Below, in pieces: positions 1 to 44,493 of a stretch of DNA of 44,493 bases; position 1 is the stretch's first letter; the number at the start of each line of letters is the position of its first letter. The notes below the pieces were generated by a model that saw nothing but the letters and a program-made list of their open reading frames with translations, did not search any database and had not been told where the DNA came from. The position numbers were made by a program, and so were the translations under genes. Source of the DNA: Sphingobacteriia bacterium 24-36-13 (GTDB lineage Bacteria > Bacteroidota > Bacteroidia > Chitinophagales > Chitinophagaceae); assembly GCA_002281875.1 (NCBI GenBank), contig NCHN01000024.1, positions 1 to 44,493 of the forward strand, in the 5' to 3' direction.

Positions 1-90
1 GCAAAATTACTCAAAAACAAGGCCTTTCCTGTAATATTTTGTTGAAAGGCAACACTAATCATTACATTTAGTTCATATATAAATAAGCAT

Positions 91-1029
91 ATGAGTGCAA
101 TTTTAGAATTAACCAATCTGAGAAAACATTATGCCACCCAAAAAGCGGTGGATGATATTAGTTTCTCCATTGAGCAAGGAAGTATTTTTGGATTACTGGG
201 TCCAAACGGAGCAGGTAAAACCACTTTATTGAGAATGATTACGGGGATTTTTTATCCAGACAGTGGTCATATTCAATTTGATGGAAAAACTTTTGATCCG
301 TTAAACGACATCATCAAAATTGGCTATATGCCAGAAGAAAGAGGCTTGTACAAGAAAATGAAAATTGGTGAGCAAGCCATGTACTTAGCACAATTAAAGG
401 GTTTGAGCAAAGCAGAAGCGATGCAAAAAATCAAGTTTTGGTTCAAGAAATTAGAAATGGAAACTTGGTGGAATAAAAAAGTAGAAGACCTAAGTAAGGG
501 TATGAGCCAGAAATTACAGTTTGTAACAACGGTTTTACATGAACCCAAACTCATCATTTTAGATGAACCTTTCAGCGGATTAGATCCACTAAATGCCAAC
601 TTAATTAAAGAAGAAATTTATGGATTGGCCAAGAGAGGAAGTACTGTCATATTCAGTACCCATAGAATGGAACAGGTGGAAGAAATTTGCGACCATATTG
701 TTTTGGTAAACTTGGGTAAAAAGATTTTAGATGGAACTGTTCATAATATTAAGCAACAGTTTAAAGAAAATAAGTTCAGCATTAAATTAAATGAATTGCC
801 AGGCACATTAAGTGCTCCAGCATTTAATATTGTGAATGTAAACGACAACGAATTGGTATTGCAAATTAATGAGGGATTTAAAAGCAATGATATTTTAACC
901 CATTTCTTACACAACCAATGTACTATTGAATCTTTCCACGAAATTCTACCCACTCTGAATGAAATTTTTATTAGTCAGGTAGAGGGAACACATGCCACAG
1001 CTAGAGCATTTCAAAAAACAGACAACTAA
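91..1029 (+). CDS. ABC-2 type exporter, ATP-binding subunit (NatA-like)
   Basis: This is the nucleotide-binding subunit of an ABC exporter that would power the membrane subunit encoded 4 bp downstream. The Walker A motif GPNGAGKTT lies near residue 38, the signature LSKGMSQKLQF near 134, and Walker B with its D-loop (LIILDEPFSGLD) near 154. A switch His follows in FSTHR. The last 90 or so residues resemble the regulatory C-terminal extension (DUF4162) found in NatA-like ATPases. It starts at an ATG, and 312 aa is normal for the family. The substrate is unknown; sodium, drug or lipid export are all possible. The family call is firm and the substrate is not. Confidence 0.93.
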   Translation: MSAILELTNLRKHYATQKAVDDISFSIEQGSIFGLLGPNGAGKTTLLRMITGIFYPDSGHIQFDGKTFDPLNDIIKIGYMPEERGLYKKMKIGEQAMYLAQLKGLSKAEAMQKIKFWFKKLEMETWWNKKVEDLSKGMSQKLQFVTTVLHEPKLIILDEPFSGLDPLNANLIKEEIYGLAKRGSTVIFSTHRMEQVEEICDHIVLVNLGKKILDGTVHNIKQQFKENKFSIKLNELPGTLSAPAFNIVNVNDNELVLQINEGFKSNDILTHFLHNQCTIESFHEILPTLNEIFISQVEGTHATARAFQKTDN

Positions 1030-1033
1030 TTAT

Positions 1034-2377
1034 ATGAACAAGATATTGATTATAATACAACGCGAATACCTCAGTAGAGTAATGAACAAGCGCTTTCTAC
1101 TGACAACCATTCTCACCCCCTTAATTATGGTGGGCTTTATAGCAGGAGCTGCATTCCTTGCTGCAACAGATAAAGAAATGCATAAAATTGCGGTAGTAGA
1201 CCAGAATGGTTTCTTTAAAGGCAACTTAAGAGATGCAAGTGATATCAAATTTGAATTTCCAACTGACGTAGATACTGCTAACTATTCAAAGAAAGGCTAT
1301 ACCGATATTATTATCATTCCAAAATTTGAGGGCACAGCCAAAGCAGAATACATCATTCGTTCTAAAAAGAGAATTGGCTTAAGCTTGGAATCTAAAATTG
1401 AAGACAGAATCAACGATGCCATTGAAGACCAAATGCTGCAACAAGCAGGAATTGATCGTGCACAATTAGACTCTATCAAATCATCCTCTCAGTTTGCAGA
1501 AATGAAATCATTGGAAGAAACTGGTGATTCAGTTAAAGAAAGCTCCGCCGCACTCTCTTATGGAATTGGATTTGGAAGTGGCATGCTGATTTATATCACC
1601 ATGTTTATTTATGGTGCCATGGTAATGCGTGGGGTAATGGAAGAAAAAACCAATCGTATTGCCGAAGTAATGATCAGCAGTGCTAAGCCCTTTCAATTAA
1701 TGATGGGAAAAATCATTGGAATTGGTGCAGTTGGTTTAACCCAGTTTTTTGTTTGGATATTATTGATATTTGGCATCATTGCTGCTTCTCAATTTTTTAT
1801 TCCCCAAGATGTGTTACAGCAAGTAGCCGAATTGCAAAAAGCCAATGCACAAATGGGACCTGGCGGCGCAGCGTCTATAGCACAAGCTGGAGAAACTGCT
1901 CAAAATTTATATAAGTTTCAAAACACCATGAGTACCGCCAACTGGCCTTTAATTATCAGTTGCTTTATTTTTTACTTTTTGGGCGGATACTTATTCTATG
2001 CATCATTATTTGCTGCCGTTGGTTCAGTAGTAAACGAAGACCCACAAGATGCACAAAGCTTAATGTTACCCATTACAATGCCAATCATTTTCTCTTTCAT
2101 TATTATGAGCAGAGCAGTAGAAGATCCAAGTACTTCTATGGCAACATGGGCCAGCATTATACCATTTAGTTCACCTATGGTAATGATGGCGAGGATTGCG
2201 TATGGTGTTCCAGGCACAGTACCTTACTGGCAATTGGCAGCAAGCATGCTCACCCTCTTAGGTAGTTTCTTATTAACTACCTGGTTAAGCGGAAAAGTAT
2301 ACCGTACAGGAATTTTAATGTATGGTAAAAAAGTAGGCTGGAAAGAAATAGGCAAATGGGCTTTTAGGAAAAATTAA
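1034..2377 (+). CDS. ABC-2 type exporter, permease subunit (NatB-like)
   Basis: This is the membrane subunit partnering the ATPase that ends at 1029. I chose the ATG at 1034 because the protein then begins MNKILIIIQREYLSRV, as ABC-2 permeases do. An in-frame ATG at 992 would overlap the ATPase gene. A first membrane segment lies at about residues 20-42, followed by a large soluble domain of about 130 residues. After that come roughly five membrane segments (starting SYGIGFGSGMLIYITMFIYG), typical of the ABC2_membrane_3/NatB group. It is co-transcribed with the ATPase, and a bidirectional terminator follows directly. The transported compound cannot be told from sequence. Confidence 0.9.
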   Translation: MNKILIIIQREYLSRVMNKRFLLTTILTPLIMVGFIAGAAFLAATDKEMHKIAVVDQNGFFKGNLRDASDIKFEFPTDVDTANYSKKGYTDIIIIPKFEGTAKAEYIIRSKKRIGLSLESKIEDRINDAIEDQMLQQAGIDRAQLDSIKSSSQFAEMKSLEETGDSVKESSAALSYGIGFGSGMLIYITMFIYGAMVMRGVMEEKTNRIAEVMISSAKPFQLMMGKIIGIGAVGLTQFFVWILLIFGIIAASQFFIPQDVLQQVAELQKANAQMGPGGAASIAQAGETAQNLYKFQNTMSTANWPLIISCFIFYFLGGYLFYASLFAAVGSVVNEDPQDAQSLMLPITMPIIFSFIIMSRAVEDPSTSMATWASIIPFSSPMVMMARIAYGVPGTVPYWQLAASMLTLLGSFLLTTWLSGKVYRTGILMYGKKVGWKEIGKWAFRKN

Positions 2378-2381
2378 ATAT

Positions 2382-2414
2382 AAAAAGCGACCAATCAAAT
2401 GGTCGCTTTTTTAT
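2382..2414. terminator. Bidirectional intrinsic terminator between the ABC permease and sprA
   Basis: A 10-bp perfect stem (AAAAGCGACC at 2383-2392, GGTCGCTTTT at 2401-2410) has an 8-nt loop. It is followed by a T run on the plus strand and preceded by an A run that serves the minus strand. It lies between two convergent genes and can end both transcripts. The sprA stop codon (2411-2413) falls inside the minus-strand approach to the stem. Confidence 0.85.
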
Positions 2415-5400
2415 TGTGCTAAAGAAATCCGCACATTCACACCCGCACGGGTATTGGTAATTGGTGCTGATGTTGAAATATAAGGAGTCACTCTTCTTTG
2501 ATCAAAGAATAATTTCACATTGATCCTGCTATTGATTACATAGTCAATAGCAGGTGATATGGTTATTTCTTTTTGTCCACCAGTACCATAGGCATTGGTT
2601 TGATCTAACCTGCTATTACTTATGGATACATCTCTTACAGAAACATCCAGCTTTAAATTCAAATCGTTTTGTAGCCCTTTTCCTGTGATATTAAACGGCA
2701 ATTTAAATCCTCTCTTTCTCCAATTCATTCCAACAATCCATTCAGTGCTCCTGCTTTCGCTTAATTGATAGTCAATCAAACTCAAACTTAACTGTCTGCT
2801 CTTTCTAAATTCTAAATTGAAATTGAACTGACTAATAGTAGTGAAATCAATTTTTAATAAAGGTTCAAAGCGTTCTGCCATACTGATATTGGGCACCAAG
2901 AAGAATGGAATAAAGTTACCACTGGTGGTATCAATAAATCCTGGGGCACTTAGTCTAAATGGATCTTGGTATAAAAGCGCACTACTAAAACTATTCATAC
3001 TCAATTGACCATTGTAGCCATGACTAATGGTAAAATTGCTGAATAAGTTAGCAATGGCTGGTATTTTGGTAAGGCCTGTATAAGTTAATTTCCAGTTTGG
3101 TTTTGGAATAATTCCACTAAAAGGATTGGCACTGATTTTACTTGCACCCTCTCTTAATAAAGCAATGGTATTGGGATCTTTCCCTGTGTAAGCAGCCAAG
3201 AAAGAAGGTATCAATACATCTTGTGCATACCTACCATATCCGGTAGCATATCCATCAGGAGTGAATTTTTGGTTAGCAGGTAATTGCTGCCAGTATGGAT
3301 TTAATGCAGCTACTCTTCTAGACACGACCAATCTATTGGCTTCAAACTCTTTGAATGTTGCTGACAATTCATTTGGATTACTATTTCCAAACAGGGTATT
3401 GAATGCAATATAAGAAACGCTGAAACCTCCGTTAAACAATGGATTCAATTGACCAAAATTATTGCCCGAGCCAGTAGTGTCTTTAATAAGCGCAGTATAG
3501 TCTTTGGTAAATGATTTGTCTAAAGTAATATCAATTAATAACTCTCTTATAGGTTCTATTTGTGCAGTGATATTGAGTCTTTGCTCAAAGCTTTGTCTGT
3601 ACAAAAAGTTGAATGTGCTGTCTTTGGTTAACAAGCCTTTCGAAATTTTATTATTGATCCAATTAGCATCCGGTTGTTTACCAAAAACATAATCTAAACC
3701 AGGTGCCATGGTTTGAAAATTCTGACCAATAAAGTTGGTGCTGTCCATATAACCCGGCAATCGACTTCTAAAGTTTTCTCCGTAATTAATAGAGATATTT
3801 TTGAACATGGTGATGAACTTACCCGCCGATCTTTCAAGCCCACCTAATTCAGGCGTAGTAGCTTGACGCAACATTTTTTCGGCGTTCTTAATATCTCTTC
3901 TTTGTTGTCTCCAACGCTTTAAGGCATCCGTTCTTTTTTGGCCCAATAAACCAGCAATAGCTTCTGCTTTAGTTGGGAATACAGAACCCAACGGATTTAT
4001 TGCTGGTGGTGCACTCTTTCCATTCTTCGGATCATTCTTAGATCGTGGTGGCGGTATATTATCTAATGCTCGCATCCACCTAGACTTAGCATATAAGTTT
4101 CCAAAATTGAATTGTGCATTCAAATTATTCTCTTGCGAATTTTCAATCGTATTCCCTAAGTTCACTGCAATTCTACTTGCACCAATCCAGCTATAAGAAG
4201 TTCCATAACTGTACCGCGCTGTAATCCAATCAGAGAAAGGAAACTTATTCAATGGAATATTGTAATTCATGATGGCTTTCTGCTGATACAGTGTATTTCT
4301 ACCTCCTTTAAAGAAATTAGTTCTAACAGAATCTTTTTTAAGCTTGGTATCAATTCTTCCAAAAGGTTCATCTACTCGAGCGTTATTGGTAGCATTAAAG
4401 TCTACATTAACAGAGCGTGTTAAATCCCAACGTAAATTATAGAAACGATCAAACGTAAAATACTTATCGTAAGTAGTATCTACTCTATCTACTTTACTAT
4501 TTACCGTATTCACAATACGAGGAATAAATTCTCCGAATTGCCTATTAATATCGGCCCTGAAACTTAAGAAAGAAGGCTTTAAATTAAAATTGGCATCTCT
4601 AATAAAAGCCAACCAAGGACTCTTCCCTTTTATTATTTTCTTAAATGGTTCAATAAAATTGTTCTGACCAATATAAGTGTAACCCAATCCTCCTCTATGT
4701 CTGGTCACTTTGTTTTGGGCAATAACCGGACTAGTATGTTCGGTTTGTGTAAAAGAATAACTAAAGTCGAAATTGCTTAAACTTAATAAGCCTGCTCTAC
4801 CTGGACCTTGCAATACTCGAACATTGGTAAAGTTGAGTGTTTTAATAGTTGTAATATCAGCTGCTGCTCGCTTAATAGAATCTCTTTTATCTGGGGCAGC
4901 TGCATTTAATTTATCTCTGTAATTCACATCCATATCGTATGGATCAAATTCAGGAGTTAAAGTTGAACGATTGATGCTTGCATAAATTGGAACAGACAAC
5001 CTTGCTTTTTTAGGAACCAATTTTCCAGCATCAATATTAGCTGCAATATCAAACTGCATTAAATTATCTCTCGCTCTTTCATTCACCCTTTGTTCAATGG
5101 TTCCAAATCCTTGGGTATACGTATTTGCAGAAACAGACAAAGTTCCTAAATCGGCTAATACCAAATCTACCCTACCTAACGCAGCATATCCGCCTTTTTC
5201 ATCCAAACCAGACAACCTTAATTCATTGGCCCATACTTCTGCACTTATGGCTACACCATTGGGTCTAGCAGGATTTTCTACAGCAACTAAAAATCCACGC
5301 ACTTCTCCTAAATTAGGATTACCCATGATCGACATGGTTTTATTGCCAATGATTTTTCTATAAATATTGCTTAGGGAAGCGCCCGAATTATTTCTTTCTA

Positions 5401-8400
5401 ATTTTAAATCTATTAAGTCTCTTAAAAAGAAATCAATATTGTTGTCTTCTGGCCAAACCCTTGCTTCTTGTCCACGAGGATAAATACCAGGAGCAGTTAT
5501 TTTTAGCGGAATTTTTATTTCATAATAATTGTTCAAAAAGTCTTGCCCAATTCTAATGACCGCCCTAATTTCATTATCCACTACTGGCCTTTGACCTGTA
5601 ATAGATTCTGCGTGTAAATACATCGACAATTTGGTGTACCGTCTGATATCCAAATTCAATGTTTTAAAAATTCCTCTTGCATCACCTGCTTGTAAATTAT
5701 TTACGCGCATAGCAATGGCCTGTTCATTCTGCTGTAGGTTTACCCCATTATTACTTAACAATTGAACACGTTCCACATTTGGTGGCATTAAATAATTCAC
5801 TGGGGTTCTGCTGCTGTTCTCTTCTAAGTTTACAGCAAGGGTATTAAATTGTGTTCCTGTTGTTGTATTAATAGGCGTATAAGAACCTGTAGTATCTAAA
5901 TTATAAATGAACTGGCGCCATTGGTTTCTAACTAAATCTAAACGGGCTAATCTTACTACAACTGAATCTTCAAAATCGGTCATGAACAAACGAACAAAAC
6001 GAATCGATTTAAAGTCGGGAATATTTCCAATTTTTCTGGTATAGCCTTTAATGGGAACCCTAAACAAATACCAATCTTCCGTTCTAGTTACCCCATCTGC
6101 AGAGTTAACTGTTACGCGTTTTTTATCGGTGATATAAGGGGTCCTACCTACATCCATTCCAGGAGCCAAGGGCACTTCGTATTCATAATAAGATTCAGAT
6201 TCATTCAAGGTATTGTCTCTATTTAAATCTTCATTATCCGGATAGAGTGTTGCAGCAGAAGTGAATATTCCATCTGAAACAGCAACTGGTGAATTGCCTT
6301 GCGGATTATTAAAGTTTTTATATCGTCCTAAAATTCCTGTTCCAACCGCATCAAAAGCAGGGTCTCGATACCATTGATAGTTATCATTAGAAGGGTCTTG
6401 AAATGCACGCTGATAAACAGCAGAAGCTGGACCAAAATTATTGGCGAGTTGTTGTAGTATATATGCTTTCTTCCTGCGCTCCGCTATATCATCAATACCA
6501 TCAAAGCCCACATCTTGAAAAACTCGATCATTCGGATCGTTGCTAAATGCCTGCGTAATTTGAATTGGATTCACCGGTGTTTTACCCCAAGTATTGCTGC
6601 TATCAACAGAGGCAGGAACAGTAGGCGTATTCATTCCATTTTCATAAAAACGACGTCCATCTTTTAAAATGTCTTCGCTGATATTTCCAAAGTTCAAAAA
6701 TAATTTTCCGCCTCTACTTGCAGGATTAGTAATAAATGGATTCTGCATCCAGAATTCTACGAACTCAATATTATTGGTTTCAAAATCAGTTTGATCAATT
6801 GCACGCATAATTCCACCCCAACGTGTGGTAGGATTGCTCAAACGACCATTGGCATTAATTTGACCAGGGCGGGTTTCAAAATTATAAGGTCCTTTTTCAG
6901 TTGGATAAAAAGCCAAATCAAAAGTTGCTGCTTGAACGTCTGTAATATTCGTAGTTCTTTGCGGAAACAATTCATTGGTAAATACCTGACGAACACGAGG
7001 ATCACTTAGCTCTGCCAAATTTCTACGCAAAGGATTATTCGGACTATTCTTGTCTTGTAAATTCGGCTCAATATTATACCAAGCCATTTTGGCTCGGTTA
7101 AAATTATAATTAATAGAATCGGTTAAAGTAGATTCAGGGAAACGAGGATTCCCCTGAGGTGTCGATGCCAATGCCCAAGACACAAAAGGAAAACGCAAAT
7201 CTATATTGGCGCGAGTTCCTTCAAAATCATCAATAAAAATCAACCCTTGGTCTCCTTTTCCTATTTGTGGTGGATGTCCGGGTTTTAATACAGCTGCTTC
7301 TCCATAAGCATTTATAGAAGACTTTGCATTCGTAGTATAAAAAGGGAGCTTATCTAACATTCTAGTTAAGCCTGGTAATTCTGAACGATAACTAAAATCT
7401 ACCCCATACATGGTATTTCTAATAGGGTCATCTCCGTAACCCATTTTTGTAAAGAAAGGGCGCTCTCCTAATCTTACCATGGATGCTCCAACAGATAATT
7501 TTTTACTCGCTAAATAATCTACCCTTAATCCAGCAAATCCTCTTTGCTGCATACCAAATCCAATATTGTTTTCAAAGTTTACTTTAACTGGAATATTCGC
7601 ACTTAAGATACCTTGGTTCAAAATTTTAACCGTACCCAAATTGTAATCTACAATAAAGTCTGCCCCTTCTCTTAACACTTGCCCTCCTGCAGTTACCGAC
7701 ACCGAACCTTGTGGAATATTAAATGTGTTCAAATAAATTTCAGAACTACCTCCAGACCCTTTCACTTGCCCCTGCATCACAAATCGATTTACATTGGCAA
7801 ATGTTTGCGCAATCGCTTTAATAGAATCATACAACTGATAGTATACATATTTATCCTTGGTTGCCTGTGGCAGGCCTGAAAAAGCAAGTGTATCTAAGTC
7901 TCTACCAAATGGCTCTAATACAGGAAATACCACCCTTCCCATCTGCGGTAAAATGGTAAAGCCTTCTATATAATCAAATACACCATCGGGTTGAGGATCG
8001 TTTCGATTATTGAGTCGATCTAAATTTAAAATTCGCAAGAGTGGCTGACCGTCTACAGTTGGAGCTGTTTCAGGCAAGAATCTTTTTAATCCACCACTTG
8101 GCTCTTCGTATAATACATTTAATTTAAAATCAGTTCTTTCTATGCCACCAAACAAATCTAATGAGTACACATTCTTCATCATCCAACTCCAGATAGGTAA
8201 GTTGGTTCTTTGCGAAGTGGCTTTCAATAATTTTAAGAACAATACTTTTTGAACACCTTGATTAGAATCTAAAGAAATATCCTGTGAAAATTCACCTACT
8301 TGAAATACTCTACCATTGTATGTGTATTGAAAAGCGACTGCCAATACTTCGTCGGCTTGAAGTTGGGTATTAATAGAAAGGAACCCTGCTTGTGCATTAA

Positions 8401-9673
8401 AATAATATTCGTTGGTAGATAATTTTCGTGCAAAAGTTTTTTCAAAATCATCCACAGGTCTCAAGCCTTTGGTCAACAATAAACTATTGATGAATGCAGG
8501 ATTTCTTGCATTCGGATCACCTGCTAAAGAAGCATATAAATTATTGGCGCCATTTGCAGGCAATGGATTATTGGTTAAAGACTGAATTGCATTATTAAAA
8601 GGAGAAGGTTCACCTAAATCCATCAAACCCACAATATCTCTTGCATCTGTAGTGGCGCCTGTTCTATTGGTTACCCAAACTTCCATACGTTGAATTTGTA
8701 CCTGAGAATTCACAACAGGCAAATTGCGCATGGTTTTATTAAAATTGTCTTTGAAATATTTACCTAATAAAAAGTGCCTGTTCTCTTCATATTCATCTAA
8801 CTTCTTTTGAAAGGACTGGGTAGCTGCACCTCCTTGTAAATTTAAACTTTGCCTAGAAGATCGCTGGTTAGCCAACGCACCTGTCACAAATAATTTTCCA
8901 AATTGCAATTGTGCTTTAACCCCAAATAAGTTTTGTGCACTAGGAATTAAAGTTCCCTTCGATTGAAAGGAGATATTCCCTGCTTCAATGCTCTTGATGA
9001 TTTCATCGTCCATTCCTTTGTAATCTAATTTCAATTGGTTGTCGAAACCTAAATTGGTAAGGGTATTATAGTTGATGGGGAATTTGAGTTTATCGCCAAT
9101 ATTCGCATTCAAATTTAGATTGGCATTCATATCAAAGTCGAAGCCCCCATTTTTTCTAGCACGTTCAGGCAATGTAGGGTTTTTGATATTTTGACCTTGA
9201 TAACCAGCCATTACATTCACTTCACCAGATGGGCGAATATCTACTTTCAGGTTTTGACCAGTTAACCCAAATATTCGATCGAATAATTTAGGATAGGTTT
9301 GTAAAGGAGGTCGTTTTGTTTTTTGATTTAATAAAGAAAGTGCATCCGCTCTTTTCTTAAAATAATCGTTCTCCGATTTTTTAGCTTCCAGTTTCCAAAA
9401 ATCTTCAAAAGAAATGGCAGCAGGTTTGCGGTACCAAATATTACCAATTTTTTCGCTAATAAAATAAGACTTGGTTTTAGGATCGTACGTTGTTTTTCTT
9501 TTTACTAATCCAGTGTCTTTTATATCAAAAGGATTTTTATTAGGAGCACTCATGGCATCCCCTCTTCTGTCTTGAATAGGAAAACGCAAACTATCTTTCG
9601 TTTGGGCAAAAGAATTAGTACACCACAGAATGGTCAAACAAAAAAACAAAATGGAGAAGGAATACTTCAACAA
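2411..9673 (-). CDS. sprA: SprA/Sov, outer-membrane translocon of the type IX secretion system
   Basis: SprA is the giant beta-barrel through which type IX secretion substrates, including gliding adhesins, cross the outer membrane. The protein has 2420 aa, the usual size. An N-terminal Sec signal (hydrophobic stretch ending TNSFAQ, about residue 24) precedes long runs of alternating beta strands rich in Asn and aromatic residues. It ends in a strand of outer-membrane type (AGVNVRISLAQ). No ATG precedes the signal peptide; the first in-frame Met is about residue 41. Translation must therefore start at one of the tandem TTG codons (9671-9673 or 9668-9670), or possibly at the CTG just upstream. 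The gene sits 36 bp behind ruvA, an arrangement common in Bacteroidota, and the two are probably co-transcribed. Confidence 0.95.
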   Translation of the reverse strand: MLKYSFSILFFCLTILWCTNSFAQTKDSLRFPIQDRRGDAMSAPNKNPFDIKDTGLVKRKTTYDPKTKSYFISEKIGNIWYRKPAAISFEDFWKLEAKKSENDYFKKRADALSLLNQKTKRPPLQTYPKLFDRIFGLTGQNLKVDIRPSGEVNVMAGYQGQNIKNPTLPERARKNGGFDFDMNANLNLNANIGDKLKFPINYNTLTNLGFDNQLKLDYKGMDDEIIKSIEAGNISFQSKGTLIPSAQNLFGVKAQLQFGKLFVTGALANQRSSRQSLNLQGGAATQSFQKKLDEYEENRHFLLGKYFKDNFNKTMRNLPVVNSQVQIQRMEVWVTNRTGATTDARDIVGLMDLGEPSPFNNAIQSLTNNPLPANGANNLYASLAGDPNARNPAFINSLLLTKGLRPVDDFEKTFARKLSTNEYYFNAQAGFLSINTQLQADEVLAVAFQYTYNGRVFQVGEFSQDISLDSNQGVQKVLFLKLLKATSQRTNLPIWSWMMKNVYSLDLFGGIERTDFKLNVLYEEPSGGLKRFLPETAPTVDGQPLLRILNLDRLNNRNDPQPDGVFDYIEGFTILPQMGRVVFPVLEPFGRDLDTLAFSGLPQATKDKYVYYQLYDSIKAIAQTFANVNRFVMQGQVKGSGGSSEIYLNTFNIPQGSVSVTAGGQVLREGADFIVDYNLGTVKILNQGILSANIPVKVNFENNIGFGMQQRGFAGLRVDYLASKKLSVGASMVRLGERPFFTKMGYGDDPIRNTMYGVDFSYRSELPGLTRMLDKLPFYTTNAKSSINAYGEAAVLKPGHPPQIGKGDQGLIFIDDFEGTRANIDLRFPFVSWALASTPQGNPRFPESTLTDSINYNFNRAKMAWYNIEPNLQDKNSPNNPLRRNLAELSDPRVRQVFTNELFPQRTTNITDVQAATFDLAFYPTEKGPYNFETRPGQINANGRLSNPTTRWGGIMRAIDQTDFETNNIEFVEFWMQNPFITNPASRGGKLFLNFGNISEDILKDGRRFYENGMNTPTVPASVDSSNTWGKTPVNPIQITQAFSNDPNDRVFQDVGFDGIDDIAERRKKAYILQQLANNFGPASAVYQRAFQDPSNDNYQWYRDPAFDAVGTGILGRYKNFNNPQGNSPVAVSDGIFTSAATLYPDNEDLNRDNTLNESESYYEYEVPLAPGMDVGRTPYITDKKRVTVNSADGVTRTEDWYLFRVPIKGYTRKIGNIPDFKSIRFVRLFMTDFEDSVVVRLARLDLVRNQWRQFIYNLDTTGSYTPINTTTGTQFNTLAVNLEENSSRTPVNYLMPPNVERVQLLSNNGVNLQQNEQAIAMRVNNLQAGDARGIFKTLNLDIRRYTKLSMYLHAESITGQRPVVDNEIRAVIRIGQDFLNNYYEIKIPLKITAPGIYPRGQEARVWPEDNNIDFFLRDLIDLKLERNNSGASLSNIYRKIIGNKTMSIMGNPNLGEVRGFLVAVENPARPNGVAISAEVWANELRLSGLDEKGGYAALGRVDLVLADLGTLSVSANTYTQGFGTIEQRVNERARDNLMQFDIAANIDAGKLVPKKARLSVPIYASINRSTLTPEFDPYDMDVNYRDKLNAAAPDKRDSIKRAAADITTIKTLNFTNVRVLQGPGRAGLLSLSNFDFSYSFTQTEHTSPVIAQNKVTRHRGGLGYTYIGQNNFIEPFKKIIKGKSPWLAFIRDANFNLKPSFLSFRADINRQFGEFIPRIVNTVNSKVDRVDTTYDKYFTFDRFYNLRWDLTRSVNVDFNATNNARVDEPFGRIDTKLKKDSVRTNFFKGGRNTLYQQKAIMNYNIPLNKFPFSDWITARYSYGTSYSWIGASRIAVNLGNTIENSQENNLNAQFNFGNLYAKSRWMRALDNIPPPRSKNDPKNGKSAPPAINPLGSVFPTKAEAIAGLLGQKRTDALKRWRQQRRDIKNAEKMLRQATTPELGGLERSAGKFITMFKNISINYGENFRSRLPGYMDSTNFIGQNFQTMAPGLDYVFGKQPDANWINNKISKGLLTKDSTFNFLYRQSFEQRLNITAQIEPIRELLIDITLDKSFTKDYTALIKDTTGSGNNFGQLNPLFNGGFSVSYIAFNTLFGNSNPNELSATFKEFEANRLVVSRRVAALNPYWQQLPANQKFTPDGYATGYGRYAQDVLIPSFLAAYTGKDPNTIALLREGASKISANPFSGIIPKPNWKLTYTGLTKIPAIANLFSNFTISHGYNGQLSMNSFSSALLYQDPFRLSAPGFIDTTSGNFIPFFLVPNISMAERFEPLLKIDFTTISQFNFNLEFRKSRQLSLSLIDYQLSESRSTEWIVGMNWRKRGFKLPFNITGKGLQNDLNLKLDVSVRDVSISNSRLDQTNAYGTGGQKEITISPAIDYVINSRINVKLFFDQRRVTPYISTSAPITNTRAGVNVRISLAQ

Positions 9674-9709
9674 CAGTCCCGCTTGGTTAAGTAAAGCTCA
9701 ATTCGATGG

Positions 9710-10294
9710 CTATAGGTTTTTGAGTGCTAGTTTAATAATTTCTTCTAATGAACTGTTTTCGGGGGATGTTTGCATGGTTTTTTTAACAGCTTGTTCGGCC
9801 ATTACTCTACCAATGCCCAATGAAATTAAGGCATTTATTGCATCCGAATCTATTTGCGGGGTAACAAATCCGGGTAAAATATTTTCATTGTGCTGTTTAG
9901 CCAGCTTATCCCTTAGTTCTACAATCAATCTTTCTGCCGATTTTTTACCTATTCCCTTGATTCCTTCCAATTGTTTGGTGTTACCCTGAACAATGGCTCG
10001 GGTAATTTCTTCGGGCTTCATGCCAGACAACATCATACGGGCTGTAGAAGCCCCTACCCCAGACACGCTAATCAGTTGTAAAAAAAGGTCTTTCTCAGAC
10101 AATTCAGCAAAGCCAAAAAGGGTATGCGAATTCTCGGTGATATGCAAATAAGTAAACAATTGCCCGCTCTCTTTATTGCTAATAGCAGAGAAGGTATTTA
10201 AACTGATTTGAAGATCATACCCTACTCCATTTACATCTACCACTACTCGGGCAGGTGTTTTAACAGCAAAATGACCACGAACAAAAGCTATCAT
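9710..10294 (-). CDS. ruvA: Holliday junction branch migration protein RuvA
   Basis: RuvA tetramers bind Holliday junctions and load the RuvB motor for branch migration. At 194 aa it has the family's three-domain layout. An N-terminal OB fold begins MIAFVRGHFAVKTPARVVVDVNGVG. Two helix-hairpin-helix motifs follow, the first near SVSGVGASTARMMLSG and the second near GIKGIGKKSAERLIVEL. A C-terminal RuvB-binding three-helix domain starts around residue 148 (DAINALISLGIG). The start is an ATG at 10294. It is divergent from fabH across 71 bp and lies just upstream of sprA. Identification is secure. Confidence 0.97.
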   Translation of the reverse strand: MIAFVRGHFAVKTPARVVVDVNGVGYDLQISLNTFSAISNKESGQLFTYLHITENSHTLFGFAELSEKDLFLQLISVSGVGASTARMMLSGMKPEEITRAIVQGNTKQLEGIKGIGKKSAERLIVELRDKLAKQHNENILPGFVTPQIDSDAINALISLGIGRVMAEQAVKKTMQTSPENSSLEEIIKLALKNL

Positions 10295-10365
10295 AATTGA
10301 GACGAAAATAGCAAAAAGAAAGCAATTAGGCGTACCTTCAATCTTTTATATAACCCCTATAATAA

Positions 10366-11364
10366 ATGAATAAAAGAAGCGCAGCTATTACCGCAGTTGG
10401 AGGATATGTTCCCGAAACAAAGTTGACCAATTTTGATTTAGAAAAAATGGTAGATACCAACGACGAATGGATTAGAACAAGAACCGGTATTGAAGAAAGA
10501 AGAATATTAAAAGAACCTGGTAAAGCCAGTAGCGATATGGCAGTCCCTGCCATTCAAGAAATTCTTCGCAAGAAAAATTTAGCCCCAACCGATATAGATT
10601 GCATCATTTGTGCAACAGTTACACCAGATATGGTTTTCCCAGCCACTGCCAATATCATTGCCGATAAATTGGGCGCCACCAATGCTTGGGGATTTGACAT
10701 GAGTGCTGCCTGTAGTGGTTTTTTATATGCCGTAACTACAGGAGCTATGTTCATTGAGAGTGGCCGATATAAAAATATAATTGTAGTTGGAGTTGATAAA
10801 ATGAGTGCCATTATCGATTATACAGACAGAGCTACTTGTATCATTTTTGGAGACGGAGCAGGAGCCATTTTACTACAACCTACCGAAGAAGAAGTGGGCA
10901 TCAAAGACAGCATCTTACGCAGCGATGGAAGTGGCAGACAATATTTACATATGAAAGCAGGTGGTTCTTTAAAACCAGCAACTGTAGAAACAGTAATGGC
11001 TAAAGAACACTATGCCTACCAAGAAGGACAAGCCGTTTTCAAATTTGCGGTAAAAGGCATGGCCGATGTAAGTGCCGAATTATTAGAGCGAAACAATTTA
11101 ACCGCAGATGATATTGCATGGTTGGTTCCACACCAAGCCAATTTAAGAATCATTGATGCAACCGCCAACCGCATGGGTTTACCCAAAGAGAAAGTGATGA
11201 TTAATATTCAGAAATATGGCAACACTACTGCTGCAACATTGCCACTTTGTTTATGGGATTGGGAGAAACAATTAAAGAAAGGAGACAATATTGTTTTGGC
11301 AGCATTTGGTGGTGGATTTACCTGGGGAGCAACTTGGGTTAAATGGGCTTATGACAGTGAATAA
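10366..11364 (+). CDS. fabH: 3-oxoacyl-ACP synthase III (FabH)
   Basis: FabH condenses acyl-CoA with malonyl-ACP to start type II fatty-acid synthesis. The 332-aa protein carries the full catalytic triad: Cys116 in AACSGFLYA, His256 in VPHQANLRI and Asn286 in [10 protein letters not shown]. The C-terminal glycine-rich segment FGGGFTWGA is also typical. Bacteroidota often carry several KASIII paralogues, so a role in branched-chain priming or in a side pathway cannot be excluded. It is first in a plus-strand run with the PLP enzyme, GNAT protein and GH5 enzyme. fabD and fabI also lie in this window, but not in the same operon. Confidence 0.95.
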
Positions 11365-11399
11365 TATTGGATAAATATTTTCTAAAAGAGAGGAGCAAT

Positions 11400-12623
11400 A
11401 TGAGTAAAAAGTTCAAAGGAGTTGGAACCGCTGCAATACATGCATCTGGTCATGCCAATGCAGATCATGCACATTTAACGCCCATTTATGCTAGTTCAAC
11501 TTTTACGTTTGACACAGCAACTGAAGGGAGTGAGCGTTTTGCAGGTAAAGACAAAACAAAAATATACAGCAGATGGGGCAACCCAAGTTTTACTGTAGCA
11601 GAAGAAATTATTGCCGCATTAGAAACTTTTGGACTTAAGAACGAACAAGGGGAACCCCTAGAAGTTAAAGCCTTATTGCACGCTAGTGGTCAAGCCGCAT
11701 TAAGCACTTTATTTTTAGGTACTTTAAGCAAAGGAGATGCTGTATTAACACATCATGCATTGTATGGTGGCACACACGAACTCTTGCACAAAGTATTAGC
11801 GGATACGGGTGTGGAGACAGTGATGATCAACCTAAATAATGAAACAGAAATTGAAGCAGCGCTAGTTCAATATCCTTCTATAAAATTGATTCATATTGAA
11901 ACACCATCTAATCCTACATTGCGTTGTATAGATATTGAAAGGGTTTGCAACATTGCGAAAAATAAGGGCATTTTAGTTTCTGTAGACAACACAGCAGCAA
12001 CCCCTTATTTGCAACAACCATTTAAATGGGGCGCAGATTTTGTGATGCACAGCACTACTAAATTTTTGAATGGCCACGGCACTGCAGTAGGTGGAATATT
12101 ACTTGGGAAAGACCTCACCTTAATGAACGGACCCATTTGGAAATGGCATGTTTTATTAGGCGGAAATAGCAATGCATTCGATTCATTTTTATTAACCAAT
12201 GGATTAAAAACATTAGAGTTAAGGATGGAGCGTCACTGCAGCAACGCCGTGCAGGTTGCCAATTTTTTAGCCCACCACAAAGCAGTAGAAAAAGTAAATT
12301 TTTGCGGACTACCTACCCACCCAGATTATGCCATTGCAAGAAAGCAAATGAAACAAGCAGGGGCACTCATGAGTTTTGAATTAAAAGGTGGATTAGAAGC
12401 AGGTAAAAAATTTATTGATGCGTTGCAAATTTGTGTAAGAGCCATTTCATTTGGAACACCAGATACCTTACTATCGCATCCAGCCAGTATGAGTCATATG
12501 GGATTATCTAAAGAAGAACGTTTGCAATTTGATATAACAGATGGATTAATCAGACTAAGTGTAGGAATAGAAAATGTAGAAGATATTATTGCCGATTTTG
12601 AACAAGCGCTAAACACACTATGA
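11400..12623 (+). CDS. Cys/Met-metabolism PLP-dependent lyase (methionine gamma-lyase / cystathionine gamma-synthase family)
   Basis: This is a pyridoxal-phosphate enzyme of the trans-sulfuration family, 407 aa from the ATG at 11400, which has a good Shine-Dalgarno sequence (AGGAG) 3 nt upstream. Visible motifs are YSRWGNPS (PLP phosphate contact from the neighbouring subunit), the substrate loop LYGGTHELL, the conserved ETPSNPT, the Asp in VDNTAATPY, and the PLP Schiff-base Lys221 in HSTTKFLNGH. The family includes methionine gamma-lyase, cystathionine synthases and lyases, and O-acetylhomoserine sulfhydrylases. Sequence reading alone does not separate these. The next gene overlaps it by 4 bp, so translation is probably coupled. 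Confidence 0.88.
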   Translation: MSKKFKGVGTAAIHASGHANADHAHLTPIYASSTFTFDTATEGSERFAGKDKTKIYSRWGNPSFTVAEEIIAALETFGLKNEQGEPLEVKALLHASGQAALSTLFLGTLSKGDAVLTHHALYGGTHELLHKVLADTGVETVMINLNNETEIEAALVQYPSIKLIHIETPSNPTLRCIDIERVCNIAKNKGILVSVDNTAATPYLQQPFKWGADFVMHSTTKFLNGHGTAVGGILLGKDLTLMNGPIWKWHVLLGGNSNAFDSFLLTNGLKTLELRMERHCSNAVQVANFLAHHKAVEKVNFCGLPTHPDYAIARKQMKQAGALMSFELKGGLEAGKKFIDALQICVRAISFGTPDTLLSHPASMSHMGLSKEERLQFDITDGLIRLSVGIENVEDIIADFEQALNTL

Positions 12624-13081
12624 ATATCAATATCAGAAGAGCCGAAGCACGAGACTGTGCCAGAATATTAGAATTAATAAAGGAACTGGCTGTGTATGAA
12701 AATGCGCCAGACGAAGTAACTGTAACCTTAGATCATTTTATTGAAAGTGGATTTGGCCAAAAACCAGTATGGTGGGCGTTTGTAGCCGAAGAAACAAAAG
12801 CCGATGGAAGCAACGAAATACATGGATTTGCTCTCTATTATATACGATATAGTACTTGGAAAGGACAAAGAATGTATTTAGAAGATATATTGGTTACAGA
12901 AAAAATGAGGGGGCAACATATCGGAAAACTACTTTTTGAACGTTTAATAGAAGAGTGTAAAGAGAAAGAGCTGAAAGGAATGGTTTGGCAGGTATTAGAA
13001 TGGAATGAACCTGCTATTCATTTTTATAAAAAATACAATGCCCATTTTGACCCAGAATGGATCAATTGTAGTATTAACTAA
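12620..13081 (+). CDS. GNAT-family N-acetyltransferase (diamine acetyltransferase-like)
   Basis: An acetyl-CoA-dependent N-acetyltransferase of 153 aa with the single-domain GNAT fold. The N-terminal strand is INIRRAEARDCARILELIKELA. The acetyl-CoA pyrophosphate loop is VTEKMRGQHIGKLLFERLI (about residues 92-110). The C-terminal motif EWNEPAIHFYKKYNA resembles spermidine/spermine and diamine acetyltransferases. Its ATG overlaps the TGA of the PLP enzyme (ATGA). The acceptor could be a polyamine, amino acid or thialysine-like compound; this is inferred from the family only. Confidence 0.88.
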   Translation: MNINIRRAEARDCARILELIKELAVYENAPDEVTVTLDHFIESGFGQKPVWWAFVAEETKADGSNEIHGFALYYIRYSTWKGQRMYLEDILVTEKMRGQHIGKLLFERLIEECKEKELKGMVWQVLEWNEPAIHFYKKYNAHFDPEWINCSIN

Positions 13082-13091
13082 AAATTGAAAA

Positions 13092-14264
13092 GTGAGATTG
13101 AACAAAGGTATTATTGGTTTGCTGGTTGTAGTAACTGCTTTAATGATGGCCTGTTCAAAAACAGGAACATCGGCCGATCCAGTAGTTGGACCTAAAGGAA
13201 CAGCCGTGGACAAGTTAGCCAAAGGCATTAACCTTTCTAATTGGTTTAATGATTATTCGGATGCCGGGCAATATAGTAACCGATACAATAATACCCACTA
13301 TAAACAAATAAAAGATGCAGGATTTACTTATGTAAGACTGCCTATTGGACCATCAGTTATTAGTAATCCAAGTAAGATAGAAGAACTACAAACCAATAAT
13401 TTAGTTCATATAGAAAATGCAGTGAAAGGCATCACAGCAGCAGGATTATCTGTGGTATTAGAAATGCATGCAACCGGAGATAATTTTGAAGCAAGATTGG
13501 CCATTGATCCTTTAGCAAGATTATCATTTAGACAGTTTTGGAAAAATTTGGCCAATCATTTTAAAGGATACGACACATCGAAAGTGTTTTTTGAAGTATG
13601 GAACGAACCGCATATTGGCGCAGAACGTTTGGTATCGGGCATCGACAAAAATTGGTGGGCACCTTACCAAGAACAAATAGTCAATTCAATAAGAGAAGCA
13701 GCACCCAATCATTATATTATTGTAACTGCTGAAAACCACAGCAATTGGTACGAACTCATTCAATTGCAACCGTTGGCAAAGAAAAACATCATTTACAATT
13801 TTCATTTTTACGAACCATTTACTTACACACATCAGGGAGCAGATTGGATTGGAGCACCCTATTCATTCATTCGATTTCTCCCCTATCCAGGCAATCCAAC
13901 AAACGTAAGCACATTAGCAGCGAATGCAACCAATGCAGGAGCCAAGTTTCAAATAGAATGGTATGGCCGTCAACAGTTTGCAGCAGACTCTATTAATAAA
14001 ATCATGCAGACTGTTTACAATTGGAGTACACAGAAAAAAGTAGATGTCATTTGCAATGAATTTGGCGTACACAAAAAAGTGGCACCACCCGAAAGCATCC
14101 TCAATTATATGACGGATATGTCTACCTATCTCAACAAATTCGGCATTGGTTGGGGAGTCTGGGATTACGACGATACTTTTGGTATTGCCACATACACTAC
14201 AGGTACCAGAGCCGTTCTACCTGTTTGGGACAACGGAATATTAAAGGCTTTAAAACTCAATTAG
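13092..14264 (+). CDS. Glycoside hydrolase family 5 (cellulase-type) lipoprotein
   Basis: A secreted TIM-barrel endoglycosidase of 390 aa. The N-terminus is a lipoprotein signal with a lipobox-like MMAC (Cys21), so the enzyme is probably anchored in a membrane. GH5 landmarks are KGINLSNWF at the barrel start, the acid/base Glu172 in EVWNEPH, the His/Tyr pair in FHFYEPF and the nucleophile Glu323 in ICNEFGVHKK. Translation starts at GTG (13092), which is needed to include the basic n-region; the next start would be TTG at 13098. It follows the GNAT gene by 10 bp. The substrate is probably a beta-1,4-glucan or mannan. A second GH5-like gene begins at 44176. Confidence 0.9.
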   Translation: MRLNKGIIGLLVVVTALMMACSKTGTSADPVVGPKGTAVDKLAKGINLSNWFNDYSDAGQYSNRYNNTHYKQIKDAGFTYVRLPIGPSVISNPSKIEELQTNNLVHIENAVKGITAAGLSVVLEMHATGDNFEARLAIDPLARLSFRQFWKNLANHFKGYDTSKVFFEVWNEPHIGAERLVSGIDKNWWAPYQEQIVNSIREAAPNHYIIVTAENHSNWYELIQLQPLAKKNIIYNFHFYEPFTYTHQGADWIGAPYSFIRFLPYPGNPTNVSTLAANATNAGAKFQIEWYGRQQFAADSINKIMQTVYNWSTQKKVDVICNEFGVHKKVAPPESILNYMTDMSTYLNKFGIGWGVWDYDDTFGIATYTTGTRAVLPVWDNGILKALKLN

Positions 14265-14270
14265 TATTAA

Positions 14271-15167
14271 TTAACTAAAGCCGTTTGTAGTAACGGTTGC
14301 CCCAGCAATTTTTCCTACTAACCCTTGTAACACTTTACCAGGACCACATTCAGTAAATTCAGTAGCACCGTCTGCTACCATTGCTTGCACACACTGTGTC
14401 CATTTAACTGCACCAGTTAATTGATTAATTAAATTTTGTTTTATTTCTAAAGGATCAGACACCCCTTTTGCTACCGTATTTTGATATACAGGGCAAGAAG
14501 GCAAATTAAATGCTGCTGCATCAATTGCAGCGGCTAATTCTTCTTTAGCAGGGGCCATAAGAGGAGAATGAAAAGCACCTCCAACAGGTAAAACCAATGC
14601 ACGCTTTGCGCCTGCTTCTTTCATTCTAATACAAGCTAAGTCAATTGCATTAATAGAACCACTAATCACCAATTGCCCAGGACAATTATAATTAGCAGCC
14701 ACCACCACTTCACCTGTTTCTGCTTGAATGGCTGCACAAATTTCTTCTACTTTTTCATCGGCTAAATTTAATACAGCAGCCATAGTAGATGGATTCAGTT
14801 CGCAAGCTTTTTGCATGGCTTTAGCACGAATGCTTACCAACTCTAAAGCTTTGTCAAACGCCAATACACCATTGGCAACTAGTGCAGAAAACTCCCCCAA
14901 AGAATGACCAGCAACCATATCTGGTTTAGCACCTTCAATGGTTTTGAAAACCGCTACAGAGTGAATAAAAATAGCAGGCTGGGTAATATTGGTTTGCTTT
15001 AGCTCTTCGTCTGAACCAGCAAACATGGTATCACTAATACGAAAGCCTAGAATATCATTGGCTTGTTCAAACAATTCTTTTACAGAAGAATGCGCTTCAT
15101 ATAAATTTTTTCCCATTCCAGAAAACTGAGCTCCCTGACCAGGGAATACAAAAGCATGCTTTGCCAT
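14271..15167 (-). CDS. fabD: Malonyl-CoA:ACP transacylase (FabD)
   Basis: FabD transfers malonyl from CoA to acyl carrier protein for fatty-acid elongation. The 298-aa protein has the N-terminal FPGQGAQFSGMG oxyanion motif, the nucleophile Ser89 in AGHSLGEFSA, Arg114 in SIRAKAMQ that binds the malonyl carboxylate, and the catalytic His200 in GGAFHSPLM. It starts at the ATG at 15167. It converges with the GH5 gene, only 6 bp apart, with no hairpin terminator visible between them. folE lies 33 bp upstream on the same strand, so the two may be co-transcribed. Confidence 0.97.
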   Translation of the reverse strand: MAKHAFVFPGQGAQFSGMGKNLYEAHSSVKELFEQANDILGFRISDTMFAGSDEELKQTNITQPAIFIHSVAVFKTIEGAKPDMVAGHSLGEFSALVANGVLAFDKALELVSIRAKAMQKACELNPSTMAAVLNLADEKVEEICAAIQAETGEVVVAANYNCPGQLVISGSINAIDLACIRMKEAGAKRALVLPVGGAFHSPLMAPAKEELAAAIDAAAFNLPSCPVYQNTVAKGVSDPLEIKQNLINQLTGAVKWTQCVQAMVADGATEFTECGPGKVLQGLVGKIAGATVTTNGFS

Positions 15168-15200
15168 GAATTAAAAATTTATGGCAAAGTAAATGATTTT

Positions 15201-15923
15201 TTAAAACTCAGTCTTTAATTCTAGGTAACGAAGGAATTCTTCTTTGCGTTTTTCCTCTTTAAACTTACCACCATAAAAAGAAGTGATGGTAGAAGAAGTA
15301 TCGTCTTCCACTCCACGGCTAGCAACACAAAGATGTTTTGCATCAATTACAATAGCCACATCTTCCGTACCCAATTCTTTTTGTAATTCTTTCGCAATTT
15401 GCATGGTTAAACGCTCTTGCACTTGAGGACGCTTTGCATAGAATTCAACCAATCTATTCAACTTGCTCAATCCAATTACTCTACCATTGCTGATATATGC
15501 AAGATGCGCTTTACCAATAATTGGTACAAAATGGTGCTCGCAATTGCTGTAGAAAGAAATATTCTTTTCTACCAACATTTCATTGTACTTGTATTTATTG
15601 TCGAATAAAGCAACAGAAGGTTTATTGGCAGGATTAAGGCCGCTAAAAATTTCTTTCACGTACATTTTGGCCACACGCTTAGGCGTACCTTTTAAACTAT
15701 CATCAGACAAGTCTAATCCAAGGGTTTCCATGATGGCTTTGAAATGATCTTGAATAATCGCAATTTTTTCATCATCCGATTTATCAAAAGCACCAGGAAC
15801 CATAGGAGTGTCCACAGAAGTACTAATATGATTATCTCCCATTTCTTCCATTAACTCATCATCCGTAAAAACGATTTTATCACCATTCAGTCGGATATTC
15901 GACAAAGTTTCGTTCTGTTTCAT
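15201..15923 (-). CDS. folE: GTP cyclohydrolase I (FolE)
   Basis: FolE converts GTP to 7,8-dihydroneopterin triphosphate, the entry to folate, tetrahydropterin and 7-deazapurine (queuosine) pathways. Zinc ligands are visible: the Cys and His of SNCEHHFVPI and the second Cys in AKHLCVASRG. The QERLT and GLSKLNR motifs are typical. At the ATG at 15923 the frame overlaps the upstream queD-like gene by 44 bp. The conserved part begins only around DNHISTSVDTP, so an internal Met (about residue 25, ATG at 15851) is a plausible alternative start. The neighbouring queD-like genes use the FolE product, which supports a shared pterin or queuosine role. Confidence 0.95.
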   Translation of the reverse strand: MKQNETLSNIRLNGDKIVFTDDELMEEMGDNHISTSVDTPMVPGAFDKSDDEKIAIIQDHFKAIMETLGLDLSDDSLKGTPKRVAKMYVKEIFSGLNPANKPSVALFDNKYKYNEMLVEKNISFYSNCEHHFVPIIGKAHLAYISNGRVIGLSKLNRLVEFYAKRPQVQERLTMQIAKELQKELGTEDVAIVIDAKHLCVASRGVEDDTSSTITSFYGGKFKEEKRKEEFLRYLELKTEF

Positions 15924-16302
15924 ACAATCTAATTTTTAAAGTGTAACGCTCGTCTAGCTTGGCTCTTATTAAGTCGTAAATAACCACCGCAATATTTTCT
16001 GCAGTAGGATTTAAGTGCTTAAACTCCTGCGTATCTAGGTTTAAATTTTTATGATCAAATCTGTTTAATACTTGTTCTTTAACTAAGTCGCTCAAAATTT
16101 TCAGGTCAATTAAGTAACCAGTTTCTGGGTCAATTTCACCAGAAACCTGAACAATCAATTCATAGTTATGACCATGAAAGTTATCGTTATTGCATAACCC
16201 AAAAACCGCTTTGTTGCGCTCCACAGACCAAGCTGGATTATTCAGCCGATGAGCAGCATTAAAATGTTCCTTACGGAAAACAGTGATTCTTTTGTTATTC
16301 AT
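15880..16302 (-). CDS. queD: 6-carboxytetrahydropterin synthase / 6-pyruvoyl-tetrahydropterin synthase-like (QueD family), copy 1
   Basis: QueD-family enzymes act on dihydroneopterin triphosphate, the FolE product, to give 6-carboxytetrahydropterin for queuosine. This 140-aa protein has the zinc-binding histidines in HFNAAHRL and HGHNYEL and a Cys six residues before HGH (GLCNNDNFHGH), the position of the catalytic Cys. A conserved Asp/His pair sits in FDHKNLN and a terminal catalytic Glu region in YETERNFVEYP. It lies directly upstream of folE and overlaps it. A close paralogue follows at 16484-16900. Which one serves queuosine and which another pterin is unknown. Confidence 0.9.
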   Translation of the reverse strand: MNNKRITVFRKEHFNAAHRLNNPAWSVERNKAVFGLCNNDNFHGHNYELIVQVSGEIDPETGYLIDLKILSDLVKEQVLNRFDHKNLNLDTQEFKHLNPTAENIAVVIYDLIRAKLDERYTLKIRLYETERNFVEYPTEW

Positions 16303-16314
16303 GCTTAATTAATC

Positions 16315-16449
16315 TTAAGTCAAATGCCAAGTGAACGTTTGATTGTTTGGTACTGTTTCAGAAGTGTGCTGATCAAGTGTCCAAACCAATTGTTCTGTAA
16401 ACCTATCCAAATACGTACCAGAAACCAAAAAAGATGTATTTAAGTAGAT
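16315..16449 (-). pseudogene. Possible coding remnant between the two queD-like genes
   Basis: This 44-codon open stretch on the minus strand has no ATG start and ends in TAA at 16315-16317. It is bounded upstream by an in-frame TGA (16450-16452). Its translation looks protein-like (for example FLVSGTYLDRFTEQL and TVPNNQTFTWHLT) rather than like random AT-rich noise. I cannot assign it to a family. It could be the tail of a decayed gene, or chance. Confidence is low. Confidence 0.2.
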
Positions 16450-16483
16450 TCACAGTTATATAACGCAACGAAAAGCAAATTGT

Positions 16484-16900
16484 TTAAACTTGTTCCCCAA
16501 AATATTCCACATAAATTCTGGGCGTTTCGTACAATTTGACACAATGGAGCTTAACGGGGTTAGGTAAATGAGGGGCCAATTGGTTCCAAATTGCTAAAGC
16601 GAGGTTCTCAGTGCTACACATTTTACCCGCCATAAACGGCACATCCATATTTAAGTTCTTATGGTCCAAAAGGTCAATTACGTGGGTCTTAATGATTTTG
16701 CTCAATGCTTTTACATCGAATAAAAAGCCAGTATCCGGATCAGGAATACTTTTAATGGTAACATAAAGGTCATAATTGTGACCATGCCAGTTTTCATTGG
16801 CACAAACACCAAACACCTGCTCATTGCGTTCTTTGGACCAAGCAGGGTTGAATAATTTATGTGCCGCATTAAAATGTTCTTGTCTGGTCAGGTACACCAT
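16484..16900 (-). CDS. 6-carboxytetrahydropterin synthase / 6-pyruvoyl-tetrahydropterin synthase-like (QueD family), copy 2
   Basis: This 138-aa paralogue of the gene at 15880-16302 shares its whole architecture. Zinc His residues lie in HFNAAHKL and HGHNYDL, the catalytic-type Cys in GVCANENWHGH, the LDHKNLNMD segment in the middle, and the C-terminal Glu in YETPRIYVEYFG. The two copies are clearly similar along their full length, including the unusual NPAWS(V/K)ERN loop, so they look like an old tandem duplication. The ATG at 16900 is preceded by a good Bacteroidota -7 box (16918-16925). It could supply queuosine precursor or another reduced pterin; the partition between copies is unknown. 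Confidence 0.88.
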   Translation of the reverse strand: MVYLTRQEHFNAAHKLFNPAWSKERNEQVFGVCANENWHGHNYDLYVTIKSIPDPDTGFLFDVKALSKIIKTHVIDLLDHKNLNMDVPFMAGKMCSTENLALAIWNQLAPHLPNPVKLHCVKLYETPRIYVEYFGEQV

Positions 16901-16917
16901 TCCGTATAAAATTTTTG

Positions 16918-16925
16918 CAAAGGTA
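16918..16925 (-). promoter_or_regulatory. Putative Bacteroidota -7 promoter box for the second queD-like gene
   Basis: On the minus strand the sequence is TACCTTTG, an exact match to the Bacteroidota -7 consensus TAnnTTTG. It lies 17 nt before the ATG at 16900, giving a short leader. I see no clear TTG -33 box at the usual 19-21 nt spacing, so the call rests on the -7 box and its position. Confidence 0.45.
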
Positions 16926-16967
16926 CAAAAATGGAGAAAGTTGCGTGTTTTTCGTCAACTTTACAAA

Positions 16968-17636
16968 ATGAGGATTGTCATAACATCAGCCACAACGGCA
17001 GAATGGATGCCCATATTTGTGAACGTGAATGAACTGTATACAGGTAAAAGCAGTCGATTAAAATTGCAATTTTACCAGTCAGGGGTGGGATTATTGGCCT
17101 CATCTGTAGCCATTACCCGATTGGCCATAGAAGAACGCCCCGATTTAATAATCCAAGCAGGAATAGCAGGCAGTTTCAGCAAAAAATACGCACCCGGTCA
17201 AATAGTATTGGTGAACAATGAAATCTTAGGAGATACCGGAGTGGAAGAAAAAGGGGTTTGGAAAGACCTGTTCGACATGAAACTAGAGAAAAGCAGTTAT
17301 CATCCCTTCGAAAAAAGAAAACTCCCCAATCCCTGGATAAAGCAATATAACTTAATGAACTTACCCATCGTGGATGGAATAACCGTCAATCAAGTGACTA
17401 CCCAACCCACAAGGATTGCAGAATTAAAGAAGAAATATGGAGCCGCAGTAGAAAGTATGGAAGGTGCATCACTTCATTATGTAGGTAGAGAAACAGGAAT
17501 CCCCTTTATTCAAATCAGGTCCATTTCTAATTATGTTGGAGAAAGAGATAAAAGCAAATGGTTATTAAAAGAGAGTATAGAAGGACTCAACAAAGTATTG
17601 CTACAATATGTTGATAAGCTGTACAACATGAAATAA
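16968..17636 (+). CDS. mqnB: Futalosine hydrolase (MqnB)
   Basis: MqnB removes hypoxanthine from futalosine in the alternative (futalosine) route to menaquinone. It is a nucleoside-phosphorylase fold protein of 222 aa, starting at the ATG at 16968 (MRIVITSATTAEW). An in-frame upstream ATG at 16797 would run antisense through the queD-like gene and is not credible. Landmarks are QAGIAGSF (base and ribose pocket), the VESMEGASLHYV segment with the ribose-binding Met-Glu pair, and RSISNYVGERD with the catalytic-type Asn. The next gene, mqnD, catalyses a later step of the same pathway, which supports futalosine rather than MTA/SAH as substrate. Confidence 0.93.
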   Translation: MRIVITSATTAEWMPIFVNVNELYTGKSSRLKLQFYQSGVGLLASSVAITRLAIEERPDLIIQAGIAGSFSKKYAPGQIVLVNNEILGDTGVEEKGVWKDLFDMKLEKSSYHPFEKRKLPNPWIKQYNLMNLPIVDGITVNQVTTQPTRIAELKKKYGAAVESMEGASLHYVGRETGIPFIQIRSISNYVGERDKSKWLLKESIEGLNKVLLQYVDKLYNMK

Positions 17637-17669
17637 ATCTGAAAAGAATGGCTGATCAAACAATCCGTA

Positions 17670-18449
17670 ATGATGAAATTTAGTTTAGCATTTTCCCCCT
17701 GCCCCAACGATACTTTTATTTTTGATGCCTTAGTAAATCAGAAAATAGACACGAAAGGAATAACATTCGAAGTTTTTTTAGAAGACGTGCAAACCTTGAA
17801 TGAGTGGGCCATTCAAGGGAAGATGGATTTTTCAAAAATCAGTTATGGAGTTTGGAATAAAGTGAATCACCAGTATAGCTTACTCAATAGCGGAGGTGCA
17901 CTCGGCAAGGGTGTAGGACCATTGCTAATCACAAAACCTGGAAACATCAACTCGGTAAATGACATGACCATAGCCATTCCAGGAGAAAATACGACCGCGC
18001 ATTTGTTATTTAGTCTGGCCTATCCCAATGCAACTAAAAAAGTATTCAAAGTATTTCACGAAATAGAAAACGCAGTGTTGAATGGAGAAGTTGATGCAGG
18101 AGTGATCATACACGAAAACCGCTTTACTTACGAAGCAAAGGGATTAAAAAAAATTATAGACCTCGGCGCATATTGGGAAGAAACACAACAATTGCCCATT
18201 CCACTCGGAGGAATCATTGCAAAAAAAACCATTGACCCAGCAATCGTACAACAAGTGGACGAATTAATAAAGCAAAGTATTGAATATGCATTTGCCCACT
18301 ACCCTACTGTTGCACCCTATGTGATAGCGCATGCACAAGAAATGAGCGAAGAAGTGATGCGGCAGCATATCAATCTCTATGTAAACAATTTTTCGCTCGA
18401 TCTCGGCGCAGAAGGACTACTTGCTGTAGAAAAACTAACACGCATATAA
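17670..18449 (+). CDS. mqnD: 1,4-dihydroxy-6-naphthoate synthase (MqnD)
   Basis: MqnD cleaves cyclic dehypoxanthinyl futalosine to 1,4-dihydroxy-6-naphthoate in futalosine-dependent menaquinone synthesis. The 259-aa protein has the periplasmic-binding-like fold of the family. The N-terminal substrate loop is FSPCPNDTFIFDALV, the core motif DFSKISYGVW, and the glycine-rich GGALGKGVGPLL precedes the second lobe. The conserved GEVDAGVIIHENRFTY holds the catalytic-type His. Two ATGs in tandem (17670, 17673) could start it. It lies 33 bp behind mqnB. The hairpin repeat at 18451 begins just one base after its stop codon. Confidence 0.95.
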   Translation: MMKFSLAFSPCPNDTFIFDALVNQKIDTKGITFEVFLEDVQTLNEWAIQGKMDFSKISYGVWNKVNHQYSLLNSGGALGKGVGPLLITKPGNINSVNDMTIAIPGENTTAHLLFSLAYPNATKKVFKVFHEIENAVLNGEVDAGVIIHENRFTYEAKGLKKIIDLGAYWEETQQLPIPLGGIIAKKTIDPAIVQQVDELIKQSIEYAFAHYPTVAPYVIAHAQEMSEEVMRQHINLYVNNFSLDLGAEGLLAVEKLTRI

Positions 18450-18450
18450 G

Positions 18451-18533
18451 ACTTGTGTCTGTAACTCTTCATGCCTTCGCTACAATCCGTTAACACGTCT
18501 TAAATGCTCGGCATGAATTTTCCAGACACAAGT
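18451..18533. repeat. Variable-stem, conserved-core hairpin repeat, copy A1 (3' of mqnD)
   Basis: The outer arms ACTTGTGTCTG (18451-18461) and CAGACACAAGT (18523-18533) are perfectly complementary. Inner arms TTCATGCC (18468-18475) and GGCATGAA (18510-18517) are also perfect. The loop, 18476-18509, is the family core (TTCGCTACAATCC...GTCTTAAATGCTC). It begins one base after the mqnD stop codon. The core is shared with the copies at 18546, 22791 and 23057, while the arms are not. It may act as a terminator or mRNA 3'-end element, though there is no canonical T run. Confidence 0.8.
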
Positions 18534-18545
18534 AATAACTAAGTG

Positions 18546-18622
18546 TGCATCAGGAAAATTTTTTCTGAGCATTTAAGACTTCGAAGAAGGATTGCAGCGA
18601 AGAAAAAATGTTTGCTGATGCA
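18546..18622. repeat. Variable-stem, conserved-core hairpin repeat, copy A2 (3' of the multicopper oxidase)
   Basis: Outer arms TGCATCAG (18546-18553) and CTGATGCA (18615-18622) and inner arms ATTTTTTCT (18558-18566) and AGAAAAAAT (18601-18609) are perfect inverted repeats. They enclose the core GAGCATTTAAGAC...GGATTGCAGCGAA, on the opposite strand from copy A1. It ends 7 nt from the stop codon of the minus-strand oxidase gene. In the sense direction of that gene the core therefore reads the same way as A1 does behind mqnD. Confidence 0.8.
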
Positions 18623-18629
18623 TGTGTAA

Positions 18630-20804
18630 TTAATAGTTCATAGCTAATCCAATCCCAAATCCCATATCACTATCATAATGAATGCGCATACCGGCATTTT
18701 TAGCTAGGATATAGTTTGTAGACAACATATATTCCTTATCGGAGTTAATCATAAAAGCAGCCCTAATTCTTTTTGATATAGGAATATCCTCTCGTTTAAG
18801 TTGCACACGCAAATAACCAGTGTGATATACTTCGGTTTGCAAGGTCACCAACATAGGTAAGGTATAAGCAATACCTAAACTCATTTGAGTGCGTACATCT
18901 TTTGTATTTTTTTGTCGAAAAATATTTTGCTCTACTGCATGAATACCCTGTTTTCTGTATCTCCAATCAAATCCAATAAATGGCATTAACCACTGCATTC
19001 TACCTATATACCTGCCAATATGTGTTTCGCTCTCATAGCCATGCATATCATTGTACCCCAAACGCCATTCAGTAGAAATACTCCATCGAGTATTTTGCAA
19101 CATCGCCATCCCATCATTCCCATTAGTAGCAAAATCATTTTGTGTCATAAAGTGGAAGGGATTGCTTTCTTTTTGAAGTTGTTTATAAGCCCATTTTTTA
19201 TTCGGCAATAATGGATTATCCTTTTGCTTATCATAACTAAAAACACGATTCATTCCAGCCATCATATGATAAAGTATATGACAATGAAAGAACCAATCAC
19301 CTTCGGTATTTGCTTCAAATTCGATGGTGTCCGTTTCCATAGGCATAATGTCTAACACATTTTTCAATGGAGCATAATCTCCTTGTCCATTAATTATTCT
19401 AAAATCATGGCCATGCAAATGCATAGGATGACGCATCATTGAATTATTGTACAAAGTAATCCGGACAATTTCTCCTTTTTTTATTAAAATTTTATCGGAC
19501 TCTGCAAGTACTTTATTATCCATACTCCACACATACCTGTTCATATTACCTGTTAATTCAAAATGCAGATCTTTTCTGGGAATATTTGAACTAAAATTGG
19601 TTTTGATTGGAGATTTAAGTTTAGTATAGTTCAATGTGTTAAGCGTATTTTCTTCTGCATACATTACAGAATTCATATCCATTTTCTGCATGCTCATATC
19701 CATGCCCATTGCATCCATTTCTCCATTCATCTTCATCATATCATTCATCATCTGCATTCCTTCAAAATAATTCAGTTTTGCAAGTGGCTTAGCAAATACT
19801 TTAGTCCCTGATCCTAAAAAAAATGAAGCAGACTTGATGCGGTCTTCAGATGTAACCAAAAGCTCGTAAGCATTTCCACCAACTGGGATAGTTACTAAAA
19901 TGTCATAGGTTTCAGATACACCAATAATCAATCGATCAACTTCAAAAGGAACTACATCATTTCCATCATTGGCTACCACAGTTATTGGACCACCCCCATA
20001 ATTAACCCAGAAGTAAGTAGAAGCGCCGCCATTTGAGATACGAAGCCTTATTTTATCGCCGGCTTTAAATGAAGACAAATTACTTGTGGTTTTTCCATTT
20101 ATCAGTACAGCATCATAATAAATATCGCTTACGTCCATTGCCAGCATTCTCTTCCACTCATTGTTTAGTTTAGTTTTAAAATGACCTGAACGAATTGCTT
20201 CAGCATAACTTTGGGTAGTTCCCTTTTTAATAGCAAACCAATCAGAAGCATTGTGTAACAATCGATGAACATTTTCAGGCTTAAAGTTAGTCCACTCACT
20301 CAATATGATTGGGATAGCGGGCAAATCATCAATCCCTTTTCTAAAGCTTGAATCAGTATCGCTCTTGTTTAATATTAAAGAGCCATACATACCAATTTGT
20401 TCCTGTAATCCACTATGGCTGTGATACCAATGTGTTCCATTTTGAATAATGGGGAAGCGATATAAATGCTTACTTCCAGGTTCAATAGGCATCTGAGTTA
20501 AAAATGGAACACCATCTTCTATATTGGGCAAGAACAAACCATGCCAATGAAGTGAAGTAGATTCATTCAATAGATTATGAACTACTATTTCAGCAGTATC
20601 GCCTTCAGTAAATGTAAGCGTTGGCATTGGAATTTGCCCATTTACAGCTATTGCTCTTTTTGCTTTACTCGCAAAATTGACAATGGTATCTTTAACATAC
20701 AAATCATATCTAACTACTTTTTGTGCAACTACCAAGGTTGTTATCAAAACAAACAATAAGCTAACAATTAACTTATAAGAGCAATAAAAAGTAGTAGACT
20801 TCAT
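18630..20804 (-). CDS. Copper-resistance multicopper oxidase (CopA-like) with Met-rich loop and C-terminal extra domain
   Basis: A secreted cuproxidase, probably oxidising Cu(I) in the periplasm. A signal peptide occupies about residues 1-28. Copper ligands are HWHG (86-89), HWYHSH (125-130), HPMHLHGH (459-466) and HCHILYHMMAGM (507-518), so the type 1, 2 and 3 sites are complete. A Met-rich segment (about 350-382) resembles the copper-binding inserts of CopA and CueO. After the oxidase ends (about 530), some 155 residues of alternating strands follow, with GYESETHIGRYIGR near 589. These resemble the CopB outer-membrane copper protein, so this may be a CopA-CopB-like fusion. It is last in a copper operon, 8 bp after the DUF2911 gene. 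Confidence 0.93.
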   Translation of the reverse strand: MKSTTFYCSYKLIVSLLFVLITTLVVAQKVVRYDLYVKDTIVNFASKAKRAIAVNGQIPMPTLTFTEGDTAEIVVHNLLNESTSLHWHGLFLPNIEDGVPFLTQMPIEPGSKHLYRFPIIQNGTHWYHSHSGLQEQIGMYGSLILNKSDTDSSFRKGIDDLPAIPIILSEWTNFKPENVHRLLHNASDWFAIKKGTTQSYAEAIRSGHFKTKLNNEWKRMLAMDVSDIYYDAVLINGKTTSNLSSFKAGDKIRLRISNGGASTYFWVNYGGGPITVVANDGNDVVPFEVDRLIIGVSETYDILVTIPVGGNAYELLVTSEDRIKSASFFLGSGTKVFAKPLAKLNYFEGMQMMNDMMKMNGEMDAMGMDMSMQKMDMNSVMYAEENTLNTLNYTKLKSPIKTNFSSNIPRKDLHFELTGNMNRYVWSMDNKVLAESDKILIKKGEIVRITLYNNSMMRHPMHLHGHDFRIINGQGDYAPLKNVLDIMPMETDTIEFEANTEGDWFFHCHILYHMMAGMNRVFSYDKQKDNPLLPNKKWAYKQLQKESNPFHFMTQNDFATNGNDGMAMLQNTRWSISTEWRLGYNDMHGYESETHIGRYIGRMQWLMPFIGFDWRYRKQGIHAVEQNIFRQKNTKDVRTQMSLGIAYTLPMLVTLQTEVYHTGYLRVQLKREDIPISKRIRAAFMINSDKEYMLSTNYILAKNAGMRIHYDSDMGFGIGLAMNY

Positions 20805-20812
20805 GTTACAAG

Positions 20813-21367
20813 CTATTTAACGTTTTGAAACGGCAGAATAACCGTTAGTAACTCCCAACTTACTTCAATATTACCTTTATCACTTGAAGTTCTTACCACT
20901 TTATATGTAAGAGATTCAGTAATATCCTTGTTCACTATTGGCTTAACCGTAACACGAACGATATCATTTTCTACTTTATAGGCGTCAGCCAAATGCATAT
21001 CCCAATCTTTACTTAAAATGAGTATCCATTCTTCCTTATTGGGGATTGTGAAAAATCCATATTTACCTTTTGGTATAAGTTTACCAGCTATTTGCACATC
21101 ACTAGAAAATTCTATCCAAGTAGCTTTATGTGCACCAGTGGCCCAAACTTGACCATATGCAACTAAACCATTCCAAATATTCCTTCCTCTAACACTTGGT
21201 GAACCATAATCAATATGCACGTGGTTTTTCCCTACAAGAGCCATTGCAGAACGGCGTGGACTTTTTGCTTTCACAACTGTATCAGCACTAGTCTGATGAT
21301 TTTCGTGTTGTGCATTCGTACTAATCGTAATCAATAAAGTAAAAAATAAAAATAATAAACTACGCAT
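20813..21367 (-). CDS. DUF2911 family secreted protein
   Basis: A 184-aa exported protein with a signal peptide ending about TNAQ (residue 19) and a following His-rich stretch (HENHQTS). The body matches the DUF2911 pattern: RRSAMALVGKNHVHIDYGSPSVRGRNIWNGLVAYGQVW, then WATGAHKATWIEFSSDV, and KGKYGFFTIP. The molecular function of DUF2911 is not known. Here it lies between an HMA-domain membrane protein and the multicopper oxidase with 8-9 bp gaps. A periplasmic role in copper handling is a reasonable inference, not shown. Confidence 0.88.
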   Translation of the reverse strand: MRSLLFLFFTLLITISTNAQHENHQTSADTVVKAKSPRRSAMALVGKNHVHIDYGSPSVRGRNIWNGLVAYGQVWATGAHKATWIEFSSDVQIAGKLIPKGKYGFFTIPNKEEWILILSKDWDMHLADAYKVENDIVRVTVKPIVNKDITESLTYKVVRTSSDKGNIEVSWELLTVILPFQNVK

Positions 21368-21376
21368 ATGATTTTT

Positions 21377-22096
21377 TTAATTGTAAAAATGATAAAGTAA
21401 CATCCAAACACTCATACCAATCATTAATAAATCTTCAATAATAGTAATCGTACTCATTGGTAAGTTAAATACTGCTCCTAAACAAGCGCACTGAATTTGT
21501 TTTTTATTCAATACAGACTGCAATACACCAATAATACTGATTCCCATTACTAAGAAAGTAACTGAATTGGTAATAACAACGTTAAAGTTAAGCAAAAAAG
21601 CTAGGCCAAGTGCTAATTCAATAAAAGGATAAATATATGCCCATCCATTAAAACGTTTAGCTACTATATCATACATCTGATAGCTTTCTGCAAATCCTTT
21701 AAGATTTAACAATTTAAAAAAAGAGAACACCAAAAAGAAAGCAGCCATAAAATATTGCATCCATTGCATCCAATCAAAAACTGAATTAGTAAATTGAATT
21801 AATAATGTTGAACTAGCTATGTAAATAAAAATTAATAAAACAGGCTTGTATGTTTCAAACCAACTTTTGGCTTGTTCTGTCATTTCTGAATGACTTAGCG
21901 CTGTAATTTGGTATTTAGGATCTAAAGCGCTTTGAAAAGTATTCAAAGAAATATGCTTATCCATAGTAATTGTTGCTGAGCTCAATTCTTTAGAAACTTC
22001 AACTTCGGTTACAAAGGGAACCATTAACAAGGCAGATTTAACTTTAGCAACACAGTTCCCACAGGTCATTCCTGTAATTTGATATTGATGTACCAT
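21377..22096 (-). CDS. HMA-domain membrane protein (N-terminal CxxC copper-binding domain, C-terminal MauE/DoxX-like membrane domain)
   Basis: An N-terminal heavy-metal-associated domain with the metal-binding GMTCGNC is followed by about four membrane segments (from about residue 83 on). A Cys pair lies near the end (QIQCACLGAVFNLP), as in MauE/MerT-like proteins. This suggests metal capture and handover at the inner membrane, and context points to copper. I prefer the ATG at 22096 (MVHQYQITGMTCGN); an in-frame ATG at 22117 would add seven residues. It heads the three-gene copper operon. A perfect dyad at 22164-22182 lies 68 bp upstream and is a candidate operator. Confidence 0.85.
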   Translation of the reverse strand: MVHQYQITGMTCGNCVAKVKSALLMVPFVTEVEVSKELSSATITMDKHISLNTFQSALDPKYQITALSHSEMTEQAKSWFETYKPVLLIFIYIASSTLLIQFTNSVFDWMQWMQYFMAAFFLVFSFFKLLNLKGFAESYQMYDIVAKRFNGWAYIYPFIELALGLAFLLNFNVVITNSVTFLVMGISIIGVLQSVLNKKQIQCACLGAVFNLPMSTITIIEDLLMIGMSVWMLLYHFYN

Positions 22097-22163
22097 AGTA
22101 TTTATTTTATGGTACAAAATTCAGCCAATTCAGCCCTTATATCTTTGTAGAATTATAGATATA

Positions 22164-22182
22164 ATTTGTAAGATTTACAAAT
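22164..22182. promoter_or_regulatory. Candidate operator: 19-bp perfect dyad upstream of the copper operon
   Basis: The sequence ATTTGTAA-GAT-TTACAAAT is a perfect 8-bp inverted repeat with a 3-bp centre. It lies 68 bp before the start of the HMA membrane gene and 7 bp after the end of the AraC-type regulator. A second, looser inverted repeat is next to it (TATATCT 22138-22144, AGATATA 22157-22163). Binding by the adjacent regulator is inferred from position only. Confidence 0.45.
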
Positions 22183-22188
22183 GCCAAA

Positions 22189-22749
22189 TTATAATTCATC
22201 TATATTAAATCGCTTCTTAATTTTTAAATTTTTGAAATGAGAGGGAGTTAGGCCAGTAATTTTTTTGAACTGATTACTCAAATAGGCAACACTACTATAA
22301 TTCAATGTGTATGCTATCTCACTTAGACTCATTTCATCGTACATTAAAAGTTCTTTTACTCTTTCAATCTTTTGAAGAATAAAATATTTTTCAATGGTAA
22401 TCCCTTCTACATCAGAAAAAAGGTTACTTAGAGATGAGTAGTCTGTATTCAACTTTTGGCGCAAATAGTCAGACAAATTCATACCTAATTCATTGTCTTT
22501 TTGATGAACCAACTCTCTAATCAAATTTTTGATTTGCTCAATTGTTTTCCCCCTTTTATCATCAATTATTTCAAACCCAAAACTCAATAAAAGTTCAGCA
22601 ATCTGCTTTTTCTGGGTAGTATTTATATTTTCGATTGTTTCAACTTCACCTAATTCAATAGACTTCAATGAAAACCCTAATTTTTCTAACTCGGTTTTCA
22701 CAATCAGCTTGCACCTGCCACAAACCATATTTTTAATATAGAGTTTCAC
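22189..22749 (-). CDS. AraC-type transcriptional regulator with N-terminal HMA-like CxxC domain (putative copper sensor)
   Basis: The 186-aa protein joins two parts. Residues 1-65 resemble an HMA fold with a CxxC pair (MVCGRC, Cys10 and Cys13) and the usual alternating strand-helix pattern (KLIVKTELEKLGF, ELLLSFGFEII). Residues about 85-180 form an AraC helix-turn-helix pair, with helix-turn-helix 1 around MSLSEIAYTLNYSSVAYLSNQF and the family signature KKITGLTPSHFK. It starts at GTG (22747-22749). The gene lies just upstream of the copper operon on the same strand. Metal-triggered activation of that operon is a strong contextual inference; the metal is not proven. Confidence 0.88.
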   Translation of the reverse strand: MKLYIKNMVCGRCKLIVKTELEKLGFSLKSIELGEVETIENINTTQKKQIAELLLSFGFEIIDDKRGKTIEQIKNLIRELVHQKDNELGMNLSDYLRQKLNTDYSSLSNLFSDVEGITIEKYFILQKIERVKELLMYDEMSLSEIAYTLNYSSVAYLSNQFKKITGLTPSHFKNLKIKKRFNIDEL

Positions 22750-22790
22750 GCATACTTATTTAACTAAAATTAAAAAAAGATACCAAATTA

Positions 22791-22857
22791 TTCAGGATAA
22801 CCTTTTCTTCGCTGCAATCCGTAAACGTCTTAAATGCTCAGAAAAGGTTATCCTGAA
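22791..22857. repeat. Variable-stem, conserved-core hairpin repeat, copy B1
   Basis: Perfect 17-bp arms (22791-22807 beginning TTCAGGATAACC, 22841-22857 ending GGTTATCCTGAA) enclose a 33-nt core. The core reads TTCGCTGCAATCC...GTCTTAAATGCTC, the same as in copy A1 apart from a short central gap and one base. The arm sequence is unrelated to that of any other copy. It lies 42 bp upstream of the AraC-type regulator gene and, unlike the other intact copies, does not follow a stop codon directly. Confidence 0.85.
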
Positions 22858-22869
22858 GCATTCATTACT

Positions 22870-23045
22870 GAGCATTTAAGGCTTCTATATGCTACTGCGT
22901 TGGAGTCTAGATTAAATTAGTGCTCTGGGGAAAAATTCTCCACATTTAAAACTTCAAAAAATACCTAGGAGAAAGCATTTATGAACTGTTGTATGGCATG
23001 TAAATCTTCTCATTTAAAACTACAAAAAGTGTTGCTGCATTGAGG
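22870..23045. repeat. Degenerate copies of the hairpin-repeat core (three units)
   Basis: Three decayed core copies lie in the same orientation as the 23057 copy: 22870-22905 (GAGCATTTAAGGCTTC...), 22943-22975 (CATTTAAAACTTC...) and 23011-23045 (CATTTAAAACTAC...TTGCTGCATTGAGG). The second is preceded by a left arm almost identical to that of the 23057 copy but lacks a matching right arm. With the flanking intact copies they account for most of the 397-bp gene-free stretch 22750-23146. No protein-coding gene is visible in that stretch. Confidence 0.6.
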
Positions 23046-23089
23046 TATAGATTAAATTAGTCCTCTGGGGAAAAATTCTCCACATTTAA
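22908..23089 (+). repeat. 42-bp direct repeat, 140-bp period, inside the hairpin array
   Basis: 22908-22949 and 23048-23089 are identical except for one base (G at 22922, C at 23062). The unit starts TAGATTAAATTAG and contains CTCTGGGGAAAAATTCTCCA. It covers the left arm and the first bases of the core of a hairpin element. The spacing indicates a segmental duplication of about 140 bp, after which only the right-hand copy kept a complementary right arm. Confidence 0.85.
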
Positions 23090-23139
23090 GACCTTGAAAA
23101 GGGATTGTAGTGGAGAATTTTTCAACCCCAGAGGACTAA
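23057..23139. repeat. Variable-stem, conserved-core hairpin repeat, copy B4 (3' of the photolyase)
   Basis: A 27-bp stem with a single 3-nt bulge: TTAGTCCTCTGGGG (23057-23070) pairs with CCCCAGAGGACTAA (23126-23139), and AAAAATTCTCCAC (23071-23083) pairs with GTGGAGAATTTTT (23110-23122). The loop (23084-23109, ATTTAAGACC...GGGATTGTA) is a variant of the family core. It ends 7 nt from the photolyase stop codon. In the photolyase sense direction its core has the same orientation as the copies behind mqnD and the oxidase. Confidence 0.85.
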
Positions 23140-23146
23140 ATAAAAT

Positions 23147-24460
23147 TTAAGAAGGCTTCAACGCAGCAGCATAAGTTTCAAGGACTCTTTTCCGCGCCAC
23201 TTCATGCACTACCATCGGCTGCGGATAGCCGAACGCTTGAAATTCCGGCACCCACTTTTTAATATATTTTAATTCTTTATCAAATTTCTCTGTTTGCAAA
23301 TAAGGATTAAAGACCCTAAAATAGGGAGCAGCATCACAACCGCTACTAGCAGCCCATTGCCAACCACCATTATTGGCAGACAAATCAAAGTCTAATAATT
23401 TATTGGCAAAATAAGCTTCGCCCCAACGCCAATCGATGAGTAAATGTTTAGTCAAAAACGACGCGACAATCATTCGAACACGATTGTGCATAAAACCAGT
23501 TGCATTCAATTCACGCATACCTGCATCTACAATAGGATAACCCGTTTTACCCTCACACCATTTTTTAAACTCTTCTTCGTTATTGCGCCATTTTATTTTT
23601 TCGTATTCCGCTTTAAATGCATGGCCCTTTCCTACTTTAGGGAAATGCCATAAAATCATTTGATAAAAATCTCTCCAAATTAATTCGTTCAAATAAGTTT
23701 CATTTAAACCAGCAGCAATCGTTGCAAGTGAACGAATACTCACTGTACCAAATCTTAAGTGTACACCCATTTTAGAAGTACCATTTTCCAGTGCGGGAAA
23801 ATCTCTGTTCTGGCTATACTTACGAACAATCTCTTCATTTAATTGCTTAGAAGGAAACACTGTTTCAACTTCTTCAAAATTCATTGAAGCCAAACTAGGA
23901 ATGGCAAAGGGTGATAGTTTATAAAAATTAGCAAAATATTTTTCAGTAGGATAGGCTTTCAAATAATCAGGAGTTAATTTGGCTTTCCATTTTCTTGAAT
24001 AAGGCGTAAAAACCGTGTATGGCTTACCATCATCTTTGGTTACTTCGTCCTTTTCAAAAATGACTTGGTCTTTAAATGTTTTAAAACCAATACCATTTGC
24101 AGAAAGCAAATCCGCAACAGCAGCATCTCTTTCTTGCGCATAAGGTTCATAATCGTGATTAGAAAAAACGGTTTGAACAGTATAAGTTGAAACTAGTTCA
24201 GTAAATACTTCCAAAGGCTTTCCATGAAATACCTGCATGCTACTTCCCATAGCAACCAATTCTGTTTGCATTTCAGTAATAGCCGCGTGAATAAATGCAA
24301 CACGTTTATCGGAACGATCTTGCAGTTGAGCTAGAATTGAAGTATCAAAAATAAAAATGGGTAAAACAGGCTCACCCAATTTCAATGCATGGTATAATGC
24401 TGCATTGTCTTTTAATCGTAAGTCTCTTCTGAACCAAATGATATTAATGGAAGGCTTCAT
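23147..24460 (-). CDS. Deoxyribodipyrimidine photolyase / cryptochrome family protein
   Basis: A light-driven, flavin-dependent DNA repair enzyme, or a related cryptochrome, of 437 aa. The N-terminal antenna-binding Rossmann domain begins INIIWFRRDLRLKDNAAL. The C-terminal FAD-binding helical domain includes LNELIWRDFYQMILWHFP, the segment GYPIVDAGMRELNATGFMHNRVRM, and the FAD-contact run WQWAASSGCDAAPYFRVFNP. These are features of the class I CPD photolyase group. CPD versus (6-4) activity, and the antenna, cannot be settled here. It starts at the ATG at 24460. A hairpin repeat follows its stop codon at once. Confidence 0.95.
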   Translation of the reverse strand: MKPSINIIWFRRDLRLKDNAALYHALKLGEPVLPIFIFDTSILAQLQDRSDKRVAFIHAAITEMQTELVAMGSSMQVFHGKPLEVFTELVSTYTVQTVFSNHDYEPYAQERDAAVADLLSANGIGFKTFKDQVIFEKDEVTKDDGKPYTVFTPYSRKWKAKLTPDYLKAYPTEKYFANFYKLSPFAIPSLASMNFEEVETVFPSKQLNEEIVRKYSQNRDFPALENGTSKMGVHLRFGTVSIRSLATIAAGLNETYLNELIWRDFYQMILWHFPKVGKGHAFKAEYEKIKWRNNEEEFKKWCEGKTGYPIVDAGMRELNATGFMHNRVRMIVASFLTKHLLIDWRWGEAYFANKLLDFDLSANNGGWQWAASSGCDAAPYFRVFNPYLQTEKFDKELKYIKKWVPEFQAFGYPQPMVVHEVARKRVLETYAAALKPS

Positions 24461-24534
24461 TCAACTGTTTTAGGATTTAACAGAAAAAGAAATAAAAAGT
24501 TCAACCGCGGCAGTATTCAACTGAAAGCCCAAAA

Positions 24535-25386
24535 TCATACAAACAAAGGCGCAATGATTTCTTTGTACAAATGCGGTACCAATTGATGTGAATAAGCGCT
24601 TTTACCGCATTGCTTCACCCAACGCATTCCATAAATGGCATTGGTTAAAAACACTTCAGACGCATTCAACAAATCGGAAGGGGTTACCACACCCTCATTT
24701 ATTTCATATCCCCTTTCGCGCAATTGCTTCAATACATATTTACGCATAACGCCCGACACAGGACCTTCAGACAATGCGGGTGTTTGAATCAATCCATTGG
24801 TTACTAAAAAAATATTTGCAATAGTTGCATCTGCTAAATTGCCTTGCGGATTCAATAAAACAGCATCGTTCAAGTGCTGCTCTTTCGCCCATAAAGCAGC
24901 CATCGCATAACCTAAATAATTGTTTGTTTTCAACAAAGAAAAATGATCGGCTTGCTTTACAGCAGCAGCATAAATATCAATCTCTAAACCATTTTCGTTC
25001 AACCGATTATTCATTTCATTCAAGGGCCAAGTTTGAATGAGCAAATGAGGAAAATGGTTTTGATCATCATAAATTCCTCCATCGCCTCTATAGATAGTTA
25101 CCCGAACCCTAGCCAATTGATGGTGTTGATTCTTGGCTACTAATTCATTCACCGCATTCACAATATATTCGGAAGTGAAATAAGTTGGTGGCTTAAATTT
25201 TAAAGTAGCTAAAGTGCTGAACAATCTTTCAAGATGCAACTGTTCTAATTGTATTTTCCCTTTGAACCATTTCATGGTTTCGAAAAAACCATCCCCATAC
25301 CTAAAAGATCGGTTATTAGGTGAAATCAACAGTTTGTCTTGCTTCAAAAATTTGCCATCACTAAAAAGAAATTGTGGAACTACCAT
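24535..25386 (-). CDS. Class IV aminotransferase-fold PLP enzyme (aminodeoxychorismate lyase / branched-chain aminotransferase-like)
   Basis: This fold-type IV PLP enzyme of 283 aa carries NRSFRYGDGFFETMKW near the N-terminus, the PLP Lys in LLKTNNYLGYAMAA, and NLADATIANIFLV in the cofactor phosphate region. The family includes 4-amino-4-deoxychorismate lyase (PabC, folate synthesis), D-amino-acid and branched-chain aminotransferases. The arrangement favours a PabC-like role, but this is not certain. I chose the ATG at 25386; an in-frame ATG 90 bp upstream would run into the start of the divergent Nif3-like gene. A TATCTTTG -7-like box lies at 25391-25398, so close to the ATG that the mRNA could be nearly leaderless. 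Confidence 0.85.
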   Translation of the reverse strand: MVVPQFLFSDGKFLKQDKLLISPNNRSFRYGDGFFETMKWFKGKIQLEQLHLERLFSTLATLKFKPPTYFTSEYIVNAVNELVAKNQHHQLARVRVTIYRGDGGIYDDQNHFPHLLIQTWPLNEMNNRLNENGLEIDIYAAAVKQADHFSLLKTNNYLGYAMAALWAKEQHLNDAVLLNPQGNLADATIANIFLVTNGLIQTPALSEGPVSGVMRKYVLKQLRERGYEINEGVVTPSDLLNASEVFLTNAIYGMRWVKQCGKSAYSHQLVPHLYKEIIAPLFV

Positions 25387-25419
25387 AGAACAAAGATAGA
25401 TTGAAGCTAAATTCGTACT

Positions 25420-26520
25420 ATGAAAATTTCTGAGATAACAAAAGAGCTTGAAAGCTTTGCGCCACTTGCGTATCAAGAGTCTTACGATAATGCAGGCTTA
25501 CTAACCGGATCAGCCAGTTGGGAATGTACGGGTGTAGTCTGTACTTTAGATGCTACCCTAGAAGTTTTGCAAGAAGCCAAAGCAGCTGGTGCCAATTTGG
25601 TGGTAGCCCATCATCCTATTTTATTTAAAGGGATTACCAAAATCACCGGAAAAAATTATGTAGAAGAAGCCCTGATCTATGCTATTAAAAATGATATGGC
25701 TATTTATGCCATTCATACCAACTTAGACAATGTTTGGGGTGGGGTAAACAGTGTGATTGCACAAAAAATGGGATTAACCCATTGCAAAATATTACAACCA
25801 AAAAAATCACTATTAACCAAGCTAGTAACTTTTGTACCTACCCCACAATTAGGGCAAGTACAAGAAGCTTTGTTTGCAGCAGGGGCAGGTAATATTGGGG
25901 AATACAGTGAAACCAGTTTTAGTTCTGGGGGGATTGGAACTTTCCGCGGATCGGAACTTTCTAACCCAACTATTGGCAGTCCTGGGGTGCGAGAGCAGGT
26001 GGAAGAAACCCGCATTGAAGTCATTTTACCCAATTATTTGGAGCAGCAAGTTGTCTCCGCTTTAAAAGAAGCCCACCCCTATGAAGAAGTGGCTTACGAC
26101 TTAATTCCCTTGAACAATTTGAACCAACAAGTAGGGGCTGGCATAATAGGACAGCTTCAATCCCCCATGGAAGAAAAAGCTTTTTTAAGCCTATTAAGCA
26201 CCCAATTTGGCCTTAAATTGGTAAAACATACCCCATTATTGGGCAAAAAAGTACAAAAAATAGCCATTTGCGGGGGTGCTGGTAGTTTTCTAATAAAAGA
26301 CGCCATTGCTGCTGGAGCCGACTTTTTTGTGAGTTCCGATATTAAATACCATGAGTTTTTTGACGCCAATAACCAGCTGGTAGTAGCCGATATTGGGCAC
26401 TGGGAAAGTGAACAATACACGATTGAGCTGCTTTTTTCGCTAATAACCAGCAAATTCCCTAACTTTGCCGTCCTTAAAACAACAGTTCAGACAAATCCTG
26501 TGCGTTATTTTTTGGGATAA
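25420..26520 (+). CDS. Nif3-like dinuclear metal-centre protein (GTP cyclohydrolase I type 2 homologue)
   Basis: A member of the widely conserved NIF3/YbgI family, 366 aa. The two family halves are visible: an N-terminal part with the metal ligands in AHHPILFKGITKI and HTNLDNVWGGVN, and a C-terminal part with SDIKYHEFFDANN and ADIGHWESEQYTI. Between them lies an insert of about 120 residues of the PII/CutA-like kind found in longer NIF3 proteins (GQVQEALFAAGAGNIGEYSETSF). The physiological reaction is unresolved in most species. It is divergent from the class IV PLP gene, and 22 bp separate it from the zinc-ribbon gene downstream, which is a common partnership. Confidence 0.93.
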   Translation: MKISEITKELESFAPLAYQESYDNAGLLTGSASWECTGVVCTLDATLEVLQEAKAAGANLVVAHHPILFKGITKITGKNYVEEALIYAIKNDMAIYAIHTNLDNVWGGVNSVIAQKMGLTHCKILQPKKSLLTKLVTFVPTPQLGQVQEALFAAGAGNIGEYSETSFSSGGIGTFRGSELSNPTIGSPGVREQVEETRIEVILPNYLEQQVVSALKEAHPYEEVAYDLIPLNNLNQQVGAGIIGQLQSPMEEKAFLSLLSTQFGLKLVKHTPLLGKKVQKIAICGGAGSFLIKDAIAAGADFFVSSDIKYHEFFDANNQLVVADIGHWESEQYTIELLFSLITSKFPNFAVLKTTVQTNPVRYFLG

Positions 26521-26542
26521 ACTTTATAATTACCAACACGAT

Positions 26543-27298
26543 ATGGCATCTGTAAAAGATTTCTCCGTTGAAGAAAAACTAGTAAACCTATTACGTTTAC
26601 AAAAAATTGACAGCAAACTAGATGAGATTCAAGTATTAAAGGGAGAGCTTCCAATGGAAGTAAGCGACCTAGAAGATGAAATACTAGGCTTATCTGCACG
26701 TCAGACTCGTATTGAAGAAGAAATTAATGGTATTGGCGAATTTATTGAAGGAAAGAAAAATGCCATCAAAGAAAGCGAAGCCTTAATTGCGAAGTACGAA
26801 AAGCAAAGTGAGAATGTAAAGAACAACCGTGAGTTCGAAGCAATCAATAAAGAAGTAGAAATGCAGCAGCTAGAGGTTAAACTCTGCGAAAAGCATATCC
26901 GCGATGCAAATGAAGAATTGGCAGAAAAAATTAAGCAATTAGAAAATGCCAAGAAAATGGTTGCAGTTAAAGAAGGCGTTCTGAACCATAAGAAAGGTGA
27001 GCTAGAAAAAATTATTGCAGATACAGTTAAAGAAGAAACTGAATTAAATGGCTTCAGTGCAGACGCAAGAGCACATATTGACGAACGTCTAATTTACAGC
27101 TACGATAGAATCAGAACCAGTTATAGAAACGGTTTAGCAGTAGTTGCTGTTGAGCGTGATGCATGTGGCGGTTGCTTCAATTCTATTCCACCTCAGCGTC
27201 AGAGCGAGATTCGTTTACACAAAAAAATCATCGTTTGCGAAAACTGCGGACGTATTTTAGTAGACGCAGATTTGAACGACAGCGTTGATGTAAAATAA
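26543..27298 (+). CDS. Coiled-coil zinc-ribbon protein (CT398/DUF164-like)
   Basis: This 251-aa protein has a long coiled coil over about residues 10-170, rich in Glu and Lys, followed by a C4 zinc ribbon: CGGCFNSIPP and, 20 residues on, CENCGRILVD. That is the layout of the C4-type zinc-ribbon family (CT398/HP0958-like), whose members have been linked to RNA binding and to flagellar or secretion functions in other phyla. Start is the ATG at 26543; a longer frame would overlap nif3. It follows nif3 by 22 bp and is followed by a clear terminator, which closes this two-gene unit. Confidence 0.9.
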   Translation: MASVKDFSVEEKLVNLLRLQKIDSKLDEIQVLKGELPMEVSDLEDEILGLSARQTRIEEEINGIGEFIEGKKNAIKESEALIAKYEKQSENVKNNREFEAINKEVEMQQLEVKLCEKHIRDANEELAEKIKQLENAKKMVAVKEGVLNHKKGELEKIIADTVKEETELNGFSADARAHIDERLIYSYDRIRTSYRNGLAVVAVERDACGGCFNSIPPQRQSEIRLHKKIIVCENCGRILVDADLNDSVDVK

Positions 27299-27320
27299 AT
27301 AAATGCTTTTAACATACTCA

Positions 27321-27353
27321 AGGGCAGTCGTTTGGCTGCCCTTTCTTATTTTT
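27321..27353 (+). terminator. Intrinsic terminator after the zinc-ribbon gene
   Basis: The stem AGGGCAG (27321-27327) pairs with CTGCCCT (27336-27342) around an 8-nt loop. It is followed by a T-rich run (TTCTTATTTTT). It lies 22 bp after the stop codon and just before the TPR gene start at 27359. Confidence 0.85.
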
Positions 27354-27358
27354 AGGCC

Positions 27359-28849
27359 GTGAGTAAAATTGCCAGCATCCTACTTATTTTCATGTGCACC
27401 ACTTTAAATGGGTGGACACAAACAAAATTTGATTTTAATGCAAGTTGCTTTCAGGCATATCAAGAAATAGGTAAACTAAAAACCAAAACAGGTCAATTAC
27501 AAATTCAAAAGTTGCAGTTGCAACAGCCAGACAACCTCATACCTGTTTTACTCGAAAATTATATTGACTTTTATACCTTGTTTTTTAATGAGGACCCTTC
27601 GGAATACACCGATCTTTTTCCTCAATTTCAAGAACGGCTAAACCAAGTTGAAAAAGGCAATAAACAATCTCCCTATTACTTATATAGCCAAGCCGTCATT
27701 CGTATTCAAAGGGCTACCATACAAATTAAATTTGGCAATTTTTGGGATGCAGGCTGGGACTGTAGAAAAGCTTTTATTTTATTAAAAGAAAACAAAAAGA
27801 AATTCCCCCAGTTTAGCCCAAACGATTTGTGGTTTGGTGCATTAGAAGCAGCAATTGGAACTGTTCCAAAAGGATACAAATGGTTAACCAGTCTATTTGG
27901 AATGCGAGGCTCCATAGCACAAGGAATGAAAAAAGTGCGCAATTTCACTTATAGTAACGATCCTTTGGCTAAGCAGTTTTTCAATGAGTCGGCATTTATA
28001 TATACTTATTTGCTTTTTTATTTAGAAAATGAAAAAGACGCCGCACTAGCATTCATCAACCAAAAAAAATTAGATCTAGTAAACAATCATTTGCATGCGT
28101 TTATGGCTGCCAACCTCTCATTAAATAACAAAGAGGTTGAGTACTGCAAAAATATCATCCTAAATAGGAATAAATCGGATGAATATTTGCAATTGCCCAT
28201 TTGGGATTTTCTAATGGGTTATGCTAAAATGTTTCATTTAGAAATACCAGATGCCATTCATCACTTTGAACTGTTCACAAGAAAATTCACAGGAAAATTT
28301 TATCTGAAAGATGTGTATCACAAAATTAGTTGGTGCTATTATTTACAAGGAAATATGCAACAAGCCAATGCCAATAAACAATTAGCCATTGTTAAAGGCG
28401 CTACCTATTCAGATGCAGATAAAACAGCATTAAAACAAGCAAAAGAAAATAGTTGGCCCAATATTTTATTATTAAAAGCCAGATTATTAAGTGATGGGGG
28501 CTACCATATAGAGGCATTAAAACAATTGGCAGGTAAATCGTTGACCGACTTTACTAAAGAAGAAGAAAGCCTTGAATTTGTTTATAGACTCGCCCGCATC
28601 TACGATGATTTAGGAAGAAAAGAAGAAGCTATTAAAAACTATTTGAACGCTATTAAACTGGGAGAAAACAGAAAAGAATACTACGCTGCCAGAGCTGCTT
28701 TGCAAATAGGACAGATCTATGAAAACAAGGGAGAAAAAACATTGGCCATTCAATATTATCAAAAATGTATTAACATGGAAGACCATGAATACAAAGATTC
28801 ATTAGACCAAAGAGCCAAATCGGGGATTGCTCGGTGTTCAGGAAATTAA
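27359..28849 (+). CDS. Exported tetratricopeptide-repeat protein
   Basis: A secreted protein of 496 aa with a signal peptide ending near NGWTQ (residue 20). The body is all helical with TPR-like pairs, clearest in the C-terminal third: SLEFVYRLARIYDDLGRKEEAIKNYLNAIKLGE and AALQIGQIYENKGEKTLAIQYYQKCINM. It starts at GTG (27359), only a few bases after the terminator of the previous gene; no ATG lies before the signal peptide. TPR proteins mediate protein-protein contacts, and the partner is unknown. It may share transcription with recN, which begins 79 bp downstream. Confidence 0.85.
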   Translation: MSKIASILLIFMCTTLNGWTQTKFDFNASCFQAYQEIGKLKTKTGQLQIQKLQLQQPDNLIPVLLENYIDFYTLFFNEDPSEYTDLFPQFQERLNQVEKGNKQSPYYLYSQAVIRIQRATIQIKFGNFWDAGWDCRKAFILLKENKKKFPQFSPNDLWFGALEAAIGTVPKGYKWLTSLFGMRGSIAQGMKKVRNFTYSNDPLAKQFFNESAFIYTYLLFYLENEKDAALAFINQKKLDLVNNHLHAFMAANLSLNNKEVEYCKNIILNRNKSDEYLQLPIWDFLMGYAKMFHLEIPDAIHHFELFTRKFTGKFYLKDVYHKISWCYYLQGNMQQANANKQLAIVKGATYSDADKTALKQAKENSWPNILLLKARLLSDGGYHIEALKQLAGKSLTDFTKEEESLEFVYRLARIYDDLGRKEEAIKNYLNAIKLGENRKEYYAARAALQIGQIYENKGEKTLAIQYYQKCINMEDHEYKDSLDQRAKSGIARCSGN

Positions 28850-28928
28850 GAAATCAATTTTTAGATAAAAGTCTATCAGCAAATTGGGTAAGCTTTGTTA
28901 ACTTGCTGCTCTATTAAAAACTATTTCT

Positions 28929-30596
28929 TTGTTGCGTCAGCTATCCATACAGAATTATGCCATCATTGATGAACTAACCATTGATTTTGATGAAAGGCTA
29001 AATATTATTACCGGCGAAACAGGTGCAGGTAAAAGTATTTTAATGGGTGCATTAAGCTTAATATTAGGCGAAAGAGCAGATACCAGTGTATTGGTTAACA
29101 AAGAGCGAAAATGCATTATAGAAGGATATTTTACTGCGGGTAAAAAAGCAACAGTAAATCATTTTTTACAACAAAACGATTTTGAAGAGGCAACTGAAAC
29201 AGACCATAGTGTAGTAATCAGAAGGGAAATAGGCAGCAATGGAAAATCGAGAGCGTTCATTAACGATACCCCAGCAACACTTCAACAGTTAAAAGAACTG
29301 GCAGGTTTACTGGTAGACTTACACCAACAGTTTGATACCTTAGAATTAGGTGATAGTGATTTTCAAAGAACGGTGATAGATGCACTGGCATCTAATGAAC
29401 AAATATTGGCAACACACCAACAATATTTTAAAGAGTGGAGCGCTGTGTTAGCTGCATATAACGACCTGCAAGCCCAAAAAGCGGCACTACAAAAAGAAGC
29501 CGATTACAATCAATACCTCTGCAATGAGTTAGAAGAATTATCTCTAAAGGAAAATGAATTAGAGCAATTAGAAGAAGAATTAAAATTGCTTTCAAATGCC
29601 GAAGAAATCAAAACGGTATTAGACAAAGTTGCACTAGAATTATCCAACTCAGAAGACCCGGTAGTAGCAAGGATTAAACAGCTGAACAATAGTTTGCAAA
29701 CCATGCAAACCTTAGTAGCAGAGCTACCAGCTTTATCAGACAGACTTAAAGCAAGTCAAATAGAACTACAAGATATTGCCGACGAATTAGAGCGAATCAA
29801 TAATACTATTCATTTTGATGCACAAAGAATAGATTGGGTTAACCAACGATTAAGTGATGGATATAAGCTTACTAAAAAACATGGCGTAACTAGTACAGCA
29901 GAATTGTTGGCCATTCAAACCGAATTATCCAATAAGCTTTTTGCTGCAGTAGCAATTGATGAAGCCATTTTAGCCAAGCAAGTACAAGCCAATGATTTAA
30001 TGCATCAGTTAAAGCAAACAGCTAAACAAATTACTGCAGCTCGAAATAAAGTGATTGCTCCATTTGAACAATCGGTTAATGCGCTTTTACAACAAGTGGG
30101 TATGCCCAATGCACAAATAAAAGTGAGCTTGCAAACTGTTGCATTGGGAGCATATGGAGTAGAACAAATAGAATTATTATTCGACGCCAATAAAAGTAAC
30201 CGTTTCGAACCAATTCGTAAAGTGGCAAGTGGCGGAGAACTAAGCAGATTGATGCTTTGCATCAAATCGTTGGTGGCAGAATATATAGATTTACCTACCA
30301 TGATATTCGATGAAATAGATACAGGTATTTCAGGAGAAGCAGCCAAACAAGTAGGCCTTATCATGCAGCAAATGGCCATTAAAAGACAAATTATTTGTAT
30401 CACCCATCAGCCACAAATTGCGGGCAAAGCCAACGCCCATTACTTTGTTTATAAAGAAAATAAAAACAACCAGATTAAAACAAATATTAAAATTCTCAAC
30501 AACGAAGAACGCATAACAGCCATCGCACAAATGTTAAGTGGCGAAAAGCCTACTGCAGCTGCGTTGGAGAATGCTAAAGAAATGATTCTACACTAG
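28929..30596 (+). CDS. recN: DNA repair protein RecN
   Basis: RecN is an SMC-like ATPase that acts in double-strand break repair. The 555-aa protein has Walker A GETGAGKS (residues 29-36), a long central coiled coil (about 150-370), the ABC signature ASGGELSRLMLCIKSL and Walker B TMIFDEIDTGISG, followed by the His switch ICITHQPQIA. There is no in-frame ATG between the upstream stop (28899) and the conserved N-terminus (MLRQLSIQNYAIIDEL), so a TTG start is needed, at 28929 or the adjacent TTG at 28932. Confidence 0.96.
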   Translation: MLRQLSIQNYAIIDELTIDFDERLNIITGETGAGKSILMGALSLILGERADTSVLVNKERKCIIEGYFTAGKKATVNHFLQQNDFEEATETDHSVVIRREIGSNGKSRAFINDTPATLQQLKELAGLLVDLHQQFDTLELGDSDFQRTVIDALASNEQILATHQQYFKEWSAVLAAYNDLQAQKAALQKEADYNQYLCNELEELSLKENELEQLEEELKLLSNAEEIKTVLDKVALELSNSEDPVVARIKQLNNSLQTMQTLVAELPALSDRLKASQIELQDIADELERINNTIHFDAQRIDWVNQRLSDGYKLTKKHGVTSTAELLAIQTELSNKLFAAVAIDEAILAKQVQANDLMHQLKQTAKQITAARNKVIAPFEQSVNALLQQVGMPNAQIKVSLQTVALGAYGVEQIELLFDANKSNRFEPIRKVASGGELSRLMLCIKSLVAEYIDLPTMIFDEIDTGISGEAAKQVGLIMQQMAIKRQIICITHQPQIAGKANAHYFVYKENKNNQIKTNIKILNNEERITAIAQMLSGEKPTAAALENAKEMILH

Positions 30597-30644
30597 GCTC
30601 AATTACACCATAAATCGTATATTCGGCATTCAAATCTATGATGT

Positions 30645-31469
30645 ATGGCCTATAATTTATTAAAAGGAAAACGCGGAATCATAACAGGAGCTTTAGATGA
30701 AAATTCTATTGCTTGGAAAGTTGCAGAAAAAGCACACGAAGAAGGTGCAACTTTCGTATTAACCAATGCACCCATTGCAATGCGCATGGGAGAGATTAAT
30801 AAACTAGCTGAAAAAACGGGCGCTCAAATCATTCCAGCGGATGCAACCAGCACCGAAGAATTGACCAACTTATTTACCCAGTCTCAAGAAATTTTAGGCG
30901 GTAAAATTGACTTTGTATTACACTCTATTGGAATGAGTGTGAATATTCGCAAGAAGATTCCATACACAGAATCGAATTATGATTATTTCATGAAAGGCAT
31001 TGATGTATCTGCCATGTCTTTCCATAAAATGTTGGCAGTAGCAAAAAAATTAGACGCTATTAACGAATGGGGGTCGGTAGTTGCACTTACTTATATGGCT
31101 GCACAAAGAACATTTCCATTCTATACCGATATGGCCGATATTAAAGCAATGCTAGAATCTATCGCTAGAAGTTTTGGATACCATTATGGATTAGAGAAAA
31201 AAGTGCGCATCAACACTGTATCTCAATCTCCTACTAAAACAACTGCAGGAACTGGTATCAAAGGATTTGGAGACTTCTATGATTTTGCAAATGCAGTAGC
31301 TCCTTTAGGTAATGCAAGTGCAGAAGATTGCGCTAACTATTGCATTACATTATTCTCTGACCTAACCAAAATGGTTACTATGCAAAACTTATTTCACGAT
31401 GGTGGATATTCAACCACAGGAGTAAGTATGGATGTAATGGAGAAATTAGGAATTGCTAATCAAGAATAG
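30645..31469 (+). CDS. fabI: Enoyl-ACP reductase (FabI)
   Basis: FabI reduces trans-2-enoyl-ACP in the last step of each fatty-acid elongation cycle. This is a short-chain dehydrogenase of 274 aa with the FabI-type cofactor loop GALDENSIAW and the active-site triad Tyr150, Tyr160 and Lys167 (LTYMAAQ and FYTDMADIK), which match E. coli Tyr146, Tyr156 and Lys163. The C-terminal FHDGGYSTTG is also typical. Start is the ATG at 30645. It lies 48 bp after recN and 25 bp before the SemiSWEET gene, so the latter is probably in the same transcript. Confidence 0.97.
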   Translation: MAYNLLKGKRGIITGALDENSIAWKVAEKAHEEGATFVLTNAPIAMRMGEINKLAEKTGAQIIPADATSTEELTNLFTQSQEILGGKIDFVLHSIGMSVNIRKKIPYTESNYDYFMKGIDVSAMSFHKMLAVAKKLDAINEWGSVVALTYMAAQRTFPFYTDMADIKAMLESIARSFGYHYGLEKKVRINTVSQSPTKTTAGTGIKGFGDFYDFANAVAPLGNASAEDCANYCITLFSDLTKMVTMQNLFHDGGYSTTGVSMDVMEKLGIANQE

Positions 31470-31494
31470 ATCAACTCATACACAAACCAAAATC

Positions 31495-31758
31495 ATGAAT
31501 TTAGTAGACCTTTTAGGTTATTTTGGCGCTTTCTTAAGTGCGATTACTTTTATGCCACAAGTATGGTTGGCATGGAAGAGTAAGAGTGTGGGAGATTTAA
31601 GTATCTGGATGATCTTAATAGTAATAACCAGTTGTATCGTTTGGTTAGTATATGCAGTAAACGTTAAGAGCGGACCTGTATTAGCAGCCAATATGATTGT
31701 ATTGGCATTGTCACTGGTGCTCTTCTACTTTAAAATGACATTTCCTCCGAAGAAATAA
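31495..31758 (+). CDS. SemiSWEET-type PQ-loop sugar transporter
   Basis: A small membrane protein of 87 aa with three membrane helices, one half of a SWEET transporter, which works as a dimer. The family motif is clear in helix 1 (GYFGAFLSAITFMPQVWLAWKSKSVGDLS), including the PQ dipeptide after FM. Helices 2 and 3 follow at about 38-57 and 62-80. I chose the ATG at 31495; the longer frame from 31453 would overlap fabI. The transported sugar is not known. A strong hairpin terminator lies just downstream. Confidence 0.92.
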   Translation: MNLVDLLGYFGAFLSAITFMPQVWLAWKSKSVGDLSIWMILIVITSCIVWLVYAVNVKSGPVLAANMIVLALSLVLFYFKMTFPPKK

Positions 31759-31764
31759 TTGAAG

Positions 31765-31812
31765 AAATAAAAAGATGGCTATCTGAGAAATCAGTTAGCC
31801 ATTTTTATTTTT
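31765..31812. terminator. Bidirectional intrinsic terminator between SemiSWEET and DUF2795 genes
   Basis: The stem ATGGCTA-T-CTGA pairs with TCAG-T-TAGCCAT (31775-31802) around a GAAA loop. It has T-rich sequence on the plus side and A-rich sequence on the other side that serves the minus strand. Two convergent genes flank it. Confidence 0.85.
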
Positions 31813-32032
31813 AGTACTCGTCCTCGTTAAACATAAAGTCTTCCTGACTTGGATAGTCAGGCCAAATGTCTTCGATGCTCTCGTACACTTCACCTTCGTC
31901 TTCTAATTCTTGAAGATTTTCTACCACTTCCAATGGCGCACCACTGCGGATAGAATAATCGATCAACTCATCCTTGGTAGCAGGCCAGGGAGCTTCTTCT
32001 AAATAACTTGCTAATTCTAATGTCCAAAACAT
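31811..32032 (-). CDS. Small acidic DUF2795 protein
   Basis: A 73-aa, very acidic protein whose centre matches the DUF2795 pattern (LEEAPWPATKDELIDYSIRSGAPLEVVENLQEL...EVYESIEDI). Small proteins of this family are common in Bacteroidota, often highly conserved, and their function is unknown. The start is the ATG at 32032, with an exact TAnnTTTG box 17 nt upstream (32050-32057). It is a single-gene unit between a terminator and the divergent LolD-like gene. Confidence 0.88.
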   Translation of the reverse strand: MFWTLELASYLEEAPWPATKDELIDYSIRSGAPLEVVENLQELEDEGEVYESIEDIWPDYPSQEDFMFNEDEY

Positions 32033-32049
32033 AGTCTCGATTATTTTTG

Positions 32050-32057
32050 CAAAAGTA
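32050..32057 (-). promoter_or_regulatory. Putative -7 promoter box for the DUF2795 gene
   Basis: On the minus strand this reads TACTTTTG, an exact match to TAnnTTTG, ending 17 nt before the ATG at 32032. That is the same distance as the box of the second queD-like gene. No clear -33 TTG box is visible. Confidence 0.45.
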
Positions 32058-32139
32058 ACCGTATAAATGATATATCCAAATGTGAGTTTTACCCATCTCT
32101 GAAGAAATGGTTAATTTGCTTAATAAATAATCCCTTTTC

Positions 32140-32796
32140 ATGCTAAAAGCAACCGCAATTACCAAAAAATTTGGCCCCCTAACCGTTCTAAAAGGGGTCA
32201 ATATATCCATTGAAAAGGGTGAAATGGTAAGTATTGTGGGGTCGTCAGGTGCTGGCAAAAGCACTTTACTACATATTTTAGGCACTTTAGATAGCCCCGA
32301 TAACGGTAGTATTGAAATGGATGGTCAATTATTAAGCAACTTATCGAGTAGTCAATTAGCAGCTTTTAGGAACAAGCATATTGGCTTTATTTTTCAATTT
32401 CATCACCTTTTACCAGAGTTTGATGCTTTAGAAAATGTGTGTATACCTGGATGGATAGCCAATAACCCTAGGGAGCAAGTACAGAAACGTGCCATTGAAC
32501 TCTTAGGTATATTGGGTTTGGCCGATCGGATCCATCATAAACCCAATGAACTCTCTGGTGGAGAACAGCAGCGAGTAGCAGTAGCAAGGGCATTAATTAA
32601 TGAACCCTTGATTGTTTTTGCAGACGAACCAACAGGCAACCTCGATAGTAATAATGCCAGAGAGCTTCATCAATTGTTTACCAAAATTAATCAAGACTTT
32701 GGAACCACTTTTTTAATTGTCACACACAATGAAGAGTTAGCTGCATTAAGCACAAGGGTGCTGCATATGCGCGACGGTTTATTTCAAGATCAATGA
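32140..32796 (+). CDS. ABC transporter ATPase, LolD/MacB type
   Basis: A nucleotide-binding protein of 218 aa with Walker [11 protein letters not shown], the Q-loop in [12 protein letters not shown], signature LSGGEQQRV, Walker [12 protein letters not shown] and switch His in VTHNEEL. The residues around the Q-loop and GNLD are typical of the LolCDE/MacB/FtsE group, which act by mechanotransmission on membrane-anchored substrates. LolD (lipoprotein release) is a reasonable best guess. No permease gene lies beside it, so the partner must be elsewhere. The ATPase call is certain, the pathway is not. Confidence 0.9.
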
Positions 32797-32821
32797 TGTA
32801 AATAAAAATGGTGGAAACCTA

Positions 32822-33382
32822 TTAAACTCTCGGCTTCCAAGGAATTTCAGCTACACCCATTTGGTGTCCTAAATAACGAGAGAGCACAAATAAATAATCG
32901 CTCAATCGGTTCAAATATTTAATTACAAGGGGTTCAACAAAAATATCTTGCTCTTGCATATTTACGCAGCATCGCTCCGCCCTTCTGCAAACACATCTGG
33001 CAACATGGCTTTGTGAAATAGCTAAGTGACCACCAGGTAACACAAAAAATTTCATAGCCGGCAACTCCTCATTCATCGCATCCATTTCCTTCTCTAAAAA
33101 TTCAATATCCGATTCTTTTAAATCGGGAATTTTCATCAAGGGTTCCTTTTCAGGATCACAAGCCAAAGAAGATCCAACCGTAAATAAACGATCTTGGATT
33201 TCTTTTAGTACAGCTTTAATATGTTCATCGGGAGTATAATCGCTTACAACGCCAATCCATGAGTTTAATTCATCAACAGTGCCATATGTATCAATCCTGA
33301 TATGACTTTTAGGAACTTTTGTTCCACCAATTAATGAAGTTTTGCCTAAATCGCCTGTTTTTGTATAAATCTTAATAGCCAT
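32822..33382 (-). CDS. Cob(I)yrinic acid a,c-diamide adenosyltransferase, PduO type
   Basis: This enzyme transfers the adenosyl group from ATP to cob(I)alamin to make adenosylcobalamin. The 186-aa protein starts at the ATG at 33382 (MAIKIYTKTGDLGKTSLIGG, whose TKTGDxGxT is the ATP-binding loop). The C-terminal motif RCVCRRAERCCV carries the conserved Arg-Arg-Ala-Glu-Arg of the PduO family, and LNRLSDYLFVLSRYLG ends the helical bundle. A longer frame from 33421 has no support. It is encoded just after the MacB-like ATPase on the same strand. I see no cobalamin riboswitch. Confidence 0.93.
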   Translation of the reverse strand: MAIKIYTKTGDLGKTSLIGGTKVPKSHIRIDTYGTVDELNSWIGVVSDYTPDEHIKAVLKEIQDRLFTVGSSLACDPEKEPLMKIPDLKESDIEFLEKEMDAMNEELPAMKFFVLPGGHLAISQSHVARCVCRRAERCCVNMQEQDIFVEPLVIKYLNRLSDYLFVLSRYLGHQMGVAEIPWKPRV

Positions 33383-33433
33383 AGTATCTAAGTGAGCATT
33401 GATTACAACAGAGATGCTCAAATGTTCGGCAAA

Positions 33434-34126
33434 TTAAGGTTTTGTAGTATCGCTTTCTACCAAACCGTCTCTTAATCTTACCACACGATGTGCATAAGCA
33501 GCAATATCTTCTTCATGGGTAACTAAAACAACGGTGTTTCCAGCCGCTTGCAGTTTCCCGAATATTTGCATTACTTCAACGGAAGTTTTAGAATCTAAGT
33601 TTCCGGTAGGTTCATCCGCCAATAATATGGAGGGATTATTCACCAAAGCTCGGGCAATAGCTACCCTTTGAATTTGACCACCACTCAACTCATTCGACTT
33701 ATGGTGAGAACGATCGGCCAATCCCACTTTATCTAAAGCTTCTAAAGCACGATCGAGCCTTTCTTTTTTTGAAACTCCTGCATAAATTAAAGGAAGTGCT
33801 ACATTCTCCGCTGCACTTAAACGAGGCAATAAATTAAATTGCTGAAATACAAAACCAATCTCTGTATTGCGCACTTCTGCTAAATCATCGTCTAGCATTT
33901 TACTCACGTCTTTCCCATTTAAAATATACTTTCCACCAGTAGGAGAATCTAAGCAGCCCAAAATATTCATGAGGGTACTTTTACCACTACCCGAGGGTCC
34001 CATTAATGCTACATATTCATTCTTAAAAATATCTAGGTTAATTCCTTTTAATACAGGAATTGCCTGGTTGCCCATGAAATAGCTTTTTTCAATTCCTTCA
34101 AGATGTATGATGGATTCTGTAGACAT
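33434..34126 (-). CDS. ABC transporter ATPase, MacB/LolD type
   Basis: A second ATPase of the MacB/LolD class, 230 aa: Walker [11 protein letters not shown]-loop in [15 protein letters not shown], signature LSGGQIQRV, Walker [12 protein letters not shown] and switch His in [21 protein letters not shown]. The [21 protein letters not shown] opening is typical of MacB-like systems, which pair with a four-helix periplasmic-domain permease. No such permease is in the window. gatC lies 8 bp upstream on the same strand. Confidence 0.9.
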
Positions 34127-34133
34127 AATCAGT

Positions 34134-34424
34134 TTATTTTTTGATAACCGTGGGTACTTTAAAGTATTGATGGTCGTGTGATGGAGCGTTTTTCAAAGCA
34201 TCAGCTGCAGTAAGACTTTTATGCAATTGATCTTCTCTTAATGTTGCACTTGAATCAGAAAGCATCAACAATGGTTCTACCCCATCAGTATTTACTTCTT
34301 GCAACTGCTCTATAAAAGAAACCATTCTTTGCATATCGGTTTGATATTGTGCAGCTTGTGTTTCATTAATTTGAAGCCTGCTCAAATGGGCCAGATGCTG
34401 TATGGTTTTAACACTAATCTCCAT
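34134..34424 (-). CDS. gatC: Asp/Glu-tRNA amidotransferase subunit C (GatC)
   Basis: GatC is the small stabilising subunit of GatCAB, which turns mischarged Glu-tRNA(Gln) or Asp-tRNA(Asn) into the correct aminoacyl-tRNA. The 96-aa protein shows the family pattern: [20 protein letters not shown], then [23 protein letters not shown], then [20 protein letters not shown] near the end. Start is the ATG at 34424. gatA and gatB are not adjacent, as is usual in Bacteroidota. The MacB-like ATPase gene follows by 8 bp. Confidence 0.94.
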
Positions 34425-34659
34425 AAACCAAAAATACGTTTAACCACCCTAATGAGAGCCCTTAAATTTTAAATGGCAATTATTCAAAAACAGCGGTCAA
34501 AAAAACGTTTGTATAATTTTGTATAAGTTTTGTTGCAGAATTTTATTCAAAAGTTTATCTAAATCACCCATTTGCCCCAATATCCACAAATGTTAACATA
34601 AAATATTAAATCTGCATTAATTTTCTACTTAAATTAGTATAACTAAAATCCCCCCGATT

Positions 34660-34740
34660 ATGCTAGTATACGTGCTATTAGTGGTTTACCTTGTTTGCTT
34701 GTATTTTGCTTACAAGGGCGCTGCAGTATCAGAGGAGTAA
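34660..34740 (+). CDS. Possible 26-aa single-span membrane microprotein
   Basis: An ATG-started ORF with translation MLVYVLLVVYLVCLYFAYKG followed by AAVSEE: one hydrophobic helix of about 17 residues and a short charged tail. It is closed 24 bp later by a clean intrinsic terminator, which suggests a separate transcript. A TAATTTTG box lies 139 bp upstream. The Shine-Dalgarno sequence is weak, as is normal here. No family is recognised. It could be a real small membrane protein, or a chance ORF on a small RNA. Confidence 0.4.
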   Translation: MLVYVLLVVYLVCLYFAYKGAAVSEE

Positions 34741-34764
34741 GACCCCTGAAAAACCAACGCTATT

Positions 34765-34805
34765 AATATCAAATTTTTCCCCTCGAAAGATTTGATATTT
34801 TTTTT
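34765..34805 (+). terminator. Intrinsic terminator after the small ORF
   Basis: A perfect 10-bp stem AATATCAAAT (34765-34774) and ATTTGATATT (34790-34799) surrounds a 15-nt loop and is followed by a run of T residues to 34805. It ends whatever is transcribed from 34500-34740 before the promoter of the FadN-like gene. Confidence 0.8.
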
Positions 34806-34866
34806 GCCCAGAAGGTAGCCCCGGAAAAAAATTACCTTATCTTCGGAAAATAGTTGCATAACTAAC

Positions 34867-34874
34867 TAATTTTG
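34867..34874 (+). promoter_or_regulatory. Putative -7 promoter box for the FadN-like gene
   Basis: TAATTTTG matches TAnnTTTG exactly and lies 43 nt before the ATG at 34918, downstream of a terminator. This is the expected place for the promoter. I see no good -33 box. Confidence 0.4.
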
Positions 34875-34917
34875 TCGAGCCAAGCTTGGCAGATACTTGA
34901 CCATAAATCATTCAATA

Positions 34918-37293
34918 ATGAAACGTTCAATTAAAAAAGTTGCGGTATTAGGAAGCGGTGTAATGGGTTCTAGAATTGCTTGTCATTTTGCAGGCATAGG
35001 CTTACCAGTGTTATTATTAGATATGGTTCCAGCTGCAGCAGCAGAAAGTAACAAACCTGCAGAACGCAACAAACTAGTAAACGATGCACTATCAGCTGCT
35101 ATAAAAAGCAATCCTTCTCCTGTATTTACAAAGTCGGTAATCAACAGAATTAAAACAGGAAACTTCGACGACAATATGAAAGATATTGCTGGTTGCGATT
35201 GGATTATTGAAGTGGTGGTAGAACGTTTAGACATTAAGCAATTGATTTATGAAAAAGTAGAAAAACATAGAAAGCCAGGAACCCTTATCACTTCTAATAC
35301 TTCAGGTATTCCTATTCATATGATGGCCGAAGGCAGAAGCGATGATTTCAAAAAGCATTTCTGTGGCACACACTTTTTTAACCCTCCACGCTATTTGCGT
35401 TTACTAGAAATTATTCCTACTCCTTTTACCGATCAAGAAGTGGTTGATTTCTTAATGCATTATGGAGATGTGCATTTGGGTAAAACCACTGTACTATGTA
35501 AAGACACTCCAGCGTTTATTGCCAATAGAATTGGGGTATTCAGCATCATGAGCATTTTCCATATCATGGAAAAACAAGGCTTAACCGTAGATGAAATTGA
35601 CGCGCTTACCGGACCAATCATTGGTCGTCCTAAATCGGCCACATTTAGAACAGCTGATGTAGTGGGTATAGATACATTGGTAAAAGTGGCAAAAGGAGTG
35701 GCAGACAATTGTCCCAATGATGAAGCCATAGCAATATTTACGATACCTACTTGGTTAGATACCATTACCACCAACAATTGGTTGGGAGATAAAACCGGTC
35801 AGGGATTTTTCAAAAAAATAAAATCGGCCGCAGGCAAAGAAATATTAACCTTGAATTTGGCTACCATGGAATATGGAGCCAGAGTAAAGCCCAAATTCGC
35901 TAGCCTTGAAGCAGCTAAACCTATTGAAGATTTAAAGCAAAGAATAAAAATGTTGAGTGCTGCACCTGATAAAGCAGGTGAGTTCTACAGGGCTTTTCAT
36001 TTTTCTTTATTCTCTTATATCTCATTTAGAATTCCAGAAATTAGCGATGAAGTTTACAGAGTAGATGATGCCATGATGGCGGGCTTTGGTTGGGAAATTG
36101 GGGCGTTTGAATCTTGGGATACAGTAGGAGTTGCAAAAACGGTTGAAGCCATGCAGGCAGCCGGATATGCTGTTGCACCATGGGTTTCAGAAATGTTGGC
36201 TACCGGCGCTACCCATTTTTACAAAGTAGAAAATGGTAAGAGATTATATTATGATATACCATCAAAATCATTCAAAGCTATACCAGGTGGAGAGTCGTTC
36301 TTGATCTTAAAAAACCATAGCGATAATTTAGTTTGGAAAAACAGTGCATGTAGAATGTACGATATAGGTGATGGCGTTGCTGGATTAGAATGGAGCACTA
36401 AAATGAACAGCATGGGTGGCGAAGTTTTAGAAGGCGTTAATAAAGCCATTAGCAAAGCTGAAGAAAGTTTTAAAGGATTGGTTATTGCCAATGAAGGACC
36501 CAACTTTAGTGCAGGTGCCAACGTAGGAATGATCTTTATGCTAGCCATAGAGCAAGAATACGATGAATTAGATATGGCCATTCGCATGTTCCAAAACAGT
36601 ATGATGCGCTTACGCTATTCAAGTGTGCCAGTAGTAACAGCCCCACATGGATTAACATTAGGAGGTGGATGCGAAATGAATTTACATGCAGACAAAGTGT
36701 GTGCAGCTGCAGAAACCTATATAGGATTAGTAGAGTTAGGCGTTGGTTTAATACCAGGTGGTGGTGGAACCAAAGAATTTGCTTTGCGTGCTTCCGATGA
36801 ATTACACGAAGACGAACCAGAAACCAATACATTAAAGAAAAGATTCTTTGCTATTGCAACCGCTAAAGTAGCTACTTCAGCACAAGAAGCTTTTGAAATG
36901 GGCATTTTAAGACCAGGTACCGATGAAGTAGTAATGAATATTGGAAGAAGAATTGCAGAAGCAAAGAAATCGGTTTTAGAATTACACGAAGCAGGCTACA
37001 ACACCCCAGTACAAAGAACCGATATTAAAGTATTGGGCAAATCAGGATTGGGTGCAATGTTGGCTGGTATTAATGGAATGTGGAGAGGTGGTTATGCTAC
37101 CGACCATGATGCATTAGTAGCTCGTAAGCTGGCTTATGTGATGTGTGGTGGAGATTTGAGTGAACAAACAATGGTAAGCGAGCAATACCTCTTAGATTTA
37201 GAAAGAGAGGCATTCTTAAGTTTATGCGGAGAAAAGAAATCCTTAGAAAGAATACAGAGCGTATTAAAAAGTGGAAGACCTATTCGTAACTAA
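34918..37293 (+). CDS. FadN-like 3-hydroxyacyl-CoA dehydrogenase / enoyl-CoA hydratase fusion
   Basis: A two-domain beta-oxidation enzyme of 791 aa. The N-terminal half is the NAD-binding hydroxyacyl-CoA dehydrogenase: VAVLGSGVMGSRIACHFAG at the start, and the catalytic His/Glu in CGTHFFNPPRYLRLLEIIP. The C-terminal half is a crotonase: oxyanion residues in NFSAGANVGM and THGLTLGGGCEMNLHAD-like segments (positions about 575-600), with the second catalytic Glu region in LVELGVGLIPGGGGTKE. This order, dehydrogenase first, is that of Bacillus FadN rather than E. coli FadB/FadJ. The ATG at 34918 fits the Rossmann start. No thiolase or acyl-CoA dehydrogenase gene follows on the same strand within the window, and its stop overlaps the convergent gene by 4 bp. 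Confidence 0.93.
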   Translation: MKRSIKKVAVLGSGVMGSRIACHFAGIGLPVLLLDMVPAAAAESNKPAERNKLVNDALSAAIKSNPSPVFTKSVINRIKTGNFDDNMKDIAGCDWIIEVVVERLDIKQLIYEKVEKHRKPGTLITSNTSGIPIHMMAEGRSDDFKKHFCGTHFFNPPRYLRLLEIIPTPFTDQEVVDFLMHYGDVHLGKTTVLCKDTPAFIANRIGVFSIMSIFHIMEKQGLTVDEIDALTGPIIGRPKSATFRTADVVGIDTLVKVAKGVADNCPNDEAIAIFTIPTWLDTITTNNWLGDKTGQGFFKKIKSAAGKEILTLNLATMEYGARVKPKFASLEAAKPIEDLKQRIKMLSAAPDKAGEFYRAFHFSLFSYISFRIPEISDEVYRVDDAMMAGFGWEIGAFESWDTVGVAKTVEAMQAAGYAVAPWVSEMLATGATHFYKVENGKRLYYDIPSKSFKAIPGGESFLILKNHSDNLVWKNSACRMYDIGDGVAGLEWSTKMNSMGGEVLEGVNKAISKAEESFKGLVIANEGPNFSAGANVGMIFMLAIEQEYDELDMAIRMFQNSMMRLRYSSVPVVTAPHGLTLGGGCEMNLHADKVCAAAETYIGLVELGVGLIPGGGGTKEFALRASDELHEDEPETNTLKKRFFAIATAKVATSAQEAFEMGILRPGTDEVVMNIGRRIAEAKKSVLELHEAGYNTPVQRTDIKVLGKSGLGAMLAGINGMWRGGYATDHDALVARKLAYVMCGGDLSEQTMVSEQYLLDLEREAFLSLCGEKKSLERIQSVLKSGRPIRN

Positions 37294-38858
37294 CGAATAG
37301 AATACACAATCCAGTTTTCTGTTTCAAAGACTCGGTTGGATCGTAGATTCAACCGATCTCTCATTACCAACATATTGTAGGCGTTCATTGCCGTAAAATT
37401 ATGTTTGAGGTTATGCCGCTTTGCAATAAGTATATATTCTACCGAAAGAGCTGGATTCTCAATAACAGTAATAAAGTTCTTTTGTAACGGCATGACCAAT
37501 CCTTCTAAATTGGGCAAGTGAGCAACCACCCCATAGGCAGCAGCATCATCAATTAATACGGGCCTTTCAGCTGATTTGACAGATCCAATATAATCGGCCA
37601 AAATTTTTTCTTCAGAATCCTTCTTCTTAGCTATCCAACTAGGGGTATCGGTAATCATTTTTACAAATCGCTGCTCATCAAAATCGGAAGTTTCTTTAAA
37701 ATAATAAAGTCCACCTAGTAGCGATAAACCTGTTCCTACTAAAATAATAACAGAAGACATAAAGCGATTCAACTTTACACCAGATGCAAAATTGAGCGCA
37801 ACAAAAGAAAGTACAGGAATGATGACAAAATATTCAGTGGTTAAATAAAACTGTATATCAATCAAAACAATAGAAGTGAAAATTAAGGGCGTAAAAATAG
37901 TCAAGAGTTCATATAGCTTTCCCTTAAACAATATCATTGCAGAAATAAAAATGGGTGCTAGAAAAATAGTGAAAAGAGGAAAAATAATTTGGGTCTGCTT
38001 ACTTAAGTTATCGCCAGATCCCCTTTCTAAAATATTCGTAATAGTAGACACACCGGTTACACGCCAGTTAGAATACTGACTACTCAAGAAATAAGTAGGA
38101 TCACCTGCGTGCGATTGATTCAATACCCTAAATAAAAACACCGCAGCCAATGGAAGTAGATAAAGTATAAAATACAAAGACACCGTTCTATTTACCAATT
38201 TTCTTCTAAGCGATCGATTGTTTAAAGCCTGGTAGTATTGGAAAACAACTGGTTCACCCTTAGCAGTTTTGATCCCCTCAATAGAAACCAATACAACAAA
38301 GGGTAAGAAGCCTAATATCAACCAGAGAAATTTAATCTCCGAAAATATCAATGCCCCTAAATACAAACTGGCCAACGATAAATAATAAGTCGTTTGGTTT
38401 TTATAATAGAAAAATAAACTTCTGAAAAGTAAATAAGTAAACAGCATAATAGCTGCAATATTTCTACCACTTGTTGCGGCAAAAATAAATTGTGGGTGAA
38501 GCAAAAACAACGCCATCAATGAAATAATCATCGTTCTTGCAGGAAGGCCAGAACCATTGATGTCTTTTGCCATAAAGAAAAACAAGAAAGACATTAAAAC
38601 AATGGAAGAAGCAACAGGTGCAAACAAATAGCCGAATGGCGCAAAAATCACATTGATTAAAAAAGAAGTGGTTGGAAAAGTAGTACCTAAGGTTAACAAG
38701 GTATTTTCACTGTACTCAAACAACAATTTTAATTTCTCGGCATAGAAAAGACGTTCAGGATGTTCGTATCCAGTTCTATTAAACATCCATGCTAAAATGA
38801 GGTAATAAATTACCAGCAGCAAAGACACTACCCTTAATTGTTGACTCCTAAACTTCAT
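37290..38858 (-). CDS. Polytopic membrane protein of the exopolysaccharide operon (GT39/GT-C-like?)
   Basis: A 522-aa inner-membrane protein with about 10-11 hydrophobic segments over residues 1-380 and a soluble tail of about 130 residues (ADYIGSVKSAERPVLIDDAAAYG...). The layout, with a long first loop (RTGYEHPERLFYAEK) and many helices, resembles GT-C glycosyltransferases such as the PMT/ArnT group, but I see no decisive catalytic motif, so this is only a suggestion. Its ATG overlaps the TGA of the GT2 synthase gene (38855-38858), so translation is coupled. Its stop overlaps that of the convergent FadN-like gene. A role in modifying, or assembly of, the polysaccharide is inferred from context. 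Confidence 0.75.
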   Translation of the reverse strand: MKFRSQQLRVVSLLLVIYYLILAWMFNRTGYEHPERLFYAEKLKLLFEYSENTLLTLGTTFPTTSFLINVIFAPFGYLFAPVASSIVLMSFLFFFMAKDINGSGLPARTMIISLMALFLLHPQFIFAATSGRNIAAIMLFTYLLFRSLFFYYKNQTTYYLSLASLYLGALIFSEIKFLWLILGFLPFVVLVSIEGIKTAKGEPVVFQYYQALNNRSLRRKLVNRTVSLYFILYLLPLAAVFLFRVLNQSHAGDPTYFLSSQYSNWRVTGVSTITNILERGSGDNLSKQTQIIFPLFTIFLAPIFISAMILFKGKLYELLTIFTPLIFTSIVLIDIQFYLTTEYFVIIPVLSFVALNFASGVKLNRFMSSVIILVGTGLSLLGGLYYFKETSDFDEQRFVKMITDTPSWIAKKKDSEEKILADYIGSVKSAERPVLIDDAAAYGVVAHLPNLEGLVMPLQKNFITVIENPALSVEYILIAKRHNLKHNFTAMNAYNMLVMRDRLNLRSNRVFETENWIVYSIR

Positions 38859-40726
38859 TTTACTTCATTTGCATTTGCTGCTGCGGCAGCAGATGATGAA
38901 TGAGACATTTTAGTTAACCCATGATTGGTTTTTTCCCAATAAAAAGGTTTATAAATTAATTGCCATAATCCCTTATAAGCAGCTATAGAGTGCATTAACC
39001 AATAAAAAGGATTCACTAGTGCAAACAAAATCAACTCGTAAAACCTACGCTTAAATACAGCCAACATATTTACATAAATCATCAAAGTATTTCCAGCTAC
39101 GAAGTTGAAAATAGAAATATATAATACCCAGTCTGGAAATAAAACTCGCACAGTTTGTAAATCGAAAATGATATATATAATATAAAACCCAAGCAATACA
39201 GGATAAAGCAAAAATGTGATGGGAGTAAATCCAACGAAGAAGTTGAATCCAAAGAAACCCCTCCATCCAATTTTATTTACCAATCTAATTGGATTACGCA
39301 TATGCACCAACAAGGTTTGCATATACCCTTTAATCCAACGAGAACGCTGCCTAATCCAGTTAAATGGTTCGTTATTGGCTTCTTCTAAAGTAGTACTGTT
39401 TACTACTCCTACTTTATATCTTTTCTCGAATACACGTACACCCAAATCGGCATCCTCGGTTACATTAAATGGATCCCAACCACCCAACTCTTTTAACTTG
39501 TCTAATTTAAAATGATTAGATGTTCCTCCCAACGGAATAGGAACGTCTAATGACTGCAAACCAGGTAACATATAATCGAACCAATAAGAATATTCTAAAG
39601 TGAACATTCTAGTGAGCAGATTTTCATTCTTATTAAAATAGTTCAAGGCGCCTTGCAGTACCACATAGTCTTTAGGTAATTTTCTAAATAGACTTACTAC
39701 TTTTTTTAATTGATCAGAATCAGGCACATCTTCCGCATCATAGATGGTTAAATAAATTCCTTTACAAAAGAAAAGCCCGTAGTTACAAGCTTTGGGCTTG
39801 GTCTTAGGCATATGAAAGGGAACCACAATGGTTTCAAAGTTGGCAGGGAAATCTAGATTTCGTACGGCATTCAAAGTTTTATCATCGTCCTCTTCAATCA
39901 ATAGTTTAACGTCTAGTTTACCACGTGGATAATCTAGGCTTCGCAGATTCCATATTAATTTACGAATCAGTTTATCCTCTTTATATACAGGAAGCAGAAT
40001 GGTATATACAGGAAGGGTATCATTCTTTACAGCTTTTACTTCCTCCTTGGTTACCACTTCAACCAGCTCATATTTAGATCCTTTTAAAGCGATGTATAAC
40101 TTAAATACAATAGAGAAAAGAAAGACGAAACTAAAAAATAGGTTAAAGAAAATAAAGCTATTAACAAAGTTGACGGTAAGCAACAATAAGGCAAATCCAA
40201 TGGCAATAAATATAAACAACAACTGCGCATCGGTAAAAGTAGTTAGTCCAGAACTCTCTGGATCTTTGCGCATCAAACTAAATACCGATTCTTTAACATA
40301 GTATTCTCCTCTTAATTTGTGTACCATCCAAGTGATGTCCAAATCGGAGGCAGCAACTAATTTAATCTTGGTATTGAATTTAATTTCAAGAATACCTTGT
40401 AAGCGCTCATCCATGGGATCGGCAGCTGCTACCAATAAATTACCCTTGCCGTCATTGCGCATGGGTAAATATAAAAAAGCGTTCAGGTGAAGTAGGTCAC
40501 ATTGCTCTACAAAGCTTTCGTCTAAAACTTCGTTTCGCACATCAACCAACGGAAAACCTGAACGCTCTAAAAACGATACATATAATTTTCGGGTTAGGTA
40601 CCCAAAGTTAAGCGCAGCCTTAATTTGCGCATATTCAAACTCATCGGCAATCACGTCAATTTCTTCCAGTTTGGCCGTGGTAAACAAGCCCACACTAATC
40701 ATATTATTCAAGGCACAAACAGGCAT
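38855..40726 (-). CDS. Cellulose-synthase-like family 2 glycosyltransferase with N-terminal T2SSE_N/MshEN-type domain
   Basis: A processive membrane glycosyltransferase of 623 aa. Residues about 40-140 (GFPLVDVRNEVLDES...NLLVAAADPMDE) match the T2SSE_N/MshEN-type fold known from type II secretion and pilus ATPases. Two membrane helices follow (about 166-212), then a GT2 catalytic domain with EEDDDKT near 278, DAED (330-333), TED (423-425) and QRSRW (460-464, equal to the Q-x-x-R-W of cellulose and hyaluronan synthases), and three or more C-terminal membrane helices (about 480-600). It would polymerise and export a polysaccharide across the inner membrane. It lies 27 bp after the BcsB-like gene and overlaps the next gene by 4 bp. 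Confidence 0.9.
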   Translation of the reverse strand: MPVCALNNMISVGLFTTAKLEEIDVIADEFEYAQIKAALNFGYLTRKLYVSFLERSGFPLVDVRNEVLDESFVEQCDLLHLNAFLYLPMRNDGKGNLLVAAADPMDERLQGILEIKFNTKIKLVAASDLDITWMVHKLRGEYYVKESVFSLMRKDPESSGLTTFTDAQLLFIFIAIGFALLLLTVNFVNSFIFFNLFFSFVFLFSIVFKLYIALKGSKYELVEVVTKEEVKAVKNDTLPVYTILLPVYKEDKLIRKLIWNLRSLDYPRGKLDVKLLIEEDDDKTLNAVRNLDFPANFETIVVPFHMPKTKPKACNYGLFFCKGIYLTIYDAEDVPDSDQLKKVVSLFRKLPKDYVVLQGALNYFNKNENLLTRMFTLEYSYWFDYMLPGLQSLDVPIPLGGTSNHFKLDKLKELGGWDPFNVTEDADLGVRVFEKRYKVGVVNSTTLEEANNEPFNWIRQRSRWIKGYMQTLLVHMRNPIRLVNKIGWRGFFGFNFFVGFTPITFLLYPVLLGFYIIYIIFDLQTVRVLFPDWVLYISIFNFVAGNTLMIYVNMLAVFKRRFYELILFALVNPFYWLMHSIAAYKGLWQLIYKPFYWEKTNHGLTKMSHSSSAAAAANANEVK

Positions 40727-40753
40727 AGACGCTACGGATTTTTAAGGAACCAA

Positions 40754-42738
40754 TTAAACAATCTCTTGAGATTTTTTAACACGCTTTCTAATAAAGAAGA
40801 ATCCAAGTACTAGTAAGATGGCCAAACCACCCAACATAAAGTATTTGTATTTATTCCAAAGCATCGCCATATTATTTTTATCTCCTCTATAGGTAACCAA
40901 CCCTGCATTATCAGGAAGTTTAAAGAAGAAATTACTCTTACCCTTACTATTGGCAATACATACGTTACTTTCAATAGCGGAGTATTGAGAACCAAAACTC
41001 TTAATAACGCCTTCAAATGCATCACTAATACTAGAATCTCCCAAGGCACTAACTAATAGGAATGTAGAACTACCCTGTCGGAATATTTGAGCAATACCCG
41101 AGTTAGAAAAGTCATTAATGGAATAGGAAGTTTCTCCACTAATATCCTTATACAACTGGAAATCTCTATTAAACTGAACAGGTAAGTTTTTCTCGAAATT
41201 CTTAATCAATGGATCGTTTCTGTGTAAGAGCGCAATCGCATTCATATTAGCCATATCATTTAAGTTGGCCTTATCAGAAGACACCAATTCAGGAATGAAT
41301 AAATAGTTAGCAGCTAAGGTTGCTGTATTTAATTGATAAATCAATTCACCCAAAGATGGCGCCAAGTAAGGCATTAGTGTTGGGGTAATAATACAACGCA
41401 AAGCCTTCTTTCTAAATTCACCAGGATAGTTAAAGAAGTTATAGAACTCATTCACTTTTTCACCAGAGAACACAAGGTTAGATGTTTTGGTATCAATGAA
41501 TCCAAAGAAGTTAGAGAAACCTTCCTTACAAATACCACCTGCACCGTGGAAGCGCATTTCAACAACTCTATGTCTCCATTAAAGCTGGTTTTATCGTGCA
41601 AGTCGGTACTAAATACCAAGTTGTCATTTAAGTAAACGTTCAAGAAACCACGGTCACCTTCTTTTAATAAAGACAACATTGCTTCTAAGTGAAAAGTTAA
41701 CTTTTTAGGAATGGCGTTGTAATCGGCCAAAGAGAACGCATAGTTGGTTTTAAGTGCCCCAATACCTTCCATTAATTTTGGTGTACCACCTAATTCTTCT
41801 AAAGAGAACACCACAGGTAACTGGTTCTTATCAAAATAAGAAGGAGGACCCGCATCAACAATCATGGTATAAGTAAAACTACCATTGATGATTTTATAAT
41901 TGGTTAAAGTATAAATGGCTTTTCGATATCCTTCCTGGTCTTTACCAGTAATTACAAAAATATAATCCCCATTATCGAGTATCACATTCTTAATCAACCC
42001 TTGACCATTTTTGAATTCAGGTAACTGCGCTTGAATATACGGAGGAAGCTTACTGTATAAACCAGTCAATACCGTTGTACCAACTGAAGAATCGGTATTT
42101 CTATAGTTAGAAGTGGCAATTTCTTCTAAGCCCCCTTTTTGTTTTAATAATGCGAATACAATCGCACCGCTGGTTAAATCGTCTAAATCTGCATTAACAG
42201 GGGTAGAAACGGAATTAAATTCAGAAATGGTTTCTTTTAAACTATGATAATAAGTTGTACGATCTTGCTTCACTACTTCTAAATAAGAAGAGTTTCTTAC
42301 GGTAACCCAAATAGCCGGATTGTCTACGTCTTTACAATACTCATCAGACATAGCCATTTTAGCATCAATTCTCATTTTAATAAAACGACCGTCTTCTTGA
42401 ACGTATCTTTTATTCAAAGGAATTACAATGGTCATAACAGAGTCAATAGCATCTGCCACTAAACGAGTGGTATACACCGGTTCGTCTTTTAACGAAACGG
42501 TTATTGTAGACATGTCTTCTCTAAGAACCTGAGATGGCTTTACCTGAAGAATCAAATTTGTACGATCCACATCATCCCTAGGTTGCACTTTAAGGAAGTA
42601 AGAGATGGCACCATTAATTCCCATAATGGATTCATTTCTATATCCCATTGCTTCCAAAGAGCGGGTTTTGAAATCCTGGGCAATAATACTACCTGCCATG
42701 AGCAGGAACAGTACGAGCAGGGAAGATTTTGTTTTCAT
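40754..42738 (-). pseudogene. BcsB-like exopolysaccharide synthase accessory protein, split by a single frameshift
   Basis: The first part (42738 to about 41566) has a signal peptide (ending GSIIAQ) and a periplasmic beta-rich domain like cellulose synthase regulatory subunit BcsB. It then reads TSFNGDIELLKCAS... and stops at 41452. The continuation is in another frame (...VVEMRFHGAGGICKEGF) and ends with one membrane helix (YFMLGGLAILLVLGFFFI) and a basic tail at 40754, as BcsB does. Adding one base, for example restoring GAGG for GAG near 41566-41568, rejoins the frames as NGDIEVVEMRFHG and gives about 661 aa, normal for the family. It may be a real mutation, a sequencing error or a programmed shift; no classic slippery heptamer is visible. 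It lies between the kinase gene (17 bp) and the GT2 gene (27 bp). Confidence 0.82.
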
Positions 42739-42755
42739 GATTTCGGGTATTTAAA

Positions 42756-44126
42756 CTAAGCCAGTTTGAATTTGAGTTTAAAATAGTTTCCAACAGTTAC
42801 ATTGCTTTCGTAAGTAAGCGAGCCGCCCATATCTTCGGTAAGCTGCTTTGCAATGGAAAATCCCATACCCGATTGGTTGGTGGCCAAATCAGATTGATTG
42901 GGATTGGTTAAACGACTAAAATATTCATCCAATTTTTCCATACCGATTGGGTTGGCTGTTTTATTGATGATCTCAATAATACAGGCCCCATCAAGGTCGT
43001 TGGCATGAATACTCACCGAAGAACCCTTTTGGATAAACCTAATAACGTTAGAAAGTAGCTTGAATAATATATGACGTAAAAATATTTTATCAATATTGAC
43101 CATTACTTCCGAAGGAGAAAGGTGAACTTGTAAGTTCACTTGCTTAATGCTGGCAGCATCTACAAGGGTAATGGCCGCTTTTTCTACTTCAGGAATGATG
43201 TCGAATTGTTCCATATGGTAAGTGATCTTACCCGTATCGGCTTCGGCAGACTCTGCCAATTTTTGACTGAGGTAATGTAGTTTTTCATTACCCATTGTGA
43301 TATAACTCAGAATTTCTTTTTGATCGCTGGTTAAATTGCTGCTTTTTCTATTTATCAAATCAATAGAAATTTGATTCGACCCAATAAAGTTCTTCAGGTC
43401 GTGAATCATGATGTTCAGGGTGTTCTGTCGATAATCACTTAACTCTTTTAAGCGGCGATTCTTCTCATCAATAATATGGTGCTGGTCGTTAATTTTTTCG
43501 TTCTGCTCTAATAAACGACGGTTAGACTCTTCAATAATTAAGTTTTTTTCCGTTTCTCTTTTTACAATTTGATATCTATTAAAGGCAATCATGATAGAAA
43601 AAGCAGAAACCAGAAAATACACTCCTCCCCCATTAGAAATTAAACTACTGTAGCCCCCCGTTTGGTTATTGAGTGAGTACATGAATAAAATAATGGTAAA
43701 AGAAATGGCTGCATGCAATTGAGCAAAAATGGGCCTCCAGAATAAAATGGTATTCAACAAAAGCATCATGATAGATGCCAATAAATAATAAGGCATGGCC
43801 AATGAAACAGGAACAATACCGCAAATCATAGACACCAATGCAATATTTACCCCAACCACTAAGTTTAATATCAGTTCATGGCCCCATCTTTTTTTGGTGC
43901 CAAAAATGTAAAAGAAATAAGAAATGCTAAAGAAAATCAAGCGAATGATCAAAAGGAATACCCAATCTTCCTTCATAAACAGCACATCGAGTAACCAGAA
44001 TAGGGGAAGTGAGAACATAAGCGTCCACACAGCCACATTAGAATAGTAAGCACCTCGCTTAACTAATTCGTTAGAAAGCTTAGCGCGGTCTATATTTACA
44101 TAAGGAATCCGATGGTAGTCGATCAT
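42756..44126 (-). CDS. Membrane sensor histidine kinase with degenerate G1 box, linked to the exopolysaccharide operon
   Basis: A 456-aa kinase with about six membrane helices (residues 30-182), a coiled coil (187-230) and a HisKA domain with the phospho-acceptor His242 in NIMIHDLKNFIGS. The ATPase domain is partly conserved: a N-box-like HILFKLLSNVIRF and a G2/G3 region SGMGFSIAKQLTEDMGG. The G1 box (usually DxGxG) is replaced by IIEIINKTANPIGM, so ATP binding may be altered. It is the first gene of the minus-strand polysaccharide operon, with no response-regulator gene beside it in the window. Control of polysaccharide synthesis or expression is inferred from position. Confidence 0.88.
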   Translation of the reverse strand: MIDYHRIPYVNIDRAKLSNELVKRGAYYSNVAVWTLMFSLPLFWLLDVLFMKEDWVFLLIIRLIFFSISYFFYIFGTKKRWGHELILNLVVGVNIALVSMICGIVPVSLAMPYYLLASIMMLLLNTILFWRPIFAQLHAAISFTIILFMYSLNNQTGGYSSLISNGGGVYFLVSAFSIMIAFNRYQIVKRETEKNLIIEESNRRLLEQNEKINDQHHIIDEKNRRLKELSDYRQNTLNIMIHDLKNFIGSNQISIDLINRKSSNLTSDQKEILSYITMGNEKLHYLSQKLAESAEADTGKITYHMEQFDIIPEVEKAAITLVDAASIKQVNLQVHLSPSEVMVNIDKIFLRHILFKLLSNVIRFIQKGSSVSIHANDLDGACIIEIINKTANPIGMEKLDEYFSRLTNPNQSDLATNQSGMGFSIAKQLTEDMGGSLTYESNVTVGNYFKLKFKLA

Positions 44127-44175
44127 GGGTACTTATCTACAACTGGTAAAATATTATTCAAACTAATTTTAAAAC

Positions 44176-44493
44176 GTGTTACGAAGAACTTTAGTACTCA
44201 TCATTTACCTTTCCCTATTTGGGGTTGGATTAAAGCCCGCTCAAACTCAAACCACTGAAGCACTTCGCAAGATCTCTCAATCATTAGGACAAGGGGTAAA
44301 TATTTCTTTACTAGAGCAGCACTGGCAAAGCCAAGAACAGCTTTTAAAGACCAATATTCGCCCAATGTTAGAATCAATTGCTGAGGCTGGATTTGAAACC
44401 GTAAGGTTACCAGTGGCATTTGATTACTTCATGAGGGAAGGATCTGTTCAATTAAACGAACAGATTCTTCAAAAATTGCATGAAACCTATATG
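44176..44493 (+). CDS. GH5-like glycosidase, N-terminal part (runs off the window)
   Basis: A reading frame open from a GTG at 44176 to the window end, 106 codons. It begins with a signal peptide (MLRRTLVLIIYLSLFGVGLK, cleavage about PAQTQ). GH5-like barrel-start motifs follow: LGQGVNISLLEQHW and SIAEAGFETVRLPVAF. These align with KGINLSNWF and KDAGFTYVRLPIG of the GH5 enzyme at 13092. The catalytic Glu residues lie beyond the window, so the call is provisional. The gene diverges from the exopolysaccharide operon across only 49 bp. Cellulose-type operons often carry an endoglucanase, so a role in trimming the polymer is likely. Confidence 0.75.
   Translation, partial: MLRRTLVLIIYLSLFGVGLKPAQTQTTEALRKISQSLGQGVNISLLEQHWQSQEQLLKTNIRPMLESIAEAGFETVRLPVAFDYFMREGSVQLNEQILQKLHETYM

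Follow-up and report, generated by a model that had tools for sequence, protein, structure and literature searches.

Locus-bound hairpins with a near-constant core inside changing stems between mqnD and phr in a Chitinophagaceae genome

The window analyzed here is a stretch of 44,493 nucleotides on one contig of Sphingobacteriia bacterium 24-36-13, in which long hairpins stand on both sides of a group of genes inserted between mqnD and phr. What kind of element are these hairpins, and how do they keep their core while their arms change? A sequence-only reading had described four intact and three decayed copies with a conserved loop and unrelated, self-complementary stems. We found that the four intact hairpins are real (Table 1), that the two arms pair within each of them and that equal stability was reached in 0/200 shuffles for every copy (DNA fold). 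The three decayed copies were also present, and copies 1 and 2 form an inverted (-,+) pair. When the 44 kb were scanned for ungapped stems that score >=15 around a loop of 20-60 nt, three stems came out, all within these hairpins, which correspond to copy 3, to copy 4 and to a pairing of copy 1 with copy 2. Of two shuffled control windows, one had a stem above this score (15.4) and the other had none. The initial description thus stood for the hairpins, the decayed copies and the paired arms, but not for the plain loop and the wholly unrelated stems.

Table 1. Features of the mqnD-phr region, in positions of the window
Feature	Positions	Strand	Remarks
mqnD (VitK2_biosynth)	17670-18449	+	borders the insertion spot on the left
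Copy 1, intact hairpin	18451-18533	-	core 18477-18509; z -6.1; directly 3' of mqnD stop codon
Copy 2, intact hairpin	18546-18622	+	core 18567-18600; z -4.6
Cargo between hairpin pairs	18630-22749	-	four genes
Multicopper oxidase, cargo	18630-20804	-	
DUF2911, cargo	20813-21367	-	
HMA-MauE, cargo	21377-22117	-	
AraC-type regulator, cargo	22189-22749	-	
Copy 3, intact hairpin	22791-22857	-	core 22809-22839; z -8.0; perfect 18-bp stem
Decayed copy	22866-22886	+	GAGCATTTAAGGC at 22870-22882
Inverted copy of phr 3' end	22888-22905	+	16/18 bases; far side of copy-4 palindrome
Decayed copy	~22917-22960	+	5' arm and 5' half core only; kin of copy 4; family D2, 85% identity
Decayed copy	~23002-23028	+	5' half core only; family D3, 85% identity
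Copy 4, intact hairpin	23057-23139	+	core 23083-23110; z -8.2; adjoins phr stop codon
phr (photolyase family)	23147-24460	-	right border gene

The core does lie inside the stems, but it is structured. It consists of CATTTAAGA and GATTGYAG, which flank a covarying apical stem, and its order is a C-G pair, an ATT/YA internal loop, a TAA/TTG helix, a GA/GA tandem and the apical stem; GTAG or GCAG is present in the 3' core. Copy 4 retains CATTTAAGAC...GGATTGTAG, and its GAG/CGA flank is changed to a paired CCA/TGG. Over copies and loci, the core stays near-invariant while the arms vary. When 11 copies were compared, 94.3% of the cells were paired (67.0% in shuffles) and 15 of the 19 stem pairs had changed on both sides. 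There were 55 double-change cells versus 18.8 +/- 3.1 in shuffles, and the covariation score was 0.717 as compared with 0.186-0.313 for slid controls. Arm complementarity is therefore beyond that of shuffles, and the covariation supports the proposal that selection acts on structure together with a conserved signal in the core. Two observations count against the explanation preferred below: further pair types were only mildly raised (25 vs 21.5 shuffled, 51/500 as high) and some copies carry core variants (CATTTAATA, CATTTAATCC, GATTGCCG).

The arms indeed vary between copies, but the statement that the stems have nothing in common was too strong. For ten paralogous 5' arms the summed pairwise identity was 424, as compared with 340.9 +/- 9.4 for mononucleotide shuffles (0/2000 as high). 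Since the arms keep this residual similarity, insertion of a bare core into existing hairpins, which had also been suggested, is not supported. A conserved loop in a varying stem had been considered odd. The pattern exists, but covarying stems with conserved internal loops also typically mark structured RNAs or DNA sites that fold as single strands, and thus it is less odd than supposed. The two strands are not equivalent. The CATTTAA strand was the better folder in 31 of 33 distinct copies as RNA and in 30 of 33 as DNA, and G.T mismatches outnumbered A.C mismatches 13 to 3 (p = 0.021), although this bias was weak after collapsing shared contexts (11 vs 3, p = 0.057), which again counts against our preferred explanation.

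The hairpins had been taken for a genome-wide repeat family, but near-all matches fell into the mqnD-phr gap. A covariance model (R1) gave matches in 10 of 147 genomes of the genus, with 28 of the 29 matches in this gap. These counts are lower bounds, since the run used the stricter filters for >40 genomes and R1 missed second-site copies that the pattern search had found (G086, G090). The genome under study (G000) has four strict-pattern copies, all within this 4.7-kb region, and no copy turned up when 258 kb of its other contigs were scanned for ungapped stems, a scan that misses bulged ones. Within the sequence scanned, no dispersal was thus seen, an outcome that the sequence-only reading had named as a refutation. 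The one looser match elsewhere in this genome, on contig C89, did not fold (z +0.8), and the only additional R1 match among 198 genomes of the order (G320) folds as an ordinary short-loop hairpin. The looser pattern occurred in 86 of 147 genomes; among the matches listed, most lack by eye a paired apical part and look chance-like. In 800 kb of G017 we found one further related hairpin (2814206-2814312), with an ungapped scan that listed 4 of the 5 known intact hairpins there but not the one on the phr side, which is bulged. Scanning 1.28 Mb for a generic C.TTTA / TGYAG hairpin returned eight matches, two of them weak chance-like folds, and none in the reversed control; apart from matches in the window and in G017, there were matches at mqnD-phr in G003, G023 and G074, which are perhaps older relatives. 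A core pattern also occurred in at least 120 viral stretches. In the 120 listed, arm pairing reached at most 13/16 versus 10-16 in true copies, so that the weakest true copies overlap the viral range. Single core queries of phages and of plasmids gave no match, and both core strings and phrase queries were without a hit in the literature searched, which covered few subscription papers. All related sequences seen come from a single genus, and this kinship inflates every count. Taken together, the hairpins appear to be an undescribed local element and not a known genome-wide repeat.

The mqnD-phr gap measured 9-149 bp in 24 of 28 non-carriers, and the carriers make up one side of one branch of the phr tree (100/99). 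A second gap, between dut and DUF4292, contains the same core or a sister core (GGCATTTRA / TYAGCTAACGA); the distance between the dut and DUF4292 matches was 30 bp in G003 and G013, 66 bp in G074 and 123 bp in G061. At both gaps, variable cargo is enclosed by outward-pointing hairpins. All 29 outermost copies were oriented outward, yet they represent just four independent borders. Most border copies abut stop codons at gene-gene junctions; the DUF4292 border is a 5' side. Three genomes (G073, G005, G021) carry mqnD-phr insertions without these hairpins, which are thus not needed for cargo, and three others (G023, G061, G074) have other kinds of long hairpin in this gap.

The copies have been rearranged in several ways. 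Copies 1 and 2 are inverted as compared with five relatives (G086, G011, G123, G090, G108), and G090 has a hairpin nested within a hairpin at the place where G086 has a single one. The phr-end pattern (<=3 mismatches) had three matches in the window, one of which is phr itself, and 0.02 were expected. The left arm of copy 1 is shared with a G090 fragment (32/34 bases), and its right outer arm is an exact 11-nt complement of this left arm and is unlike the five relatives shown; this apparent arm rewriting would equally follow if two ancestral hairpins had been lost differentially. Directional template switching is expected to leave an excess of G-C over C-G and of T-A over A-T pairs, and neither excess was significant (p = 0.14 and p = 0.12). 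According to PMC8794818, template switching makes and keeps hairpins with the loop retained. The inversion, the nesting, the inverted phr-end copy and the swapped arm would be consistent with stems renewed through template switching during replication, with the core kept by selection on one strand, and these patterns support the suggestion that the matched arms originate in this way.

We give about an even chance to the following explanation: the hairpins are a clade-specific, locus-bound element of ~65-90 nt, with stems renewed by template switching and a core selected as a folded single strand. It brings together a near-constant, non-palindromic core, arms that change together and copies that are clustered, inverted and nested locally. 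Copies would multiply through local duplication. At a hairpin the replicating strand may snap back, so that one arm serves as template for rewriting the other and the stem is renewed, and the same switching could carry the ends of flanking genes into the palindrome. The core would be retained through selection on the CATTTAA strand in its folded, single-stranded form. Most likely, a recombinogenic border is where this strand is read, as a hairpin of single-stranded DNA, with an RNA role as second choice. Against this reading counts that no recogniser was found in the carriers among the Y1 transposases (PF01797) searched.

Such an RNA role would mean that transcripts leaving the island carry the CATTTAA-strand hairpin and that its internal loops are recognised by a protein or ribonuclease, which stops, processes or stabilises these transcripts and so shields the border genes. 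We consider this possible, though on the unlikely side. The covarying stems around conserved internal loops, the better folding of the CATTTAA strand and the G.T excess agree with it, and the outermost hairpins are read as CATTTAA strand only in outgoing transcripts. However, the mqnD, phr and dut mRNAs would bear the other, less stable strand, read-through of inverted (-,+) pairs would present both strands, and a U-run does not consistently follow the hairpins (by eye). A search of the window and four other loci against Rfam gave nothing at gathering score; up to an E-value of 5, just microRNA, snoRNA and sRNA models appeared, far below their cut-offs.

Alternatively, the hairpins may be functionless quasi-palindromes perfected by template switching, with core likeness that reflects recent mutual descent. 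The local clusters, inversions, nesting, half copies and inverted gene-end copies would all be expected from such a by-product, and the other long hairpins in the mqnD-phr gap point in this direction. We regard it as unlikely, since switching primed by the apical stem should erase internal-loop mismatches, but nearly the same ones persist in different carrier species and at both loci, and since the better-folding strand is identical in nearly all copies. Ordinary bidirectional terminators of convergent genes are very improbable: most border copies do abut stop codons at gene-gene junctions, but many terminator-like hairpins of G017 have 14-17 bp stems, 3-5 nt loops and A/T tracts, whereas these hairpins have a conserved structured core, lack a consistent U-run and border DUF4292 on its 5' side.

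The sequence-only reading had also pointed to a TnpA-REP Y1 transposase, but PF01797 (E <= 0.001) was found in 0/10 carrier genomes (G108 is 78% complete) and in 9 of 30 genomes searched, all non-carriers, so this idea fails. A REP, REPIN or BIME-type element mobilised by RAYT is hardly conceivable: the inverted (-,+) pairs look like the REPIN-like dimers of PMC3733652 and the 3' core has GTAG/GCAG, but dispersal was not seen, GYAG lies within the hairpin core and not at its foot, and no tetranucleotide common to the outer ends, such as a GTAG/CGTC foot, is visible by eye. Of the interpretation first offered, structure and core selection and template switching remain; the dispersed family, the transposase and bare-core insertion do not.

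In a bolder and quite unlikely reading, the hairpins would form the active termini of gene-capture islands of a new kind. Facing outward as single strands and recognised by their folded core independently of the stem, they would open tight gene junctions and swap cargo such as copper genes or toxin-antitoxin modules, while replication template switching rewrites the stems. Ten related genomes and two loci provide a natural series for comparing conserved-core hairpins that invert, nest and rematch their arms, and with this series one could test in bacteria whether template switching keeps hairpins paired, a role that is debated. Should the core be a recognition site, it would also hint at a new reader that acts on single-strand hairpins where genes are inserted.

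The proposed single-strand hairpin reading would resemble in principle that of attC and REP sites, but here the recogniser would be another one. Integrons have one attC site per cassette in direct orientation; here the outermost hairpins are inverted at both loci, and by eye the outer arms differ between copies and lack conserved R'/R'' boxes. Acinetobacter dif modules resemble the islands in their bounded cargo, which there includes toxin-antitoxin genes and lies between recombination sites; the pdif sites are Xer-type sites on plasmids. According to PMC2727003, attC sites are alike at their outer R boxes; they share with our hairpins an imperfect fold, poor sequence conservation, structural features, a place near mobile cargo and, if the proposed reading holds, recognition of one strand. 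REP, REPIN and BIME elements with RAYT are likewise intergenic palindromes with inverted dimers (PMC3733652, PMC6006769), but here copy number is low, the GTAG foot is missing and conservation lies in the core instead of the stem. The repetitive hairpin-forming elements of sponge mitochondria are also intergenic, multiplying and tandem-capable, but, according to PMC2800124, their stems are conserved and their loops vary, which is the opposite of the pattern observed here. Hairpins made or maintained by template switching (quasi-palindrome correction) would share with ours matched arms renewed together, a kept loop, inversions and flank copies; those described in PMC8794818 concern RNA genes and microRNAs, whereas ours belong to a bacterial intergenic element repeated with a near-fixed core at island borders.

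The hairpins of the window belong to a real element that is restricted to one clade. All four hairpins claimed by the sequence-only reading were found as described, and their coordinates are listed below. Their DNA folds exceed those of dinucleotide shuffles in stability by 4.6 to 8.2 standard deviations. When the entire window was scanned for stems enclosing loops of 20-60 nt, three stems scored at least 15, every one within the four hairpins, and two shuffled control windows gave a single stem above 15 in one of them. The window genome (G000) is a Sediminibacterium-like member of the Chitinophagaceae and its phr is 72% identical to the closest named relative. Elsewhere in the window (2411-9673), a 2420-aa frame matches the SprA_N domain (motility-related/secretion protein).

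Positions of the hairpins in the window and of a related hairpin in genome G017
Feature	Position	Remark
Copy 1 hairpin	18451-18533	
Copy 2 hairpin	18546-18622	
Copy 3 hairpin	22791-22857	
Copy 4 hairpin	23057-23139	
Third-site hairpin	G017:C1:2814206-2814312 (locus L273)	half copies on both sides

In the core, CATTTAAGA precedes and GATTGYAG follows an apical hairpin that is two to six base pairs long. On folding, a C-G pair closes the core, followed by an internal loop (ATT/YA), a helix of three pairs (TAA/TTG), a tandem GA/GA and finally the apical stem. Its flank is GAG/CGA in copies 1-3, paired CCA/TGG in copy 4 and GCT/AGC or TCT/AGG in relatives. Covariation was quantified for 11 copies that come from six genomes and represent two loci; they were picked for aligning without awkward gaps. 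Here, the proposed complementarity of the arms was borne out: 197 of 209 cells (94.3%) were paired compared with 67.0% in shuffles, 55 cells carried double-sided changes (18.8 ± 3.1 in shuffles), and the covariation score of 0.717 (0.215 ± 0.033 in shuffles) was reached by 0 of 500 shuffles and by no slid version of the alignment (0.313 at most). The count of further pair types was raised only mildly, with 51 of 500 shuffles equally high. Evidence for the structure of the element is strong. The claim that the stems are unrelated did not hold, since the 5′ arms of ten paralogues showed a mutual similarity of 424 versus 340.9 ± 9.4 in mononucleotide shuffles. Given this resemblance, the stems are more aptly regarded as copies that diverged while changes on one side were compensated on the other than as unrelated sequences.

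A covariance model built on six copies gave 29 matches in 10 of the 147 genus genomes (lower bounds under strict filters). A genome-wide repeat family had been suspected but no dispersal was seen, and 28 of these 29 matches lie between mqnD and phr, two convergent genes. Among 198 order genomes, the sole match outside G000 turned out to be a short hairpin of ordinary type. When orthologous loci were compared, 9-149 bp separate the matches in 24 of the 28 non-carriers with both genes in the fetched loci, and the gap measures 286 to 1033 bp in the other four (G041, G074, G073, G003). By coordinates, the gaps of G005 and G021 are also longer. In the phr tree (19 genomes), the nine carriers with phr fall on one side of a branch (support 100/99), and the mqnD tree likewise places the nine carriers with mqnD on one side (85/99). 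A tight mqnD-phr junction that was opened once and has carried hairpins ever since would fit.

In the genus, the mqnD-phr region (17670-24460 and orthologous gaps) receives insertions also where these hairpins are absent, namely dehydrogenase-like genes in G003 and G021 and other small genes in G073 and G005 (all labelled by eye). G003 carries a related hairpin adjoining phr, and at loci L154 (G074), L162 (G023) and L155 (G003) other long hairpins with a C.TTTA/TGYAG-like internal loop, which may be older relatives, fill or edge the gap.

The dut-DUF4292 junction, which between the matches is 30 bp wide in G003 and in G013, 66 bp in G074 and 123 bp in G061, is likewise opened in each of the seven carriers that yielded both genes. 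G085, G086, and G090 have the same core there as at mqnD-phr, with an apical stem of six pairs. This site also has a sister core, GAGGCATTT...AGCTAACGA; its pattern, searched exactly, gave nine matches in 5 of the 147 genomes, exclusively at this junction. Here too, the stems differ from copy to copy with near-perfect pairing within each, and the genes between the hairpins vary (among them a toxin-antitoxin-like Gp49/HTH pair, a zeta-toxin gene and a Fic gene). In G000 the site is unassembled: dut was not found and the DUF4292 match begins at the contig edge, with residue 150 at the first base (G000:C36:1, L475). In G121 (C124, L460) the match starts at residue 42. Hairpins may have broken the assembly at these points. 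G017 has a third related hairpin, GAGCATTTC...GGGCAGCGA, between convergent receptor-like and fumarase-like genes (labels by eye).

The outermost intact hairpin directs its CATTTAA strand, on which the core reads in this sense, outward at mqnD (8/8 genomes), phr (9/9), dut (5/5), and DUF4292 (7/7). Genomes with a core match at the border were counted, G086 and G052 being dropped at dut for lack of the strict core, and the sample comprises four independent borders, not 29. Of 33 distinct copies, 31 fold better on this strand than on the complementary one under RNA parameters, and 30 do so under DNA parameters. Since G.T outnumber A.C stem mismatches on it (27 vs. 7 in the loose and 13 vs. 3 in the strict alignment; 11 vs. 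3, p = 0.057, after collapsing shared contexts), selection on the CATTTAA strand is weakly favoured.

Judging from the sequences, stems are inherited within one orthologous copy and different between copies, because one phr-side hairpin of G121 recurs almost unchanged in G000/G086. Another phr-side hairpin, intact in G011, survives as half in G121. Copies 1 and 2 of G000 are inverted relative to G086, G011, G123, G090, and G108. Copy 1 has a left outer arm that resembles a fragment adjoining mqnD in G090 (32/34 bases) and a right outer arm that is an exact 11-nt complement of the left arm and unlike these five genomes. Rewriting of the right arm from its left counterpart is moderately favoured over differential loss of two ancestral hairpins as the reading of these arms. 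Where G086 has one single hairpin, G090 has an entire hairpin nested within another one's core. Past the copy-4 stem, the palindrome extends into a stretch at 22888-22905 that repeats the end of phr in inverted orientation (0.02 matches expected by chance), and similar inverted copies were seen by eye in G121, G086, G011, G017, and G090. Template switching during replication can lead to inversion, nesting and flank copying. Stem renewal by this route with the loop kept was proposed in PMC8794818, and the directional base-pair excess that this paper predicts agrees in sign without being significant. The evidence for template-switch renewal of the stems is moderate.

The element is undescribed in Rfam, where nothing reached the gathering score, and in the literature as searched here; its function can only be inferred. 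Many terminator-like hairpins of G017 look unlike it. A Y1 transposase of the TnpA-REP type, which had been suggested as a possible partner, was found in 0 of the 10 carrier genomes. Since neither this transposase nor any dispersal was seen and a GTAG foot is lacking, the hairpins were not classed as a REP/RAYT system. The element may work by analogy to attC sites, but it lacks the conserved outer boxes that PMC2727003 describes for them. A covarying hairpin is already known in principle; new are the nearly fixed core, the free stems and the position at island borders.
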